From: Prochlorococcus sp. AG-347-I06
GTDB taxonomy: Bacteria > Cyanobacteriota > Cyanobacteriia > PCC-6307 > Cyanobiaceae
DNA: 64,000 nt
Direction of reading: 5' to 3'
Assembly (NCBI GenBank): GCA_003281605.1
Contig: QCBM01000002.1
Span: forward strand, 1-64,000
Part shown: in pieces, positions 1 to 64,000 of the stretch
Numbering within the stretch: the first letter of the stretch is position 1
Layout: each line of letters starts with the position of its first letter
Position numbers and translations under genes: made by a program
Notes under the pieces: model-generated
Databases searched by the model: none
What the model saw: only the letters and a program-made list of their open reading frames with translations
Told to the model about the DNA's origin: nothing

Positions 1-609
1 TATGGAGGATTCTCCTCTTCGCAAAGATCTAGGATAGCTTGCTTTAGAGGAGATAATATTCCTGAAGAAGATGCGCTAAAAAGTAATTTTCCAGCTCAAG
101 GAATAAAAATTATTGGAAATTTTTTATTTGATAATGCTACACAAGAAGACTTTAGATCCCTCTTAATTGAAAATGGGGTTAATCAAATAAAAGTTGGAGA
201 TATATGGACTATTGGCGATAGGGGGGCACAAGGGATAATTGATAATTCAGATATTAAGCATCTAGATGAAAAGATTTTTTATTTAAGAGACGTAAAAGTA
301 AAAGTTAATGTAGTAGGTATAGATGAATTACAAATACCTTCTGGAAGATCAAAAAAACTTGTCAATACAGTAGAAGCTTCAACAAGATTAGATGCTATAG
401 CTTCAGCTGGCTTTAGGGTATCACGAAACAAAATCATTGAAAGGATAGAAAATGGAATGCTCAGATTAAATGGGAGCAAAGTTAATAAGCCAACTATTAA
501 CCTAAAAATTGGCGATAAACTAGAACTTGAAAATAAAGGGTTTATCGAAATTCTTAATCTAGAAATAACCAAAAGAGAACGATGGAAAGTTAAATTACTT
601 AGAAAATGA
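1..609 (+). CDS. S4-domain RNA-binding protein, YlmH-like / photosystem II S4 family (5' end missing)
   Basis: An open frame runs from the window edge to TGA at 607-609, so the N-terminus is missing. The visible 202 residues contain a central YlmH-like region with the motif RGDNIPEEDA. A C-terminal S4 RNA-binding fold starts near VEASTRLDAIASAGFRVSR and continues through MLRLNGSKVNKP. This is the layout of the cyanobacterial 'photosystem II S4 domain protein' family, which is related to the ribosome-associated YlmH/RqcP2 proteins. The family assignment is fairly secure. A role in photosystem assembly or ribosome quality control is family knowledge and is not shown here. The next gene is tRNA-Val, 49 bases downstream. 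Confidence 0.8.
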   Translation, partial: YGGFSSSQRSRIACFRGDNIPEEDALKSNFPAQGIKIIGNFLFDNATQEDFRSLLIENGVNQIKVGDIWTIGDRGAQGIIDNSDIKHLDEKIFYLRDVKVKVNVVGIDELQIPSGRSKKLVNTVEASTRLDAIASAGFRVSRNKIIERIENGMLRLNGSKVNKPTINLKIGDKLELENKGFIEILNLEITKRERWKVKLLRK

Positions 610-658
610 AACGAAACCTGCTATTTTCTTATAGGGGGGATTGAAAATTCCTCAATTG

Positions 659-730
659 GGGCGATTAGCTCAGTGGTAGAGCACTACCTCGACACGGTAG
701 TGGCCACTGGTTCGAATCCAGTATCGCCCA
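659..730 (+). tRNA. tRNA-Val (anticodon GAC)
   Basis: A complete cloverleaf can be drawn. The acceptor strands are GGGCGAT (659-665) and ATCGCCC (723-729). The D stem is GCTC/GAGC, the anticodon stem CTACC/GGTAG with loop TCGACAC, and the T arm ACTGG-TTCGAAT-CCAGT. The discriminator base is A730 and no CCA is encoded. Anticodon GAC reads valine GUC and GUU codons. Confidence 0.97.
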
Positions 731-798
731 TTAAAACTTTTGATGACCTAGCTTACATCCACAGAAAATAATTTCATTTTTTAGATTATTAAAAAAAG

Positions 799-1416
799 AT
801 GAAACTTAATCAAATAATTAATCTTCATAAGGGGCTCACAGCATTTGTAGTAATAGGCCTTATGATTTTTTTTGATAATTTTACAATTGCACCCTACGTT
901 TATTTAGCTCTGCATGGTACTTATGGATTACTTTGGCTTCTAAAAGAAAAGATTTTTCCTGATCCATATTTTAAAGAAAAAATCAATTTTTTAACTTCAG
1001 TTACCGGTTTTATTTTCCTTGGAAGTTATTGGGTAGCTCCATACATTCTTATCTCATCTCAGAAATCTGTTCCAAATATCGTAATAGCTGCATCTGTATC
1101 AATAAACATAATTGGTGTGTTTTTGCACTTTGCAAGTGATGCCCAAAAATATTTTTCTCTTAAATTAAAAAAAGAACTAATTAAAGAAGGATTCTTCAAA
1201 AATATAAGAAATACAAATTATCTAGGAGAAATACTAATTTATCTATCATTCGCCATGCTTTCAATGAGTTTCATTCCATTAGTAATTCTTGCAATATTTT
1301 TCTCTATAGTTTTTCTACCAAGAATGATAAAGAAAGATAAATCGCTCTCAAAATATGATTCATTCGAAGAATACAAAAAGAAAAGTGGTCTTATTTTTCC
1401 TAAATTAAATGCCTGA
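799..1416 (+). CDS. Isoprenylcysteine-methyltransferase/DUF1295-like membrane protein
   Basis: The 205-residue protein has about five hydrophobic segments, near residues 12-30, 62-85, 93-112, 142-158 and 160-176. Its C-terminal half carries a motif typical of phospholipid or isoprenylcysteine methyltransferases and steroid 5-alpha-reductase-like DUF1295 proteins: EGFFKNIRNTNYLGE around 130-144. A YKKKSGLIFPKL tail follows. Substrate and reaction are unknown. Its stop codon overlaps the next ORF by 8 bases, so the two are probably co-translated. It may act on membrane lipids or polyprenylated quinones, which is inference only. Confidence 0.65.
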   Translation: MKLNQIINLHKGLTAFVVIGLMIFFDNFTIAPYVYLALHGTYGLLWLLKEKIFPDPYFKEKINFLTSVTGFIFLGSYWVAPYILISSQKSVPNIVIAASVSINIIGVFLHFASDAQKYFSLKLKKELIKEGFFKNIRNTNYLGEILIYLSFAMLSMSFIPLVILAIFFSIVFLPRMIKKDKSLSKYDSFEEYKKKSGLIFPKLNA

Positions 1417-1960
1417 TAACAACTTACCAAGTTGGAGGCAAGATTTAAAATCTTCAAGAAAAAAAGAGGGCAAATCACCCTCTAATAGATGGATACAGCT
1501 TGCAACAGTCAGCGAAGAAAATGAGCCAAGATTAAGAACAGTTGTTTTCAGAGGATGGCATAAAGATAGTTCAATGATTATTTTTACAGATAGAAGAAGT
1601 GAAAAAATTGGGCATTTAAAATCCAACCCTAATGCTGAAATATTATGGTTCTTTGTGAAAACCAAATCACAATATAGATTCAAAGGAAAAATACATGAAT
1701 TAAGTGATAACAAAAATTATTGGGATTTATTATCAGAAAAATCAAAAACTTCTTGGTTTTGGGGATCTCCTGGAGAAAAAATAAACCCAAAGGTCCAATC
1801 TGCTTATGAAATATTATCCAATCTTCCCAAATCAGAAAATTTTGTAGTTCTAAATTTTGAAATCGATTCAGTAGATCTTCTTAAATTAGAACAGCCTGTT
1901 CATAAAAGATATCTTTGGGAAAAGAGTAAGAAATGGGAAAAATTTGAAATTAATCCTTAA
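1409..1960 (+). CDS. Pyridoxamine-phosphate-oxidase-like FMN-binding protein (Alr4036 family)
   Basis: This 183-residue split-beta-barrel flavoprotein belongs to the Alr4036-type PNPOx-like family found across cyanobacteria. Visible family segments are WIQLATVSEENEPRLRTVVF near residue 28, MIIFTDRRSEKI near 56, and the central SQYRFKGKIHEL. The C-terminus HKRYLWEKSKKWEKFEINP matches the usual end. It lacks the complete C-terminal dimer and PLP-site motif of PdxH, so a true pyridoxamine oxidase activity is doubtful. The start overlaps the preceding membrane-protein gene by 8 bases. Confidence 0.75.
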   Translation: MPDNNLPSWRQDLKSSRKKEGKSPSNRWIQLATVSEENEPRLRTVVFRGWHKDSSMIIFTDRRSEKIGHLKSNPNAEILWFFVKTKSQYRFKGKIHELSDNKNYWDLLSEKSKTSWFWGSPGEKINPKVQSAYEILSNLPKSENFVVLNFEIDSVDLLKLEQPVHKRYLWEKSKKWEKFEINP

Positions 1961-2034
1961 ATATTTCTAAATTGTATATTTAGGTTGAAAAACATATAGT
2001 GATCAGTCAGTTTAAAAAAAGAAGTATTATTCAT

Positions 2035-2208
2035 ATGAATTTCTCAGAAATTCCAGAAAACCCTTTTATTTTTTTATCTTGGGTTACTGCTATAGGGCTA
2101 TTTATAAGTCTTTCTGAAGCAACAATTAAAATAAAGCTTGAGAAAAGAAACAGTTATAGAAAAAGGTTAGAGCTAATCAATAACCTTTATCCTAAAAAGT
2201 TAGCTTGA
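2035..2208 (+). CDS. Small single-pass membrane protein, unknown function
   Basis: From ATG at 2035 it encodes 57 residues. A hydrophobic segment around FIFLSWVTAIGLFISLS is followed by a basic tail ending LINNLYPKKLA. A GTG at 1999 would add 12 residues, but the ATG start gives the cleaner protein. Tails of the type KKLxxLYPxK recur in several micro-proteins of this window (for example 12749 and 52719). The gene converges on and overlaps the DoxX gene by 9 bases. Confidence 0.55.
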   Translation: MNFSEIPENPFIFLSWVTAIGLFISLSEATIKIKLEKRNSYRKRLELINNLYPKKLA

Positions 2209-2751
2209 AGTATCTGAGAGTATGTTCGCTTGCAGAAATTGAAATAAGCCACCTTTACTTATTTCTTCTTTAACTTCGACTTCCTTAGAATTTTTTGATT
2301 TTTTTGAAGGAATGATTTCCTCTTCTTCTTCTGATTTCAAAATTCTGATAATGACTTCATCTAAGGAGAAATTACCAGGCCCTGTTAACGCAATTGAAGT
2401 TGCTGAAGCGAAATACAAAAGTAAAAGCTCTAATAAGAAAATATTAAAACCAGAAGTAACAAGTGCATGATATATAGCTACAGAAATTGTCCCCACAATT
2501 GCCAAAGCCCCGAATCTTGTAGCTAAGCCGATAATTAGAAGCCAACTACCACCTATTTCAGAGAATGCCGCTATGTATGACAAAAATATTGGGAATGGAA
2601 GATGTAAAGGTCTGACAAAAGCATCGGCGAAATTTTCTATATTTGCTAATTTCTCATAACCGTGATGAATAAGAACAGTTCCAGTTATAACTCTAAGAAT
2701 TAATAAAGCAGTATCTTTACTAAACGACTTGGTAAGAATTGTTGAAAGCAC
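2200..2751 (-). CDS. DoxX family membrane protein
   Basis: This is a four-helix membrane protein of 183 residues. The signature of the DoxX family is clear: LILRVITGTVLIHHGYEKL near the N-terminus, then FSEIGGSWLLIIGLATRFGA and a final hydrophobic pair. The acidic or lysine-rich C-terminal extension (EEEEEIIPSKKSKNSKEVE) is an addition to the core. DoxX proteins are linked to quinone or redox chemistry and oxidative-stress membrane complexes, but no specific activity can be assigned. A second, shorter DoxX-like gene lies at 28756. Confidence 0.85.
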   Translation of the reverse strand: MLSTILTKSFSKDTALLILRVITGTVLIHHGYEKLANIENFADAFVRPLHLPFPIFLSYIAAFSEIGGSWLLIIGLATRFGALAIVGTISVAIYHALVTSGFNIFLLELLLLYFASATSIALTGPGNFSLDEVIIRILKSEEEEEIIPSKKSKNSKEVEVKEEISKGGLFQFLQANILSDTSS

Positions 2752-2885
2752 TATAAAAAATTTATCCTTAAGTAAAAATAACTAGTCACAGTATCCATCG
2801 TGGATTAAAGAGCAAAAGTTGCACCTAAATAAGTATTTATACCTACTTAGAAAAGGGTCATTCCATGATTAGGAATTCAACTAAG

Positions 2886-4088
2886 TTAAAAATTACTTTT
2901 TGAAAAATTTTCTAATATTCTCTGATTTATTTTTGGAATATTTTCTTTAAATTTAAAAAACCCTCTCTTGGCAAATTTCCAAGCAAATAAATCTTCATCC
3001 CTCACAAGATTAAAAATTTTTTTATGGTGTAAATTTTTAAACTCAGTTATGAAATCATAATTTTCTCCCACCCCAGGATAAATAATGTCTATTTCGTTGG
3101 TATTTTTAAAAGTATTTTCCAGTGAATAAGGATCAATCTGTACAACATTATCAAATTGCTCTACAAATTCAGAGACCAAATCTTGTTTAAATTTCAAAAC
3201 AGATTCAGACAATTTAATTTGTCTTTGTTCATTTTTTAAAAGGATAATAAATACTTTTTTATAGCTTGGAAGTAAATTTTTAAGGGTTGCAAGGTGCAGA
3301 TCATTTTCAAACATAATCAGATTATCTGATTTAGGATCCATATCATTTTTATAAATCTCATCTTCAAATGGTATTTGATTAGATTCTTCAAGAAAAATTT
3401 GTTGATTACTTATTTTTTCTGCATTAAATCTATTATTTGAAAACTTTCTGAGATTTGATGATGAAAAAAGATATTGTTTTCCCTTTGTTTGCAATCCTCC
3501 GACCCATCTCCAGCTAAGGAGATTAGATGAAGCATCTCCATCAAAAAGATATTTAAAGAAAAACCTTGCTCCCAATTGCCATGGGAGGCCTAAGTTAAAT
3601 ATCCAAGTACTCGCAAACCACATTCTTGTATGGTTATGCAAATAGTTGTAATGCTTTAATTCATGGACCCAAGAATTAAAAAAATCTAATTCTGTATTGC
3701 CATTAATTGCACTTTCATATAGCTCATAATCAAAATCGAGATTGTTTTCTGAAATAAAATTTCTCCAAACTTTAGGTCTATTTTCCATCCACCCTTTCCA
3801 GTAAACTCTCCAAAATATTTCTTCAACAAATTTAGTTGAATTTTTGATTTTGTACTTACCTTTAATATCATGAATCAGATCATATTCCGATAATATTCTA
3901 TGAGTAATGAAAGGGGATAATTTTGAAACTGAACTTTCGTTTTTTGGCCCAAAATCAAAATTTCTTAATTTTGCATAATCATTAATTTTGTATTTCGCAA
4001 AATTTTCCCAGGTATTTTGAGCTTTTAATAAAAAAGACATTTTCTGATAACTTTTAAAAATTTTTTTTGGTATTGATAGAAATTTCAA
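2886..4088 (-). CDS. Photolyase/cryptochrome-family FAD-binding domain protein lacking the antenna domain
   Basis: The first 240 residues match the helical FAD-binding domain of DNA photolyases. Landmarks are FVEEIFWRVYWKGWMENRP, NYLHNHTRMWFASTW (the R-M-W region around the flavin), and GDASSNLLSWRWVGGLQTKGK. The usual N-terminal alpha/beta domain that binds the antenna chromophore is absent. Instead about 160 residues of unlike sequence follow, containing segments such as LATLKNLLPSYKKVFIILLKNE that could form a small Rossmann-like fold. It may be a repair enzyme, a light sensor or a flavoprotein of other function. Confidence 0.75.
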   Translation of the reverse strand: MKFLSIPKKIFKSYQKMSFLLKAQNTWENFAKYKINDYAKLRNFDFGPKNESSVSKLSPFITHRILSEYDLIHDIKGKYKIKNSTKFVEEIFWRVYWKGWMENRPKVWRNFISENNLDFDYELYESAINGNTELDFFNSWVHELKHYNYLHNHTRMWFASTWIFNLGLPWQLGARFFFKYLFDGDASSNLLSWRWVGGLQTKGKQYLFSSSNLRKFSNNRFNAEKISNQQIFLEESNQIPFEDEIYKNDMDPKSDNLIMFENDLHLATLKNLLPSYKKVFIILLKNEQRQIKLSESVLKFKQDLVSEFVEQFDNVVQIDPYSLENTFKNTNEIDIIYPGVGENYDFITEFKNLHHKKIFNLVRDEDLFAWKFAKRGFFKFKENIPKINQRILENFSKSNF

Positions 4089-4224
4089 AAATTTACTTGC
4101 AAATTAATCATTAAAATTTTCTATTTCACTTTTAAGTAAATATGTTTGATTGAAGTATTTAATTTAAACGACTGATAGGTACATTTTATACTCTTAAATC
4201 GCTCTCTGCGTAGGAGGATATTTA

Positions 4225-4278
4225 GTGGTCAATTACTTTTTAGATCTAATTTTAATTTTCAAATCTTTATTTCAATGA
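4225..4278 (+). CDS. Possible 17-residue hydrophobic leader peptide
   Basis: A GTG-started ORF of 17 codons ending in TGA follows an unusually good ribosome binding site, GTAGGAGG at 4210-4217. It encodes a short hydrophobic peptide (VNYFLDLILIFKSLFQ after the start). It lies 40 bases upstream of the ligase-like gene and could be a leader peptide or a spurious ORF. The only real support is the Shine-Dalgarno match in a genome where such matches are mostly weak. Confidence 0.25.
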   Translation: MVNYFLDLILIFKSLFQ

Positions 4279-4317
4279 TTTTTTCTAAAAGATTTTTGAG
4301 AATTTATCAAAATTATT

Positions 4318-5067
4318 ATGAATAATTTATTAGTGAGAGATATTAAGTATCTGGATGAACAATACAGAATAGGTGAAGGCATAATTTCGGATGATGCATT
4401 TAAGCAACTTGAAAAGCTCTTTATTCCTGTTGATCCAGAGCCTGAGTACTTTAATCAAAAAAATAATAAACTTTTGCCAAAATTAGCCAAAGAAAACTAT
4501 AAAGAATTTTTGGAAAGTTTATTAACAAAAACAAGATTAAGCATTCAACCAAAAATTGATGGCTGTGCTATTGCAATTAGATATATAGATGGCAATTTTA
4601 ATAAAGCTATTACAAAAAAAGGATTTGATGTCTCAAGCAAAATTAAACAAATTAAAAATGTCCCCGATTGTATTCCTATCAAACGAGATTTTCAAATTAG
4701 AGGTGAACTATACGCTACAAACCAAGTTGCCGGCATTTCCCAAAGAATTACAAGAAAATACCTCAATGATAAGAAAGGGATTGGAGAGAGTCTCCACTTT
4801 TGCTGTTTCCAAATACTTAATGGAAGACTTAATCAATATGAAACCCTTAACTATCTTAAAAAATGTGGCTTCAGCACCCCTGACAGTTACTTCACAAATC
4901 ATACAAGCGAAATCCAAATATATAAAAAAAATTGGTTAGAGAAAAAAATATTTGCGAAATATCCAACTAATGGGATAGTTATAAAAATAAATAGTAGGAA
5001 ATTACAGTTACTTAGAGAGAAAAGTTTATCTCAAAATAAAGAGTGGCAATATGCAATTGAAAAATAA
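4318..5067 (+). CDS. Stand-alone adenylation-domain homologue of NAD+-dependent DNA ligase
   Basis: The 249 residues align with the N-terminal part of LigA. There is a Ia-like start (LDEQYRIGEGIISDDAFKQLEKLF), the nucleotidyl-transfer lysine motif KIDG at about residues 80-83, and then AIRYIDGNFNKAITKKG. The RGELYA motif near 131 corresponds to RGE, and the TNGIVIKINS segment near 218 corresponds to the conserved DGVVIK. The protein stops right after the adenylation core (EWQYAIEK). It therefore lacks the OB fold, zinc finger, HhH and BRCT domains that LigA needs for nick sealing. It may be an AMP-transferring enzyme of other purpose or a partner of full LigA. The catalytic lysine is intact, which argues against simple decay. 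Confidence 0.75.
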   Translation: MNNLLVRDIKYLDEQYRIGEGIISDDAFKQLEKLFIPVDPEPEYFNQKNNKLLPKLAKENYKEFLESLLTKTRLSIQPKIDGCAIAIRYIDGNFNKAITKKGFDVSSKIKQIKNVPDCIPIKRDFQIRGELYATNQVAGISQRITRKYLNDKKGIGESLHFCCFQILNGRLNQYETLNYLKKCGFSTPDSYFTNHTSEIQIYKKNWLEKKIFAKYPTNGIVIKINSRKLQLLREKSLSQNKEWQYAIEK

Positions 5068-5175
5068 TAATAAGTAGTACCTTCAATAAGAACTCACGAT
5101 ACTGACTTCCAGTATTTACAGTAGAAAAGTAATTAAATTTCGGTTCAATTCCAAAGCAATTTGCAGGATTACTAA

Positions 5176-6105
5176 ATGACTGCCACTATTTCAAGAAATA
5201 AAATCTCTAACTGGGAAACATCTAATATTCCAAACCTTTCAGGTAAAACAGCGCTAATTACTGGTGCAAATAGTGGTCTTGGATACTACACCGCAAAGGC
5301 CTTAGCAGAAAAAAATGCTCATGTTGTTATTGCGTGTAGATCGATTGAAAAAGCTAATCAAACTATCAAAAAACTTAAAGGTCTTAATCCTGAAGGATTA
5401 TTTACACCTTTAGAATTAGATTTGTCAGATTTAAAAAATATTGTTGAAGTTCAGTCCAAATTTTTTGATAATTTTGAAAATTTGGATTTGCTAATCAATA
5501 ATGCAGGCATTATGCATCCGCCTAAAACTCTTAGTGCCCAAGGATATGAAATACAATTTGCAGTTAATCATCTAGCTCACATGCTTTTGACTCTAAAGCT
5601 ACTACCAATTATTGAAAAAAAAGAAGAATCTAGAATAGTGACGGTTACTTCCGGAGCACAATTTTTTGGTAAAGTTGGTTGGAAAAATCTGAAAGCCGAG
5701 AACTATTACAACAAATGGGAATCTTACTCCAACAGCAAATTGGCAAATGTAATGTTTGCTTTGGAACTAAATGAGAACTTAAAGCACAAAAATATACTTT
5801 CTTTAGCTGCTCACCCAGGAATTGCAAAAACAAATCTCTTTACTGCTCAAAAACCTAACCCTGGTCCATTAGAAACATTCTCATTGGAATTATTTAGTCC
5901 TATTTTTCAAACTGCTGAGATGGGTGCTTTACCTCAGCTTTTTGCAGCTACTTCACCAGACGCAAGAGGCGGTGATCATTATGGACCTAGATTTAATTTC
6001 AGAGGTCATCCGAAACTATCCCCTACCTCTCCTTTCGCCATGAATAAAAAAGAAAGAAAAAATTTATGGGAAAAAAGCCTCGAAATACTTAATAACTTCT
6101 TATAA
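5176..6105 (+). CDS. Short-chain dehydrogenase/reductase, retinol-dehydrogenase-like
   Basis: A 309-residue classical or extended SDR. It has the cofactor motif TGANSGLG at about residues 29-36 and CRS/R residues after beta-2 that favour NADP(H). NNAGIM is near residue 108, VTVTSGA near 155, and the catalytic YSNSK lies in the usual spacing. The overall pattern (LDLLINNAGIM, HLAHMLLTLKLLP) is that of RDH12-like and protochlorophyllide-reductase-like SDRs common in picocyanobacteria. The substrate is unknown. Its 3' end overlaps the convergent small gene by 6 bases. Confidence 0.85.
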   Translation: MTATISRNKISNWETSNIPNLSGKTALITGANSGLGYYTAKALAEKNAHVVIACRSIEKANQTIKKLKGLNPEGLFTPLELDLSDLKNIVEVQSKFFDNFENLDLLINNAGIMHPPKTLSAQGYEIQFAVNHLAHMLLTLKLLPIIEKKEESRIVTVTSGAQFFGKVGWKNLKAENYYNKWESYSNSKLANVMFALELNENLKHKNILSLAAHPGIAKTNLFTAQKPNPGPLETFSLELFSPIFQTAEMGALPQLFAATSPDARGGDHYGPRFNFRGHPKLSPTSPFAMNKKERKNLWEKSLEILNNFL

Positions 6106-6366
6106 ATTTTTCATTTTTACTAACTTTAGAAAATACTTCAAGATATGTAATTCACTCTCTGAGAGTTTCATAAATTCTGTTAAGGCATCATAATTTTTTT
6201 CATCAATTTTTTTTGACAATTGAATAAAACTATCATGGTTTTCATTAACAAAGCGCTCAGCAATCTGAGACGGAGTTAAACCCTGTTCAATTAATTCACC
6301 TGGAGCATTTTTCTCCCACTTTTCATAAAACCAAGAGAACCAATATTTTGCAGTATTATCTTCCAT
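6100..6366 (-). CDS. Conserved small hypothetical protein, paralogue of the 16818-17144 gene
   Basis: 88 residues, mostly helical and charged. It shares a pattern with the protein at 16818-17144: WFxW near the N-terminus, a central PSQIAERFVNEN (PQDVAEDFISRN in the paralogue), and a C-terminal LTEFMKLSESELHIL (LDQFLKLTECEMHVF). The similarity extends over some 75 residues, so this is a genuine family. No known domain is recognised. It converges on the SDR gene with a 6-base overlap. Confidence 0.7.
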   Translation of the reverse strand: MEDNTAKYWFSWFYEKWEKNAPGELIEQGLTPSQIAERFVNENHDSFIQLSKKIDEKNYDALTEFMKLSESELHILKYFLKLVKMKNL

Positions 6367-6466
6367 TAATTAACTTTTCTTGGGCGAATACTATAAATAC
6401 TGAAGAAAAATCTCATGATTGAATTACCCTTTAAACACAATTAATATAAATGCAATTATAAATTTA

Positions 6467-7897
6467 ATGATAGATAATCATTCAAATAAAAGAAATATTA
6501 ATCTTGTAATTGGATTAGGTAAATCTGGATTTTGGGCTGCCAAGTATTTGAGAAGCATCAATAAGAGAGTAATTGTTTGGGAAAGTAAAGATGGGATAGA
6601 ATTCTTAGAAAGAAAAACAGCATTAGAAGAGCTCAATATCATAGTTTCTCTAAAAAAAGAATTTGTATTTGAAGAAATTCAACCTTTTTTGGAAGAGATC
6701 GAATCTGTTGTTGTAAGTCCATCAATACCTTATGACCACATAACTATTATTGGATTAAAAAAAAAGGGAATTAAAGTAATTGGAGAAATTAATGTTGCAT
6801 GGGAAATTTTAAAAGACACAAATTGGATAGGTATTACTGGCACTAATGGCAAGACTACTGTTACTCATCTACTAAGCCATATACTCAGTGAAGCTGGATT
6901 ATATGCTCCTTTTGCTGGAAATATTGGTACTCCTTTATGTAAGTATGCTTACTCCAAAAAACATGAAAAAATTGATTGGGTTGTAGCTGAATTAAGCAGT
7001 TATCAAATAGAAATATCTCCAGAAGTAAAACCTAATATTGGAATATGGACAACCTTCACAGAAGATCATCTTGAAAGACATAAAACACTTGAAAACTATT
7101 TCAACATAAAAAAAAGCTTGTTAGAAAAATCTGATTTTAGAATTTATAATTATGACGAAAAAAACCTAAGAAATCACTATAGTTCGCTATCAAGAGGGGT
7201 TTGGATAACAACTAGTTTCGATAAATCAAATTTTATTCATTGCGATTATTGGATAGATGAACAAGCGTACATTGTTGAGAGAGGGAAGAAATTATTCAAA
7301 CTTGAAAATTTTTCTTTAAAAGGAATGCATAATCTTCAAAATCTTTTATTGGTAATTGCAGCAGCAAGAAAAGTTGGATTATCTGGCAAGAAGATTAAAG
7401 ATTCTTTATCTAATTACAAACAATTACCTCATAGGATGGAAACAATTTATAAAACTAATGATTTGGAAATTATTAATGATAGTAAAGCTACAAATTTTGA
7501 CTCATCTATTGCGGGAATAAGTTCAATTGAAGGTCAAATAATAATCATTGCTGGGGGTAGATTAAAAGGCAATGAATATAGTGAGTGGATAAAAGTTTTA
7601 AAGAAAAAAGTTAAATGTGTTTTCCTTTTTGGAGAAAGCTCAAAAGTCCTAAAAATGGCGCTTATAAATGAAGGATTTAAAAAAAATATTTTTGAATTTT
7701 CAGAACTAAAAGAGCTTTTAAATTTTGTTTTTCATTATATACAAAATAATAGGGTTGGAACATTATTATTCTCACCTTCATGCTCTAGTTTTGATCAATT
7801 TAAGAATTATAAAGAGCGTGGAGATTATTTCAAGAAACTAATAAGTGAAAAATTAAAGGGAAATAAATCCATTTTTAGTTCAAGTATCATTTCGTAA
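6467..7897 (+). CDS. murD: UDP-N-acetylmuramoylalanine--D-glutamate ligase
   Basis: A 476-residue Mur ligase that adds D-glutamate to UDP-MurNAc-L-Ala in the cytoplasm. An N-terminal Rossmann domain starts [10 protein letters not shown]. The central ATPase domain carries [12 protein letters not shown] near residue 123, and the UDP-MurNAc and Mg2+ region includes ELSSYQIE and FTEDHLERH. The C-terminal domain carries PHRMETI and NDSKATN. The ATG at 6467 is chosen because it starts just before the Rossmann fold. An upstream in-frame TTG at 6419 would add 16 residues with no family match. Length fits the family. Confidence 0.95.
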
Positions 7898-7983
7898 TTT
7901 TCAGGTCGGTCATCACAACCGTTTACCCTCTAGCAAATATTCACTTAATTAGTTAAATTTTGTATATAAATTAACCACTATCA

Positions 7984-8298
7984 ATGAGTGAATCTAACAA
8001 TTTACCTCAAGCAATAAGTCATAAAAAATTAAGTAACTTGATGCTTAAGGCACAAAAAGATTCTCATTTTTCTGATGAATTAGCAGAAATAGAAAGCTCT
8101 GAAAAAAGAGAATTTGAAGAGTTAATCAACAATTGGGAAGTTTCAACTAAGAAGGTTGTTAATGAGTTATCAAAAAGAAAAGAGAATTTACTAAAAGATA
8201 AATCACCAAATTCTTTAATTGCACTTGGTGCTATGGAAGTTCACCTTAATATGGCTTTGCAAGCCTTAAATGCATTTAATAAAGGAGTTGATGGGTAA
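7984..8298 (+). CDS. Conserved hypothetical alpha-helical protein
   Basis: 104 residues, rich in Lys, Glu and Ser, predicted all-helical with no membrane segment. Sequence segments such as EEINNWEVSTKKVVNEL-type heptads suggest coiled-coil character in the middle. No family is recognised. It is transcribed in the same direction as murD, 86 bases downstream, and converges on the pirin gene. Confidence 0.6.
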   Translation: MSESNNLPQAISHKKLSNLMLKAQKDSHFSDELAEIESSEKREFEELINNWEVSTKKVVNELSKRKENLLKDKSPNSLIALGAMEVHLNMALQALNAFNKGVDG

Positions 8299-8311
8299 AA
8301 TAACAAGTAAA

Positions 8312-9043
8312 TTATAAGGAAGGCATCGAAAATAAGAGAAAATCTAAGTTTTTTTCAGTATTTATAGAAACATCATCATGATAATTAACTTCAAAACCCA
8401 AACCATCTCCAGATTCGAGAAATATATTTGAATTAGAGTTTTTACTTTTTAATAAAAGATTACCTTCTATTATTTGAATCCAATTATATTTATCGATTTT
8501 TAATGGCAATTTTTTTTCTTTAATTGGCTTATATTTACAACGCCATAAAGAGATACTTTGATTTAGAAAAAGCTTATTATTTTTACCGTCTTTGTAATTA
8601 AAAATAAGATTGTCCCACAACTTTTCATTTAATGAAATTTGATCATATCGAGGTTTGATATTTTCTTTTTGAGGGTATATCCAAATCTGGAACAACTTAC
8701 AGTTCTCATTTTCTTCATTCTTCTCACTATGAGAGATTCCAGTCCCTGCAGACATAACTTGTACTTCATCTTTGTGAATTTTTCCAAGATTGTTTAAAGA
8801 GTCTCTATGAGTTATTGCTCCTTTTGTTACGACAGTAATTATTTCCATATTTGCATGAGAATGTGTATTAAATCCTGTATTAGGAGAAATAATATCTTCG
8901 TTTATAACTCTAATTTTCCCAAAATTATCCCATTTTGGATCTCTATGCTCTGCGAAAGAAAATGTATGCATCGAACTTAGCCATTCTCTAGTCGATCTAA
9001 ATCTTTCGTGCGATTTCCTTATTTTAATTATTTTCAAAGACAT
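8312..9043 (-). CDS. Pirin family bicupin protein
   Basis: 243 residues. The pirin N-terminal domain carries the metal-site pattern FNTHSHANMEIITVV (His-x-His ... Glu) near residues 60-70 and then MSAGTGISHSEKN. The second cupin is more divergent. Related proteins (YhhW) have quercetinase activity; in cyanobacteria the role is unknown. Start and length fit the family, and metal ligands H, H, E and H are all visible. Confidence 0.88.
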   Translation of the reverse strand: MSLKIIKIRKSHERFRSTREWLSSMHTFSFAEHRDPKWDNFGKIRVINEDIISPNTGFNTHSHANMEIITVVTKGAITHRDSLNNLGKIHKDEVQVMSAGTGISHSEKNEENENCKLFQIWIYPQKENIKPRYDQISLNEKLWDNLIFNYKDGKNNKLFLNQSISLWRCKYKPIKEKKLPLKIDKYNWIQIIEGNLLLKSKNSNSNIFLESGDGLGFEVNYHDDVSINTEKNLDFLLFSMPSL

Positions 9044-9130
9044 AAATACTTAGAAATAAATATGGTGTATTTGTGTAAATTAAATAATTTTGAAAATTAT
9101 AATTTATGAATAAGTGAAATTACTTTTTAT

Positions 9131-9259
9131 TTATTTGTTGATTTTACTTTGTGCTTTATTTGCTTTATTAATTATTTTTTTTGCTTCTTCTCTTGTAGAA
9201 CATTTTTCTGCCTCAACATTTAAGTTTTTTAGTTTATTTAATTGCTTTGAAATTTTCAT
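9131..9259 (-). CDS. Small basic hypothetical protein (42 aa)
   Basis: An ATG-started ORF of 42 codons. It is lysine- and asparagine-rich and helical, with one cysteine: KLKNLNVEAEKCSTREEAKK then IINKANKAQSKINK. The regular amphipathic pattern suggests a real short protein rather than chance. No ribosome binding site is evident and no family is known. Confidence 0.4.
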   Translation of the reverse strand: MKISKQLNKLKNLNVEAEKCSTREEAKKIINKANKAQSKINK

Positions 9260-9341
9260 ATCAGGTTAACTTAACAAATAGAAATTAACACATATTTAAT
9301 GGAATAGCTAAAAATACTGGTTTGCATTTGAGCCTTACTCC

Positions 9342-9878
9342 CTAAAAATAAGATTGGAGGATGGAATAATCAGAACAATATAGAGGGTGTATTGGATTAT
9401 CTTTGATTGTTTTCTTAATTAAAAGCGGTCCAAGAGGATTATCAAAATTATTTTTTCTGATTGAGTTATATTGCATTATTTTTTTTAATATTCTTTTATT
9501 TCTATTTAGAAATTTCCCTTTGTTACCCCAACCTAACCATAAATCACAATTTTTACTTTCAGACCAATGTTTTAAGTTTTTATAAATATGATTATTGTTT
9601 AGATAGCCCACAGGGTTTTTGTGTTTAAAAAGTTTTTCTGGTTTACTTGAAATAAGAGCAAATAGATTTATTAATTTTACTTTGCCGTAATTATTGTTTT
9701 TCGAAATTTTGATTATCTTTTTTGTTGTATTGTCCAAGAAAACTGCATCTGATAATGAAGGATTTAGACCAATAAAAATAATCTCTTTTTTAGATTTAGA
9801 AATCTTATAACTTAAACTCCATCTATATATTTTGTTAGTACTTATTAAACAATTTCTTTCTAAAGAAAATTTTTTCAA
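9342..9878 (-). CDS. DUF1643 family protein
   Basis: 178 residues. The DUF1643 hallmark IFIGLNPSLSDAVFLDNTTKKI is visible near residue 34, followed by NLFALISSKPEKL and CDLWLGWGNKG. The family is widespread and uncharacterised. The start overlaps the end of the DUF2214 gene by 4 bases, so they form one transcription unit. Confidence 0.85.
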   Translation of the reverse strand: MKKFSLERNCLISTNKIYRWSLSYKISKSKKEIIFIGLNPSLSDAVFLDNTTKKIIKISKNNNYGKVKLINLFALISSKPEKLFKHKNPVGYLNNNHIYKNLKHWSESKNCDLWLGWGNKGKFLNRNKRILKKIMQYNSIRKNNFDNPLGPLLIKKTIKDNPIHPLYCSDYSILQSYF

Positions 9879-10360
9879 CCTAAACCAACACCTCTAGCCA
9901 TGAGGGTGGCAAACAAAGGTATTGTTGCAAAGCCAACTAATTCGGTGGTAATGATTAGTCTAAACCTCTTCACTAGGTTTTCTGAAATTTCAGGTAGTTT
10001 ATTCTTACTTAGTGGAATTGCCCAGAGGATATATGTTGTTGTTGGGTATAAAGAAAGTAATCCCACAAGAATATAAAGAGAAACCTTTATCCAAAACACA
10101 GGATTACTTGTATAGAAATCTCCTCCTTGACCAAAATACTTAACACGCAAAATCCCTGTAACTAATATCGCAACTCCTGCTAAACCATAAACCACGTCTG
10201 CAATTATCATTGAGATCGTCTCATTTCTATTAAGACCTACTTTGAGAGTCAATCTTTCAAACAAAAGAGAACCGAAACACAATATTATTCCTAAATAATG
10301 AACATATGCTACTAATGCACTTTTAGCAATTTCGCCTGTCAATAAAGTTCCTAATAACAT
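9875..10360 (-). CDS. DUF2214 family membrane protein
   Basis: 161 residues with four hydrophobic segments. The N-terminal helix carries LVAYVHYLGIILCFGSLLFE, the pattern of cyanobacterial DUF2214 proteins, and residues KVSLYILVGLLSLYPTTTYILW form helix 3. A conserved histidine in helix 1 may bind a cofactor, as in related b-type haem membrane domains; this is speculation. It is transcribed ahead of the DUF1643 gene. Confidence 0.8.
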   Translation of the reverse strand: MLLGTLLTGEIAKSALVAYVHYLGIILCFGSLLFERLTLKVGLNRNETISMIIADVVYGLAGVAILVTGILRVKYFGQGGDFYTSNPVFWIKVSLYILVGLLSLYPTTTYILWAIPLSKNKLPEISENLVKRFRLIITTELVGFATIPLFATLMARGVGLG

Positions 10361-10448
10361 TTTCTAGTCAAAATTTATACAATACTAACCACCAAATAAA
10401 GAATTTGTTTAGAAAATATATTAAACAATAAAAAGCAAGTTATTGGTT

Positions 10449-11198
10449 CTAGGACTCTAAAAACCTTTTTTGACCATCTTCAAAAAAATCCTTTTTATTC
10501 CACACTTCGATTACATCTGGGAAATGTTTTTCCATACAATTATCACAAACCCCATGACTGAATCTAATATCACTAATTTTCGAAAGATATTTTTCTAAAT
10601 GCATCCAATCGCCCTCCTTATTTTTAACTTCTCTGCAATATGAACATACAGATAAAATCCCTTCCTGTTTATGCAAATTAGATAAAGCATCTAGCAAATT
10701 TAATGACTTTTTTCTAAGCTCTAAAAATGAAACTATTTGCTTGGATAATAATTCCATAATATTAAATTGTTGTGTAGTTAGATTTCCTGGCTTTCTGTCT
10801 ATTACACACAGAGTTCCAAGCTTATTACCATCACTATTTCTAAGGGGAAAACCTGCATAAAAACGAATCTTTGGATCTCCTGTTACCAATGGATTATTTA
10901 TAAATCTTTCATCTTGGAAAGCATCATGAATAATTAATGGACTATTTTCTTTTATTGCATGTGTACAAAAAGACCAATCTCTTCTAGTTTCTGATATTTG
11001 AAGCCCTATTTTAGATTTAAACCATTGTTTATCTTTGTCTACTAAAGTCATTAAAGAAATAGGCACATTACAGGTTGTAGCTGCAATTTTTGTAATATCG
11101 TCATAACATGATTCTGGCTTGGTTCCCAAAATCCTATATTCTGCTAAAGCTTTTAATCTTCTTTCCTCTTCTTCTTTTTTTGATACAAGATTCTGCAT
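10449..11198 (-). CDS. GAF-domain protein with C-terminal four-cysteine zinc motif
   Basis: 249 residues. Residues about 25-165 form a GAF domain of the type found in many bacterial sensor proteins (FCTHAIKENSPLIIHDAFQD, RFYAGFPLRNSDGNKLGTLC). The C-terminal 70 residues have C185-x2-C188 and C218-x2-C221, flanked by segments typical of the CSYCK-type module that often ends GAF proteins. No kinase, cyclase or DNA-binding output domain is present. The ligand is unknown and the cysteines probably bind zinc. It is likely a stand-alone sensory or redox-responsive adaptor. Confidence 0.8.
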   Translation of the reverse strand: MQNLVSKKEEEERRLKALAEYRILGTKPESCYDDITKIAATTCNVPISLMTLVDKDKQWFKSKIGLQISETRRDWSFCTHAIKENSPLIIHDAFQDERFINNPLVTGDPKIRFYAGFPLRNSDGNKLGTLCVIDRKPGNLTTQQFNIMELLSKQIVSFLELRKKSLNLLDALSNLHKQEGILSVCSYCREVKNKEGDWMHLEKYLSKISDIRFSHGVCDNCMEKHFPDVIEVWNKKDFFEDGQKRFLES

Positions 11199-11317
11199 TA
11201 ATCTTCACCAATAATTAAAACTTTAAAATTAAAGTTTCTCCAAAATCCTTTTTCCGTCTAATACTTAATAAAAAAAAGATAAACTTATTGAATTGTTACT
11301 TACTGATTTATTACTTA

Positions 11318-12562
11318 TTAATTTATTTTTGGTTGATTTAACTTTGAGACTGCCATCCCAGCGATCCATCCACTTGTCCAACAATGTTGAAAATTAAATC
11401 CACCAGTGATCCCATCAACATCCAAAACTTCTCCAGAAAAAAATAACCCAGGACAAATTAAGCTCTCCATACTTTTAAAATTAACCTCATTAATTTTTAC
11501 GCCTCCGGAAGTAACAAATTCCTCTCCAAATGGACCTTTGCCCGAAATTATATATTCATCTCTCATTATAGTATTTATCATTTTCTCTCTTTCATCCGCT
11601 AGTAAATCAGCCCACTTTTTCTCATTATCAATACCTATTTTCTTTAATAAAAAAATCCATAATCTTTTTGTTAATAGTGGAACAGGTCTACTATTAATAA
11701 GATTAACCTTGCCTTTATTTAATCTTAAATAATTAACTTTTTCTTTTAACTCCTCATAACTAAAGGAAGACCATTTAATGATTAAATTAAATTTATATTT
11801 TTGGCTATAAAGTTCTCTTGCTGCAATTGATGAAAGTTTTAATACTGCTGGCCCACTAAACCCCCAATGCGTTATTAGTAAATCGCCTCTATTTTGAAAA
11901 TTCTTATTGTTTAATTTAATTTCTATATCTATACCCTTTATTGATACCCCACTACATTCATCCAAATTTGGTTCTTTTGTTGAAAAAGTAAAAAGCGATG
12001 GTACAGGTTTAACAATGGTGTGCCCAAGATTTTGAGCTAATTTATATCCGCTTGGATTACCTCCAGTTGAAAGAATAATATTTTTAGCAGTAACCTTTGC
12101 TTTTTTAAGACTAAAAATATTGAATATATTATCTGGAGTTTTTGAAATTTCTTTTACAAAAAATTTTGTTAATATCTCTACGTTTTTTGATAAAGCACTT
12201 TTTCTCAAACAATCAATAACATCTGAAGAAGAATTAGATACTGGGAAAACTCTTAAATCTTCCTCAATTTTTAATCTTAACCCTTTTTTCTCAAACCAAT
12301 CATATACATCTCCAGCAGCAAAACGATTAAATGATTCCAAGAGCTGAATTCCACCTCTGGGGTAGTTCTCAACTAGTTCATTCGGTATCCATGTCGCATT
12401 AGTGACGTTACATCTTCCCCCTCCACTAATCCTTACTTTCTCCATAATTTTTGAAGTGCCTTCAAGAATTATTATTTTTTTTACTCCATTTTCAGCAGCA
12501 GTTATTGCTGTCATAAAACCGGCTGCACCGCCTCCAACAACTGCTAAATCAAAAGGTTCCAA
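11318..12562 (-). CDS. HI0933/YhiN-family NAD(P)/FAD-dependent oxidoreductase
   Basis: 414 residues. The FAD-binding motif AVVGGGAAGFMTA is at residues 7-19, followed by the family-specific KVRISGGGRCNVTNA near 43. LSTGGNPSGYKLAQNLGH is central, and a C-terminal GVKINEVNFKSMESLICPGL and DVDGITGGFNFQHCWTSG close the FAD site. This is the complete HI0933-like flavoprotein architecture. The substrate is unknown; some homologues reduce flavins or act on tRNA. Confidence 0.88.
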   Translation of the reverse strand: MEPFDLAVVGGGAAGFMTAITAAENGVKKIIILEGTSKIMEKVRISGGGRCNVTNATWIPNELVENYPRGGIQLLESFNRFAAGDVYDWFEKKGLRLKIEEDLRVFPVSNSSSDVIDCLRKSALSKNVEILTKFFVKEISKTPDNIFNIFSLKKAKVTAKNIILSTGGNPSGYKLAQNLGHTIVKPVPSLFTFSTKEPNLDECSGVSIKGIDIEIKLNNKNFQNRGDLLITHWGFSGPAVLKLSSIAARELYSQKYKFNLIIKWSSFSYEELKEKVNYLRLNKGKVNLINSRPVPLLTKRLWIFLLKKIGIDNEKKWADLLADEREKMINTIMRDEYIISGKGPFGEEFVTSGGVKINEVNFKSMESLICPGLFFSGEVLDVDGITGGFNFQHCWTSGWIAGMAVSKLNQPKIN

Positions 12563-12748
12563 AAACTTATCATTTAATATGCTTCAATCTGATAATAGCA
12601 AGTAGTTATAAAGAAAAATTAGTCCAAAAACCATAAAAAAATAAATATAAAACTTTAAAAACTAAATAATAAATAGCTTCGATTCTCTAATTTTTAAATT
12701 TCTAGAAAAATCAACACAGTCGTTATTTTTATGCTTTAAGTTAATTAA

Positions 12749-12985
12749 ATGAGTCTGTTATTTTCTTACGTTAAATATTCTGAGGCCAGTTTTCCTATGA
12801 CTGGTCAATATACTGCTCTTCTTTTAATAACTTCTGTTATTTGGGTTCTACTTTGGTTTGGATATAGACAAAATAAGATAAATGATGAGATCAAGAAAAA
12901 AGAAAAAGAAGAAAGAATTAATGCGAAAGTCCAAAGAAGAAAGAAGTTAGAGAGTTTGTACCCTACTAATAAAAAAACTGTTTAA
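12749..12985 (+). CDS. Small single-pass membrane protein with charged tail
   Basis: 78 residues. One membrane helix (YTALLLITSVIWVLLWFGY) is followed by a highly charged helical tail with repeated KKKEKEERINAKVQRRKKLE and ends LYPTNKKTV. The same layout (helix plus KKLESLYP) is seen in other micro-proteins of cyanobacteria. Function unknown. Confidence 0.6.
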   Translation: MSLLFSYVKYSEASFPMTGQYTALLLITSVIWVLLWFGYRQNKINDEIKKKEKEERINAKVQRRKKLESLYPTNKKTV

Positions 12986-13004
12986 AATAAACTATTTTAG
13001 AAAC

Positions 13005-13103
13005 ATGAAAAAAAATAATTTCAAATCACTAATTCAGTACTTACCGGGGATTTTGATTCTTATTTATGTATTCTTTTTAGCATTTACTCAATTTATAAAA
13101 TAA
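13005..13103 (+). CDS. Micro-membrane protein (32 aa)
   Basis: ATG-started, 32 residues. A short basic N-terminus precedes one strong helix (LPGILILIYVFFLAFTQFI). It lies 19 bases downstream of the 12749 gene and 21 bases upstream of the EamA transporter gene, so it is probably in one transcript with them. Size and composition resemble small photosynthetic-complex subunits, but no specific one is matched. Confidence 0.45.
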   Translation: MKKNNFKSLIQYLPGILILIYVFFLAFTQFIK

Positions 13104-13124
13104 AATTTTTAAAAATTATTCGTT

Positions 13125-13997
13125 TTGATTGGAATCCTTTCTGCTTTTGGAGCTGCTACATCCTGGACATATGCATGCTTTATTTGGCGCTCGCAAACTC
13201 AAAAATATAAATCAATAGATATTAATTTAACAAAAAATATAATAGCTTTTTTAATTTTTATACCTGCTTTTATCAATCTAAGTTATACAACTGAATTAAA
13301 AAACATATTTATCCTACTAATTAGTGGAATAATAGGTATTGGTTTAGGTGATACTTTCTATTTAAAGTCACTACAAACAATTGGCACAAGAAAAACTTTA
13401 TCTATAGAAACTCTTTCTCCGTTAATGGCAGCTTTATCAGGGGAATTCTTTATTAATGAAAATTTAACAACTAAATCATGGGTTGGAATAATTATAGTAA
13501 CGATTTCGCTATTCATAATTCTCAGAAAAGGTAACGATTTTAAAGAGGAAAACTCATCTTTCTCAGAAAAAAATAACTTTAAGATTTTTGCTTTTCCTTT
13601 TTTATCAGTTTTATGTGCTGTTCTTGGAGGTCTTTTATCAAGGATGGTTTTCCTTCAAAACAATTTATCTCCTTTCCTTACAACTGAAATAAGATTGTTA
13701 GGTGCAATAATTTTTTTAATTAGTCTAAAAGGATTTAAGATTAATTTTTTCTTAAAAAACATAGACAAAAAACAACAAAAAAGATTTTTTATTTCAATAC
13801 TTCTTGGAACAAATGTAGGAATATTTCTACAACAAGTTGTGTTTAAAACCCTTCCCATAGGAGTAGGATGGGCTTTATTAAGCATATCTCCAGTAATTTC
13901 CTTATTTTTTGCTAAGAGTGAGGAAAGAGAAATTACCAAAAAAATAATATTTTTTACTTGTTTTTTATTTTTTGGCTTAACATTAATAATTCTTTAA
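13125..13997 (+). CDS. EamA/DMT-superfamily transporter
   Basis: 290 residues with about ten hydrophobic helices, arranged as two five-helix repeats. The first EamA signature is IGLGDTFYLKSLQTIGTRKTL with LSPLMAALSGEFFINE. The second repeat is weaker (LPIGVGWALLSISPVISLFFA). The family exports or imports metabolites such as amino acids, nucleotides or sugars. The start codon is TTG. No substrate can be assigned from context. Confidence 0.82.
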   Translation: MIGILSAFGAATSWTYACFIWRSQTQKYKSIDINLTKNIIAFLIFIPAFINLSYTTELKNIFILLISGIIGIGLGDTFYLKSLQTIGTRKTLSIETLSPLMAALSGEFFINENLTTKSWVGIIIVTISLFIILRKGNDFKEENSSFSEKNNFKIFAFPFLSVLCAVLGGLLSRMVFLQNNLSPFLTTEIRLLGAIIFLISLKGFKINFFLKNIDKKQQKRFFISILLGTNVGIFLQQVVFKTLPIGVGWALLSISPVISLFFAKSEEREITKKIIFFTCFLFFGLTLIIL

Positions 13998-14074
13998 TCT
14001 CTGAGTTAATGTAAAAAATACTCATGTTAATAAAAATCAAATTAAATAAAATTACCTTATAAACACTCAAAACA

Positions 14075-14197
14075 ATGAAAACACTAAAGAAAAAAAGACT
14101 CGGCACATTGGAAGTTTATGTTATTTTTTTAAGCTGCATTTATGCAGGCTTTATAGGTTATAAATCTCTATTAAATGTTTTATTTACTTGGAATTAA
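14075..14197 (+). CDS. Micro-membrane protein (40 aa)
   Basis: ATG start, 40 residues. A basic N-terminus (KTLKKKRLGTLE) leads into a helix VYVIFLSCIYAGFIGYKSLL and the short tail NVLFTWN. The 3' end overlaps the convergent 14194 gene by 4 bases. The positive-inside pattern supports a real membrane micro-protein. Confidence 0.45.
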   Translation: MKTLKKKRLGTLEVYVIFLSCIYAGFIGYKSLLNVLFTWN

Positions 14198-14328
14198 TTA
14201 ATTCTTTCTAATGATTTAATCAACTTACCTCCATCTTGGTCATCATCATCATTTGAAGCGAAAAATAAAAAAAATATTCCTAAAGAAGCTATAGATAGCG
14301 AAATTGACAATACAGAAAGCTCATCCAT
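14194..14328 (-). CDS. Small membrane protein with acidic DDDDQDGG motif
   Basis: From ATG at 14328 the product is 44 residues: an N-terminal membrane helix (LSISLSIASLGIFFLFFAS), then DDDDQDGGKLI. The motif is shared with the 15461 protein (DDDNNDDQDGGMLIP). A longer open frame upstream to 14481 encodes aromatic-rich sequence with no homologous pattern, so the internal ATG is preferred. The acidic DxDxDG-like string resembles a calcium-binding loop, but its function is unknown. Confidence 0.6.
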   Translation of the reverse strand: MDELSVLSISLSIASLGIFFLFFASNDDDDQDGGKLIKSLERIN

Positions 14329-14447
14329 AAATGAGAAATTTTTTTTATAATAAACGAAAAAAAATAAAAGACAGTAAAGAAATACACATTCTCGAAAATA
14401 AATATTTCTTTTATTTGTAAAATGAAAAAACACATCCGAACTATTTC

Positions 14448-14723
14448 GTGAAAGTTCTAATAACTTCCCCCTGTAGTGCAAGCGTAATAATTCAGTATGG
14501 AATAAAAAGTTGGCCTATTTGGGAATGTGAGCCAAGCAAATTTCAATGGAATTACGATGATAAGGAAATTTGCTTAATTATTGAAGGTCAAGCGAAAATA
14601 ATTACCCAAAACGGTGACATTTACGTTATTAAAGCTGGAGATCTAGTTGAGTTTCCTGCTGGACTTAACTGCGAATGGGAAGTAACCAAAAATATTAAAA
14701 AACATTATCGATTAGGTAGCTAA
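14448..14723 (+). CDS. Cupin-domain protein (cupin_3/DUF861 type)
   Basis: 91 residues, a single beta-barrel cupin. The family pattern is WPIWECEPSKFQWNYDDKE, then CLIIEGQAKIITQNGD, then IKAGDLVEFPAGLNCEWEV and the C-terminal KKHYRLG. It matches small cyanobacterial and plant-like cupin_3 proteins. The ordinary metal histidines are not conserved in this subgroup. Function unknown. Confidence 0.8.
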   Translation: MKVLITSPCSASVIIQYGIKSWPIWECEPSKFQWNYDDKEICLIIEGQAKIITQNGDIYVIKAGDLVEFPAGLNCEWEVTKNIKKHYRLGS

Positions 14724-14811
14724 ATTTAAGAAAAAAGATTTTTTCTTTACTGTTATGTCGATGTAGATAATATATGGTTAATAAATAATTTTCAAGAAGG
14801 AAACTAATATT

Positions 14812-14982
14812 ATGCCTTTTACTGATCAAGAATATTTTGAGGTTATTGAAAAAAACGAAATAGTAAAAAAGGCCTTTGAAAATATAAAGCAAATTTGTAT
14901 TGATTTACAAAAACAAACAAATTGTCCTGAAGAGGATCTAAAAGATTTTCTTGAATTTATTTCTAAACAATGGAATAAGTAA
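14812..14982 (+). CDS. Small acidic hypothetical protein (56 aa)
   Basis: An ATG-started ORF with a good Shine-Dalgarno (AGAAGG at 14795-14800). It encodes a soluble helical protein with two cysteines (IKQICIDLQKQTNCPEED) and ends FLEFISKQWNK. No family is recognised. Ribosome binding site and codon pattern support it as real. Confidence 0.55.
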   Translation: MPFTDQEYFEVIEKNEIVKKAFENIKQICIDLQKQTNCPEEDLKDFLEFISKQWNK

Positions 14983-15046
14983 TAATTAAAAAGCCTTTCC
15001 AATACTTAATTTAAAATTTCAATTTAGTTTTCTGAGACAATAAGTT

Positions 15047-15178
15047 CTAATCTATTTCCTTTTTTGGTTTTGTATTGATACTGGAAGTTCCCTTAGCAGC
15101 AGAAACGAAGAAAAAGAAGCCTACAATTCCTGATATACCAAATATTGCAGCCAAAGGATCAAAGGTGAAAGAAAACAT
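15047..15178 (-). CDS. Micro-membrane protein (43 aa)
   Basis: 43 residues with one glycine- and phenylalanine-rich helix (LAAIFGISGIVGFFFFVSAA) and a short basic tail (NTKPKKEID). It faces away from the 15461 gene, with 282 bases between them. Function unknown. Confidence 0.45.
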   Translation of the reverse strand: MFSFTFDPLAAIFGISGIVGFFFFVSAAKGTSSINTKPKKEID

Positions 15179-15460
15179 AGAATTTATAAAATCAAGATAA
15201 ATAATAGTTTTTGAATCAAAATTCTACAATTATTGTTAAGTATAAAAAATTACAATCGCGCGATTCATTATGTCATTATTAGTTTCTCAGTAGGTTCAAA
15301 AAAATTATTATTCAAATTGCTTTTAAGAATAAAAATACCAATACATACCAAAAATATATTCGTGCTACGAGAGAGTTTTTAAAAAATATTTGTAGAAATA
15401 TCCAATAAAACACTACCTAGAGGATCCACAATTGTTGTTTCTTTAGATTAATATCAATTC
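15179..15460. other. Intergenic stretch, nothing recognised
   Basis: This 282-base AT-rich gap separates two divergent small genes. I see no tRNA, no strong hairpin and no convincing ORF. A short GC-richer patch (AATCGCGCGATT near 15255) is palindromic and could be an operator. Confidence 0.3.
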
Positions 15461-15643
15461 ATGACAGAATTTTACTCAGTTTCTTCTTCTGCAAGCCCTT
15501 TTACAACGATATTATGGTGCCTTTACCCTGTAGCTGTACTTGTAATTATTGAATTACTTCTGGGGGGTGGTTTTGATGATGACAATAATGACGATCAAGA
15601 TGGTGGAATGCTAATACCTGCTTACTCTAGATCAGACGTTTGA
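15461..15643 (+). CDS. Small membrane protein with acidic DDDNNDDQDGG motif
   Basis: 60 residues. A helix around TTILWCLYPVAVLVIIELLL is followed by GGGFDDDNNDDQDGG and MLIPAYSRSDV. The acidic and glycine tail is shared with the 14194 gene product 1.1 kb away on the other strand. This points to a small family with a helix and a conserved, possibly metal-binding, tail. Confidence 0.65.
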   Translation: MTEFYSVSSSASPFTTILWCLYPVAVLVIIELLLGGGFDDDNNDDQDGGMLIPAYSRSDV

Positions 15644-15680
15644 ATATTTGAATTAAAGACTAATAAAGAATTTAATTAAA

Positions 15681-15821
15681 TTGGCGAGCAATATTGATAC
15701 AACTCATATTTCTCTAATTACAATAACTATTCTTATGATTTCCTCTCTATCTTGGCTCGTCTTAAGAACCCTTAAGGAAGGTAGAAAAGCTCTAACAGAA
15801 ATAAATAAGGATAGATCCTGA
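15681..15821 (+). CDS. Micro-membrane protein (46 aa)
   Basis: TTG-started, 46 residues. The helix (ISLITITILMISSLSWLVL) is followed by a basic and acidic tail RTLKEGRKALTEINKDRS. It lies 37 bases downstream of the DDDQDGG protein gene and probably shares its transcript. Confidence 0.4.
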   Translation: MASNIDTTHISLITITILMISSLSWLVLRTLKEGRKALTEINKDRS

Positions 15822-16067
15822 AATACAATAAAAATTCAAAAATGTAAAATTTGATTAGATTTACAAAACTCTTAGATTTATAAGTTTTACTAACTAAATA
15901 GATATATTCCAAAAATTTAAAAACTTTTTCTTCTCAAAGTTTGGGAAAAGCATAAAAAACTTAAATAAATACTAGAATTTGTTTGATTGCTAAGTCAAAA
16001 AATTATCAATCTGTTGAAATTCCATTTTCATGAAAGGAATTCTTTGTTATTACTTTAATAAATAAAA

Positions 16068-16163
16068 ATGCATCTAAATTCTTTAATTTATATTTGTTCT
16101 ATATTTTTATTCATTTATATAATGGCCCTGTTTTGGAGAGACTTGCCAAATCAAAAAAAGTAA
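16068..16163 (+). CDS. Micro-membrane protein (31 aa)
   Basis: ATG-started, 31 residues, essentially one helix (SLIYICSIFLFIYIMALFW) with the tail RDLPNQKK. Size and layout resemble the low-mass subunits of photosynthetic complexes, but I cannot match a particular one. Confidence 0.4.
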   Translation: MHLNSLIYICSIFLFIYIMALFWRDLPNQKK

Positions 16164-16245
16164 ATAAATAATTAATATTAATTTTGTTGCTTATAAAAAT
16201 AAATTGAGTTATTAATTTAATATTGGATTTAATTTTTTTATATAA

Positions 16246-16410
16246 ATGCTTAAAGAATCTTCAAATAACAATAACAAAAACATATTCTCAAAAACTAATG
16301 TTATTGCAAAAGAAAAGATGATTTGCAAAGACGGATTCTGTTCATTACCAAATCAAGATGAGATTTCAAATCAAGATTCAAATGATATGAATTTATTTGA
16401 TCCTATTTAG
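16246..16410 (+). CDS. Small asparagine-rich soluble protein with CxDGxC motif
   Basis: 54 residues, hydrophilic, rich in Asn, Ser and Asp. The central motif MICKDGFCSLPNQDE has two closely spaced cysteines that could form a disulfide or bind metal. The C-terminus is acidic (NDMNLFDPI). No family is recognised. Confidence 0.5.
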   Translation: MLKESSNNNNKNIFSKTNVIAKEKMICKDGFCSLPNQDEISNQDSNDMNLFDPI

Positions 16411-16478
16411 TAAATAAATAATATTTTGATAAATTAAAGATTAAATTGATAATGTTAGATTCTTTGAATTTTTAATTT

Positions 16479-16814
16479 ATGTTTAATGACTTTTTAAACG
16501 CATATAAAGAGTTTTGGATTAAAGCTATATACTTCAAAGGATTCACATCTCGATCGGATTGGTGGTTAGTTCAACTAGCGAATCTTATAATTTCTTTCCT
16601 AACTATCCCAATATTTTTAAAAACGTTTGGTTTCAATGTTTATGGCATAGTTTGTGTCATTCCTCAAATAGCTATTGATATAAGAAGAATCAGAGACTTT
16701 GGAAAAGATTGGAAATGGATCTTTATTAATTTAATACCTATCTTCGGATGGATCTTGTGGTTCATCTGGCTAGGCTTTGGTAAGACTGGTAATGGGAAAA
16801 ATAAACTTATATAG
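16479..16814 (+). CDS. DUF805 family membrane protein
   Basis: 111 residues with three hydrophobic segments. The DUF805 hallmarks are visible: FNDFLNAYKEFW, then FKGFTSRSDWWLVQL, then DIRRIRDFGKDWKWIF and GWILWFIWLGFGKTG. It is convergent with the 16818 gene, three bases apart. Function unknown. Confidence 0.85.
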   Translation: MFNDFLNAYKEFWIKAIYFKGFTSRSDWWLVQLANLIISFLTIPIFLKTFGFNVYGIVCVIPQIAIDIRRIRDFGKDWKWIFINLIPIFGWILWFIWLGFGKTGNGKNKLI

Positions 16815-16817
16815 AAA

Positions 16818-17144
16818 TTAACTTCTCATTTTTTTTCTTTTTTTAAAATCTACAAATCTTACCTTGTTTCTTAACTCTATTTGTTTTTCGAGAATTCTAA
16901 ACACATGCATCTCGCATTCGGTTAATTTAAGAAACTGATCGAGTGTATCTTTATCTTCTTCATCAAAATTCTCGAAAACTTCTGAAATAGCAGTACTATT
17001 TCTAGAAATAAAATCCTCTGCTACATCTTGTGGATTCTTGCCTGATTCGAAATCCTGAAAAGCTTCATAAGAATTAAGTTCTCTTGTTAACCATTTAAAC
17101 CACGGTTCATTTTTATTACGTTTTTTATTTATGATTTTCTTCAT
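16818..17144 (-). CDS. Conserved small hypothetical protein, paralogue of the 6100-6366 gene
   Basis: 108 residues, helical and charged. A WFKWLTREL start, the central PQDVAEDFISRN, and the end LDQFLKLTECEMHVFRILEKQ parallel the 6100 gene product along its length. An extra basic C-terminal tail (VDFKKRKKMRS) may bind nucleic acid, which is speculative. Confidence 0.65.
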   Translation of the reverse strand: MKKIINKKRNKNEPWFKWLTRELNSYEAFQDFESGKNPQDVAEDFISRNSTAISEVFENFDEEDKDTLDQFLKLTECEMHVFRILEKQIELRNKVRFVDFKKRKKMRS

Positions 17145-17353
17145 GAAAAAATTTTTACTATTTTAATCATTATTAGTTATTCATTCTTTGACACCTGTAC
17201 AAATACTTATTTTAGTAAACCAATTAAAGATTAACCTTATTTATTTTTTACAAAATAACTAGAATAATTACCATAAAGCTTGTTAAACAATAAGTATTTA
17301 TTACTCATATTTTTGTTTATGAGATAGCTAGGATTTATTTTTAGTAAAGTACA

Positions 17354-17572
17354 GTGTCAATTCCATTTTACGACTTTCCTTCATCTCCAATTTTAATAAT
17401 TGGTGCTCTTGGCATTGCAGTAGCGATAGCAGTCTTTTTTGTCTCTTACCAAAAATATTTCAATTCTCCTTTGAACAAAGAGCGTGCAGAAAAGAAAAAA
17501 TCCTTAATTAAGGAACAAAAAGAATTAAATGAAAGATTAGAAAAAATAGAACAAGAATTAAAAAATTTATAA
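17354..17572 (+). CDS. Small membrane-anchored coiled-coil protein
   Basis: 72 residues from a GTG start. A helix (ILIIGALGIAVAIAVFFVSYQ) precedes a strongly heptad-like charged coiled coil from about residue 40 (ERAEKKKSLIKEQKELNERL). The layout resembles small thylakoid or plasma-membrane scaffolding proteins. Function unknown. Confidence 0.6.
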   Translation: MSIPFYDFPSSPILIIGALGIAVAIAVFFVSYQKYFNSPLNKERAEKKKSLIKEQKELNERLEKIEQELKNL

Positions 17573-17657
17573 AAATAACTCTCAAATAGAGATGAGTTAA
17601 TGATCTCGAATTCAAGACCTTAATTTTTTAAACAGGAATTTTGGTCTATAAGGAGTT

Positions 17658-17813
17658 ATGGATAAAGATCATCTTATTGATTTAATTTCTAATAGTCTTC
17701 TTTACGAGAGCAAAAATTCTGACTCTACTAAGAATCTTAGTGACTTTAAAAATTACTTAGAAAGATTAAATCTAGATCAATTGAGAACTATGTCTAAAGA
17801 ATTTATTCTTTAG
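17658..17813 (+). CDS. Small hypothetical protein (51 aa)
   Basis: ATG start with an AAGGAG box at 17650-17655, one of the stronger ribosome binding sites in this region. The soluble helical protein contains DLISNSLLYESKNSDST then YLERLNLDQLRTMSKEF. No family is recognised. Confidence 0.55.
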   Translation: MDKDHLIDLISNSLLYESKNSDSTKNLSDFKNYLERLNLDQLRTMSKEFIL

Positions 17814-17895
17814 TATGATTTTTAAAAATTTTATTCTTTATTAAATAATCTATACTCTTCAAAAATTGTTAGTATCAAAAAATAACAAGTGAAAT

Positions 17896-19002
17896 ATGCT
17901 TAAAGTAAATAGAAGCGATTTTTTAATAAAGCCATTTTTAAAAAGAAATAATATTAGAGCTTTTTATCAAATTATTTCTACCCTCTTACCAATAATTTCT
18001 ATTTGGTTAATTGTGCATCAAATAATAATTCAACCTTTTCAATTATTGATTAAAGGATTCCTATTGGTGCCTTTTATAGTTCTTCTAACTCTGTTCTCTT
18101 CTCGAACATTCTCATTAATGCACGATTGCGGACATAATTCTCTTTTTACAAAACGGAAATTAAACCGCTTTTTTGGATTTTTACTTGGCTTAGTTAATGG
18201 TATTCCCCAGAAGTCATGGTCAATTGATCATGCATTTCATCATAGAAATAATGGGAATTGGGAAATTTACAAAGGGCCGATAGATGTTTTAAGTCTTGAA
18301 GAATATAATTCCCTTACAAAAAGAGAGCAAATATTTTATAAACTAAGTCGAAACTGGATTATGCTTTTCCCTGGAGGTTTTTTTTACTTAGTTTTAAAAC
18401 CTAGATTAGGACTACTTATTATAATTTTTAATTTCACTAAAGATATATTGGAAGAGACTTTTATCAAAATAAAAAACAGAGAAATTTCTCAACTTCTAGC
18501 TATTAATTCAAGAGTCAAACCACCTTTTTCTGATTATGGAGATAATTTTAGTGAACTATTTGAATTAATAATCAATAACTTAATATTAATAATAGGTTGG
18601 ATATTTATGTGCAAATGGTTGGGTTTAGTTTTTTTCTTATCATTTTATTCCGTAATATTAACCTTATCAGCAGCAATTTTAATATGCGTTTTTTTCGTAC
18701 AACATAACTATAAAAATGCATATGCTAAAAATACAAAAAATTGGGATCTCATCGATGGAGCGATTTTAGGCAGTAGCAATTTAGATATCCCTAATTGGCT
18801 AAATTGGTTTTTAGCAGATATATCCTTCCACAGCATTCATCATCTCTCTGAGAGAATCCCAAATTACAACTTAAGAGCTTGTCATAAAGCAAACCTTCAT
18901 TTGCTTAAAAAATCCAAGTTCTTAAAACTAAGCGATTTTTCAAACTGCTTCAAATATATTATTTGGGATAATAAAAATGAAAAATTAATTCCAATAAGCT
19001 AA
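17896..19002 (+). CDS. Membrane fatty-acid desaturase family protein (divergent DesA/omega-type)
   Basis: 368 residues with the three histidine boxes of membrane desaturases and hydroxylases: HDCGH at about residue 76, HAFHH at about 112, and a C-terminal HSIHH near 314 in SFHSIHHLSERIP. Hydrophobic segments flank them. It is clearly different from the 20580 desaturase. Fatty acyl lipids are the likely substrate, but a carotenoid or sterol-like substrate cannot be excluded. It sits in a run of micro-genes. Confidence 0.8.
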   Translation: MLKVNRSDFLIKPFLKRNNIRAFYQIISTLLPIISIWLIVHQIIIQPFQLLIKGFLLVPFIVLLTLFSSRTFSLMHDCGHNSLFTKRKLNRFFGFLLGLVNGIPQKSWSIDHAFHHRNNGNWEIYKGPIDVLSLEEYNSLTKREQIFYKLSRNWIMLFPGGFFYLVLKPRLGLLIIIFNFTKDILEETFIKIKNREISQLLAINSRVKPPFSDYGDNFSELFELIINNLILIIGWIFMCKWLGLVFFLSFYSVILTLSAAILICVFFVQHNYKNAYAKNTKNWDLIDGAILGSSNLDIPNWLNWFLADISFHSIHHLSERIPNYNLRACHKANLHLLKKSKFLKLSDFSNCFKYIIWDNKNEKLIPIS

Positions 19003-19005
19003 TAG

Positions 19006-19158
19006 TTAGTTCAACCTTCTTCTCAATTTTCTTTTTAGAGGAATACTGCTATATGCATGCGTACCAATAGATGGTGGTAAGTCATTCTTTAATGGATGCA
19101 TAAAAGCATTTGCCATACTCTCTGACATTTTCGAAAGCCAATTAATTACTGATTTCAT
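19006..19158 (-). CDS. Small basic hypothetical protein (50 aa)
   Basis: Ends 3 bases from the desaturase stop on the opposite strand. The product contains INWLSKMSESMANAFMHPLK then DLPPSIGTHAYSSIPLK and an arginine-rich tail RKLRRRLN. The sequence has proline, glycine and tyrosine in a protein-like distribution. No family is known. Confidence 0.5.
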   Translation of the reverse strand: MKSVINWLSKMSESMANAFMHPLKNDLPPSIGTHAYSSIPLKRKLRRRLN

Positions 19159-19446
19159 TTGAAAATTTAAAAGTGTACTTTTTTATCTTCTAACTTAATT
19201 ACTGAAAAGTAAATCAGTCTTTATGCTGATTTTTTTTTAATATTACCTTATAAATTAATATTTAATAATCAAAAGTGTTTTTTTATTTTATCTTTTAAAA
19301 GAATAAAAATACTACCTTTTTTAAGACAAACTAGGTGAAATATAGCTTTAGTAAATAATACTTATTTTTTCTAATTCACTTAATAAATTAGATTATTGAA
19401 CATAAATTCGTGCTATATCTCTATTCCAAATAAATTAGACAATATT

Positions 19447-19605
19447 ATGAATGATTCATTTGTTTCTACCAACCAGAACAAAGAAATAGATTCTATTAAT
19501 TCATATTTTGAGTGTATTACTGAATGCAGTATTGTGGATGGTCATCAAGAATGTATTACTCGTTGTTTAGAAGTGCATTTAAAGGGGGGTGAGCAAAATG
19601 AATAA
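19447..19605 (+). CDS. Small cysteine-containing protein (CITEC/CITRC pattern)
   Basis: 52 residues from ATG at 19447; a longer frame from 19396 has no protein-like N-terminus. Two matching pairs, ECITECSIVDG and ECITRCLEVH, give the symmetrical CxxxC-x10-CxxxC spacing of small twin-CxxxC metal-binding or disulfide hairpin proteins. It overlaps the next gene by 8 bases, so the pair is translationally coupled. Confidence 0.6.
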   Translation: MNDSFVSTNQNKEIDSINSYFECITECSIVDGHQECITRCLEVHLKGGEQNE

Positions 19606-19750
19606 AAAAAATTCACCTCAAAGGAAAACAACTTTAAAATGGAACTCTAATGGAGAGCTTTCAGAAATTGATATGTTAAGAATTTTAGAAAAGATATCGT
19701 CTCATGACCTTAGCCAATGTGAATTAACATGCGATTCTGATACAAATTAA
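19598..19750 (+). CDS. Small hypothetical protein (50 aa), coupled to the CITEC protein
   Basis: The start codon lies inside the end of the preceding gene, preceded by AAAGGGGGG as a strong ribosome binding site. The protein has a basic start (NKKNSPQRKTTLKWNSNGEL) and two cysteines near the end (SQCELTCDSDTN). Coupling and the shared cysteine pattern suggest the two work together. No known function. Confidence 0.55.
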   Translation: MNKKNSPQRKTTLKWNSNGELSEIDMLRILEKISSHDLSQCELTCDSDTN

Positions 19751-19879
19751 GATATATTTTTAAATATTTGCAATACTGCTGTTTAAAAAGCAGCTTATGT
19801 GATTTTTGTAAGTTTTTAATTAATCAGATTTCTATCAAGATTTAGAACATTTTTATAAAACTATAGTTTATTCTAGAAA

Positions 19880-20020
19880 TTAATTTTTAGAACTCCTACC
19901 TTTTTTTAAGAATGTTTTACTAATTTCTTTTTTTGTTAGTTGAATCGGTTTTACTAATCCTGAATCACCATGAGTTGGACAATAATAAGTCATAAGCATC
20001 CAATTTTTTTCTTGATCCAT
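19880..20020 (-). CDS. Small hypothetical protein (46 aa)
   Basis: Product begins DQEKNWMLMTYYCPTHGDSG and continues LVKPIQLTKKEISKTFLKKG. The Tyr-Tyr-Cys-Pro-Thr-His segment is reminiscent of a zinc or metal site, but only one cysteine and one histidine are present. No family is recognised. Confidence 0.5.
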   Translation of the reverse strand: MDQEKNWMLMTYYCPTHGDSGLVKPIQLTKKEISKTFLKKGRSSKN

Positions 20021-20206
20021 AATTAATCACATTTCAAATAATGAATAAGAAAATAGGATGAATTTTGAAAAAGTTGCTTTTTTTTAAGCTTTTTTTCTTT
20101 TTTACTTAATAATCAATTAAAAGTTTGAATTTCTTCTTAAATAGATATAAATACGCATGACTTTTAAAAATAATCCTGCTATTTATTAATAAATTCGAAA
20201 TTATTC

Positions 20207-20338
20207 ATGTCTCTAGAATCCATATTGATGGTAGTTGCTCCAATCTGCCTTTTTACTGTAGGAGTTATTGTTTTACCAATTTTAGTAAAACCACGTAGAC
20301 AATCTGGTTTACCAAAGAGGTATATACGCGGTCTTTAA
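20207..20338 (+). CDS. Micro-membrane protein (43 aa)
   Basis: ATG start. One hydrophobic helix (ILMVVAPICLFTVGVIVLPI) is followed by a basic tail (LVKPRRQSGLPKRYIRGL). The positive-inside pattern and tidy stop support a real gene. Function unknown. Confidence 0.45.
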   Translation: MSLESILMVVAPICLFTVGVIVLPILVKPRRQSGLPKRYIRGL

Positions 20339-20579
20339 ATTAATAAAGTTTTAAGATAGATCAAAGAAAATCAGCATAAAAATAATTAATTAGATAAATA
20401 AACAGAATGCGATAAAAGAATAAACTCCAAAATGTTCGGCGCAAATTTGATTTTAGAATGAAATTAAACTCGTAAAACTTTATCGAAAAAACTATAAATT
20501 CTTTTCATTATGAGATCCTGTGATGGATAATAGAATATATAAATTTACTTTTATTTAACAAAATTCCTAACTAAAAAAA

Positions 20580-21746
20580 TTGAGTAATATTAAATATTCC
20601 GGTCTGAAAGGCCGAGCGCTTGAAATAGAGGATAAAGATATTCCAAGCATGAAAGAATTTCAGGATGTTATCCCAGATAAATACTTTAAGTGCGATACAA
20701 AAACTTCTTTTGGGTATCTTTTACAATCAGCTTTAATTCAGTCATTAGTATTTGCAATAGGGTTATCTATTCCATTCACCCCAAACTTGATCCCAATTTG
20801 GATTATTTACTCATTAATATCTGGTACAACTGCAATGGGATTTTGGGTGATTGCCCATGAATGTGGGCATGGGGCATTCTCTAAAAACAGGACATTGGAA
20901 ACTATAACTGGTTACATAATACATTCATTACTTTTAGTTCCTTATTTTTCTTGGCAGCGATCTCATGCAGTTCATCATAGATTCACAAATAACATTACTA
21001 ATGGTGAAACTCACGTTCCTTTAGTCATTAAAGGGAATGGAGTTACAGAAAAAGTTGGCGGGGAAAAAGAATTACTTTTTGCTAATTCCTTAGGCAAGAA
21101 AAATTACGGAATGCTTCAACTTGTCTTACATCTAATATTTGGCTGGCCTGCTTATTTACTTACGGGCAGTACAGGGGGTATTAAATATGGAACTTCAAAT
21201 CATTTTTGGCCAATCAAACCATTTTCTAAAGCATTATGGCCATCAATATGGAGCAAGAAAGTTTGGATATCAGATATTGGTATAGTGTTTACATTGTTGG
21301 GTATTTTTTATTTTGTTTTTAAGTTTGGATTCTTTCCAGTAATTGCTCTGTATTTTGGCCCTTTATTAGTGGTTAATTGTTGGTTAGTAGTTTATACATG
21401 GCTTCATCATACGGATTCAGATGTCCCTCATCTTGCAAATACGGAATTTTCATTTATGAGAGGGGCATTTCTTTCTATTGACAGGCCTTACGGTAAAGTC
21501 CTTAATTTTCTTCACCATAATATAGGTTCTAGTCATGTCCTTCATCATGTATGTCCAACGATCCCTCATTATCATGCAAAAAAGGCAACTGTCTTAATTA
21601 AAAAAGCCTTTAAAAAAGCATATCTTTTTAATCCTGATCCTATAGATAAAGCTCTATGGAATATTGCTTGCAATTGCGTTGCTGTTAAGTCAGATATCAA
21701 AAGAGGAAGATATATATGGCAATCTTCATACAAAATGGTGGATTAA
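20580..21746 (+). CDS. desA: Delta-12-type fatty-acid desaturase (plant FAD2-like)
   Basis: 388 residues. The histidine boxes are HECGH near residue 96 with context AHECGHGAFSKNRTLETI, HAVHH near 132 with YFSWQRSHAVHHRFTN, and HVLHH near 325 with GSSHVLHHVCPTIPHYHA. The surrounding pattern (IIHSLLLVPYFSW, GETHVPLV) is closer to plant oleate desaturase FAD2 than to the 17896 desaturase. It inserts a double bond in acyl lipids of the thylakoid or plasma membrane and so tunes fluidity. The start is TTG. The gene symbol is by family, so the exact regiospecificity is unproven. Confidence 0.85.
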   Translation: MSNIKYSGLKGRALEIEDKDIPSMKEFQDVIPDKYFKCDTKTSFGYLLQSALIQSLVFAIGLSIPFTPNLIPIWIIYSLISGTTAMGFWVIAHECGHGAFSKNRTLETITGYIIHSLLLVPYFSWQRSHAVHHRFTNNITNGETHVPLVIKGNGVTEKVGGEKELLFANSLGKKNYGMLQLVLHLIFGWPAYLLTGSTGGIKYGTSNHFWPIKPFSKALWPSIWSKKVWISDIGIVFTLLGIFYFVFKFGFFPVIALYFGPLLVVNCWLVVYTWLHHTDSDVPHLANTEFSFMRGAFLSIDRPYGKVLNFLHHNIGSSHVLHHVCPTIPHYHAKKATVLIKKAFKKAYLFNPDPIDKALWNIACNCVAVKSDIKRGRYIWQSSYKMVD

Positions 21747-21862
21747 AAATATGATAAGCATCAATTATTTATCACATTAATTTACGCAAATCTGAAAAGA
21801 ATATAAAAGAATTAGCTTTAACAAATTTTTCATCTTAGAAATTACTCAATCAATATAATTCT

Positions 21863-22024
21863 ATGAGTGGTGACAATTTGCATGGTAATCAACCAATTAA
21901 ATTTTATTCGGAAAAAATAACACTCACAAAAGTTGAATTATTAGAAAGACAGTTGGGTTTAGGCGAAAAAATTTCAGATTTAGATCAAAAGCATAAAGAA
22001 TGGAGCAAAAAACTATCGGGTTGA
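21863..22024 (+). CDS. Small hypothetical protein (53 aa)
   Basis: ATG start, soluble and charged: SGDNLHGNQPIKFYSEKITL then a helix KVELLERQLGLGEKISDLDQ. It lies 116 bases downstream of the FAD2-like desaturase. No family is recognised. Confidence 0.45.
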   Translation: MSGDNLHGNQPIKFYSEKITLTKVELLERQLGLGEKISDLDQKHKEWSKKLSG

Positions 22025-22075
22025 TCATCTGACATGACTAATTTTAATTACTTTTTGATATTTCTATTTGCCTTA

Positions 22076-22693
22076 TCAAGAAACTTTTCTGTAGATTATT
22101 GAAAAATTATTTGCAGGCATACTAATAATATCTTCTTGAGAAAAACCATATTTCTTACTCTCATCACACACTTCCTCAAGATTTTTAATACCCCAAAGAT
22201 CATTTTGCATTTTTAATGAATTATCGAACAAATAATTACTTTCACTTGTGTGCTTATTACAAATTTTAAATGGCCCATACAAAATCAAAAATTGTCCCTT
22301 ACTGAGTAATTTTCCTGACTCTCTAAAGAGTGCTACAGTACAAGACCATTCTGCAACATGAATCATATTTATAGAGACTATTCCTTGCAAAGAATTAGCT
22401 AATTCCAATGGAATTTTCCAAGGAATTTTTTCTACATCAATCTCAAGAGGCTGGGGCATTTTTTCAGTTAAGTCTTCATACTTAATCCAAGAACTTATAC
22501 TTTTTCTATGCACTAAATCTGGATCACTTGTTTGCCAGATTATTGCAGGAAAGCGTTTTTGAAAAAACACTCCATGTTCACCACTGCCACTTCCGATTTC
22601 CAATACTGAACCTTTTTTTATAATTCGGGATAGTACATCACCAATGCAGTCTCTATTTCTTTGAGTTGCCGAAAAAAACAGTCTATTATCCAA
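22076..22693 (-). CDS. DUF938 SAM-dependent methyltransferase
   Basis: 205 residues. The SAM-binding motif VLEIGSGSGEHGVFF is at about residues 29-43, followed by the acidic region IIWQTSDPD. The family-specific SINMIHVAEW and LLSKGQFLILYGPF are also visible. DUF938 proteins are putative small-molecule methyltransferases and no substrate is established. Confidence 0.86.
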   Translation of the reverse strand: MDNRLFFSATQRNRDCIGDVLSRIIKKGSVLEIGSGSGEHGVFFQKRFPAIIWQTSDPDLVHRKSISSWIKYEDLTEKMPQPLEIDVEKIPWKIPLELANSLQGIVSINMIHVAEWSCTVALFRESGKLLSKGQFLILYGPFKICNKHTSESNYLFDNSLKMQNDLWGIKNLEEVCDESKKYGFSQEDIISMPANNFSIIYRKVS

Positions 22694-22745
22694 AATTAAA
22701 AAAAATTGGGCGCTTCAGTAAAAATAGTAATTCTAAAAACCTCGA

Positions 22746-22856
22746 TTATTTAACCTTTCTCAATTTAGGAGTCTTGAAAAACATTATTTTAAGGCTAAAG
22801 AATAGTATTGAAATTGTAAGAGCAGGCAAGATATAAAGTATTAAATCAGAACTCAT
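22746..22856 (-). CDS. Micro-membrane protein (36 aa)
   Basis: 36 residues with one helix (LILYILPALTISILFFSL) and a basic tail (KIMFFKTPKLRKVK). It is upstream of, and in the same direction as, the DUF938 gene. Function unknown. Confidence 0.4.
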   Translation of the reverse strand: MSSDLILYILPALTISILFFSLKIMFFKTPKLRKVK

Positions 22857-22995
22857 TAGAGAAGGAATCCTTCCAAAAATTAAATGCATGTAGTAGGTCG
22901 CCAATGACATAAATTCATATATATCTAATTTATTAATAGCAATTATTTGAATTCTAAAAACTACTTTTAGTTAAACTCCAAAAATTCTCAAAATA

Positions 22996-23025
22996 GAGTC
23001 AGCCTGTATCCCTACTAGCTGACTC
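22996..23025. repeat. Conserved 30-base hairpin, copy 1 (GAGTCAGC ... GCTGACTC)
   Basis: An 8-base perfect inverted repeat, GAGTCAGC and GCTGACTC, separated by a 14-base loop CTGTATCCCTACTA. A related hairpin of the same total size lies at 40732-40761. The stem and half the loop (CAGCCTGTAT) are shared, and so is an upstream ACTCCA. No T-tract follows on the plus strand; the minus side continues TATTTTGAG. Confidence 0.5.
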
Positions 23026-23062
23026 ACTAATATATTAATTTAAATTACCTCTAAATGAGGAT

Positions 23063-23170
23063 ATGTCTGTAAAAAAAAAAAGGGTAAAAAACTTTAATTT
23101 TTTTTCAAATTTAAAAAATCAGAACAAAAATAAAAAAATCGATAAGGTATATTTCGACACATATATGTAG
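23063..23170 (+). CDS. Possible lysine-rich micro-protein (35 aa)
   Basis: An ATG-started ORF with lysine- and asparagine-rich sequence (SVKKKRVKNFNFFSNLKNQN). Because the DNA is a poly-A-rich stretch, such an ORF could arise by chance. GAGG sits only two bases before the ATG, which is too close for a normal ribosome binding site. It is listed with low confidence. Confidence 0.2.
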   Translation: MSVKKKRVKNFNFFSNLKNQNKNKKIDKVYFDTYM

Positions 23171-23270
23171 CAGTTTTTTAAATTTTCCTGATAAATCGAA
23201 GAATAACTCCTTATTTTCTTTACATTAATAAATATATATGTTATATTTATTAACAAATTACAAAAACAAA

Positions 23271-23378
23271 ATGACTCCAGAAGCAGAACGTTTTAACGGT
23301 TGGGCAGCGATGTTAGGCTTCGTTGCCGCTGTCGGTGCATACGTAACAACAGGCCAAATTATTCCAGGCTGGTTCTAA
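23271..23378 (+). CDS. hli: High-light-inducible protein (single-helix, 35 aa)
   Basis: This is a minimal HLIP. It holds the chlorophyll-binding helix with AERFNGWAAMLGFVAAVGAY (Glu and Asn of the ExxNGR-like motif, here with W in place of R) and ends TTGQIIPGWF. HLIPs bind pigment in thylakoids and protect against high light. The stop codon overlaps the next start (TAATG), so the two hli genes are co-translated. Confidence 0.93.
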   Translation: MTPEAERFNGWAAMLGFVAAVGAYVTTGQIIPGWF

Positions 23379-23521
23379 TGGAAAATAACGAACCAAAAAA
23401 ATTGGTAGAAAAAGAAAAAATTGTTGCTGAAAAGCTAAACGGGAGATTCGCTATGTTAGGTTTTATAGCTCTTATTGGAGCATACCTAACAACGGGTCAA
23501 ATCATCCCTGGCTTTATCTAA
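23378..23521 (+). CDS. hli: High-light-inducible protein (47 aa)
   Basis: The start ATG overlaps the previous hli stop. After a charged N-terminus (ENNEPKKLVEKEKIVAEKLN) comes the conserved helix NGRFAMLGFIALIGAYLTTG and the tail QIIPGFI. The complete ExxNGR motif is present. A strong terminator follows at 23547. Confidence 0.93.
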   Translation: MENNEPKKLVEKEKIVAEKLNGRFAMLGFIALIGAYLTTGQIIPGFI

Positions 23522-23546
23522 TATAAATTTTTTTTATTTTCCTAAT

Positions 23547-23578
23547 GAGTCAATTTTAATAATTGACTCTTTTTTTTT
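23547..23578 (+). terminator. Rho-independent terminator of the hli pair
   Basis: A perfect 9-base stem GAGTCAATT / AATTGACTC with a 5-base loop is followed by nine T residues. It lies 26 bases after the second hli stop codon and ends the two-gene unit. Confidence 0.92.
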
Positions 23579-23986
23579 GGTTATTTTTCTAATTAAAATA
23601 TTCTTTCTTTTTAGTTGAGGTTTTAATAATCCCATTTCGAAAAAGTAATATCCTCAAAATCAGTATAGAAGTTTTATCTCAATTCTAAAAATTTTATGTA
23701 TAATAATCTTGTATTTTAGGATTATCAAAGCCAAATATTTGATTAGAAATAGAATTTTGGCAAATTTTAATAATCTACACTGGCGTAATGATTACTCAAA
23801 CTAAGAAAGGTTATTGGAATAATATCAAAGAATAAAATTTCCCAACTAGAAAGCTAAAAATCCATAATGAACGAATTTCCAAAAACTAAATTAAGGCTGA
23901 AATATTAATATAATTATTTTTATTCTTTAAAACTTAAATTTATTTCTTAATTGATGCTATCTTTATCCAGATAATTTAGGGATTCA
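23579..23986. other. 408-base stretch without a recognised gene
   Basis: Very AT-rich. The only ORF worth noting is a 15-codon one at about 23788 (ITQTKKGYWNNIKE), which is too short to support. No hairpin with a T-tract is seen besides the terminator just before it. Confidence 0.3.
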
Positions 23987-24115
23987 ATGAGAGTTAAGCT
24001 TGAACCAGAAACAGCTTTTATTGGCAAAAAGTTTGCTTATATATTTCTAGGAATAATATTTAGCCTAAACATCATAACTTTTGTTTGGTTTTTCTTATTT
24101 TCAGATTTAAAATAA
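23987..24115 (+). CDS. Micro-membrane protein (42 aa)
   Basis: ATG start, 42 residues. A short N-terminus (RVKLEPETAFIGKKF) precedes one helix (AYIFLGIIFSLNIITFVWFF) and the tail LFSDLK. It lies between the two hli loci. Function unknown. Confidence 0.45.
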   Translation: MRVKLEPETAFIGKKFAYIFLGIIFSLNIITFVWFFLFSDLK

Positions 24116-24234
24116 AGTACTAAGGATTAAAGTCTAAGGTTAATTAATCAAAAAAATTTAAATTTAATATTTTCATTTTTAAGTCTTTAAAAATAGAATT
24201 TTGGCAAAAAGTTCGTAAAACTATTATTTAAGTA

Positions 24235-24441
24235 CTAAAAAATTCCTGGGATGATCTGTCCTGTTGTTATATAGGCCCCTATTAGTGCAACGAAACCAAC
24301 CATAGCCCATCTACCATTTACTTTTTCTGCATTTTGAGGATATCCATCGTAAGATACAGTTTCATCAATATAAGGCCTAGTTTCAGATGGGAACATATTC
24401 TGTCTTCCACCTGATTCTGTAGTAACTCCTGATTTTGTCAT
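24235..24441 (-). CDS. hli: High-light-inducible protein with longer N-terminus (68 aa)
   Basis: 68 residues. A hydrophilic N-terminus (RPYIDETVSYDGYPQNAEKV) leads to the helix NGRWAMVGFVALIGAYITTG and the tail QIIPGIF. All three HLIPs here end in TTGQIIPG plus an aromatic or aliphatic pair, so they are close paralogues. This copy is alone on the minus strand, with its own upstream region. Confidence 0.93.
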   Translation of the reverse strand: MTKSGVTTESGGRQNMFPSETRPYIDETVSYDGYPQNAEKVNGRWAMVGFVALIGAYITTGQIIPGIF

Positions 24442-24904
24442 TAAAAATAATAATAATTGTTAATTAAAGTAACACGAATATTAACTTATGTAAACCAAAA
24501 GCCTTTTGAAATTCACTTACGAGGATTGATAGGTAAATGTGTTACATTTATGTTCAAAAAGAAATAACGAGTAATAATTTTTATTTTGATAAATCAACTT
24601 ATTATTATCAAATTTGCAGATAAATAATTAAAAATGAGCATTTATACTCACAGTAAGTAATTTTACTTATTAAAGTATAAACAGCATTTAGGAAGTGCTT
24701 AGCTGGTTAAATCAGGTAATCTGAATTAATTAGGTCGTCATGAGCTTGCAGGTGGGATACTTGCAAGCTCTTTCAATTTTCAAAGAAAAAAACTAAACTA
24801 AGGATTTAAATTATTCTTGACGAATTGAATAATATCTTAAAGCAAAGAAACTAATGTCAATGTTTTTTTTATTTGCTAAATAGAAAATAGACTGAACAAA
24901 AGGT
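24442..24904. other. 463-base intergenic region holding a candidate small RNA
   Basis: No convincing protein gene. The left part should contain the promoter of the minus-strand hli gene. The centre contains a palindromic AAGTAATTTTACTT near 24655. The right part holds three hairpins and a terminator-like stem, annotated separately at 24680-24780. Confidence 0.45.
24680..24780 (+). ncRNA. Candidate small RNA with terminator, next to hli
   Basis: Hairpins can be drawn in order: GCATTT-AGG-AAGTGC near 24684, TCAG-GTAAT-CTGA near 24712, and a final 9-base stem GAGCTTGCA (24742-24750) with TGCAAGCTC (24762-24770). A T-rich tail TTTCAATTTT follows. A TATAAA-like box lies just before. No ORF overlaps. 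It could be one of the small Yfr-type RNAs of Prochlorococcus, but I cannot match a known one. Confidence 0.45.
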
Positions 24905-25006
24905 ATGTCTTTAGATTTTATTCTCATTCCATCTTGTATTTTGATTATTCTTTTTCTTTTAAATAGAGAAAATATGATCTACAAAAAAAATCAAAAAGTT
25001 AAGTAA
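24905..25006 (+). CDS. Micro-membrane protein (33 aa)
   Basis: ATG start, 33 residues. One helix (LDFILIPSCILIILFLL) is followed by the tail NRENMIYKKNQKVK. The layout repeats that of the other micro-proteins here. Function unknown. Confidence 0.4.
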   Translation: MSLDFILIPSCILIILFLLNRENMIYKKNQKVK

Positions 25007-25124
25007 TATCATTATTCTAAAAAAGGCTTAATAATAAAGATCGAAAACTTTATTTTTTACTGAAAATAATAGTTTTAAAAACTACTTTAAAAAATTTAAA
25101 ACCTTAATAGATTTACTAGAGAAA

Positions 25125-25244
25125 CTATACCAACTTTTTTCTTAAAATTAATTTGTCCCAATATAGTTTTGAATTATTAATTTGATTTAGTTTTTGTTGG
25201 CAGTGTACGCAATTGCATTCGTATATTAAAGTTTTATTTTTCAT
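25125..25244 (-). CDS. Small protein with CNCxxC motif (39 aa)
   Basis: The product starts KNKTLIYECNCVHCQQKLNQ, with three closely spaced cysteines and a histidine that suggest metal binding. The tail is NNSKLYWDKLILRKKLV. The gene precedes, on the other strand, the LptF/G permease gene. No family is recognised. Confidence 0.45.
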   Translation of the reverse strand: MKNKTLIYECNCVHCQQKLNQINNSKLYWDKLILRKKLV

Positions 25245-25435
25245 GATTTAACTATTTTTTTTAAAGAAACCAAATTTCTTCTTTAATTGCAAGTGTTAAT
25301 AAATAATTTTTCTGATAAATTTTGAATTTTAGAGAATAAAAATGTTTTTCTTAACTATCTCATTTTTATGTTGGTTTCTAAATCCTCGATATTTTATAAT
25401 GTTAAAAAAGACAGTAAAAAACAAATAAATTTCTT

Positions 25436-26641
25436 TTGACAATTTCAAATCAATCACTACTTAAAAAAACTATTAATAAAATCATTTCTCCTTGGTATTT
25501 ACTTCCTTTAATTGATAGATGGTTATTAGGGCAAATAATACCTCCAATGATATTTGCAATTTCAGCTTTTACTGTAATTTCATTATCTGTTGGAGTAATG
25601 TTTGATCTTATAAGAAAAATAGTTGAATTTGGCTTGCCTTTATTTCTGGCTTTAAAAGTTCTTTTTTTTAGTTTGCCCAGTTTTTTAGTCTTATCATTCC
25701 CAATGGCAGTTTTACTTTCAACATTATTAGCCTATGGAAAATTATCAAGCAATTCTGAATTTTTAGCATTGAAATCTTTGGGTATAAAAACTTCAAGAAT
25801 CATTTCTCCAGCTATTGCTCTTTCAATATTTATGACAGGATTAACTTTTTACTTTAACGATAATTTGGTTCCTGCTAGTAATAAATTAGCTGAAACGACA
25901 TTAAGAGCAGGAATAGGAAGTTCTTTTAGCGCCGAACAAGGAAAAGATAATATTATGTTTTCAAGATATGGATCTAGAATAAGTGCATCAAATAAAAAAC
26001 CTACAAAAACAAATACTTTTCTTACTCATATATTTTATGCTTCATGGTATGAAAACAACATTATGGAGGGAGTTACAGTTTTAGATTTTTCCAGAGAAGA
26101 TTTTCAACAAATCTTAAAGGCAAAGAATGGAATATTTGACAAAAAAAGTTCTTCTTGGATATTTTCTGACGGGAATATTGTATCAATTGATCCAAGCGGA
26201 CAAACTACAAATATTCAATTTCAAGAATATACATATCCATTTGTTGAAGGTCCTATGGAGCTAGCAGAGGTGCCTAAAGATGCAAATGAAATGACTTTAA
26301 AGCAAGCTATACAAGCAGAAAAGATTTATGAAAAAACTGGAAATTTAAAGGAGGTAAGAAGAATTAAAGTCCGCATTCAAGAGAAATTCACTCTACCTTT
26401 TGCATGCTTGGTCTTTGGTTTAATAGGAAGCAGTCTGGGATCTAAATCTAATTTAAGATCTTCAAAAAGTCAGGGATTTGGGTTGAGTGTAATTCTTATA
26501 TTAATTTATTATGTAATGTCATTTTTATTTAGTTCATTCGGGGTAAAGGGTATTTTACCTCCAATTTTTGCTGCATGGTTACCTGTCGTAATTTCTCTTG
26601 GAGGTGGAATTTATTTATTAAGAAAATCAAGTTCTTTTTGA
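25436..26641 (+). CDS. LptF/LptG-family lipopolysaccharide export permease
   Basis: 401 residues with the six-helix YjgP/YjgQ permease layout. Helices lie near residues 31-55, 66-90 and 105-125, a periplasmic domain spans about 140-300, and three helices end the protein near 315-395. Family segments such as YLLPLIDRWLLGQIIPPMIF, FLALKSLGIKTSRI and RIQEKFTLPFACLVFGLIGS are visible. It should extract LPS from the inner membrane with an LptB ATPase, which is not in the window. The start codon is TTG. Confidence 0.88.
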   Translation: MTISNQSLLKKTINKIISPWYLLPLIDRWLLGQIIPPMIFAISAFTVISLSVGVMFDLIRKIVEFGLPLFLALKVLFFSLPSFLVLSFPMAVLLSTLLAYGKLSSNSEFLALKSLGIKTSRIISPAIALSIFMTGLTFYFNDNLVPASNKLAETTLRAGIGSSFSAEQGKDNIMFSRYGSRISASNKKPTKTNTFLTHIFYASWYENNIMEGVTVLDFSREDFQQILKAKNGIFDKKSSSWIFSDGNIVSIDPSGQTTNIQFQEYTYPFVEGPMELAEVPKDANEMTLKQAIQAEKIYEKTGNLKEVRRIKVRIQEKFTLPFACLVFGLIGSSLGSKSNLRSSKSQGFGLSVILILIYYVMSFLFSSFGVKGILPPIFAAWLPVVISLGGGIYLLRKSSSF

Positions 26642-26710
26642 TCCTTTAATCACATAAATCAATAATAAATAACAAAATTCTTTTGCAAATAATAAATTCT
26701 TAAATTTTTA

Positions 26711-27292
26711 TTACTCGTCTATCTTTTGATAACCATACCAATCAGGATAGTTGTTTTCTTCAATAATGTTGTGATCGGGAGTTAATTCTATTTCCCAAAT
26801 ACCTATCTTTCTTATTGGTTCACAATCATCGCAACTAATTAACATTTCTAAAGAAGCGAGATCATCTTTATGCTTTTTTTTACAACCAATAAGCCATTTA
26901 GATTTAGCTATATTCTTTGCCTCTAATTTACTTGAAGCTATAACTAATCCAAATTCATGTTTCTCCTGCATAGAAGATGGATTATATCCTCCAATATTGA
27001 CAAACCATAAATTTTTTTTGGGATTATTTTTTTTTACTAATTGCTTTTTTCCTTTTTTATTCCTTTCATTATTTATTAAATTAATCTTATGGCCATCTAT
27101 ATATTTTATTTTTTTATAGCTATCAATATGCAAACCTTTTGAAGATCCAAACCAATCCTTTCTTAAAGTATCGTATGTGTCTTCAATTTTAGATCCAACA
27201 ACCCATCTAACATCATGTAACTCAATATTAGCTTTTTCTGCTCTACCCCCAAGTACAACCAAATAAAGAAAATTATTTTTTAATTTATCCAC
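26711..27292 (-). CDS. DUF1543 domain-containing protein
   Basis: 193 residues. DUF1543 units with LYLVVLGGRAEKANIELHDV and VVGSKIEDTYDTLRKDWFG are in the N-terminal half. A second, related unit LWFVNIGGYNPSSMQEKHEF with KWLIGCKKKHKDDL follows, so this is an internal tandem duplication of the domain. Function unknown. Confidence 0.78.
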   Translation of the reverse strand: MDKLKNNFLYLVVLGGRAEKANIELHDVRWVVGSKIEDTYDTLRKDWFGSSKGLHIDSYKKIKYIDGHKINLINNERNKKGKKQLVKKNNPKKNLWFVNIGGYNPSSMQEKHEFGLVIASSKLEAKNIAKSKWLIGCKKKHKDDLASLEMLISCDDCEPIRKIGIWEIELTPDHNIIEENNYPDWYGYQKIDE

Positions 27293-27365
27293 TTTTAATA
27301 AATCAGATTAATTTAAATTATAAAAATCTACCCTATAGATAATTTCAAATAATTCAGAGATTCTG

Positions 27366-27509
27366 TTAATTAAACCAACCTTTCTTCTTTTCTTTAACTT
27401 TTGGTGAAGTCTGAATCTTAGGCTCTTCGTCTACTCTACCTTTAATAATCATTAAGGGAACAATTGCCCATAGTGCTAAAAATAATATCCAGAAAAGGTA
27501 AATGTTCAT
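27366..27509 (-). CDS. Micro-membrane protein (47 aa)
   Basis: 47 residues. The helix NIYLFWILFLALWAIVPLMI is followed by a charged tail with proline (KGRVDEEPKIQTSPKVKEKK). The aromatic-rich helix and charged tail support a real gene. It lies upstream of the DUF1543 gene on the same strand. Confidence 0.45.
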   Translation of the reverse strand: MNIYLFWILFLALWAIVPLMIIKGRVDEEPKIQTSPKVKEKKKGWFN

Positions 27510-27628
27510 ACTAATAAAAATTAATAGAATAATACTAAAATTAATTTAATATGATTCGTGAGTTTCTTTTTAAAGTTCTAATTTAGATGTATAATCTTTA
27601 AATTTTTTTTAAATTAAAGCCAACTAAA

Positions 27629-27796
27629 ATGCTTGATAAATTAAGTATTAATATTGATACATTGAGAATTAAAAAAATTAGAAATGAGAAATTTTTATTT
27701 ACCAATACAAAATATTTACACTCAACAAAACCACTGCTTTGCTTCAGTATGTGTAGAGTGCATTTTTATAATGACACTTTAAAAATTTTTTCGTGA
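27629..27796 (+). CDS. Possible small protein (55 aa)
   Basis: ATG-started ORF, hydrophilic, with a cysteine-rich C-terminal third (KPLLCFSMCRVHFYNDTL). No family is recognised, the ribosome binding site is poor, and the ORF is less convincing than its downstream neighbour. Confidence 0.3.
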   Translation: MLDKLSINIDTLRIKKIRNEKFLFTNTKYLHSTKPLLCFSMCRVHFYNDTLKIFS

Positions 27797-27852
27797 ATAT
27801 TTTCAATCAATGTTTTTTTTATCTAAAGTCTATTTAGCGAAGATAAAAATGT

Positions 27853-28008
27853 TTGAAAAAATGTGATTCATGTCATAAGTCAGATAAAATTCATTACAGA
27901 GTTAAATCCATAATTCATAAAGACTGGATTTTTTGCTGTAAAGAATGTTGGAATTTAATTTCGAAACATAATAATTATTCCTACGGTGGCACAAGAAAGT
28001 CCAAGTAA
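27853..28008 (+). CDS. Small zinc-ribbon protein (51 aa)
   Basis: TTG start. The product begins KKCDSCHKSDKIHYRVKSII, with a CxxC knuckle, followed by KDWIFCCKECWNLI with CCxxC. Together they form a classic four-cysteine zinc ribbon, ending NNYSYGGTRKSK. The sequence is compact and protein-like. It may bind RNA or DNA; nothing here shows which. Confidence 0.65.
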   Translation: MKKCDSCHKSDKIHYRVKSIIHKDWIFCCKECWNLISKHNNYSYGGTRKSK

Positions 28009-28082
28009 TTACTTTTCTCGCAAACTAATATACAAAAAAAAATCAATTAAACCAATTATTTTAGAAAAAGGATTTTAATTTT

Positions 28083-28559
28083 CTAAAAAAAATCGTTAAT
28101 TTCTTTTTTTATAGATTTATAATCTAAATTAATTCCTTTTATAAATTCATCTACTTCTTTTTTAGTATTCTTATATTCATTTATTTTCTGTTTGGTTTTT
28201 TCATAGAAAATCGATTCAAATTTTCCTGGACTTACCGCCTCTATCCAATATCCTGCTAAACAATAAATTTGGTTTGGAATAAAATTAATAATAAATAATT
28301 TTTGGGAATTTTTATATTGATCAATTATCTTATTAGCTAAAGTGCCTTTAGTTTTTTTAGTACCAAATAGAGCAATATCTTTTGCTAAAGGCCTAAAATT
28401 CTTAGATAGATTATTATTTTTTTCTACTGTATTTCTAGAAATTATTTTTTCTAAAGAATAACAATAATCCAAAAAATTAGTATTTTCTTTTTTTGAGGGA
28501 TATATAGTTATGAGGGAACCACAAATTAAAAAAGAAGTGAAAAGAAATTTTTTAAACAT
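28083..28559 (-). CDS. Hypothetical secreted or membrane-anchored protein (158 aa)
   Basis: An N-terminal hydrophobic segment (KKFLFTSFLICGSLITIY) could be a signal peptide or anchor. The rest is lysine- and asparagine-rich and helical, with three cysteines (DYCYSLEKII, NQIYCLAGYW). No known domain is recognised. Confidence 0.5.
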   Translation of the reverse strand: MFKKFLFTSFLICGSLITIYPSKKENTNFLDYCYSLEKIISRNTVEKNNNLSKNFRPLAKDIALFGTKKTKGTLANKIIDQYKNSQKLFIINFIPNQIYCLAGYWIEAVSPGKFESIFYEKTKQKINEYKNTKKEVDEFIKGINLDYKSIKKEINDFF

Positions 28560-28755
28560 TTATTTTAATTAGATTTATTATTTCATAAATATAAAAAAAC
28601 AATTCATAAATTACTATTAAATATTTTAATAAGATTCACATTAATTAAAAAGCTTTCTATTAATTTAGCTAAACCTCTTTGAGAAAAATTTAAAATTATT
28701 TCAGACTAATTAAGTATTTATCAAACGCATAAAACTTTTTTCTTATAATAAGATT

Positions 28756-29136
28756 ATGAAAAATTCTTTTTTGAAAAACAAGAGGATAAAATCTTTTCTA
28801 GATTTTTTTTCAAGAGTATCAATTTCAGCAATATTTATCTCAGCTATACCCGGCAAAATAAATAATTTTGAAAGAACAGCTGAATATATTTCTACAAAAG
28901 GAATTCCTGAACCAATTTCATCTATTCTTCTGGTGGGAGCTATTGTATGCCTTATCTTGGGTTCTGGATTTTTCATATTTGGTGAAAAGCAAAAAATCGG
29001 TTCAGTCTTTTTGTTACTATTTCTTATTCCAACAACAATAATTTTTCATGTATTTCCTTTCGATCAAAGAGCAGTATTTATTAATCTCGGATTGATAGGT
29101 GGATTAATTATTTCTGGAATAAGGGAACCAAAATAA
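28756..29136 (+). CDS. DoxX family membrane protein (short)
   Basis: 126 residues, four helices. The family opening FLDFFSRVSISAIFISAIPG with KINNFERTAEYISTKGIPEP follows the DoxX pattern in which a conserved lysine and glycines sit after helix 1. It is a distant paralogue of the 2200 gene without the acidic tail. Confidence 0.78.
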   Translation: MKNSFLKNKRIKSFLDFFSRVSISAIFISAIPGKINNFERTAEYISTKGIPEPISSILLVGAIVCLILGSGFFIFGEKQKIGSVFLLLFLIPTTIIFHVFPFDQRAVFINLGLIGGLIISGIREPK

Positions 29137-29155
29137 AAAACTTAATTAAAATATC

Positions 29156-29359
29156 CTAAATATTTTTTTTTCCTTCTCTTAATTCTGGAAAGCAATTCGC
29201 AATATGAATTAATTCATAAATCTCTTTGCTATCGTATTTTTTATTAGGAATTCCACTCCCCACCTCTATACCTCTCTCTTTCATTTTCTTTAATATCAAT
29301 TCTTGTCTTTGCATACTTGACATAGACTTAAATCTTTTAGTTCGTTCTTCTTTATTCAC
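29156..29359 (-). CDS. Small conserved hypothetical protein (67 aa)
   Basis: A charged helical start (NKEERTKRFKSMSSMQRQEL) is followed by KERGIEVGSGIPNKKYDSKE and IHIANCFPELREGKK. The mixture of glycines and prolines at mid-length makes a folded protein likely. No family is recognised. Confidence 0.5.
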   Translation of the reverse strand: MNKEERTKRFKSMSSMQRQELILKKMKERGIEVGSGIPNKKYDSKEIYELIHIANCFPELREGKKNI

Positions 29360-29402
29360 TAGATTTTAATTTAGTAAAACTTTATTATTAATGTTATATC
29401 AA

Positions 29403-29525
29403 TTAACGATTCATTAAATAAGTAATAAAACCAGTAAATGTAAGTAATTTAAATCCAATAAAAAAAGGCAAATATTTTTTTACTTTTTTGCCAACTGGCA
29501 ATAATTTATTTAATGAATTGATCAT
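29403..29525 (-). CDS. Micro-membrane protein (40 aa)
   Basis: 40 residues. A basic N-terminus (INSLNKLLPVGKKVKKYLPF) and one helix (FFIGFKLLTFTGFITYLM) end NR. Upstream of the 29156 gene on the same strand, 43 bases away. Confidence 0.4.
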   Translation of the reverse strand: MINSLNKLLPVGKKVKKYLPFFIGFKLLTFTGFITYLMNR

Positions 29526-29646
29526 GATTTACATTAAAAGTCTAATTATTTCAAACATCCTAACGAATTTTTTTTAGAATCAATCAATTTCGATTTGTAC
29601 ATTTTAAACAGTAGATCTAAACTAGAAGGATTACGTCCTTTTTTTT

Positions 29647-30033
29647 ATGAATGATAAAGAAACAATAATTTCATTATTAAATGAGTTTGCTAATCCAAAA
29701 AAAATGGCCTCATTTTTTGTTAATAATGCGACTCCAGATTTCTTATTTATAAGACCCACTGGGAATCCTATAGATGCAAAAGGGTTCGAACAAATGATTA
29801 CTGATGATATAGTTCAAAAAAAGGCAGAAATAACCAAAATTCACCGATTCGAATTTTTAAGCGAAACTATAGTAATGTGCATTTTTACGCTAGGTTCAAA
29901 ATTTACTTATAAAGGGACACCTAATGATGACTTACCAACAGTTACGTCAATTTTTAAAAAAGTAAATAATGTTTGGAAAATTCACTGGATGCAAAGATCT
30001 ACAGGAAATTCGGATTTATCTTTATGGGACTAG
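29647..30033 (+). CDS. DUF3804 / NTF2-like small protein
   Basis: 128 residues. The fold pattern is that of SnoaL/NTF2-like proteins (LLNEFANPKKMASFFVNNAT, TPDFLFIRPTGNPIDAKGFE, KKVNNVWKIHWMQRSTG). The detailed match is to the cyanobacterial DUF3804 family. The ligand is unknown. It overlaps the following micro-ORF by 10 bases. Confidence 0.72.
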   Translation: MNDKETIISLLNEFANPKKMASFFVNNATPDFLFIRPTGNPIDAKGFEQMITDDIVQKKAEITKIHRFEFLSETIVMCIFTLGSKFTYKGTPNDDLPTVTSIFKKVNNVWKIHWMQRSTGNSDLSLWD

Positions 30034-30113
30034 CAAAGTTAATAGCTATTTTTATTGTGCTAATAATTTTAGGTAGTTCTTTTATTAGTGTAATCTTTTA
30101 TTTTATAAAATAA
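30024..30113 (+). CDS. Micro-membrane protein (29 aa) overlapping the DUF3804 gene
   Basis: ATG inside the last codons of the preceding gene. It encodes a 29-residue hydrophobic peptide (GLAKLIAIFIVLIILGSSFI then SVIFYFIK). The overlap suggests translational coupling. Function unknown. Confidence 0.4.
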   Translation: MGLAKLIAIFIVLIILGSSFISVIFYFIK

Positions 30114-30511
30114 AAATATCAAATAAAGAATACCCAGTAAATATTTCTTTTTTAAGAAAACAATTTCTTGTTTTTTTGATAATTAGCTTGTTTTCAGGTA
30201 AAAATAAAAACTTTAGACAGACTAACTCCTATATCTAAAGCTAATAAAGCAATTAGTAACTTACTCATTTTTTGGAACTCTCAACTATTTTTTTGTAAAG
30301 TTCTTCAGAAATAGGTTTCATAAACTTTTAAAAATCTAATTACAAATTAGTTATTTTACAATTAATTTCTCGTTACTAAATATACGAATATATGAATTTT
30401 TAAATAGGCAAAAAATATCTTCATAATAAGTTTTTCTTATAACGTATTAATAAATACTTAATTCAAATACTTTAATAAATTTCTAGACTTTTTTAAAATA
30501 AATTAGGAATA

Positions 30512-30613
30512 TTATTTCAAGTAAATAGATCCTCGATAAGTAAGCTTTATCAACTTTTCTTCTTGTTTTCTACAATATACGAATGACTTTCCATTGAAAT
30601 ACATGTTTACCAT
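30512..30613 (-). CDS. DUF4278 micro-protein (33 aa)
   Basis: 33 residues. It begins VNMYFNGKSFVYCRKQEEKL and ends with the DUF4278 hallmark KLTYRGSIYLK (the LTYRGxxY motif of cyanobacterial micro-proteins). An AGGAG lies 9-13 bases upstream of the ATG. An unusually structured leader and a canonical promoter precede it, suggesting regulated expression. Function of the family is unknown. Confidence 0.7.
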   Translation of the reverse strand: MVNMYFNGKSFVYCRKQEEKLIKLTYRGSIYLK

Positions 30614-30711
30614 GATGCAGCTCCTAAACTTGCTCAAGTCCCCGTCCTATGGCTTGAGTCGTACTGCGGTCTATCAGATGGTAGATCGGACGATTTTGTA
30701 GTATTCACTAC
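30614..30711 (-). promoter_or_regulatory. Structured 5' leader of the DUF4278 gene
   Basis: Read on the minus strand from the predicted transcription start. A perfect hairpin TTGTAGTGAATACTACAA comes first, then CGTCC. A second weak hairpin is followed by CTCAAG and CTTGAG, which enclose a loop containing GGACG. The loop GGACG is complementary to the upstream CGTCC, so a pseudoknot or alternative pairing is possible. It ends at the AGGAG ribosome site. It does not match the glutamine or downstream-peptide riboswitch consensus I know. Confidence 0.5.
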
Positions 30712-30717
30712 AATCTA

Positions 30718-30746
30718 TTTATAAAGTATTTATACTTAGTTGTCAA
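30718..30746 (-). promoter_or_regulatory. Canonical sigma-70 promoter for the DUF4278 leader
   Basis: On the minus strand TTGACA (30741-30746) is followed after exactly 17 bases by TATAAA (30718-30723). This is an almost perfect sigma-70 promoter, rare in this AT-rich genome where most -35 boxes are poor. Transcription would start near 30711, leaving a leader of about 98 bases. Confidence 0.75.
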
Positions 30747-30749
30747 CAA

Positions 30750-30896
30750 TTAATAGAAACTAAACTTCAATTTAAAATTAGATTCTGCTCTCACAAACTC
30801 CCTAAAAAGAATATAGAACATATAACTACGAGTAACTCCTATAAAAACTGAAACAAATGCTAGAACAACACAAATAGGGCAATGTGGGAATCCCAT
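30750..30896 (-). CDS. Small membrane protein with CPIC motif (48 aa)
   Basis: The ATG overlaps the stop of the upstream 30896 gene (TAATG), so the pair is translationally coupled. The product begins GFPHCPICVVLAFVSVFIGV, with a CPxC knuckle at the start of the helix, and ends with a basic, aromatic tail (VRAESNFKLKFSFY). Its 3' end touches the promoter of the DUF4278 gene. Function unknown. Confidence 0.5.
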   Translation of the reverse strand: MGFPHCPICVVLAFVSVFIGVTRSYMFYILFREFVRAESNFKLKFSFY

Positions 30897-31069
30897 TATT
30901 TATTTTCTAATATAAACTTTAATTCAGCTTCTGCATTGAGAATATCAATTCTTCTCTTAAGTAGTTTAAAAAATTTAGTTATTTTTTTCAAAATTAAGCC
31001 TTCTTTAGTCATCAACAATAATATTATTCCAATAATTAATATATCAATGAGCAAAAATACTGAATCCAT
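30896..31069 (-). CDS. Small single-pass membrane protein (57 aa)
   Basis: 57 residues: helix DSVFLLIDILIIGIILLLMT, then an amphipathic charged tail KLLKRRIDILNAEAELKFIL ending ENK. It is the first gene of a two-gene unit with 30750. A plus-strand open frame over the same DNA is considered a shadow because this strand gives the better membrane-protein pattern and the coupled start. Confidence 0.55.
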   Translation of the reverse strand: MDSVFLLIDILIIGIILLLMTKEGLILKKITKFFKLLKRRIDILNAEAELKFILENK

Positions 31070-31407
31070 TGATATGACAAAAATTTTGTAGCAAAATCAT
31101 ACAATAACAACTTAAGCTCAGATAATCTTAATGAGTTGACTAATATTGCCTTATTCAGAATCGAATATAATCATTGGTGATCTAATCAACTTCAAGTGCG
31201 ATTTTTCTTTTGCTAAAAAATAGATTGAGCTAAATTCCAGTGCTCCACAATGATTTAATCAGCTGCCTAAACCTGAGAGTGGAATTTTTTAATTCATAAT
31301 ATGCAACTATGCTTTATGAGGTAAATATCTTGATTGCTTAATAAATTTATTTTGTATATTGTTATTACAAAAATGATGAGTTTATTTAAATTAGTTACTA
31401 AATCCCT
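31070..31407. other. 338-base stretch without a recognised gene
   Basis: AT-rich. It should carry the promoter of the minus-strand pair at 30750-31069. A 16-codon ORF starting at 31374 is too short to support. No tRNA or strong terminator is seen. Confidence 0.3.
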
Positions 31408-31527
31408 GTGGAGAAAGCTTTAGTTAATTTCTTTTATTGGTTACTGATAAGATCAGCCGAATCTCATTATGGAGAATCATTTGTATCTGTAGAAGTTCCA
31501 TCTAATTCAATCAAAAGTTTTTCTTGA
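31408..31527 (+). CDS. Micro-protein with SAESHYGES motif (39 aa)
   Basis: GTG start. The product EKALVNFFYWLLIRSAESHY continues GESFVSVEVPSN. It is clearly related to the 41162 product (EKSFLNFIYWILLKSAESYY then GESMKTEIP) over about 30 residues. The pattern is an amphipathic aromatic helix followed by SAExxYGES. Function unknown. Confidence 0.5.
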   Translation: MEKALVNFFYWLLIRSAESHYGESFVSVEVPSNSIKSFS

Positions 31528-31672
31528 TTTTAGAAATTTTTTAATACTCAAATTAATAGCTTTCTGGAAATTGCATAACTAATTTTAGTTATGTTGGTTA
31601 ATTATCTCTATTGCAAATAAAGATAAGATTGTTATTCTTGCACTTAAAGAAGAAACTTAATTTCTTAAACTG

Positions 31673-31882
31673 ATGCAATTTGATCATTTAAATTTCAATG
31701 AAGATGATGGCCTCATGTCAATAGAAGATTTAAGGGCTTTACGTCTTCGAAAAAAGAAAATTGAGAGTGATAAGAAAGCTAGACAGTATATCCTGGATAT
31801 AAATCAAAGATATAGAAAAATGAGTACCCGCAAAAGTAACAACTTTTTAAGGAATATGAACCCTTTTAAAAAGGCCGCATAA
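31673..31882 (+). CDS. Small basic hypothetical protein (69 aa)
   Basis: An acidic start (QFDHLNFNEDDGLMSIEDLR) is followed by a very basic helical part (LRLRKKKIESDKKARQYI) and the tail NNFLRNMNPFKKAA. Such charge segregation is typical of small nucleic-acid or ribosome-associated proteins, but no family is recognised. A GC-richer hairpin follows at 31969. Confidence 0.55.
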   Translation: MQFDHLNFNEDDGLMSIEDLRALRLRKKKIESDKKARQYILDINQRYRKMSTRKSNNFLRNMNPFKKAA

Positions 31883-31968
31883 ATTGTTAATCTTGATTTT
31901 GTTAATTTGTTCAAATTTGCAATTTTCAGAGTAAGATTTTAATGGTGTTTCTTTGGAAGAGTTTCACC

Positions 31969-31996
31969 AAGAGGGGTCAATTTTTGGCCCCTTCTT
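31969..31996 (+). terminator. Probable terminator hairpin
   Basis: Stem AAGAGGGG with CCCCTTCTT, loop about 10 bases, followed by a short T-rich sequence. It lies 87 bases after the stop of the 31673 gene. The T-tract is weak, so its efficiency is uncertain. The rest of the 325-base gap to 32207 has no supported gene. Confidence 0.5.
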
Positions 31997-32207
31997 TGCG
32001 GAGATATTTTTTAAGTTGAAAATCTTTTTAAAATTAAAGTAATACTTTCCGAGAAGGCGAAAGTGATTTAAATCTTTTGTTTAAATTTTTTTTTACTACT
32101 TAATGAAAACTCAATATCTTCAACTAAATCCTCTTATTAAAAAACAAAAGTTTTAGCTTATGGACCACTTCCCATAATTTATTGAATTTTTTCATTTGCT
32201 ATTTTTA

Positions 32208-32411
32208 ATGGCTTCTCCTACAAGTTGGGAATTCTGCAAGGAAGTTGAAACAAAGATTCTATGGGTCAATATTTGTACCGAAAATTTAGAAGGAGCAGCT
32301 ATTTCGATCAATAAATGGTGGAAGACAAGATATCCAGTATACAAAATCAGAATAGTTTCTAAAAAAGAATTTGACCTAGTAAAAATGCAAGCTGAGAAAA
32401 AGGAGCAATAA
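32208..32411 (+). CDS. Repeated island protein A1 (67 aa)
   Basis: From ATG at 32208 the product starts ASPTSWEFCKEVETKILWVN. It is a close paralogue of the 43756 product, sharing ILWV-ICT, AAISINKW-KTRYP and the tail KIRIVSKKEF. Same length, no gaps until the C-terminal tail. The fold is soluble alpha/beta-like and the function is unknown. It is the first gene of a two-gene module duplicated in the window. Confidence 0.7.
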   Translation: MASPTSWEFCKEVETKILWVNICTENLEGAAISINKWWKTRYPVYKIRIVSKKEFDLVKMQAEKKEQ

Positions 32412-32487
32412 AATTATTCTTTGGTAAATATTGATGCTGAATATTTAAATTTTGTAGCTATTATTAGATCAATAAATTAAAGAACAA

Positions 32488-32643
32488 ATGAACTCTGCAT
32501 TCTCAAAAGTCTCAAATTTGAAAGTTAACAGGGCTTCTAAAATAGCTATTACTCTCGCATCATCAACTTTCTTTTTGTATGCCTTGGGTCGTGCACCAAT
32601 TTTTAAAAATATTCTTGCAGGTGCCTTCTCTTGCTCTGGCTAA
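32488..32643 (+). CDS. Repeated island protein A2 (51 aa)
   Basis: 51 residues that differ from the 44036 product at only two positions (S/T at residue 6 and R/Q near 35). A basic start (KVSNLKVNRASKIAITLASS) precedes a helix TFFLYALGRAPIFKNILAG and the end AFSCSG. It lies 76 bases after A1, exactly as in the other module copy. Confidence 0.75.
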   Translation: MNSAFSKVSNLKVNRASKIAITLASSTFFLYALGRAPIFKNILAGAFSCSG

Positions 32644-32690
32644 ATAAAATAATGTTTTTTTAGAGAAGCTAAAAATCTAAAATAGACTGT

Positions 32691-32708
32691 GATTGACATT
32701 CGATCTAA
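32691..32708 (+). repeat. GATTGACA-type dyad element, copy 1
   Basis: GATTGACATTCGATCTAA, 47 bases after the stop of A2. It is one of four copies (others at 42457, 43640 and 44239) with the core TTGACAGTCRATCTAA, a dyad GATTGAC-A-GTCAATC in its most symmetric form. Each copy follows a plus-strand small gene, and three of the four are followed by terminators. Confidence 0.6.
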
Positions 32709-32712
32709 ACTT

Positions 32713-32735
32713 AGAGGGATAAACCCCTCTTTTTT
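32713..32735 (+). terminator. Terminator after module copy A
   Basis: AGAGGG-ATAAAC-CCCTCT stem-loop followed by a run of T residues, immediately after the dyad element. A near-identical terminator ends module copy B at 44260. Confidence 0.85.
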
Positions 32736-32736
32736 A

Positions 32737-32796
32737 ATGTTTAATAGATTTATTGCTGAAAAGATAATGACTCTTCTTATTTCTCTTTTCAGCTGA
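32737..32796 (+). pseudogene. Truncated remnant of the 44284-type gene
   Basis: The frame starting at the ATG right after the terminator reads FNRFIAEKIMTLLISLFS and stops. MTLLISLFS-stop corresponds to the start of the 44284 product (MNTLIISTFSC), at the same place after the terminator. TGA occurs where the intact copy has the TGT cysteine codon, and downstream similarity is lost. So the third gene of the module has decayed here. The homology rests on about ten codons plus position. Confidence 0.45.
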
Positions 32797-32912
32797 TGAA
32801 TATTTCCCCGCACCTATTAATTGATGCTGTGATACTAAGCGCTGCCCTTACGATAACTTTGGTATTAAGAGCAAAAGGTAATGCTGCTAGAAAAGAAAAA
32901 GAAAATAAATGA
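32796..32912 (+). CDS. Micro-membrane protein, first of an overlapping three-gene run (38 aa)
   Basis: 38 residues: helix NISPHLLIDAVILSAALTIT and a basic tail LVLRAKGNAARKEKENK. The stop codon overlaps the next start by 4 bases (ATGA), and the next pair overlap the same way, so all three must be co-translated. Function unknown. Confidence 0.55.
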   Translation: MNISPHLLIDAVILSAALTITLVLRAKGNAARKEKENK

Positions 32913-33049
32913 TTACTAAAGAAGAAGAAAAAGAATTTAAAAAACCTAAATTATATAGATTTTGGAACTTTCTTATTTATGGAAGTTCGATAGCTATTGG
33001 AGTTTTCTTAGTTTATTTATATTCTGCTTATGTCTTTATAAATAAATGA
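32909..33049 (+). CDS. Micro-membrane protein, second of the run (46 aa)
   Basis: A lysine- and glutamate-rich N-terminus (ITKEEEKEFKKPKLYRFW) precedes a helix NFLIYGSSIAIGVFLVYLYS. It ends AYVFINK. The size and topology resemble accessory subunits of respiratory or photosynthetic complexes, though no match is recognised. Coupled on both sides by 4-base overlaps. Confidence 0.55.
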   Translation: MITKEEEKEFKKPKLYRFWNFLIYGSSIAIGVFLVYLYSAYVFINK

Positions 33050-33141
33050 CTTACATGTACGGCATAGCGATTACTTATGGGGTTGTAAGTCTTTTATTGC
33101 TTGGCGGGTTTGCATACTTTACTTTTAAAATGAAACGCTAA
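33046..33141 (+). CDS. Micro-membrane protein, third of the run (31 aa)
   Basis: 31 residues: TYMYGIAITYGVVSLLLLGG then FAYFTFKMKR, a single glycine-containing helix with a basic end. Coupled to the preceding gene by an ATGA overlap. Function unknown. Confidence 0.5.
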   Translation: MTYMYGIAITYGVVSLLLLGGFAYFTFKMKR

Positions 33142-33157
33142 TTTTTATATCTTCTCC

Positions 33158-33271
33158 AATAAAGATTTATTAGATAAATTTTTTGATTTTTGTAGAGAAT
33201 ATCAACAAGAAATTCCACCTCAAAAGATGGCTGAGATTTTAAGAGAATATGCAGATAGATTAGATGAATGA
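33158..33271 (+). pseudogene. Coding-like fragment without a start codon
   Basis: The frame reads NKDLLDKFFDFCREYQQEI then PPQKMAEILREYADRLDE before TGA. The composition and helix pattern look like a real protein, but no ATG, GTG or TTG occurs upstream in frame before the stop at 33131. It could be a decayed gene, use a non-standard start, or arise by frameshifting from the previous gene. Confidence 0.35.
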
Positions 33272-33414
33272 TAGATACTAGAAGACCTAAGAAGGTATTA
33301 AGAGAAAAAATTTCTAGCAAAATTTATACAAATTTTTTTAAAGTTGGAATAAATTTTCTGAAGATATTTTCCTTGCAATTATTCATAATTTGAGATTTTT
33401 TTTTGATCCTTAAT

Positions 33415-33485
33415 CCGTACAATTTTGTTCCTCTAACCGCACACATAAAACTTGAAAATTACTATTCAAATGAATTAGAACATAG
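33415..33485 (+). repeat. Shared leader element, copy 1
   Basis: CCGTAC at 33415-33420 and AACCGCACACAT at 33435-33446 are separated by 14 bases. A downstream TTCAAATGAATTA and AACATAG follow. The same parts in the same order and spacing precede the 45539 gene. It ends 22 bases before the ATG at 33508. It is likely a promoter or 5' UTR element. Confidence 0.55.
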
Positions 33486-33507
33486 TTGTAGTAAAGGGGT
33501 AAGTCTT

Positions 33508-33660
33508 ATGGCACTAAACGACACATTTACTATCCAACAAATTAATTTGGATAAAAAAGACCTTTCATATTCCAATAAGCTCAAAGAAATTGAAGCTTAT
33601 TGGGATAAAGAATGTGCTGAACATCCGAGTAACAACCATTGCAAGATTTTTTGTGATTAA
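33508..33660 (+). CDS. Small protein with KEC-x-P-C-C motif (50 aa)
   Basis: From ATG at 33508 (RBS AAAGGGG, 33493-33499). It starts ALNDTFTIQQINLDKKDLSY and ends WDKECAEHPSNNHCKIFCD. The end is shared with the 33863 product (NKECIDYPNQEECLVCCN): three cysteines in the pattern KEC-x3-P-x4-C-x2/3-C. This suggests a metal site or disulfide. The longer frame from 33403 runs through the leader repeat and is not used. Confidence 0.6.
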   Translation: MALNDTFTIQQINLDKKDLSYSNKLKEIEAYWDKECAEHPSNNHCKIFCD

Positions 33661-33745
33661 AACTTTAACTTTTAGGTATTCTTACGCTTGATTTTTACAT
33701 AATACCCGTACTAAAGAATAATCAGATAGAAAGGAGGCCAAGCAA

Positions 33746-33847
33746 ATGACTAATTTAGGTATAGAAATTTTATTTTGGACAATTTTAATTTCTTATCTGG
33801 GATTAAGGTTTTCTCAAACGTGGAATGGATTCAAAAAACAGTATTAA
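33746..33847 (+). CDS. Micro-membrane protein (33 aa)
   Basis: ATG preceded by a very good ribosome site AAGGAGG (33731-33737). The product is a helix TNLGIEILFWTILISYLGLR followed by FSQTWNGFKKQY. It lies 15 bases before the next small gene, so the two are probably co-transcribed. Confidence 0.55.
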   Translation: MTNLGIEILFWTILISYLGLRFSQTWNGFKKQY

Positions 33848-33862
33848 TTAGGAGAATAGAAA

Positions 33863-34009
33863 ATGAAACTACAAACTCAGTTCGCGGTTCCAAACAAAGA
33901 ATTAAAAGTTCTTGATTACGTTAAGAAAGTAGATTTTTTAGAAGAAACTTTAAATAAAGAATGTATAGATTATCCAAATCAAGAAGAATGCTTGGTTTGT
34001 TGCAATTAA
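33863..34009 (+). CDS. Small protein with KEC-x-P-C-C motif, paralogue of 33508 (48 aa)
   Basis: Starts KLQTQFAVPNKELKVLDYVK and ends LNKECIDYPNQEECLVCCN. An AGGAGAA lies upstream at 33850-33856. Its end is homologous to the 33508 product. The final codons overlap, in another frame, a fragment that looks like the C-terminus of a LOG-family enzyme. Confidence 0.6.
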   Translation: MKLQTQFAVPNKELKVLDYVKKVDFLEETLNKECIDYPNQEECLVCCN

Positions 34010-34127
34010 AAATAAAAAAATAGCTGATCTTGGATTAATTGAAGATGAACACCTAAACCTTTTCGAATATGCATACAATGCATCAGAAACATGGAAAATT
34101 ATCAAATCATCAAAAATCTCAGATTAA
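33990..34127 (+). pseudogene. C-terminal fragment of a LOG/TIGR00730-like protein
   Basis: The frame reads AWFVAIKNKKIADLGLIEDE then HLNLFEYAYNASETWKIIK before TAA at 34125. This resembles the usual end of LOG-family (cytokinin riboside-monophosphate phosphoribohydrolase, formerly lysine decarboxylase-like) proteins: a helix with GLIxxEHLxLF then DAxExWxII. Only the last 40-45 codons remain, with no start codon. It points to a deletion or insertion edge inside the island. Confidence 0.4.
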
Positions 34128-34155
34128 AAGTAAGCTAGTTATTTTTAAATAACTT

Positions 34156-34479
34156 TTAATTACTTAATTTATAATTTGTTTTAACAGTTTTTATTATTGA
34201 ATCTTGTGGTTCTTCACTTGGGAAACAATTAATAATCCTATATTTTCCTCCTTTTTTATCAGTCTCAACAACTGTAAATTCAACGTATTTACCAATTCCA
34301 TCTCTTAAATCCTTCACTTCAGTATTTATTATCTCTTCTTTATCATTTTCGATGATACGAGATTTACCTCCGCAACTTAACAAAGCGTTTTCCTCAGTGA
34401 GAAAAAAATCTTTGTCATTACTGCAAGAAGATAAGAAAGATAAAGAGACTAATATTAGTATAAAATTTTTCATAATCAA
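34156..34479 (-). CDS. Predicted lipoprotein, unknown function (107 aa)
   Basis: A signal sequence ending in a lipobox LSSC near residue 19 (LILVSLSFLSSCSNDKDFFL) marks it as a probable lipoprotein. The mature part has two more cysteines (LLSCGGKSRII, IINCFPSEEPQD). No family is recognised. It lies between the KEC micro-genes and the Rieske gene. Confidence 0.6.
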   Translation of the reverse strand: MIMKNFILILVSLSFLSSCSNDKDFFLTEENALLSCGGKSRIIENDKEEIINTEVKDLRDGIGKYVEFTVVETDKKGGKYRIINCFPSEEPQDSIIKTVKTNYKLSN

Positions 34480-34592
34480 CTTTTTGTACTTAACTACATT
34501 ATCAATAAGGCTTATTAAATATATAGTTAAATCCCTACCAAATTATAAATTAAATTAAATCAATAATATCAGTGCAATAAATAGAAATTATG

Positions 34593-35615
34593 TTAGAAAG
34601 AAATACCCAATGCATTTAGAAAATCTTTATAAATATTTTGCCAGTGTATAACCCTTTGTTCAAGTCTATTAGGCGGACCAAGTTTAAAATTTTCCAGATA
34701 AGACTTATGAACTGATTCGACAATAACTTTATCTTCCCCAAGAAATTCTAATATACTTTTTTTCCAATTTTCTAAATCATTTTCACATAAAGATGCAGAA
34801 GCTAATTTAATTTCAATAATACACTGATCAATATTTTTAGGAAGATAATTTATTAAGACAATCCCTTTACCAGGCCAGATTATTAGATGGGTCCATGGGA
34901 GTAAACCAAAGGTATATAGATTTCTTTCATTGCTTAGAGGCGTAACAAGTACATTACAAAAATCACTGAAGAAATACTTGTAGTTTTTTATTGGACCTTG
35001 TTCTTTGTGTAGGGTATCTTTATGAGCTATTGCTACATGATAATCATCCAGTGTATTGTCATGGGCAATTTTCCAATTGCAATTTAAGGTATCAGAAAAT
35101 TCAGAAAAAATGCTGTAATTCATCTCCCATTCATCATTACATTTTCTCCCTACAAGCTCAATTTGATCATCTATAGATATTGGTTTTTTGCTGAAATTAA
35201 TCCAAATTAAAGGTCCATTTATTAAAGAGTTAACTTTTTCTAAAAAATAATCCCCTGTTTCTATTTTTGTTTCAAAATCGTACTTTAATGGCAAGGTTTT
35301 AAGTTTGCCAAAACTATCAAAAGTCCAGCCATGGTAAGGACAAAAAATACTTTTAGAAGGATTAAATTTTGTTTTTGGCAAACATAATTTTGACCCACGA
35401 TGAGGACATCTATTTTTAAAAACAGTTATTAAATTATTTTCTGAACGAGAGATAAAAAATGATTTATTAAAGAATTTCTTTTCCAATATTTCCCCAGGTT
35501 TGATTTCTCCAATGAAAATCAATGGGTGCCAATAATTTTTTGAATAGTTATCTAATTCAAGTTCAAATATTTTTTGGTCGTTATAAAGCCAAGTAGGCAA
35601 AAAACTAGTAGACAT
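34593..35615 (-). CDS. Rieske-type aromatic-ring/N-demethylating oxygenase alpha subunit, coupled to the guanidine importer
   Basis: 340 residues. The Rieske [2Fe-2S] site is C70-x-H72 ... C92-x2-H95 (RCPHRG and FCPYHGWTF). The mononuclear iron site is D190-x2-H193-x4-H198 in TLDDYHVAIAHKD. This is the full alpha-subunit architecture of a terminal oxygenase; no reductase gene lies nearby. The ATG overlaps the stop of the ATPase gene (TAATG), so it is part of the importer operon, downstream of an NtcA-like site. A role on substituted guanidines or another imported amine is inference. Alternatively it is an unrelated oxygenase (carnitine or choline-type) carried in the same operon. Confidence 0.85.
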   Translation of the reverse strand: MSTSFLPTWLYNDQKIFELELDNYSKNYWHPLIFIGEIKPGEILEKKFFNKSFFISRSENNLITVFKNRCPHRGSKLCLPKTKFNPSKSIFCPYHGWTFDSFGKLKTLPLKYDFETKIETGDYFLEKVNSLINGPLIWINFSKKPISIDDQIELVGRKCNDEWEMNYSIFSEFSDTLNCNWKIAHDNTLDDYHVAIAHKDTLHKEQGPIKNYKYFFSDFCNVLVTPLSNERNLYTFGLLPWTHLIIWPGKGIVLINYLPKNIDQCIIEIKLASASLCENDLENWKKSILEFLGEDKVIVESVHKSYLENFKLGPPNRLEQRVIHWQNIYKDFLNALGISF

Positions 35616-36379
35616 TATTTAATTTTTTGGAGGCTTCTTAAAAAATCAGATAACTCATATCTTAATTTTGAAAAATCCGAATCAAGTCTCAATTTATCCA
35701 AATCACCTTTTTGTAGATCTACTTTAACTTCTTTTATTATTCTCCCAGGATTAGGTGCCAAAATACATATTTGCTGAGAGAGCGCCAATGCTTCTTCAAT
35801 ATCATGGGTTATAAGTAAAACTGTCAATGAAGTTTTTTTCCATAATTCATATAAAAATTTCTGCATAGATTCTCTTATCTGCAAGTCTAAGGCTCCAAAA
35901 GGTTCATCTAAAAGTAGAATTTTAGGGTTAGTCGCGAGAGCTCTTGCAATTGCAATTCTTTGTTGCATTCCTCCAGATAATTCTTTTGGATACTTATTTC
36001 CTGAATCCTGAAGACCCACTACTTCTAATAAATAAGATGTTCTATATTTTATTTCTTTCAATTTATAAGAATTTAAATTCATACCAAATGCAATATTCTC
36101 AGATGCTGTGAGCCAAGGGAAAAGACTATATTTCTGAAAAACCATTCCTCTATCCAATCCCGGTCGACTAACTATTTTCCCATCGACTTTTACGTTCCCG
36201 GCAGATGGACTTTCAAGCCCAGCAATAATCCTTAATATAGTACTTTTACCTGATCCTGAGCTCCCTACAAGTGTTTTAAATTCGCCAGAACTTATTGAAA
36301 AGCTTATTCCATCAATTGCCTTTTTTCTATTTGAACCTTCCCCAAAATATTTTGAAATATTATTAACATCTAATTTCAT
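35615..36379 (-). CDS. ABC transporter ATP-binding protein (nitrate/sulfonate/taurine/guanidine type)
   Basis: 254 residues. Walker A is GSSGSGKST (about residues 39-47), the signature LSGGMQQR and Walker B KILLLDEPFGALD are present, and the switch histidine lies in THDIEEAL. It is the SsuB/TauB/NrtD-type ATPase. The start abuts the permease stop codon, and its stop overlaps the Rieske gene start. Confidence 0.93.
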   Translation of the reverse strand: MKLDVNNISKYFGEGSNRKKAIDGISFSISSGEFKTLVGSSGSGKSTILRIIAGLESPSAGNVKVDGKIVSRPGLDRGMVFQKYSLFPWLTASENIAFGMNLNSYKLKEIKYRTSYLLEVVGLQDSGNKYPKELSGGMQQRIAIARALATNPKILLLDEPFGALDLQIRESMQKFLYELWKKTSLTVLLITHDIEEALALSQQICILAPNPGRIIKEVKVDLQKGDLDKLRLDSDFSKLRYELSDFLRSLQKIK

Positions 36380-37198
36380 TTAAACAGCCCATTTACATGT
36401 ACGTCTTAGAAGAAATCTAAAACTCATATCTAAAGCAAATCCAATTAATCCAAGAACTATTAATTCTGCAAATATTTGATCTGTGCGAAAAAATCTTTGA
36501 GCTAGTTGAATCCTTTTACCTAAACCAACTTCTGCTGCAATTAACTCTGCAACAATAACTAAATTCCATGAAGTTGCAATATTAATTCTTAAAGTATCAA
36601 TAATACTTGGCAATGAGTATCTGGTTATTACTCTGATTAATAAATCTTTTGTATTTCCTCCCAAAGTAAGGGTTGTTTCAATGAGTTCTTTAGGTACAAA
36701 TTTTACTGAATCCATAACCATCAAAACATTAAAGTAAACGGTACCAATGAATATTAATGCAATTTTTGGAGCCTCTTCAATTCCTAAATAAATAATAAGC
36801 AAAGGAGAAAAAGCAGCTGCAGGCATATATCTAAGCATTGCAATTAATGGTTCACATAAAGCACAAAAAGAAGGGAAAGAACCCATTAAGATTCCTAAAG
36901 GAACCGAAATAATTGTCGCAATTATAAAACCAGCAAATACCCTCCCAGTACTTGCAAAAATATCTTCAAATAAAATTCCACTTTCAGCCATATCTAAAAG
37001 AGAATAAAAGACCGCTAACGGTGATGGTAAAAACATTTCACTCACAAGTTTTAATTGACACACTATTGTCCAAATTAAAAGGGGAATCAAAAGTGAGGCT
37101 ATTTGAAGAAATATTTTATTTGATTTTTTCGGTTCACTACCAAATGAAAAGAGGGATAAAAAATATTTATCCCTCTTGATTAATTTCGAACTAACCAT
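36380..37198 (-). CDS. ABC transporter permease (SsuC/TauC type)
   Basis: 272 residues with about six helices. The binding-protein-dependent transport signature lies around LTLGGNTKDLLIRVITRYSL and PSIIDTLRINIATSWNLVI. It sits 15 bases after the binding-protein gene, with zero gap to the ATPase gene. In Synechocystis the matching genes (sll1080-sll1082) lie beside gdmH in the same order, and the transporter is implicated in guanidine uptake. Confidence 0.92.
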   Translation of the reverse strand: MVSSKLIKRDKYFLSLFSFGSEPKKSNKIFLQIASLLIPLLIWTIVCQLKLVSEMFLPSPLAVFYSLLDMAESGILFEDIFASTGRVFAGFIIATIISVPLGILMGSFPSFCALCEPLIAMLRYMPAAAFSPLLIIYLGIEEAPKIALIFIGTVYFNVLMVMDSVKFVPKELIETTLTLGGNTKDLLIRVITRYSLPSIIDTLRINIATSWNLVIVAELIAAEVGLGKRIQLAQRFFRTDQIFAELIVLGLIGFALDMSFRFLLRRTCKWAV

Positions 37199-37213
37199 TT
37201 TAATTTATATTAA

Positions 37214-38212
37214 TTAACTAATATTTTTAACAAAAGAAGAATCAAATAATTTACTCATATCTGGTTTTTCAGGAATAAATCCTACCTTTACCATAAAGTC
37301 TGCCATTTGTTTCGCTGCATAAGGCATATGTTTCATGCCGAACCCATCACTAAAAGCTTCTAGATTTTCTGCCAAAGAAAAGAACCTAGTCCCACCCTTA
37401 TATTGTTTGTATTCGCGTGTTGGGATCCCAGCTCGCTTTGCCATAATCTTTTCAGATTTTCTTGGATTTTTTTCCATAAATTCTCTTACATCCCACCAAG
37501 TTTTAACAATTTTTTGAACATCATCTGGTCTTTCAGAAATCAAATCTCCACTTACAGCTAATAAATCAGGGATTGCACCAGGATATTCTTTTGAACTAGC
37601 AATAACTCTTGCGCCTGGCCTCTTCATTGCAGTTCCGGTAAATGGAGGAAATGCACCAACTGCATCAACTTTTCCCGCTGCGAATGCAGTTGCAGCCTGA
37701 TCAGTTGGCAGACCTTTAATAATTACATCATCTCTAGTTAATCCAACATCATTCAGAGCTAAAACAAGTAAAAAATCATCCACAACACCTTCTTCTACTG
37801 CTACTGTTTTACCTTTTAAATCAGCAACACTTTTAATTGATTTATCTGCAATTATTTGGTCATTCCCTGCAGAATTATCATTAACTAAAACAACTACTTC
37901 CCCTCCATTCTCTCCGGGTAAGAACGAAATAGTATCATTAAGAGTTTGCGAATTTCCATCGATTTTTCCAGCAGCAAAAGTTTCCATGGATTGAACATAT
38001 CCATCAAACCATTTCATCTGAACATTAACTCCATTTTTTTCAAACATTTTTTGATCAACAGCTATCGCCCATGGCCACCATCCTGCCCAGTTACTGTATC
38101 CCAAAGTGATAGGTTCTCCTTTTGGAGCGGCAGGACTTGATAATGTACTTAATGAAATCGCTAATATCAGAGCAAGCAAAGAGGCAGCAAAAACTCTCAA
38201 TTTTTTGAACAT
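37214..38212 (-). CDS. ABC transporter substrate-binding protein, probable guanidine importer
   Basis: 332 residues from ATG at 38212; a TTG at 38242 would add ten residues and lie before the signal peptide. The signal peptide is LRVFAASLLALILAISLSTL. The mature part begins ITLGYSNWAGWWPWAIAVDQ, with the tryptophan-rich start of NMT1/SsuA-like binding proteins, and contains GLPTDQAATAFAAGKVDAVG. It is first in the importer operon behind a perfect GTA-N8-TAC site. The substrate is inferred from the adjacent gdmH; the family also covers nitrate, sulfonates, taurine and thiamine precursors. Confidence 0.85.
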   Translation of the reverse strand: MFKKLRVFAASLLALILAISLSTLSSPAAPKGEPITLGYSNWAGWWPWAIAVDQKMFEKNGVNVQMKWFDGYVQSMETFAAGKIDGNSQTLNDTISFLPGENGGEVVVLVNDNSAGNDQIIADKSIKSVADLKGKTVAVEEGVVDDFLLVLALNDVGLTRDDVIIKGLPTDQAATAFAAGKVDAVGAFPPFTGTAMKRPGARVIASSKEYPGAIPDLLAVSGDLISERPDDVQKIVKTWWDVREFMEKNPRKSEKIMAKRAGIPTREYKQYKGGTRFFSLAENLEAFSDGFGMKHMPYAAKQMADFMVKVGFIPEKPDMSKLFDSSFVKNIS

Positions 38213-38269
38213 TTTTGGAAAAAAAATTTTACGTACTATCAATACTTAAAAAAAAGTAAATCTAAAGTT

Positions 38270-38283
38270 GTAATGACTGATAC
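38270..38283 (-). promoter_or_regulatory. NtcA-box (GTA-N8-TAC) before the guanidine importer
   Basis: GTATCAGTCATTAC on the minus strand, a perfect match to GTA-N8-TAC. It lies 58 bases upstream of the chosen start of the binding-protein gene and after the hypB stop. About 22 bases downstream is an AAGTAT box that could serve as -10. This is the standard layout of a class II NtcA-activated promoter, though activity is inferred. Confidence 0.6.
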
Positions 38284-38317
38284 TTTTAAGAGATTACTAT
38301 TAATTAATCAATATTAC

Positions 38318-38998
38318 TTATTTTTTAAATTTCAGAATCTTTTTACTAATCCATTTTTGCCATAAATCAAATCCAGACTTGGTTATTGAAGAAATTTCTA
38401 TAATATCTGCCTTAGGATTAGTTGATGCTATATTCGATTTTAATTCGTTGATATCAAAATTCAAATGGGGTAATAAATCAACTTTAGTTATCAAAATTAA
38501 ATCTGCTTCTCTAAACATTATTGGATATTTTAAAGGTTTATCCTCACCTTCAGTAATACTTAAAAGTGCAACTTTAAAATGTTCACCTATCTCAAATTCT
38601 GCAGGACAAACTAAATTTCCTACATTTTCCACTAACAAAATATCTAGAATATCAGGATTGATTTTTTTTTCTAGTAATTTTAAACCTCCACTAACCATAT
38701 TTGCATCGAGATGACACGCTCTTCCAGTTGTAATAGGTACTACTGGAATATTTAATTTTTCTAATCTTGCCGCGTCTAGATTAGTAGTCATATCACCCTC
38801 TAAAACAGCACTCTGAAATTCTTTTGAAAGATCTTCTAAAGTCATTTCAAGTAATCTTGTTTTTCCTGCACCAGGACTACTCATTATGTTCAAGCAGAGC
38901 AAATTATAATTATTGAACTTAACTTTATTTTTCTCGGCTTGATGACTATTTTGATGAAGAATATTTAATTCAATTTTGTCTGAAATTGGTAAATGCAT
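38318..38998 (-). CDS. hypB: HypB-like nickel-inserting GTPase (GhaB) for guanidine hydrolase
   Basis: 226 residues. The P-loop is SSPGAGKTRLL (about residue 41), followed by VPITTGRACHLDANMV, the HypB signature ENVGNLVCPAEFE, and the guanine-specificity motif TKVDLL. HypB delivers nickel to metalloenzymes. Because there is no hydrogenase here and the gene follows gdmH and hypA, it is most likely the GdmH-accessory protein GhaB. The N-terminal HypB nickel motif is absent. Confidence 0.88.
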   Translation of the reverse strand: MHLPISDKIELNILHQNSHQAEKNKVKFNNYNLLCLNIMSSPGAGKTRLLEMTLEDLSKEFQSAVLEGDMTTNLDAARLEKLNIPVVPITTGRACHLDANMVSGGLKLLEKKINPDILDILLVENVGNLVCPAEFEIGEHFKVALLSITEGEDKPLKYPIMFREADLILITKVDLLPHLNFDINELKSNIASTNPKADIIEISSITKSGFDLWQKWISKKILKFKK

Positions 38999-39038
38999 TT
39001 ATTTTTGAAAATACGTTTTTATTCTAGATCCTAATTTT

Positions 39039-39395
39039 TTACTTTTCTTTAAAATCAATAGATGCGATTTTTAATTCCCTCCCGCTAATAATTTCTTCTA
39101 AATTAAAATTGCAACATGGAGATTTATATCCATTCTCTTTCTTAGGAAAATATGATCTATTGCATTTAGAGCATTTTCCTTCAAAAGGTATTGTTTCAAT
39201 AGTAATCTCAGAGGAATCTAACCAAGAACCCAAAACTGCAGCGTTAAAAGTATTAATTAATGATATTGGTTCTACACAAGTAAATTCGCCAATCTTAAGA
39301 TTAATCTTTTCAACAACTATTTTTTCTTTATTTTTTTTCTCTGCCCACTCTTCCATGGAAAGGATAAGGCATTTTGTCATATCTATTTCATGCAC
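39039..39395 (-). CDS. hypA: HypA-like nickel chaperone (GhaA) for guanidine hydrolase
   Basis: 118 residues. It begins MHEIDMT, in which His2 and Glu3 are the HypA nickel-binding end. The zinc site is CSKC (about residue 75) with PCC near 94. The spacing fits HypA/HybF. It lies 6 bases after gdmH and 40 bases before hypB. As for hypB, the context assigns it to GdmH maturation rather than hydrogenase. Confidence 0.88.
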   Translation of the reverse strand: MHEIDMTKCLILSMEEWAEKKNKEKIVVEKINLKIGEFTCVEPISLINTFNAAVLGSWLDSSEITIETIPFEGKCSKCNRSYFPKKENGYKSPCCNFNLEEIISGRELKIASIDFKEK

Positions 39396-39401
39396 GAAAA
39401 T

Positions 39402-40592
39402 CTATCTCCATTTTTGATCAACTGACATATTGCATTTATCTGTAATCCATTCTGGTTTAGATTTTCTCGGGATCTGACCACTTACAACAAGATGTGCAAT
39501 TGAATCACAAATAACTCTAGTAGCTAATAAGGCTGTCATATCACTTACATCATATGGAGGCGAAACCTCAACAAGCTCAATTCCACATACATTTACTTTT
39601 CTGATAATGTACTCCAAAAGTTTTAATGCCTCTCGAGGTAATAAACCCCCAGGTTCAGGCCAACCAGTTCCTGGGACAAATCCAGCATCAATACAATCAA
39701 TATCAAAAGAAATATATACACAGTCAGTTCCATCAGTAGCTTTTTCAATCGCAAAATCAGCCGCCTCTTTTAAACCCATTTCACAAATATCAGTAACAGT
39801 TAAAACATTTGTACTTCTTTCCCTACAAATTTTCACTCCCTCTCTTGGTACTTGCCAACCTCCAATTCCTAATTGAACAAGATTTTTTGCAGGTGCATTT
39901 TTCATATTAGTTGCATGAAACCATGGACAGGTATGCATTCTTTCATCTAGATCTGTTTCTTGAGTATCTACATGTCTATCAAAGTGAATAATTCCTACTT
40001 TTTTATCTCCTAAATGGCGACAAACTCCTCTAACTGTGGGAAACCCTATTGAGTGATCTCCACCTAAAATAATTGGAAATGCACCACTAGCAAAAATATG
40101 AGCCACCCCCTTTGAAATTTGATCAAAACTTTTTTCATTATTTGCTGGAATTGTAAAAATATCTCCTACATCACATATAGAAATCTGCTCTCTCAGATCC
40201 ACTCCCATTTCGTAATTGTAAGGAGTGTAAAGAGCAGAAATTTTTCTTATTCCTTGAGGTCCAAATCTTGTACCTGGTCTATAAGTAGTTCCGGAATCAT
40301 GAGGCACACCAACTATAGCAACATCATAATTTCCAACTTCATTTACATTTTCAACATAAGGAGCTTTCATAAAGGTATTGATACCCGCAAAATGAGGTAA
40401 TTCTCCTCTTGAAAATGTAGATATTTTTCTATCTACAATGCTTTTAGCTGCTTCTAGACCATATTCCTTTGCTCGGGCAACTTCGTTTTCCCATCCTTTC
40501 AGAGGTAATTTTGCTTCTTTTTCTAAAGCATCCATTCCTTCGCTGGGATGCTTCCTTATAAAGTCTTGATTTTGAGATGATTCAGTAGTCAC
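39402..40592 (-). CDS. gdmH: Guanidine hydrolase (nickel-dependent ureohydrolase, agmatinase family)
   Basis: 396 residues. The manganese/nickel site residues are H180 (GGDHSIG), D205, H207 and D209 (FDRHVDTQETD), and D297 and D299 (SFDIDCID). An FDRHVD in place of the usual DAHxD, an extended N-terminus of about 80 residues, and GIGGWQVPRE match the Synechocystis GdmH group (formerly annotated speB). It splits guanidine into urea and ammonium in the cytosol. Urease genes are not in the window. GTG start. First gene of gdmH-hypA-hypB. Confidence 0.88.
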   Translation of the reverse strand: MTTESSQNQDFIRKHPSEGMDALEKEAKLPLKGWENEVARAKEYGLEAAKSIVDRKISTFSRGELPHFAGINTFMKAPYVENVNEVGNYDVAIVGVPHDSGTTYRPGTRFGPQGIRKISALYTPYNYEMGVDLREQISICDVGDIFTIPANNEKSFDQISKGVAHIFASGAFPIILGGDHSIGFPTVRGVCRHLGDKKVGIIHFDRHVDTQETDLDERMHTCPWFHATNMKNAPAKNLVQLGIGGWQVPREGVKICRERSTNVLTVTDICEMGLKEAADFAIEKATDGTDCVYISFDIDCIDAGFVPGTGWPEPGGLLPREALKLLEYIIRKVNVCGIELVEVSPPYDVSDMTALLATRVICDSIAHLVVSGQIPRKSKPEWITDKCNMSVDQKWR

Positions 40593-40731
40593 AAATTTAA
40601 AATTCTTTTTTTCACTTATTTCAATATTGTCAATAAAAATAAAAATGAACCATAAACTTGCTTAAAAAGAATCTCATTGGAACATTGTTAAATAACTTTT
40701 CGCAAAAATCAGAAAAATAACTCCATTAAAA

Positions 40732-40761
40732 AAGCCAGCCTGTATTGCTAAAAGCTGACTT
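40732..40761 (-). terminator. Conserved 30-base hairpin, copy 2, with T-tract on the minus strand
   Basis: On the minus strand AAGTCAGC ... GCTGGCTT followed by TTTT, with a 14-base loop. It ends transcription of the 40824 gene, 63 bases away, and lies upstream of gdmH. It is the second copy of the hairpin family found at 22996. Confidence 0.65.
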
Positions 40762-40823
40762 AATGACAAACGTATTTAAAAATATTTATTAATACAGTAA
40801 TAAAAGAAAGAAGAGGTAATTAA

Positions 40824-40979
40824 TTAATAAGTATTGGATATTTTGTTTTTCATATTTTCAATTTTATTGATTAATTCATCTAACCATTCTGTATTATTTT
40901 GCTCTTGTCTTTTTTGATGCTGACTGTTTTGAGTACTCATAAATTTCTTATTTATATAGTCCATTAAATTTATCTTCAT
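40824..40979 (-). CDS. Small protein with NTEWLD-x-LI motif (51 aa)
   Basis: Ends QNNTEWLDELINKIENMKNK then ISNTY, matching DNTEWLDKLINNIEDMKNK of the 45539 product; the N-terminal parts differ. ATG at 40940 would give a shorter 38-residue product (STQNSQHQKRQEQ start) that fits the shared region better. Function unknown; helical. Confidence 0.55.
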   Translation of the reverse strand: MKINLMDYINKKFMSTQNSQHQKRQEQNNTEWLDELINKIENMKNKISNTY

Positions 40980-41161
40980 AAATTACAAGAATCAATAAGC
41001 AATAATACCAAATCGATTGATAAGACAAGCTTTAGTAGCATTTCATACAAAGCTAGCCATCACATATTATCTAAAAAAACCTAAATCTCTTCTATTAAGT
41101 ATTTTCTACGATGTTTTTATTTGCGATTCTGAGTTGAATTGGAATAGATATAGGTCTTCCT

Positions 41162-41269
41162 ATGGAAAAATCATTTCTAAATTTCATTTATTGGATCTTA
41201 CTAAAGTCAGCTGAATCTTACTATGGCGAATCAATGAAAACAGAAATTCCATATACGCCTTATTTTTAG
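41162..41269 (+). CDS. Micro-protein with SAESYYGES motif (35 aa)
   Basis: Starts EKSFLNFIYWILLKSAESYY and continues GESMKTEIPYTPYF. It is a paralogue of the 31408 product. The longer plus-strand frame that begins near 41017 in another phase is not convincing. Function unknown. Confidence 0.5.
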   Translation: MEKSFLNFIYWILLKSAESYYGESMKTEIPYTPYF

Positions 41270-41328
41270 ATTTACTCGAGTTTTTTTTAATTATTGCAAC
41301 TATACTTTTAGCTTTATTAATTTTAGAT

Positions 41329-41637
41329 CTAACTTCTTCTCACCCAATCAGGAGATCCACTAAACCAATCAGCAAGATCATCATTTTTGGGATCGAAATG
41401 ATTTTCAGTTTCTAAACCATCAAGGCCAAGATTCTGGATAAGTCCATTTATTCCATCTGTTTTTTGCTTACCATATCTTCTTAAGCTATTAGCTTTCTTT
41501 AGCCATGTCCATATAGTTGAATTATGTTTTGCAAACTTTTCTACATAAATTCTTTCTTCCAATGCGACAGGTTCATCTAGTGAAATCCTCTTTACAATAT
41601 CCTTAAGTTTTAAACGAGTCTTGTTTGTTAGAAACAT
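41329..41637 (-). CDS. Conserved hypothetical protein, possibly phage-related (102 aa)
   Basis: Starts FLTNKTRLKLKDIVKRISLD and ends LADWFSGSPDWVRRS. The protein is charged and compact. I have an impression of similar sequences in T4-like cyanophages and Prochlorococcus islands, but cannot confirm it here. Its presence beside an island of repeats would be consistent with phage-mediated gain. Confidence 0.6.
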   Translation of the reverse strand: MFLTNKTRLKLKDIVKRISLDEPVALEERIYVEKFAKHNSTIWTWLKKANSLRRYGKQKTDGINGLIQNLGLDGLETENHFDPKNDDLADWFSGSPDWVRRS

Positions 41638-42022
41638 ATTTATAAAAGAAGTTAATGTTTTATAAAAGTTTTTTTTATGAATGTCTTGTCAATCTTTATT
41701 TCAAGAAAAAGTATTTTTTAGGAGCTTTTCAAGGACAAATATATTTATTTAAAAACAGGTATATTCAATTGGTAAAAAAGACTACTTAATTCGATTTATA
41801 TAACTTATATAAAAACGAGTTCCATATAAGTTTCTCTGCGCAATTTAAGATTTAATTTATAAAATTGAATAAGGAAATTTACATTAATATTCGATTTAAA
41901 ATAAGGGCTGTTAACTCCTTATAAAGATTTATACAAAAAACATAAAAAGTTAAATCAAGTACTGACAGATATTTAAAAAATAAATACTATAAGTCTAAAT
42001 AATTTTTTAGAAATTCAAATTC

Positions 42023-42448
42023 ATGATCAAGAATTTATTCATCGCATTAGCTTTTGCATTAATGCTTATCAATCCAAGCATTTCTATAGCTGCAGAATCT
42101 CCTGTTGATGTACAAGAAATCTTCACCTCTTCAGAAAATATTGATGGAGATAACTTTAAGTATCCAAAAGGAAAAGCTGAAATGCGGTTGATTCGAGTAG
42201 AAGTTGAAAATGGAGCAACCATACCAATGCATTCGCATCCAGTACCTTTACTAGGTCATATTGAAAGTGGCGAATTAACGCTTGCTGAAAAAACTGGTAT
42301 TAGTAAAACCTTTAAGGAGGGGGATTCATTTGTTCTCTCAGCAAATACTCCTGCTCATACAATGGCTAATAGTGGCAATTCTTCAGCGGTTATGTGGGTT
42401 GCTGTAGCTTCAGCGGAAGGTTTACCTACTCTAAATCCTGAAGAATAA
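42023..42448 (+). CDS. Secreted cupin-domain protein (141 aa)
   Basis: A signal peptide (KNLFIALAFALMLINPSIS then IAAES) is followed by a cupin core. Metal ligands are visible in PMHSHPVPLLGHIESGE (His-x-His ... Glu) and a second histidine in NTPAHTMANSG. The protein is probably periplasmic and binds a metal or small ligand. Function unknown. A dyad element and a terminator follow. Confidence 0.75.
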   Translation: MIKNLFIALAFALMLINPSISIAAESPVDVQEIFTSSENIDGDNFKYPKGKAEMRLIRVEVENGATIPMHSHPVPLLGHIESGELTLAEKTGISKTFKEGDSFVLSANTPAHTMANSGNSSAVMWVAVASAEGLPTLNPEE

Positions 42449-42456
42449 ATCAACCT

Positions 42457-42474
42457 GATTGACAGTCAATCTAA
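42457..42474 (+). repeat. GATTGACA-type dyad element, copy 2 (perfect palindrome)
   Basis: GATTGACAGTCAATC is an exact palindrome around a central A, followed by TAA. It lies 8 bases after the cupin stop. Confidence 0.6.
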
Positions 42475-42499
42475 GCTAGGGGGCAACTAGCTGCTTTTT
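42474..42499 (+). terminator. Terminator after the secreted cupin gene
   Basis: AGCTAG-GGGGCAA-CTAGCT-GC followed by five T residues. It overlaps the end of the convergent DsrE gene. Confidence 0.75.
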
Positions 42500-42875
42500 A
42501 ATAGCAAAGTACGCTATCCGCTTTAATTGATTCTTCAACTAGAACATCTGGCATAACAAACTCTGCAGTATATCCATCTAGAAGCTTCTCATCGTAACCC
42601 CTAGATTTAGCAGACATTCCTGAGACATATATGGTAATTTTTGAACTCTTTAAATTTTGAAGATGTTCGTATAAATCTCCAGTACCTTGACCAACTATTT
42701 CACCAGCTTTTTTGCAACTTAATATTTGTACTCCGTCTCCTGCTAGAAAAAGTGTTACTTTATGATCGTTTTTTTCTGCAGCAAGGGCAACCAATAAACC
42801 TAAAGTTATTTTATTTTTGGATTCTAAACCGCTGTAAATATGTACTAACACTGTATTGTCGGTAATGATAGACAT
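42498..42875 (-). CDS. DsrE-family protein
   Basis: 125 residues. The DsrE/DsrF-like fold is visible from VLVHIYSGLESKNKITLGLL, then KVTLFLAGDGVQIL, LKSSKITIYVSGMSAKSRGY and the end VEESIKADSVLCY. Proteins of this fold handle persulfide sulfur or act as small regulatory chaperones. The cysteines at CKKA and in the final VLCY could take part. Function unproven. Confidence 0.78.
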   Translation of the reverse strand: MSIITDNTVLVHIYSGLESKNKITLGLLVALAAEKNDHKVTLFLAGDGVQILSCKKAGEIVGQGTGDLYEHLQNLKSSKITIYVSGMSAKSRGYDEKLLDGYTAEFVMPDVLVEESIKADSVLCY

Positions 42876-43173
42876 TTAATCCTCCCTAAATTTTGTTTTT
42901 ATATCCTAAATAAAATCTATTTTCATTAGCTGTTTTTTTATGAAACTCTTACTACTTGCACCTCTTTCTTATTGGCAGATGGCTATTAAGTATTAAAAAT
43001 AAATCCTAAATATAGAAATCTTCTTCCAACCTTTTTCCATAAATGATTGCGAATACTAGATTTATACACCTCGATTTTTTGCCAATTTTCTTGCTTTTTC
43101 CTTATTTTTTCGTAAGTATGCGTATATAGGCTCTAATTTGCTCTAAAAAACTGTCACATGGGGGGTTACGATT
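42876..43173. other. 298-base region without a supported gene
   Basis: A divergent promoter region between the DsrE gene and the 43174 gene. An 18-codon ORF near 42940 (KLLLLAPLSYWQMAIKY) is too short to support. No hairpin stands out. Confidence 0.3.
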
Positions 43174-43443
43174 ATGGAAATTCCAGACGAAATGTTGAAA
43201 GAAATTAGAGAAAGTGGATACGATCAAGAGCTTGTATATAACTACATAAGAGAACTATTAAACAGCGATAAACAAATTAATGAAAATAACAATCTAGAGC
43301 TTATAGACAATTACCTATTAGAAAAAGATCTACAAGAACCTGCTGCTGAGATACAGATAGCAGCAGAGCTTATAGACAATTACTTATTAGATAAAAGATT
43401 TATGAGAGAGCTTGAAGATGATAAAGAATGTGATGCTGCTTAA
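43174..43443 (+). CDS. Small acidic protein with internal repeat (89 aa)
   Basis: The acidic helical protein contains two copies of a short unit: LELIDNYLLEKDLQE (near residue 41) and AELIDNYLLDKRFMRE (near 65). An upstream degenerate third (QELVYNYIRELLNS) may be a further copy. A GGGGGG tract lies before the ATG. Function unknown. Confidence 0.65.
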   Translation: MEIPDEMLKEIRESGYDQELVYNYIRELLNSDKQINENNNLELIDNYLLEKDLQEPAAEIQIAAELIDNYLLDKRFMRELEDDKECDAA

Positions 43444-43514
43444 TTAGATAAAGTACCTATTTTTTCCTATTTATTTAAAGGTTATCCTTTTGAGCAAATA
43501 ACAGGATTAAAACA

Positions 43515-43637
43515 GTGATTAAACTTGCCATCATTTTTTTACCAATTTTATTTGCAGTTATTTGGGCTGCTTTTATAGGTTTAAGAATAAATAAAGTAGA
43601 AACTAGAGATGGAAAAAGAAAATTAATTAATTACTAA
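43515..43637 (+). CDS. Micro-membrane protein (40 aa)
   Basis: GTG start, 40 residues: one helix (LAIIFLPILFAVIWAAFIGL) and the tail RINKVETRDGKRKLINY. A dyad element lies 2 bases after its stop. Confidence 0.45.
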   Translation: MIKLAIIFLPILFAVIWAAFIGLRINKVETRDGKRKLINY

Positions 43638-43639
43638 TT

Positions 43640-43657
43640 GATTGACAGTCGATCTAA
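43640..43657 (+). repeat. GATTGACA-type dyad element, copy 3
   Basis: GATTGACAGTCGATCTAA. It is followed by CTAATG ... CATTAG (43678-43699), a 6-base stem without a T-tract. This is the only copy lacking a clear terminator. Confidence 0.6.
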
Positions 43658-43730
43658 AAAAGGAACCTAGCTACTGGCTAATGAACCATGTGCCATTAGT
43701 TATAGCAATGGATTTCAAGAAACCGTAAAA

Positions 43731-43752
43731 ATGTTCACGATATGTTCACGAT
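43731..43752 (+). repeat. Tandem 11-base repeat ATGTTCACGAT
   Basis: Two perfect adjoining copies, 43731-43741 and 43742-43752, immediately upstream (3 bases) of the 43756 ATG. It could be an operator or a recombination scar. Confidence 0.55.
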
Positions 43753-43755
43753 TTA

Positions 43756-43959
43756 ATGGCTTCACCTTCGAGTTGGGAATTCTATAAAGAAGAACAAACT
43801 AAGATTTTATGGGTACATATTTGTACCCAAGATTTAACGGGTGTAGCTATTTCAATAAATAAATGGCGGAAGACAAGGTATCCAGAGTTCAAAATCAGAA
43901 TAGTTTCTAAAAAAGAATTCGAACATATAAAAATGCAGGAGCAGCAACAACAGCAATAA
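43756..43959 (+). CDS. Repeated island protein B1 (67 aa)
   Basis: Starts ASPSSWEFYKEEQTKILWVH and ends with a run of glutamines (EQQQQQ). It is the paralogue of the 32208 gene, with equal length. It opens the second copy of the duplicated module. Function unknown. Confidence 0.7.
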   Translation: MASPSSWEFYKEEQTKILWVHICTQDLTGVAISINKWRKTRYPEFKIRIVSKKEFEHIKMQEQQQQQ

Positions 43960-44035
43960 AATTAATCTTTGGTAAATTTTGATGCTGAACATTTTTTCTA
44001 TTCAGCTAATATAATTTCATCACATTAATGAACAA

Positions 44036-44191
44036 ATGAATTCTGCATTTACAAAAGTCTCAAATTTGAAAGTTAACAGGGCTTCTAAAATAGCTATTAC
44101 TCTAGCATCATCCACTTTCTTCTTATACGCATTAGGTCAAGCACCAATTTTTAAAAATATTCTTGCAGGTGCTTTTTCTTGTTCTGGCTAA
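44036..44191 (+). CDS. Repeated island protein B2 (51 aa)
   Basis: Nearly identical to the 32488 product, with two changes. Starts NSAFTKVSNLKVNRASKIAI; the membrane helix TFFLYALGQAPIFKNILAG follows. It lies 76 bases after B1, exactly as in module A. Confidence 0.75.
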   Translation: MNSAFTKVSNLKVNRASKIAITLASSTFFLYALGQAPIFKNILAGAFSCSG

Positions 44192-44238
44192 AAAAAATGC
44201 TTGTTTACAAGAGAAGCTGAAAATCTAGAATACATACT

Positions 44239-44256
44239 GTTTGACAGTCGATCTAA
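44239..44256 (+). repeat. GATTGACA-type dyad element, copy 4
   Basis: GTTTGACAGTCGATCTAA, 47 bases after the B2 stop, as in module A. The terminator at 44260 follows. Confidence 0.6.
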
Positions 44257-44259
44257 CAT

Positions 44260-44283
44260 AGAGGGATAAAACCCTCTTTTTTT
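44260..44283 (+). terminator. Terminator before the 44284 gene
   Basis: AGAGGG-ATAAAA-CCCTCT followed by seven T residues. The next ATG begins immediately after the T-tract, so this is either the end of module B or an attenuator directly in front of the 44284 gene. Confidence 0.8.
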
Positions 44284-44547
44284 ATGAACACACTAATCAT
44301 TTCAACTTTTAGCTGTACATTTGAAGAATTTAAAAATGATGTAACGACATTATTTCTTGAAGAAATGTGCAAAGAGTTTGTAACTGATTATGAGTTTATA
44401 AAAGTCAATGACCACAAATCGCATTTATTAATGTACTGTACTGACTTAGAAAGATTAGGTGAAGAGATGGAATCACCTTTTGCAAAGGAATGGGATAAAA
44501 AAAATAATTGTAAGGATACCGTCTATTCGATTGAGCTTGTTGGATGA
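44284..44547 (+). CDS. Small conserved hypothetical protein (87 aa)
   Basis: Starts NTLIISTFSCTFEEFKNDVT and contains YEFIKVNDHKSHLLMYCTDL. The alternating hydrophobic pattern suggests a ferredoxin-like alpha/beta fold. It has no recognised family. There is no room for a ribosome site between the terminator and its ATG. The truncated counterpart is at 32737. Confidence 0.6.
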   Translation: MNTLIISTFSCTFEEFKNDVTTLFLEEMCKEFVTDYEFIKVNDHKSHLLMYCTDLERLGEEMESPFAKEWDKKNNCKDTVYSIELVG

Positions 44548-44599
44548 TATGGTCCCAGGATTAAAGATTTAATTAATCATGATTAAATCAATATTAAGG

Positions 44600-44942
44600 A
44601 TTCATGCAAAATATTTGAGACCGTTTACTTTGTTAATACGACAGTTCTGGTGATCGACTCGACCAAGGTTGACCAAATAGATCTTCACTAATCCATGGTC
44701 TGAAACACCAAGGTAAATTAACTTATCTAACCTTTACGGTAAGTAAGTTAAGTAATCAGAAATTAAACTTTCGGGATTAATTCTGAACTATCTTAAAAAT
44801 TAAGTCGTTTGTAAAGCATGAAGAAGTGAGTATTCACTTTTACATCCAAAACTAATTTTTAAGAAAATTCTTAATCTGATTATTAAATAGATCTCCTTTC
44901 TGTCGTCACCATTAAAAAAGACCTGTAACAGGGTCTTTTTTT
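44600..44942 (+). ncRNA. Candidate structured non-coding RNA region
   Basis: The 445-base gap 44548-44992 has no convincing protein gene. It has several hairpins: TCGACC-AA-GGTTGA near 44680, TTAACTTA ... TAAGTTAA near 44718-44755, and the terminator at 44914. A 24-codon ORF at 44579 (IKSILRIHAKYLRPFTLLIR) could also be present. The boundaries are guesses. Confidence 0.35.
44914..44942 (+). terminator. Strong Rho-independent terminator
   Basis: AAAAAAGACC-TGTAACAG-GGTCTTTTTTT: a ten-base stem, counting the A-T part, with a long T-tract. Because no protein gene ends nearby, it implies a non-coding transcript upstream. Confidence 0.88.
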
Positions 44943-44992
44943 ATTTCTTAAATTTTATTGATTTACTGTTAACCACAAATAACTAAATATTT

Positions 44993-45124
44993 TTATCTCA
45001 CTCTTTCGCGATCAGTTAATGCTTTTTCAAAAGTAGACAAGAAAGTATATATGCTATTCAATGCAACCGACAAAAGAACTACTGATCTTCCATGTTGATT
45101 TAATTGAAGTGTTCTTTGAGTCAT
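44993..45124 (-). CDS. Small hypothetical protein (43 aa)
   Basis: Starts TQRTLQLNQHGRSVVLLSVA and ends TFEKALTDRERVR; one weakly hydrophobic helix. It lies 4 bases after the 45129 gene, so they share a transcript. No family is recognised. Confidence 0.5.
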   Translation of the reverse strand: MTQRTLQLNQHGRSVVLLSVALNSIYTFLSTFEKALTDRERVR

Positions 45125-45128
45125 ACTC

Positions 45129-45311
45129 TCAATAATCTTCGTTGTAATCGGATGGACTACCAGTTAAAGAACAAACAACTGATTCCTCTTTTTTCATTTC
45201 TTTTATTTCCATTATTGGTCTACCCATTTTCTTTAGAACATTTATATCTTCTTTAGTCTGACAGCGAGCAATTATGTTTCCTTTGTGATCAAAGCAACTG
45301 TAGTAAGTCAT
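45129..45311 (-). CDS. Small protein with three cysteines (60 aa)
   Basis: Starts TYYSCFDHKGNIIARCQTKE and ends ESVVCSLTGSPSDYNEDY. The DHKGNIIARC segment looks like a beta hairpin of a small folded protein. No family is recognised. Co-transcribed with the 44993 gene. Confidence 0.55.
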   Translation of the reverse strand: MTYYSCFDHKGNIIARCQTKEDINVLKKMGRPIMEIKEMKKEESVVCSLTGSPSDYNEDY

Positions 45312-45436
45312 TTTATTAAATGAAATTTAAAGTTTATGGTTGATTTCAGTTGTAGCAACGCAACCGACTCATGACAACCATGTTTTTAATCTAAGTCAGC
45401 AATAGATTTAAATGGCTAAAAAAAAGATACCTCTTC

Positions 45437-45516
45437 CCGTACCTATATGTTCATCAAACCGCACACATTAGATACGCAGTATTTTGTTCAAATCAATTAA
45501 AATATATAAAACATAG
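45437..45516 (+). repeat. Shared leader element, copy 2
   Basis: CCGTAC at 45437-45442 and AACCGCACACAT at 45457-45468, the same 20-base offset as in copy 1. A TTCAAATCAATTA and AACATAG follow. It ends 22 bases before the ATG at 45539, the same distance as in copy 1. Confidence 0.6.
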
Positions 45517-45538
45517 AAAAATCTACGAAGGAGAATTT

Positions 45539-45676
45539 ATGAGTGGAGATTTTGAGACTCTTGAAATTAATCAACCAAAAATTAAATATCTAAACTTAGA
45601 AGACAATACAGAATGGTTAGACAAATTAATTAATAATATTGAGGACATGAAGAACAAAATATCAAAAGATTCTTAG
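45539..45676 (+). CDS. Small protein with NTEWLD-x-LI motif (45 aa)
   Basis: ATG preceded by GAAGGAGAA. Starts SGDFETLEINQPKIKYLNLE and ends NTEWLDKLINNIEDMKNKIS. Paralogue of the 40824 product in the last 25 residues. It lies behind the shared leader element. Function unknown. Confidence 0.58.
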   Translation: MSGDFETLEINQPKIKYLNLEDNTEWLDKLINNIEDMKNKISKDS

Positions 45677-45811
45677 AAATTTAAGAAAAGAAACTTTTTA
45701 TTAGATCTTTAATTTGCATGAGAAGCAATTCAAAAAAGAATTTAAATTTTGTATTTTAGGTAACCGCTTTTTTGTGAATATTATTCAGAATAAGAGTCCG
45801 ACTATTTTTTT

Positions 45812-45955
45812 ATGCAAAAAAATTTAGATGAAAATTCTTATGAAAAAAGAATTGAAAATATAGAAAAAGGAAAATCTTATTTAAAAAGCAATGGATTTTT
45901 TAAATCAAAATCAAATTTATTCGAAGACATACAAAGATTTATCTATAAAAGGTAA
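45812..45955 (+). CDS. Small charged hypothetical protein (47 aa)
   Basis: Starts QKNLDENSYEKRIENIEKGK, continues with a second half that includes GFFKSKSNLFEDIQRFIYKR. It is helical and highly charged. No family is recognised. Confidence 0.45.
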   Translation: MQKNLDENSYEKRIENIEKGKSYLKSNGFFKSKSNLFEDIQRFIYKR

Positions 45956-46073
45956 TTTAAAAAATATTTTTTACTTTTGATTAATTAAATCTCTCCACAA
46001 GCAAGCCATCACATAAAAGAAAGAAAGACTTGAAAAGGTTAGGAGAAAAAAAGAATAGGTCAATTTTCTATAA

Positions 46074-46178
46074 CTAAATTAGACCAAATAATCCTGCAGT
46101 AAAACCAACAGCCGAAAAGAATATGAACTCAATCAAATCTCTTGGGGCAGAGTTCATAAATAAACCGATTTGAGTCAT
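46074..46178 (-). CDS. Micro-membrane protein (34 aa)
   Basis: Starts TQIGLFMNSAPRDLIEFIFF and ends SAVGFTAGLFGLI, one glycine-rich helix. It lies 4 bases after the 46183 gene and probably shares its transcript. Confidence 0.45.
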   Translation of the reverse strand: MTQIGLFMNSAPRDLIEFIFFSAVGFTAGLFGLI

Positions 46179-46182
46179 GATT

Positions 46183-46377
46183 TTATGACTTGAGAGAATC
46201 TTTTAAATCAAACTTTTCAGCTTTTTCAGTTTGACATTCAGTATCATCTTCAGCGCATTTGATTTCAGCTTTTTTGTTCATGTGGCTACTACAACCGCCG
46301 GCTATAACTGGTAAAGCGGTTGTAGCCGTAAAACCAGTTAAACATGCAAAAGCGATATAGGGAAAAAGTCTTTTCAT
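46183..46377 (-). CDS. Small exported cysteine-containing protein (64 aa)
   Basis: A clear signal sequence (KRLFPYIAFACLTGFTATTA) with cleavage near VIAGG is followed by GGCSSHMNKKAEIKCAEDDT and ECQTEKAEKF. Three cysteines in the short mature part suggest a disulfide or metal site. No family is recognised. Confidence 0.62.
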   Translation of the reverse strand: MKRLFPYIAFACLTGFTATTALPVIAGGCSSHMNKKAEIKCAEDDTECQTEKAEKFDLKDSLKS

Positions 46378-46668
46378 CTAATTGTTACTTTATGTAAACT
46401 TATTATGTTACATAAAAAGCTCAAGTGTGAGTAGCTGATAATTCGCGTGCACCCTATACCAACCATCACTTCGCTAAATAGAAACTTTGATGGATAATAA
46501 AAATATAAAAGATTCTGATTCTAGCAAAAATCTAGCAGATAAATTACTCCAAAGCCTTTGATACGACTGAAGAAAGTTTTTTAGCTGAAGAAAAGTGAGC
46601 CCGTCTAGTTATAACAGTGATCTCAAAGAATAATTTTCTCTCCAAACTTTTAGCGAAATTTAAATTAT
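46378..46668. other. 291-base stretch with no well-supported gene
   Basis: Contains a 23-codon ORF from 46489 (DNKNIKDSDSSKNLADKLLQ) that ends at a stop, with coding-like sequence continuing in another frame, so it may be a decayed gene. A sequence GCACCCTATACCAACCATCACTT near 46450 resembles one near 52920. Confidence 0.3.
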
Positions 46669-47970
46669 TTAAGAACCTAGGAGAGCTTTGCACTCCAACA
46701 TTTCTTTAGTGGCAGCTGATTTATTTGATCTCAATGAAATAATATCTGCTAAAAAGTTAGCATCATCTTTTACTCCACAAAAACGTCCTGAGCCCCATGT
46801 ATAAAGCCACGGTAAACCAAGAAAATACAGCCCAGGTGATTGGGTCACACCTCTTTCATGAATAGGAAAGCCAGTTCCATCAAAAACTGAAATATCTACC
46901 CAACTAAAATCACTTTTATAACCTGTACACCAAATTACTACTGCTAAGCTTTTGCATTCAATTTTAGTACCTTTGACATCTTCCGTTGGTTCCCAGCAAG
47001 GAGAATATTTCTCTTCTTTAGGAGCATCTATATTATTTTTTGAAATCCACTCATCAATACTATTTCTTATTCTGCAGTAAACAGAATCTGCTCCATCAAG
47101 ATTTTTAGAAAGATCATTTGAAAATTGAATATCATTAATAGTTAACTCTTCCAGTCTTCCATGAAGATTCAACCCTTCTACAGCTCTCTTTCTAAGATCT
47201 ATTTCTCTTCCGTTATCTCTTCCAGTTAAATAATGATTAGTTTTATTCCTTACACTTTTAGGATCATCGTGTTCCCCAATAGGCATTGAATAATAACCCA
47301 TTCTGTCGAGCCAATCTACAACATCTCTTCCTCTATACCTTCTGGGAGATCTTGGAGCACTCCCAACGCTTAAATGAACTTCTCTTTTTTCAAAAAAAAG
47401 ATCTTCAGCTATTTGACAACCTGATTGACCACTGCCAACAACTAGGACAGGTCCACATGGTAATGAATTTGCATTTTTATATTCTCTCGCATCAATTTGC
47501 AGGATATTGGTTGGTAATCTCTCAGAATGAGGATGTCGATTCGGAACATGATAAGCTCCAGTTGCTATAACAACTTGATCAGCTTCAAAATTTCCACGGT
47601 TAGTTGAAATAAAAAACTTTTCATTTTTTTTAACTAAATGTTTTACTTCAATCCCTTCAAGGATATCTGCCTTAACAAATTCAGAATATTTTTTTAAATA
47701 TTTAACTATATTTTCTTTGTCCATAAACCCATTAGGGTCTTTACCAGAATATTGATAATCAGGAAGTGTGCATTGCCAATTTGGCGTCACAAGGCAGAAA
47801 GAATCCCAACGATGTTCTTTCCAAGAAAATCCAACATAATTTTTTTCTAAGATAAGAGGTTTTATCCCTTTTTTTTGAAGTGAATGAGCAATAGACAATC
47901 CCGCTTGTCCTGCACCAATAATAATTACAGAACATTTAGCAGAGATTTGATTTAGAAATTCTTCAGCCAT
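46669..47970 (-). CDS. Nit1C flavin monooxygenase (MSMEG_0569 family)
   Basis: 433 residues. The FAD motif IIGAGQAGLSIAHSL is near residue 17 and the NADPH motif VVGSGQSGCQIAEDL near 175. Segment WLDRMGYYSMPIGEHDD and C-terminal GLPWLYTWGSGRFCGVKDDA are typical of the MSMEG_0569 group of FMO-like proteins. It lies divergent from the rest of the Nit1C genes, sharing a 170-base promoter region with an NtcA-like site. Substrate unknown; probably acts on the nitrile or cyanide-derived compound. Confidence 0.88.
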   Translation of the reverse strand: MAEEFLNQISAKCSVIIIGAGQAGLSIAHSLQKKGIKPLILEKNYVGFSWKEHRWDSFCLVTPNWQCTLPDYQYSGKDPNGFMDKENIVKYLKKYSEFVKADILEGIEVKHLVKKNEKFFISTNRGNFEADQVVIATGAYHVPNRHPHSERLPTNILQIDAREYKNANSLPCGPVLVVGSGQSGCQIAEDLFFEKREVHLSVGSAPRSPRRYRGRDVVDWLDRMGYYSMPIGEHDDPKSVRNKTNHYLTGRDNGREIDLRKRAVEGLNLHGRLEELTINDIQFSNDLSKNLDGADSVYCRIRNSIDEWISKNNIDAPKEEKYSPCWEPTEDVKGTKIECKSLAVVIWCTGYKSDFSWVDISVFDGTGFPIHERGVTQSPGLYFLGLPWLYTWGSGRFCGVKDDANFLADIISLRSNKSAATKEMLECKALLGS

Positions 47971-48073
47971 CTTTTTCTTTAATAAACTAATCTTGTCATG
48001 TTTATGAATTTTAATTTGTTATAAAACTCACTAAAAAGTTTTTTTGATCTGAAATCTTAAGTTAATCAATTTA

Positions 48074-48087
48074 GTGATATCGGTTAC
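48074..48087 (+). promoter_or_regulatory. NtcA-like site (GTG-N8-TAC) in the Nit1C divergent promoter
   Basis: GTGATATCGGTTAC, one base off GTA-N8-TAC and matching GT-N10-AC. It lies 54 bases before the MSMEG_0572 start and 104 bases from the FMO start. The downstream spacing allows a -10 near AAATAT about 25 bases away. In Synechocystis the homologous cluster is nitrogen-starvation induced, which supports the idea. Confidence 0.5.
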
Positions 48088-48140
48088 ATTCTTTCGGGAA
48101 ATCAAATCAGAAAATATCAAAAGTTTTTTAAAAAAATTTC

Positions 48141-48623
48141 ATGCCATCTGTAACTCGTCCCGCTAATCAGCCTGGAGAATTCTTAGTTGATTATGAAGAA
48201 AAAGTATTCCCAGATGTTAAAGCCGAACCAGGTGAGAAAGCCTTACTAACTTTTCATACTGTTGCTTTTGAGGGATCTATTGGTCTTGTTAATCTTTTAC
48301 AAGCTAGTCGTCTTATAAATAAGGGTTTTGAAACTTCAATATTGCTATATGGTCCAGGAGTTACTCTAGGACTACAAAGAGGCTTTCCAAAGCTTGGAGA
48401 TGCAGCATTTGATGGTCATTTAAATTTTAATGCTCGCTTAGAAAAATTTATGGGTCAAGGCGGTAAGGTTTATGCTTGTCGATTTGCGTTACAAGCTTTG
48501 TACGGGCATGGGGAAGGAGCTCTTACTCCAGGGATCAAACCAATAAGTCCTTTAGATGTTCTCGATATCGTGTTAATGCATCGCAAAGAAGGAGCATTTA
48601 TTTTGGATACTTGGACTCTGTAA
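48141..48623 (+). CDS. Nit1C protein MSMEG_0572 / Sll0783 family, nitrogen-starvation response
   Basis: 160 residues. The start [20 protein letters not shown] and the segment [20 protein letters not shown] match the family; [20 protein letters not shown] carries a conserved cysteine. In Synechocystis the homologue Sll0783 is needed for normal polyhydroxybutyrate accumulation under nitrogen starvation. DsrE-like fold is likely. First gene of the six-gene plus-strand Nit1C operon. Confidence 0.9.
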
Positions 48624-48641
48624 GACATAAGCTCTAAGAAA

Positions 48642-49634
48642 ATGACTAAAACATTTAAAGTAGCTGCTGCTCAAGTAAGACCTGTACTTTTTGACTTAAA
48701 TGGCTCATTGAATAAAGTACTTTTAAAGATTCAAGAGGCAGCTACAAAAAATGTAAAATTGATAGTCTTTCCCGAAACATTCCTTCCTTACTACCCATAT
48801 TTTTCATTTGTTGAGCCGCCAGTTCTCATGGGTAAATCTCATATGAAGCTATATGAGCAAGCAGTAGAAGTCCCGGGTCCAGTTACTGAAATAGTTGGGA
48901 AATCAGCTAAAAAATATAACATCCAAGTTCTTTTAGGAGTTAATGAACTTGATGGTGGAAGTTTGTACAATACTCAAATTCTTTTCAATGAAAAAGGTGA
49001 AATTGTTCTAAAAAGAAGAAAAATAACTCCTACTTTTCACGAAAGAATGATTTGGGGTCAAGGAGATGGTTCTGGTTTAGAAGTTGTAGATACTCAACTT
49101 GGCAAGATAGGATCTTTGGCTTGTTGGGAGCACTATAACCCTTTAGCTAGATTTGCCCTTATGGCTAAAGGGGAACAAATACATTGTGCTCAATTTCCAG
49201 GTTCATTAGTTGGTCCAATATTTACCGAGCAAACTGCAGTCACAATGAGACATCACGCTTTAGAAGCAGGCTGTTTTGTCATTTGCTCAACAGGTTGGCT
49301 AGATCCAGAAGATTATAAAAAAATAACGTCCGAAACCAATCTTCATAAAGCATTTCAAGGAGGATGTCACACAGCAATTATCAGTCCAGAAGGCAAGTAT
49401 TTGGCAGGACCACTTGATGAAGGAGAAGGATTAGCCATAGCAGAAATTAATTTATCGCTTATTACAAAAAGGAAAAGAATGATGGATAGTGTTGGTCACT
49501 ACAGTCGTCCAGATCTTCTTTCTCTAAAACTAAATACATCCCCCAATAAGGTATTTGAGATATCAAATGGAAAAGATTTCATACCAAAAGATCTAACTAC
49601 AAAAGACTATTTAGAGGAAATCAATCATGTCTGA
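48642..49634 (+). CDS. Nitrilase of the Nit6803 (Nit1C) group
   Basis: 330 residues with the complete catalytic triad: E45 (VFPETFLP), K127 (KRRKITPT) and C161 (ACWEHYNP). It hydrolyses nitriles to carboxylates and ammonia in the cytosol, with tight similarity to the Synechocystis enzyme Nit6803. In other bacteria the Nit1C nitrilase is required for growth on cyanide. It overlaps the radical SAM gene by 8 bases. Confidence 0.93.
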   Translation: MTKTFKVAAAQVRPVLFDLNGSLNKVLLKIQEAATKNVKLIVFPETFLPYYPYFSFVEPPVLMGKSHMKLYEQAVEVPGPVTEIVGKSAKKYNIQVLLGVNELDGGSLYNTQILFNEKGEIVLKRRKITPTFHERMIWGQGDGSGLEVVDTQLGKIGSLACWEHYNPLARFALMAKGEQIHCAQFPGSLVGPIFTEQTAVTMRHHALEAGCFVICSTGWLDPEDYKKITSETNLHKAFQGGCHTAIISPEGKYLAGPLDEGEGLAIAEINLSLITKRKRMMDSVGHYSRPDLLSLKLNTSPNKVFEISNGKDFIPKDLTTKDYLEEINHV

Positions 49635-50715
49635 ACTAAGCAAAATTATTACTGAGTTACAAGTTAATGGGATAAGTTCCACGCCTAAAAAGGGCAACAG
49701 GGGTAGGAAAGGAGGCGCTGGTCCATCCGATCATAGAGCTTTAACTATTGAAGGGAAGACTGTAATGGTTCCAGTTTATAATCACGTATCTAAAAAATCT
49801 AATTATCAACTTTCAGAGGAGCCTGACGGACAATTTATTCTCCAAAATAGTGAAGATTCAAATATCAAGGAATTATCTACCACAAAAGAACCAAGTTTTT
49901 ATTCTTTAAAAACAAAAGATGGTATACCTTATAAGTCGATTGCTCTTCTTCATAGCAAGGATGTATTAGCTACAACTATTCTTCAAAAATGTATTCGTTT
50001 CAAACATAGAGAAGAATCTTGCCAGTTTTGTGCAATAGAGCAATCTTTGGAAAACGAACAAACCATCGTAAGAAAAACTCCAGATCAAATAGCTGAAGTT
50101 GCAGAAGCAGCTGTAAGACTTGATGGAATAAAGCAATTAGTAATGACAACAGGGACCCCAAACAGTAGTGATAGGGGAGCAAGAATAATGGCAGAAGCAG
50201 CAAAGGCTGTTAAGGCTAAAGTTGATATTCCAATCCAAGGTCAATGCGAACCGCCTGATAATCCAATTTGGTTTAGAAGAATGAAAGACTCAGGTGTTGA
50301 TAGTTTAGGTATGCATTTAGAGGTTGTGGAGGAGAAGATAAGAAAAAAAATTCTTCCAGGCAAATCTGAAATTTCTCTTGAAAGATACTATAAAGCTTTC
50401 GAAGAAAGTGTCTCAGTGTTCGGCAGAGGAGAAGTTTCTACATATTTATTAGCTGGGCTTGGGGATAGCAAAGAATCCCTAATAAATTGCAGTAAAAAAT
50501 TGATATCTATAGGAGTTTATCCTTTCATAGTTCCATTTGTGCCAATAGCAGGAACGCCTCTGGAACATCACCCCTCCCCAAGCACTGATTTCATGATTGA
50601 TATTTATCAATCAGTCTCGCAATTACTAAATGAAGGCAACATAAAATCTGATGAGATGTCCGCTGGTTGTGCCAAATGCGGTGCCTGCTCAGCTTTATCA
50701 CTATTTGAGAGTTAA
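49627..50715 (+). CDS. Nit1C radical SAM protein (MSMEG_0568 family)
   Basis: 362 residues. The cluster ligands are C122-x9-C132-x2-C135 (CIRFKHREESCQFC), an unusual spacing typical of this family. A second cysteine-rich site C348-x2-C351-x2-C354 (CAKCGAC) near the C-terminus could bind an auxiliary cluster. A strongly basic N-terminal region (KKGNRGRKGGAGPSDHR) is also conserved. The reaction is unknown. Confidence 0.92.
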   Translation: MSELSKIITELQVNGISSTPKKGNRGRKGGAGPSDHRALTIEGKTVMVPVYNHVSKKSNYQLSEEPDGQFILQNSEDSNIKELSTTKEPSFYSLKTKDGIPYKSIALLHSKDVLATTILQKCIRFKHREESCQFCAIEQSLENEQTIVRKTPDQIAEVAEAAVRLDGIKQLVMTTGTPNSSDRGARIMAEAAKAVKAKVDIPIQGQCEPPDNPIWFRRMKDSGVDSLGMHLEVVEEKIRKKILPGKSEISLERYYKAFEESVSVFGRGEVSTYLLAGLGDSKESLINCSKKLISIGVYPFIVPFVPIAGTPLEHHPSPSTDFMIDIYQSVSQLLNEGNIKSDEMSAGCAKCGACSALSLFES

Positions 50716-50720
50716 ATATT

Positions 50721-51359
50721 ATGTTTTTTATTGACCCCTCAAGTGAGGATATCGGCAGAAGCTTTAGCTCCGCGCCTTACTATTTCACACCCTCCGTAAG
50801 ATCAGGTATTGGAATTGAAGAAGAAGATTTTATGATATCTCCAAGTTCAAATTCAGAAAACTTTTCGTTTCATTTACTTGAAGATGATTCTCCCCTTATC
50901 AAAGATTACTGGGGATTACGAAAGAGAATATTTTGCGAAGAACAGAATATTTTTGCTGAATCTGACATTGATGAAATTGATCAAGATGCATACCCAATAG
51001 TTTCATTGAATTCTGGATATGGCACTAAAGAGAGAGTCGTTGGCGTAGTGAGAATTTACGAAACAGAAAAAAGACAATGGTATGGGGGGAGACTAGGTGT
51101 TGATTCTGTTTTCCGTAAATTCAACCAAATAGGAAAAGGATTGATCTGGAAAGCAGTAACTACAGCAAATGGATGGGGTTGCGATCAATTTTTAGCAACC
51201 GTTCAGATCCAAAATGTGAGTTTTTTTAGACGCCTCAAATGGAAATCAATTAAACAAATAGAAATCAAGGGAATAAAACATCACCTAATGGAAGCTGACT
51301 TAAATTATTACAAGCCTTCAAAATTAAGCAGACCAGGCTGGTATTTAGTGAAAAAGTGA
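50721..51359 (+). CDS. Nit1C GNAT N-acetyltransferase (MSMEG_0567 N-terminal type)
   Basis: 212 residues. Acetyl-CoA-binding features are visible in VVGVVRIYE and in RKFNQIGKGLIWKAVTTANG. A YWGLRKRIFCEEQNIF segment (near residue 55) is typical of autoinducer-synthase-like GNATs. In some bacteria this domain is fused to the sll0787-type protein encoded next; here they are two genes 9 bases apart. Confidence 0.88.
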   Translation: MFFIDPSSEDIGRSFSSAPYYFTPSVRSGIGIEEEDFMISPSSNSENFSFHLLEDDSPLIKDYWGLRKRIFCEEQNIFAESDIDEIDQDAYPIVSLNSGYGTKERVVGVVRIYETEKRQWYGGRLGVDSVFRKFNQIGKGLIWKAVTTANGWGCDQFLATVQIQNVSFFRRLKWKSIKQIEIKGIKHHLMEADLNYYKPSKLSRPGWYLVKK

Positions 51360-51368
51360 CCACATAAA

Positions 51369-52346
51369 ATGTTAGATAAACTTATCAAAAAATTGCAAAC
51401 ACATAGTGGTATTGAATCTAAAAAAGATATTCAAAGTGCTTCAAAAACTTTCTCACATAGCCCGTTCAGCGAACTTGGTAAATCTGCAATGCTTGGAGAT
51501 GATGCAGCAGTAATTCCACAACAATCAGGCTTGTTATTAATGGCTAGTGAAGGGATTAGTCCAAGCTTAGTAGAAAAAGAACCGTGGTTCGCAGGTTGGA
51601 GCAGCGTATTAGTTAATATCAGTGACATCACTGCAATGGGTGGGAAGCCCATAGCTTTAGTTAATAGTATTTGGAGTGAAAATGATTTAGAAAAACACAA
51701 TAAAATTCTTTCTGGTATGAGTTTTGCCTGTGAGAAATTTAATGTCCCAATGGTGGGTGGTCACTCAAATCAAAAAAGTCCATATTTTGCTTTATCCGTC
51801 TCAATTCTTGGACTTATAGAAGGTCCTATTCTTTCTTCAAGGTTCGCAGATTCTGGAGATGAATTATGGATAATAGCGAATAAAGATGGATATTTTTTTA
51901 AAGATTATCCATTCTGGGATGCGGCTACGAAAGCCTCGGCAACTTTACTTAAAAAACATTTTTCATTGATACCGTTTCTTGCAAAAAAAAATATTATTCA
52001 TGCAGCCAAAGACATTAGCATGGGAGGTATTACAGGTACTGCAGTTATGTTTGCTGAATCTGCAGGAAAAAAAATTATAATTGATATTGAAAAAATTGAA
52101 CGCCCTAAAGGAGTACCAGAATTTGAATGGCTTACATGTTTCCCAAGCTATGGTTTTCTTTGTGCTATCAAGCCAGATAAAGCTAATTTTTTAAAGGATG
52201 CTTTAAGACCATATGATGAACTTATTTGTTGTCATATAGGCAACTTTAAAAATGGTAATAGCAGTGTTTATATCAAAAATCAAAATGGAGAAGAATTACT
52301 TTGGGAAGAGGATACTCCTCTCACTGGATTTACACATATAAATTAA
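51369..52346 (+). CDS. Nit1C AIR-synthase-related protein (sll0787 / MSMEG_0567 C-terminal type)
   Basis: 325 residues with the PurM-like two-domain fold: GDDAAVIPQQSGLLLMASEG, then VNISDITAMGGKPIALVNS and MVGGHSNQKSPYFALSVSIL. A second domain has AAKDISMGGITGTAVMFAES. ATP-dependent activation of a small substrate is plausible from the fold. Fixed partner of the GNAT gene in this cluster. Confidence 0.9.
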   Translation: MLDKLIKKLQTHSGIESKKDIQSASKTFSHSPFSELGKSAMLGDDAAVIPQQSGLLLMASEGISPSLVEKEPWFAGWSSVLVNISDITAMGGKPIALVNSIWSENDLEKHNKILSGMSFACEKFNVPMVGGHSNQKSPYFALSVSILGLIEGPILSSRFADSGDELWIIANKDGYFFKDYPFWDAATKASATLLKKHFSLIPFLAKKNIIHAAKDISMGGITGTAVMFAESAGKKIIIDIEKIERPKGVPEFEWLTCFPSYGFLCAIKPDKANFLKDALRPYDELICCHIGNFKNGNSSVYIKNQNGEELLWEEDTPLTGFTHIN

Positions 52347-52402
52347 ATCAATAATGCTCCAATCAATTAAAATTTTCACATAAAAAACAAGGGATACTAA
52401 AA

Positions 52403-52678
52403 ATGCCTGAAATTAATTTTCAATTAAATTTACCAGATGGTAAAAAAAAATCTCTATATTCACCCTCTACGGTAATTCTTGAATATTTAAAACCTGGAGA
52501 TTCTTTAAAGATTTCAGATTTTAAGTCTCTTGCAATTCAAGCTTTGCATGAGGCTTCCGAAAAAGTAAGAGCAAAATATGGTTTTGCATGCACTAGAACT
52601 TTAGAAGAGGAAGAAAAAATACTAAGTTGGATTTCTAATTATGATCCTGACCAACTTATTTCAATATCAAAGGAATAA
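52403..52678 (+). CDS. Nit1C protein MSMEG_0570 family
   Basis: 91 residues. The start PEINFQLNLPDGKKKSLYSP and the helix LAIQALHEASEKVRAKYGFA with CTRTLEEEEKI are the family pattern. It is the smallest and last Nit1C gene, 56 bases after the AIR-synthase-like gene. Function unknown. Confidence 0.88.
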   Translation: MPEINFQLNLPDGKKKSLYSPSTVILEYLKPGDSLKISDFKSLAIQALHEASEKVRAKYGFACTRTLEEEEKILSWISNYDPDQLISISKE

Positions 52679-52718
52679 GCTATTAAGAATTAGTTCTACT
52701 TAAAAAATAGAAGATTTA

Positions 52719-52868
52719 ATGAAACGTTTCCTACTAACTCCTATATTTAAAACTTTTAAACGGAGAACTTTTTTCTCATCTCTTGAACAGAATAATTGCC
52801 CAGTTTATGATGCTGAGGAGATAAAAAAACAAGAACAAAAAGAAGCTATTAAAAAGTTATATCCTTAA
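52719..52868 (+). CDS. Small basic/charged hypothetical protein (49 aa)
   Basis: ATG start. The product is KRFLLTPIFKTFKRRTFFSS then LEQNNCPVYDAEEIKKQEQK and ends KKLYP. The KKLYP end resembles those of the 2035 and 12749 genes. It lies 40 bases downstream of Nit1C and may share its transcript. Function unknown. Confidence 0.5.
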   Translation: MKRFLLTPIFKTFKRRTFFSSLEQNNCPVYDAEEIKKQEQKEAIKKLYP

Positions 52869-53038
52869 AATTTAAACAGAAATATTAAAGTCACATTTAA
52901 CGATGTAAAACCGTCATGTGTACCCCTTATACTCACCAACACTTTTATAAATGTGAACTTTCTTCGACTAATATTGTTCGATAAACTAAATAAAATGCTT
53001 TGAATTTGGCTGAATTACGAAAAAATTAACAAAATGCT

Positions 53039-53060
53039 ATACCAGCACCATACCAGCAGC
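53039..53060 (+). repeat. Imperfect tandem 11-base repeat ATACCAGCACC / ATACCAGCAGC
   Basis: Two adjacent 11-base units differing at one position, in GC-richer sequence 24 bases before the EVE gene. A distantly similar TATACCAACCATCACTT lies near 46450. Compare the 11-base tandem repeat at 43731; such units may be recombination or regulatory sites. Confidence 0.5.
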
Positions 53061-53084
53061 ACTATTTCCCGCAAATCATAGACT

Positions 53085-53543
53085 ATGACTGAACCTAACT
53101 ACTGGCTAATGAAAAGTGAGCCTGATGCCTACAGCATAGATACTTTAAAAAATGAAGGTGTAACTTTATGGGACGGAATAAGAAATTATCAGGCTCGAAA
53201 TTTTATGAGAAAAATGAATAAAGGAGATAAGGTTTTTTTCTATCATTCGAACTGTAAGCCCCCAGGTATAGTGGGACTTATGGAAGTAATTGATCTAAAT
53301 ATTGTTGATCCTACTCAATTTGATAAAGATTCAAAATATTTTGATCCAAAATCGAAACCTGATAACCCTAGATGGGATTGTGTAAAAGTAAAATATAAAT
53401 CTAAATCAGATAGGATATTAAGCTTACCTGAATTAAAGATTTTATTTAATGAAGATGAATTATTAGTTGTAAAAAAAGGAAATAGGTTATCCATAATCCC
53501 TGTAAGAAATGATATTGCAGAATTAATACTAGAAAAAATATAA
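53085..53543 (+). CDS. EVE-domain protein (PUA-like)
   Basis: 152 residues. Start NYWLMKSEPDAYSIDTL, then TLWDGIRNYQARNFMRKMNK and KVFFYHSNCKPPGIVGLMEV are the EVE hallmarks; an aromatic pocket is formed by these. EVE/ASCH proteins bind modified bases in RNA or DNA. Length and domain coverage are complete. It is not linked to a restriction system here. Confidence 0.92.
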   Translation: MTEPNYWLMKSEPDAYSIDTLKNEGVTLWDGIRNYQARNFMRKMNKGDKVFFYHSNCKPPGIVGLMEVIDLNIVDPTQFDKDSKYFDPKSKPDNPRWDCVKVKYKSKSDRILSLPELKILFNEDELLVVKKGNRLSIIPVRNDIAELILEKI

Positions 53544-53550
53544 AAAATTT

Positions 53551-53802
53551 TTAGTCCTTAAAATTCATTGAAAACATATTGCCAATGTAGAGTCTCGTTA
53601 AATCCCTATTTTGAAATCCCTTTTGCATCAAAAATCCTGCAATAGCAGCTTGTAATATCCTGTATTGGTCCCAGTTAGGATGCTCCTCAACAAATTCTTT
53701 CATAGCTTTTTGAAGATTCTCTTGAAGTTCACATTTGAAACTTATAACGTCATCTTTATGATTTAAAACTGTTGAATTTTCGTCGTAATTTAATTCTTGC
53801 AT
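53551..53802 (-). CDS. DUF2811 family protein
   Basis: 83 residues. The DUF2811 core ISFKCELQENLQKAMKEFVE with HPNWDQYRILQAAIAGFLMQ is clear, followed by DLTRLYIGNMF. Small soluble cyanobacterial protein of unknown function. Confidence 0.88.
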   Translation of the reverse strand: MQELNYDENSTVLNHKDDVISFKCELQENLQKAMKEFVEEHPNWDQYRILQAAIAGFLMQKGFQNRDLTRLYIGNMFSMNFKD

Positions 53803-54113
53803 ATTGAAAAACTTGTTGAAATTTAAATCTACAAAATATAGTTTTCTCCAAAATTAATAAATCGTCAACAAGCATTATTATGAAACTGTCTCAGGTATTA
53901 GAATAATGAGAATCCAGTCATAAAGAAAGAGGTCGTGGAAATTAATTTTGCAAAAATAATTCTTACTGAAATATAAAGATTTATGTAAAATCAGAAGTTT
54001 TCCACATACTTTAGATCAATAAATATATTTTTTTTTAAAGTTGTGGAAAAGTTGTGAAAAATCTTTTTTGTGAGGGGGAAATATTTTCTAAAATTTCCAA
54101 TTTTATTTATCTT
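53803..54113. other. 311-base intergenic region with DnaA-box cluster
   Basis: No protein gene is seen. The right-hand 60 bases contain two perfect cyanobacterial-type DnaA boxes and one near-match in AT-rich sequence (annotated next). A GTGGAAATT near 53936 is a further weak match. Confidence 0.4.
53998..54060. other. Cluster of three DnaA-box-like sites
   Basis: TTTTCCACA at 53998-54006 and its reverse complement TGTGGAAAA at 54042-54050 are exact cyanobacterial DnaA boxes. TTGTGAAAA at 54052-54060 is a one-mismatch reverse copy. Between them lies a run of A and T. They could mark a replication origin, a DnaA-titration site, or a DnaA-regulated promoter. No dnaN, dnaA or other origin-linked gene is in the window. 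Confidence 0.45.
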
Positions 54114-54485
54114 TTAATCCATTGATTCCCACATGTTTTTTATTTCATAAAATAAATTTTGTGCAATTGGTATCGGCCAATACATTTCAAAGGATCTATT
54201 TTGGTCTTGGCTTTCAAAAACAAACCTTAAACTCCATTCATTTTTTTTCCCCTCTAAGCAAATATGCCAAGGTAGTTTTTCTATTTCTAAAGTGATAGAT
54301 TCCTCATCCATTAGTTCATCCTTGATAACTAATAGTTGTTCATTAATTTTTAATAGTAGAAGATAGAGAGAATAGAATTCACTTTTTTGTAATTCAATTG
54401 ACCAATTATCAACACCAATCAAAAAGCAAAATTTGCCTTTTTTAAAATCTCTAAGTAATCTCCATCCCTTTTGGTCTTTTACCAA
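54114..54485 (-). CDS. DUF1818 family protein
   Basis: 123 residues. The DUF1818 pattern: KGWRLLRDFKKGKFCFLIGV with NWSIELQKSEFYSLYLLLLK, then LEIEKLPWHICLEGKKNEWS and FEMYWPIP. It lies two bases after rpoZ, the usual cyanobacterial pair. Function unknown. Confidence 0.88.
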   Translation of the reverse strand: MVKDQKGWRLLRDFKKGKFCFLIGVDNWSIELQKSEFYSLYLLLLKINEQLLVIKDELMDEESITLEIEKLPWHICLEGKKNEWSLRFVFESQDQNRSFEMYWPIPIAQNLFYEIKNMWESMD

Positions 54486-54487
54486 AA

Positions 54488-54724
54488 TTAGCCTGGAAGT
54501 AAATCTGGTTGATCTTGTTCATCGCTTAATTCAATAATTGACCTTTGAACAGGTTTAATAGTTGATTCCTCCAACAAGCCATCAAAGTCATCAAATCGTC
54601 TTTGTTTAGCTCTGAAAGCAATTTTGACAGTGGTTAAATATCTATTAGTTGATTTTCTTATTAAGCTTTCACCTCTCTTCGCAAGATCATTAGAATCAAT
54701 TCCTGCATTATTTGATATTTTCAT
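54488..54724 (-). CDS. rpoZ: RNA polymerase omega subunit
   Basis: 78 residues. The cyanobacterial omega signature is [20 protein letters not shown] with [20 protein letters not shown]. The C-terminus [19 protein letters not shown] is typical. It assists assembly and sigma recruitment of RNA polymerase. Confidence 0.9.
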
Positions 54725-54824
54725 TAAAAAAAATTTTATTTACTATAAAATATATTTTACAGTTTATTCGACCGTTTCAAAACATAAATTACAAAAAGAA
54801 CTTAATTGATTCTTACAATTTCAC

Positions 54825-56393
54825 ATGGAAGAAAATTTATCTGGAACACTTGCTATTGATTTAGGGAACACAAATACTGTAATAGCTTTTCATAATCAAA
54901 AAGATATTAATTCTATTTTAGTTGAAATACCGAACATTACATCATCTCCAGGAGTTATTCCTACAGCCGTTTGGTTCGAGGGACCTTCGAAGATTCCTAA
55001 AATTGGTCTCAGTGCTCTAAAAATGAGAGACAAATCAAATTCTGATTTGTTTTTTCATTCAAATTTTAAAAGATTAATTGGAAATTCAATTGAAAAAATA
55101 AACCAAAAAAATATTTTAAACCCAAATAAATGTGGCGAAAAATTTTTTCAAATTTTATGGGCAAATATTCCTCACAAATATGAAATCAAAAGACTTGTTT
55201 TAACTGCTCCAATAGATACATATAAGGGTTATAGAAAATGGTTAGTTAACCTTTGCGAAGAAATATCCGTAGATGAAATAGCCCTAGTTGATGAGCCTAC
55301 TGCTGCGAGTTTAGGTTTAAATATTCCATTTGGCTCGAAAATCATGACATTAGATGTTGGAGGAAGTACAGTCGATATGAATATAGTCAAAATAGAGGGA
55401 GGAGAAGGAAAATCTGGACCAATAGCTGAACTATTAAAATTTAAAGGTAATAATGTAAGCTCAATTTCAAAACAAAAAATAAGGTGTGCAGAAATAATTG
55501 GGAAAACAGGTTCAAAAATTGGTGGAAAAGATTTTGATCAATGGATAGTTGATTATTTTATTCCTGGTAATAATTATGTTCCTAATCTTTTAAAGGCAGA
55601 AGAAATAAAATGTAAGCTCAGTTCATCTGCAATCAAATATGAAAATAAATATCCAATAAAACTATTTACTGAACAAAATCAAGAAAAAGAATTTTACCTA
55701 AGTAAGGAAATATTTGAGAAAATACTCATTGAAAATAATCTTCTAAATCACCTTAATTCTTTACTCAAAGATTTATTAAATCAAGCAAGAGGCAAATTTT
55801 GCACTGTTGACGACTTAAATGCAATTGTTTTGGTTGGTGGAGGAACTCAAATACCATTGATTAAAGAATGGATAACAAAAACAATTCCAAAGATTCAAAT
55901 AAAGTCGCCGCCTCCAATCGAATCAATAGCTTTGGGAGCTTTAGCAATGACTCCAGGGGTAAAAATTAAAGACATATTAAACAAAGGATTATCTATAAGG
56001 TTATTTAATAAAAGAGAACAAAAACACTTTTGGCATCCTATTTTCTGTAAAGGTCAAACATGGCCTACAGAAAACCCATTCAAACTAATCCTTCAAGCCA
56101 GTAATAATAATCAGAAAATATTCGAAATAATAATTGGAGAGACACAAAAAGAAAGATCATATGATGTTATTTTCGAAAATGGATTACCAAAGTTATCAGA
56201 GGTTCAAAATGAAGAAGAAATTATAAAATGGCAAAAAAAACCACTCAAAATAGTACTTGAAAATGAATCTAATATTGGGGAAGATAACTTAAAACTTTTT
56301 TTTAAAATTACGAAAAGTGCTGATTTATTAGTTAAGTGTTTTGATATTAAAGATCAATTTTTAGGAGAATATAATTTAGGAGATATCTTTTGA
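54825..56393 (+). CDS. Hsp70/DnaK-like protein without full substrate-binding domain
   Basis: 522 residues. ATPase motifs: TLAIDLGNTNTVIAF (phosphate 1), LVDEPTAASLGLN (connect 1), TLDVGGSTVDMNI (phosphate 2) and LNAIVLVGGGTQIPL (adenosine). The C-terminal 140 residues are short and divergent compared with DnaK. This is a cyanobacterial atypical Hsp70 family that is distinct from DnaK1-3. Probable chaperone; client unknown. Confidence 0.85.
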   Translation: MEENLSGTLAIDLGNTNTVIAFHNQKDINSILVEIPNITSSPGVIPTAVWFEGPSKIPKIGLSALKMRDKSNSDLFFHSNFKRLIGNSIEKINQKNILNPNKCGEKFFQILWANIPHKYEIKRLVLTAPIDTYKGYRKWLVNLCEEISVDEIALVDEPTAASLGLNIPFGSKIMTLDVGGSTVDMNIVKIEGGEGKSGPIAELLKFKGNNVSSISKQKIRCAEIIGKTGSKIGGKDFDQWIVDYFIPGNNYVPNLLKAEEIKCKLSSSAIKYENKYPIKLFTEQNQEKEFYLSKEIFEKILIENNLLNHLNSLLKDLLNQARGKFCTVDDLNAIVLVGGGTQIPLIKEWITKTIPKIQIKSPPPIESIALGALAMTPGVKIKDILNKGLSIRLFNKREQKHFWHPIFCKGQTWPTENPFKLILQASNNNQKIFEIIIGETQKERSYDVIFENGLPKLSEVQNEEEIIKWQKKPLKIVLENESNIGEDNLKLFFKITKSADLLVKCFDIKDQFLGEYNLGDIF

Positions 56394-56400
56394 AAGCAAG

Positions 56401-56937
56401 TTATTCAATAAAAACTCCTTCTTCATTATCAACATTTTTTAAACGTAAACTAATACTTTCAATTTTACTAGTTGGCACTTTTTTACCACAAAAATCTGGT
56501 TGAATAGGCAATTCTCTATGACCTCTATCTACCATTACTAACAACATCACTCTTTGGGGTCTGCCCCATGAATATAAAGCATCCATTGCAGCTCTAATTG
56601 TTCTACCTGTATAAATCACATCATCTATTAAAAGAATTTCTTGTTTCTCAATTGGAGTTGGAATATCTGCAGCTTGTATTAGGCGAGTTCCAACTCTATT
56701 TTGATCATCTCTATAAAAAGTTGGATCAATTGTTCCTTTTGCAACTCTTAAACCTGTCCTACAGAATAATTCCTCTTCAAGAACTTCGGTCAGCTCAATT
56801 CCTCTAGTCGGGATACCAACCAATAAAAGGTTATCCAGTTTTTTGACTTTTTCAATAATTTCGGAAGTTAAACGTGAAATAGTTTTTCTAAGCTCAAATT
56901 CATTAAGTATTACGATCTTTTTTGTTTTCTTGGACAT
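56401..56937 (-). CDS. pyrR: Bifunctional pyr operon regulator / uracil phosphoribosyltransferase
   Basis: 178 residues. The PRPP-binding motif is EILLIDDVIYTGRTIRAAMD (about residue 100). The N-terminal LVGIPTRGIELTE and VDRGHRELPIQPDFCGKKVP complete the PyrR family pattern. It makes UMP from uracil; the RNA-binding regulatory role is known in Firmicutes and uncertain here. Confidence 0.9.
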   Translation of the reverse strand: MSKKTKKIVILNEFELRKTISRLTSEIIEKVKKLDNLLLVGIPTRGIELTEVLEEELFCRTGLRVAKGTIDPTFYRDDQNRVGTRLIQAADIPTPIEKQEILLIDDVIYTGRTIRAAMDALYSWGRPQRVMLLVMVDRGHRELPIQPDFCGKKVPTSKIESISLRLKNVDNEEGVFIE

Positions 56938-57075
56938 AATTTATCAATAAATAAAGGTCGTCTACTATTTTCTTAAATTAGCAAAAGCTAACTATATTAA
57001 TTATAAATTGTTAAAGAGTGACGTTTGAGGCTAAATTTAAGGTTGGATCAGTTAAAAATGAATTTGATCTAAAGT

Positions 57076-58698
57076 ATGTCAAAGATTAGCAGCAAAAATA
57101 TAAAAAGATTAAGTGTTCCTCAGAGCCCTGTAGTTCTCGCAATACTAGATGGATGGGGATATCGAAAAGAAAAATCAGATAATGCTATAAATAGTGCCCA
57201 CACTCCAATTATGGATTCATTGTGGAATGCTTATCCTCACACCCTTATAAGTGCCAGTGGATCTGATGTAGGCCTCCCAGATGGTCAAATGGGCAATTCA
57301 GAGGTAGGGCACCTTACCATTGGTTCGGGAAGAATAATACAACAAGAACTTGTAAGGATTTCAAATATTGTAAAAAATAATCAATTAGGCTTGGTAAATG
57401 AGTTAAAAGAGATGGCTGATTCATTAAAGAAAAATAATTCTACTTTGCATATCACGGGATTATGTTCGGATGGAGGAGTTCATAGTCATATCGATCATTT
57501 ATTAGGTTTAATAAAATGGGCATCTGATAATAAAATCAAAAAAGTTGCAATACATATTATTACCGATGGAAGAGATACTCCTGCGAAAAGTGCCTCTAAA
57601 TATCTAAATCAAATAGAATCATGTATAAAAAAATTTAATACAGGAGAAATAGCTTCCATATGTGGAAGATACTGGATAATGGATAGAAATCTATTATGGG
57701 ATAGGACACAAAAAGCATATTCTAATTTAACTGATCCAGATATTCCAATATCAAGCATTTCCCCTCAGGATTATATAGAAAAAAGTTATTCCAAAAACAT
57801 AACCGATGAATTTATAGAGCCCATACGAATGTCTGAAAACTATCTTAAAGATGGTGATAGTTTAATTTGCTTTAACTTTCGTCCAGACAGAGCAAGACAA
57901 ATAGTCAAATCCCTTTCAAGCAATAACTTCTCAGACTTTGAAAGAAAAAATTATCCAAATCTAGATTTAATCACTTTTACTCAATATGATCCAAGCTTTC
58001 CCGTTAAAGTTGCGTTTCCTCCTGAATCACTTAATAATTTTATAGGTCAAATAGTATCAGAAAACGGACTTAAACAATACAGGACCGCGGAAACTGAAAA
58101 ATATCCTCACGTAACATACTTTTTCAATGGAGGAGTTGAAATTCCGTTACCTGGAGAAGAGAGACATTTGATCCCATCTCCAAGAGTTGCAACTTATGAT
58201 ATGGAACCCGAAATGTCTGCGGAGGAACTAACTATTAGTTGCTCTAAAGCAATTAAAAGTGGGAATTATGCTTTTGTTGTAATTAATTTTGCCAATCCTG
58301 ATATGGTTGGTCACACAGGCAACATGGATGCAACAGTTAAAGCTATAGAAAAAGTAGATAAGTGCGTAGGTCAAATAGTTAATGCAACTGGAGAAATGGG
58401 TGGAAGCATTCTTATTACAGCCGATCATGGTAATGCAGAGGTAATGAAAGGAGCTGAAGGAGAACCATGGACAGCACATACAACAAATAAAGTTCCACTA
58501 ATTTTGATTGAGGGGGAAAAAAGAAAAATACCAAATATGGGAAATGAAATTAATTTAAGAGATAATGCTGGCTTAGCAGATATTGCTCCCACTTTATTAC
58601 AATTATTAAATCTCCCAATACCAATAGAAATGACAGGCAAATCTCTTATTCAAGAAATTGAATTAAAAGGTTATAATAAGGTGGTTCAACACGTTTAA
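57076..58698 (+). CDS. gpmI: 2,3-bisphosphoglycerate-independent phosphoglycerate mutase
   Basis: 540 residues. The catalytic serine sits in [16 protein letters not shown] (about residue 73). Other landmarks are [33 protein letters not shown] and [11 protein letters not shown], which hold the two manganese sites. It interconverts 3- and 2-phosphoglycerate in glycolysis and gluconeogenesis. Followed by secG as in other Prochlorococcus genomes. Confidence 0.95.
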
Positions 58699-58719
58699 AG
58701 TTAATAAAAGTTTTAAATA

Positions 58720-58947
58720 ATGATTGAAATTATTAGTTGGATATGGGTTTTTTCTGGAGTTCTTCTCATTCTCTTAGTTTTACTTCATAGTCCTAAAGGT
58801 GATGGAATGGGAGGAATAGCGGCAAGTGGAAGTTCCATGTTCAATAGCGCAAGTAGTGCAGAAGCCTCTCTAAACAAAATAACTTGGACTTTTTTAGTTA
58901 TATTTTTATCTCTCGCAATTATTCTTAGCGCTGGTTGGATTTCATAA
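58720..58947 (+). CDS. secG: Preprotein translocase subunit SecG
   Basis: 75 residues with two helices flanking LLHSPKGDGMGGIAASGSSM and FNSASSAEASLNKITW, the canonical SecG pattern. 21 bases after gpmI, so a two-gene unit is likely. A bidirectional terminator follows. Confidence 0.92.
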   Translation: MIEIISWIWVFSGVLLILLVLLHSPKGDGMGGIAASGSSMFNSASSAEASLNKITWTFLVIFLSLAIILSAGWIS

Positions 58948-58952
58948 AAGTA

Positions 58953-58985
58953 AAAAAAAGGACCATTTTTTGAATGATCCTTTTT
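58953..58985. terminator. Bidirectional terminator between secG and groL
   Basis: AAAAAAAGGAC-CATT and AATG-ATCC-TTTTT form a stem with an A-rich 5' side and T-rich 3' side, so it can work on both strands. It ends the secG transcript and the convergent groESL transcript. Confidence 0.82.
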
Positions 58986-59014
58986 AAAAAATTTATTAAA
59001 AAACTATTGTTTAG

Positions 59015-60679
<1,665 letters not shown>

Positions 60680-60702
60680 TTAATAATTTTGAAAAAAGAA
60701 TT

Positions 60703-61014
60703 TTAGCTTACTACAGCTAAAATATCCTTTTCTGAGAGTAAGACATATTCATCTCCTCCCAACTTTATGTCTGTGCCAGCATATTTGCTGTACAAGACTT
60801 TGTCGCCAATACTCACTTCTGGAGTTTGTCGAGAACCATCATCATTAAGTTTGCCAGGACCAACCTGAGCAACTTCCCCAACCTGTGGTTTTTCTTTAGC
60901 TGAATCAGGCAAAAGAATGCCCCCAGCAGTTTTTTCCTCAGATGCGGAAACTTTGATAAATATTCTATCTCCCAGTGGTTTTACTGTAGAGACTGTAAGT
61001 GAAACAGCTGCCAT
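60703..61014 (-). CDS. groS: Co-chaperonin GroES
   Basis: 103 residues. Start [20 protein letters not shown], mobile loop [20 protein letters not shown], and the end [20 protein letters not shown] with [11 protein letters not shown] are the classical GroES pattern. First gene of groESL. Confidence 0.97.
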
Positions 61015-62693
<1,679 letters not shown>

Positions 62694-62737
62694 ATATTTG
62701 AATATTAATATATTTAACCTTCAATAATTTTTAAATA

Positions 62738-63142
62738 ATGGCAATTTCCCTAAAAGTTTTAGCTCCCAATAAAAATGTTTATCAAGGCGAAGCTGAAGAA
62801 GTAATCCTTCCAAGTACTACTGGTCAACTTGGTATACTACCAGGTCATATCTCTTTAGTTACTGCTATAGATATAGGCGTTTTAAGGCTAAGAATGAATT
62901 CCCAATGGAAATCAATAGCTCTAATGGGAGGCTTCGCTGAAATCGAATCAGATGAAGTCATAGTTTTAGTAAATAATGCTGAAATTGGTTCTGAAATAAA
63001 TGTTCAGAATGCTGAACAAGATCTTAAAGATGCAAAATTAGCAATAAGCAAATTTTCTGAAAATGAAAAAAATCCCGAAAAAATTAAAGCCTTGAAAGAG
63101 GTTTCGAAGGCTGAGGCTAGGATTCAAGCTGCAAAAAACTAA
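62738..63142 (+). CDS. atpC: ATP synthase F1 subunit epsilon
   Basis: 134 residues. Start [20 protein letters not shown], then [20 protein letters not shown] and [21 protein letters not shown]-terminal helices are present. Regulates rotation of the synthase; atpE in plastid naming. Confidence 0.95.
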
Positions 63143-63145
63143 TAT

Positions 63146-63622
63146 TTAGGCCGTTCCACAAAATGTTACTTCGGGAAACTTTAATTTAGCTTCCTCTAAT
63201 TTCTTTGTTTTACCTTCTTCTTGCCAATAATTTATTACTTCAGTAGCTTTATTCAATATTTCTACTCTTTCATTATCTGTAATCCAACCTTTATTTTCTA
63301 ATTCACTTTTTAATTTTTCCCAAGCATCATCTCTTGGCCAAAAATAGTAAGCCGTAAGAGGGCTTGCCCCCCCACCAACTATTTGATCGACTGCTAAAGC
63401 AACATTATCAGGTAACCACAATACTTTAATAATGAACCTTCCTTCATCAGGTTTAGGAGTATAACCAGTAGGTACTCCATCTTCATCAATTGTGGCAGCC
63501 GCCAATACAGCTGTGGCACCCATCATTCCTGAATTAGGAGAAGAATTTTTAGAGTTTGGTGCATCACTGTTTTTTTCTTTTTTTTCTTTTGAATTTTGAT
63601 TTAACTTATCTGATGAGGTCAT
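63146..63622 (-). CDS. Plastid-specific 30S ribosomal protein PSRP-3 / Ycf65
   Basis: 158 residues. A low-complexity N-terminus ([16 protein letters not shown]) is followed by the Ycf65 core: [20 protein letters not shown], then [20 protein letters not shown] and [12 protein letters not shown]. Known to bind the 30S subunit in chloroplasts and cyanobacteria. Converges on atpC, 3 bases apart. Confidence 0.9.
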
Positions 63623-63728
63623 TCACTTATTTAGGTTCAATAAATAATTTATCAGTTTATGGACACATTTTGATTGATTTATTCAAAATTTCTTGATTTT
63701 AGTTATCGCTAACTTCTAAACAGAATTT

Positions 63729-63887
63729 TTATCTATCATGAGATACTTCATAAAAATCATAAATAGTGGCTTCCAATGAATCCCAAAGATCTTTGGGAAT
63801 ATCGTTTTCTTCTGCGAACATGCCAAGCTGACTAGCTAAGCTTCTTGCTTGAGAGAGTTTCGAATCATATGAATCGGACTTATTCAT
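63729..63887 (-). CDS. Small acidic hypothetical protein (52 aa)
   Basis: Starts NKSDSYDSKLSQARSLASQL, continues GMFAEENDIPKDLWDSLEAT and ends YDFYEVSHDR. Well-behaved protein-like sequence. Lies upstream of psrp-3 and downstream of the partial gene at the window edge, all on the same strand. Confidence 0.6.
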   Translation of the reverse strand: MNKSDSYDSKLSQARSLASQLGMFAEENDIPKDLWDSLEATIYDFYEVSHDR

Positions 63888-63940
63888 TTTGAGCTTTAAA
63901 CTTAATAAAAAATAAATCTATTAACTTGATAAGTCAAATT

Positions 63941-64000
63941 TTAAAATTCTAAATCAGAAATTTCTTTTAGTGCAGCAATACTTAAAACTTCTGGGTTTGT
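63941..64000 (-). CDS. C-terminal end of an unidentified gene (partial)
   Basis: A reading frame enters from the window edge and ends at TAA (63941-63943), giving the last 19 residues TNPEVLSIAALKEISDLEF. Too short to identify. It may form a unit with the 63729 and psrp-3 genes. Confidence 0.5.
   Translation of the reverse strand, partial: TNPEVLSIAALKEISDLEF

Follow-up and report, generated by a model that had tools for sequence, protein, structure and literature searches.

A conserved NtcA-type site upstream of the presumed guanidine importer genes of Prochlorococcus, and its counterpart before gdmH in other cyanobacteria

The window analysed here, i.e., the whole stretch of 64,000 nucleotides from Prochlorococcus sp. 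AG-347-I06, carries on its minus strand, in this order, gdmH, hypA, hypB, a gap, and the genes for a binding protein, a permease, an ATPase and a Rieske protein, and thus matches the gdmH-hypAB-ABC guanidine cluster in gene content and order. We took the name gdmH from PMC10119275 and PMC10094980, where the homologous cluster is described, and the importer is presumed, from homology, to take up guanidine. The features of the locus are as follows.

39402 to 40592, minus strand: gdmH, presumed Ni-dependent guanidine hydrolase of the arginase/agmatinase family (PF00491; outgroup identity)
39039 to 39395, minus strand: hypA-type nickel chaperone, ghaA (PF01155; below the NCBIfam hypA cut-off)
38318 to 38998, minus strand: hypB-type nickel chaperone, ghaB (TIGR00073, above cut-off)
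38263 to 38288, minus strand: conserved footprint TAAAAGTATCnnnnATTACAACTTTA, which encloses the site and spans -76 to -51 relative to the ATG; the four central bases alone vary (52-row alignment)
38270 to 38283, minus strand: NtcA-type site GTATCAGTCATTAC (GTA-N8-TAC), by direct reading; exact in all Prochlorococcus loci with upstream sequence (54/54)
38242 to 38247, minus strand: presumed -10 box AAGTAT (xAxxxT), 22 bases after the site
37214 to 38212, minus strand: substrate-binding protein of the importer, SsuA family, NMT1_2 (PF13379, TIGR01728), with its ATG at 38212
36380 to 37198, minus strand: ABC permease (PF00528)
35615 to 36379, minus strand: ABC ATPase (PF00005)
34593 to 35615, minus strand: Rieske [2Fe-2S] oxygenase-like protein (PF00355, PF00848), last gene of the importer unit

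The binding protein is 99-100% identical to those of single-cell genomes such as AG-895-M21 and AG-402-N17, and we infer a host of the high-light type. Between the gdmH product and its matches in the fetched outgroup loci, identity is 77-87%, against 32-39% between the Rieske protein and its outgroup counterparts; as the latter identity is far below that of gdmH, the Rieske protein seems to be either fast-evolving or replaced. The importer unit is tightly packed, with gaps of 15 and 0 bp and then a 1-bp overlap with the Rieske gene, and gdmH, hypA and hypB are separated by 6 and 40 bp. The largest gap of the cluster, 105 bp, separates the stop codon of hypB (38318) from the start codon of the binding-protein gene (ATG, 38212). 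The original prediction had placed an exact GTA-N8-TAC in this gap, and one does lie there, at 38283-38270 on the minus strand. We rejected TTG 38242 as an alternative start for the binding protein, since a gene beginning there would, judging from gene calls and alignment, overlap the presumed -10 box.

In a single genome, such a site constitutes weak evidence. The window contains 16 exact GTAN8TAC motifs for 6.44 expected, a number reached in none of 100 shuffles. The whole genome, however, holds 211 of them vs. 291 for a reversed-pattern control; the motif as such is therefore not enriched, and the local excess was discarded as an argument for the site. When the 105-bp gap was shuffled 5000 times with its dinucleotides preserved, an exact site appeared in 3.6% of the shuffles, and a site followed by xAxxxT at a spacing of 22 or 23 in 0.74%. 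Another exact motif, inside hypB, is retained in 36 of 47 alleles, presumably through coding constraint. The genome-wide count and the 3.6% of shuffled gaps would both fit a chance match in AT-rich DNA; this explanation nevertheless appears very improbable, since the site is kept in 54 of 54 loci though rows differ, elsewhere in the gap, by 9% on average and by up to 36%. It is this conservation across loci that turns the weak evidence from one genome into what we consider strong evidence, at the level of sequence comparison.

A match to the binding protein was found in 58 of the 266 genomes of the genus, which leaves 56 loci once the distant G106 and G117 (about 30% identity) are set aside, and 54 once L055 and L056, whose contigs end before the upstream region, are also left out. 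The exact site lies at -67 to -73 from the ATG in every one of them. Locus L052, where the exact site is present, was too short for the column counts (52 rows) and has less than 80 bp upstream, so that it was also left out of the allele counts (site exact in 53/53). In the alignment of 52 rows, no change affects the six bases that define the motif or the bases next to them (TAAAAGTATC....ATTACAACTTTA), while four of the eight spacer bases, all of them central, vary: GTATCAGTCATTAC occurs in 43 rows and six other kinds are shared among the remaining nine. The most diverged rows, L052 and L053, with a binding protein 96% identical, retain the site as well. As the rows are close relatives, 54/54 overstates their independence, and invariant halves around a variable centre appear to be a stronger point than the raw count; the conservation nonetheless seems well beyond chance. 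Conservation in related strains was the check named beforehand by the original prediction, and the site stood up to it.

A candidate for the -10 box announced about 22 bases downstream lies at 38247-38242. An xAxxxT box (AAGTAT, GAGTAT or AAATAT) follows the site at a spacing of 22 in 52 of 53 alleles and, as AAGTAT, at 23 in the last one. Published passages describe the canonical NtcA promoter as a TAN3T box combined with a GTAN8TAC whose centre lies near -40.5, with site-to-box spacings of N21-N24 in Synechococcus WH7803 (PMC9430850), and give GTAN8TACN21TAN3T as a search motif (PMC2758279). Across alleles, the first base of the box is A or G and never T, where the TAN3T consensus has T; in the window, A2 and T6 of AAGTAT match and the first T is mismatched. 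An xAxxxT also occurs at a spacing of 29 in 50 of 53 alleles, and a sigma-70 promoter scan gave no prediction at the site.

No terminator was predicted between hypB and the binding-protein gene, and read-through from hypB is possible. This would suit a single transcript started at the gdmH promoter, in which the gap would serve the binding-protein gene as a leader or as an element of its translation and GTA-N8-TAC would be incidental; invariance in the 52-row alignment also extends to parts of the T-rich stretch that follows the site. Such an element, however, hardly accounts for half-sites that stay invariant while four bases between them change, and among the 62 outgroup rows (57 genomes, five rows repeating a genome), an exact site within 300 bp upstream of the importer was found in one only, L218, at -194. 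We thus regard the single transcript as improbable.

The leader of gdmH offers a different picture. Among 43 Prochlorococcus alleles, excluding L163, where the gdmH start lies beyond the contig end, none carries the core string of the guanidine-I riboswitch, and none a GTAN8YAC within 300 bp before gdmH. RF00442 was found neither at 33000-44000 of the window (Rfam, E<=10) nor in six further Prochlorococcus loci (E<=2), and the Rfam matches included no other known RNA element fitting gdmH or the importer. The claim that no NtcA-type site precedes gdmH is thus right for the first 300 bp. Farther upstream, an exact GTATGAAATGCTAC lies at 41035-41048, about 100 bp before a small backbone ORF; in the 700 bp read, GTATGAAATNNTAC occurs in 33 of 43 gdmH-bearing alleles. 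This site was rejected as a control element of gdmH, because the same stretch, site included, is present in all ten fetched loci from genomes without a binding-protein match (some of these genomes being incomplete), and it is most likely part of the backbone that flanks the cluster. Used as a query, this stretch matched at least 247 of 265 genomes, in many cases only across a segment of about 90 bp, and a segment of that length from the small-ORF stretch also recurs elsewhere, e.g., at G000:C4:84865-84955 of the window's genome. The further claim, that the importer and the Rieske gene are controlled apart from gdmH-hypA-hypB, agrees with the gene spacing and with the siteless 300 bp before gdmH; as an interpretation it is partly supported.

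Within the genus, RF00442 was found in two of 266 genomes, G124 and G128, on contigs other than that of gdmH, and beside nitrile hydratase genes in both (L295:3886-6862 and L294:3496-6358, respectively). In G128, the riboswitch precedes an NMT1-type ABC importer, behind which lies an isochorismatase-family gene; in G124, it precedes a 200-aa protein whose sole match, to CopG, is below threshold. Both riboswitches have an exact GTAN8TAC 45-51 bases before their core. The Prochlorococcus lineage can thus keep the guanidine-I RNA, which is missing at gdmH.

Outside the genus, 29 genomes of the family were found to encode a close homologue of the binding protein, and in 24 of them a guanidine-I riboswitch scores over the cut-off. 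Two of the five misses are G288 (L088, 24 bits) and G359 (L098, no listed match); the others are G443 and G519, with no gdmH on the fetched stretch, and G376, whose contig ends inside hypA. The order gdmH-hypA-hypB, binding protein, permease, ATPase recurs in the clusters of Synechococcus and Synechocystis, many of which also include a Rieske gene. In two outgroup genomes (L093 and L097), the fetched stretch has the importer and the Rieske gene but no gdmH-hypAB, and a glutamine-II riboswitch lies about 3.6 kb away.

The riboswitch core string was found in 46 fetched outgroup gdmH leaders, ranging from Synechococcus to Synechocystis salina and Microcystis; it was lacking in L088, L098, L215 and three Prochlorococcus rows. 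Within 110 bp upstream of the core, 37 of the 46 leaders carry GTAN8(T/C)AC, nine of them with an exact TAC, where mononucleotide shuffles gave 3.9% (GTAN8YAC) and 2.0%, respectively. Seven of the nine remaining leaders have a one-mismatch site at 44-50 bases, and the last two, L213 and L222, have no site even at one mismatch. In 36 of the 46, the site lies 40-50 bases before the core (e.g., L080-L119, L212-L226), and all 36 show an xAxxxT at a spacing of 22 or 23, when any other spacing from 8 to 35 was never seen in more than eight of them. Since these leaders show both elements, an NtcA-type promoter followed by a guanidine-I riboswitch before gdmH looks ancestral, and the combination of site, -10-like box and riboswitch likely forms a two-input promoter. 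The gdmH leaders of L088 (Synechococcus sp. RCC307; also L201) and L098 carry an exact NtcA-type site; their riboswitch is decayed or divergent (24 bits for RF00442 in L088, with a cut-off of 63, and no listed match in L098). Descent of the Prochlorococcus importer site from an old gdmH leader was set aside: compared by eye, the two bear no clear likeness.

The regulator itself is encoded in the genome of the window (TIGR03697, 366.6 bits for a cut-off of 244.95). With 2-oxoglutarate bound, NtcA acts as a DNA-binding activator. Before amt, taken as a positive control, an exact site was found in 13 of 13 loci of the same genus. The stretches scanned for other presumed targets of NtcA gave an exact site in 5 of 11 cases for ntcA and in none of 12 for urtA, so that an exact site is neither needed nor proof. 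The site might also be bound by another regulator of the CRP/FNR family, and the operon could then answer to a different stress. The main rival binder would be a PtrA-like paralogue of 195 aa (G000:C1:311749-312336; L296:750-1337), which matches both PtrA and NtcA models and in which the region GSTRVTSTRLISKLR resembles GSTRVTITRLLGDLK of NtcA, residues that we take to be the recognition helices of the two proteins. Its score with the PtrA model, 41.9 bits, is far under the cut-off of 300, and the same class of site before amt (13/13) and before the guanidine-I riboswitch of outgroup leaders (37/46) points to the nitrogen regulator; we therefore consider binding by such a relative instead of NtcA to be unlikely.

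Taken together, these observations make it quite probable that the importer site is an NtcA-activated internal promoter, with gdmH-hypAB on another promoter, the riboswitch gone from gdmH and the NtcA input located at the importer. From a mechanistic point of view, when nitrogen is short, 2-oxoglutarate-loaded NtcA would occupy 38270-38283 and bring RNA polymerase to the -10 box at 38247-38242; the resulting short-leader transcript would span the binding protein, permease, ATPase and Rieske genes. The genes gdmH-hypA-hypB would be expressed from a different promoter of their own, devoid of an NtcA site. A single NtcA-type promoter and a guanidine-I riboswitch would stand before the entire gene set in other cyanobacteria, whereas in this Prochlorococcus lineage gdmH lacks the riboswitch and the NtcA input would act at the importer. 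Most likely, the importer was rewired from a joint response to nitrogen shortage and guanidine to a response to nitrogen shortage alone, and a loss of guanidine sensing at the Prochlorococcus cluster is, on these comparisons, the best reading. We infer the direction of evolutionary change from the outgroups.

The two-input gate, i.e., an NtcA-type site and a riboswitch before gdmH, is seen from Synechocystis and Microcystis to marine Synechococcus. A broader scenario, which we judge evenly balanced between right and wrong, is that high-light-type Prochlorococcus dismantled this old gate and rebuilt the NtcA input at the importer, so that uptake follows nitrogen status without sensing of the substrate and the enzyme runs on a separate schedule. 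If true, this would be a case of regulatory streamlining, in which an RNA sensor for a rare substrate was dropped and uptake was tied to general nitrogen status, and the importer transcript could mark nitrogen stress in field data. The idea that ocean picocyanobacteria use guanidine is recent, and the tandem of NtcA site and riboswitch in the relatives offers a testable two-input promoter.

Some elements of this picture have precedents in the literature. Sll1077 is described as degrading guanidine in a passage of PMC8390497, and Synechocystis sll1077-1082 transcripts are noted in PMC10094980 to fall with excess ammonium. The cluster is described for Prochlorococcus and Synechococcus, with a riboswitch in Synechococcus, in passages of PMC10119275, whose main text has no occurrence of "NtcA". 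Judging by titles and the starts of abstracts of the literature on guanidine and NtcA with Prochlorococcus or the riboswitch, and by passages of PMC12930504, the site is apparently undescribed there; NtcA control of the Synechocystis gdmH may have been reported before.

Compared with known systems, the locus resembles a canonical NtcA-activated promoter by its GTAN8TAC, which is followed after 22 or 23 bases by a -10-like box, and by its place before a presumed nitrogen-compound transport operon; it departs from it in that the box begins with A or G instead of T, and in that the candidate lies inside the cluster and not before it. Within the genus, the amt promoter of Prochlorococcus is similar: in 12 of 13 loci, the first ATG is preceded at 96-97 bp by an exact GTAN8TAC (in the thirteenth, the site is 48 bp before the ATG and the open frame begins earlier). 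Its site is, however, farther from the ATG than that of the importer, and its box (TAAATT or CAAAAT) lies at a spacing of 23 in the four loci inspected, vs. 22 at the importer. Finally, the gene order is that of the guanidine-I (ykkC) riboswitch-bearing gdmH/speB2-hypAB-ABC clusters of Synechococcus and Synechocystis (Pro-eCAG_004 / Syn-eCAG_001, in passages of PMC10119275), whereas in Prochlorococcus gdmH has neither riboswitch nor NtcA-type site (300 bp), and a site stands before the binding-protein gene instead.
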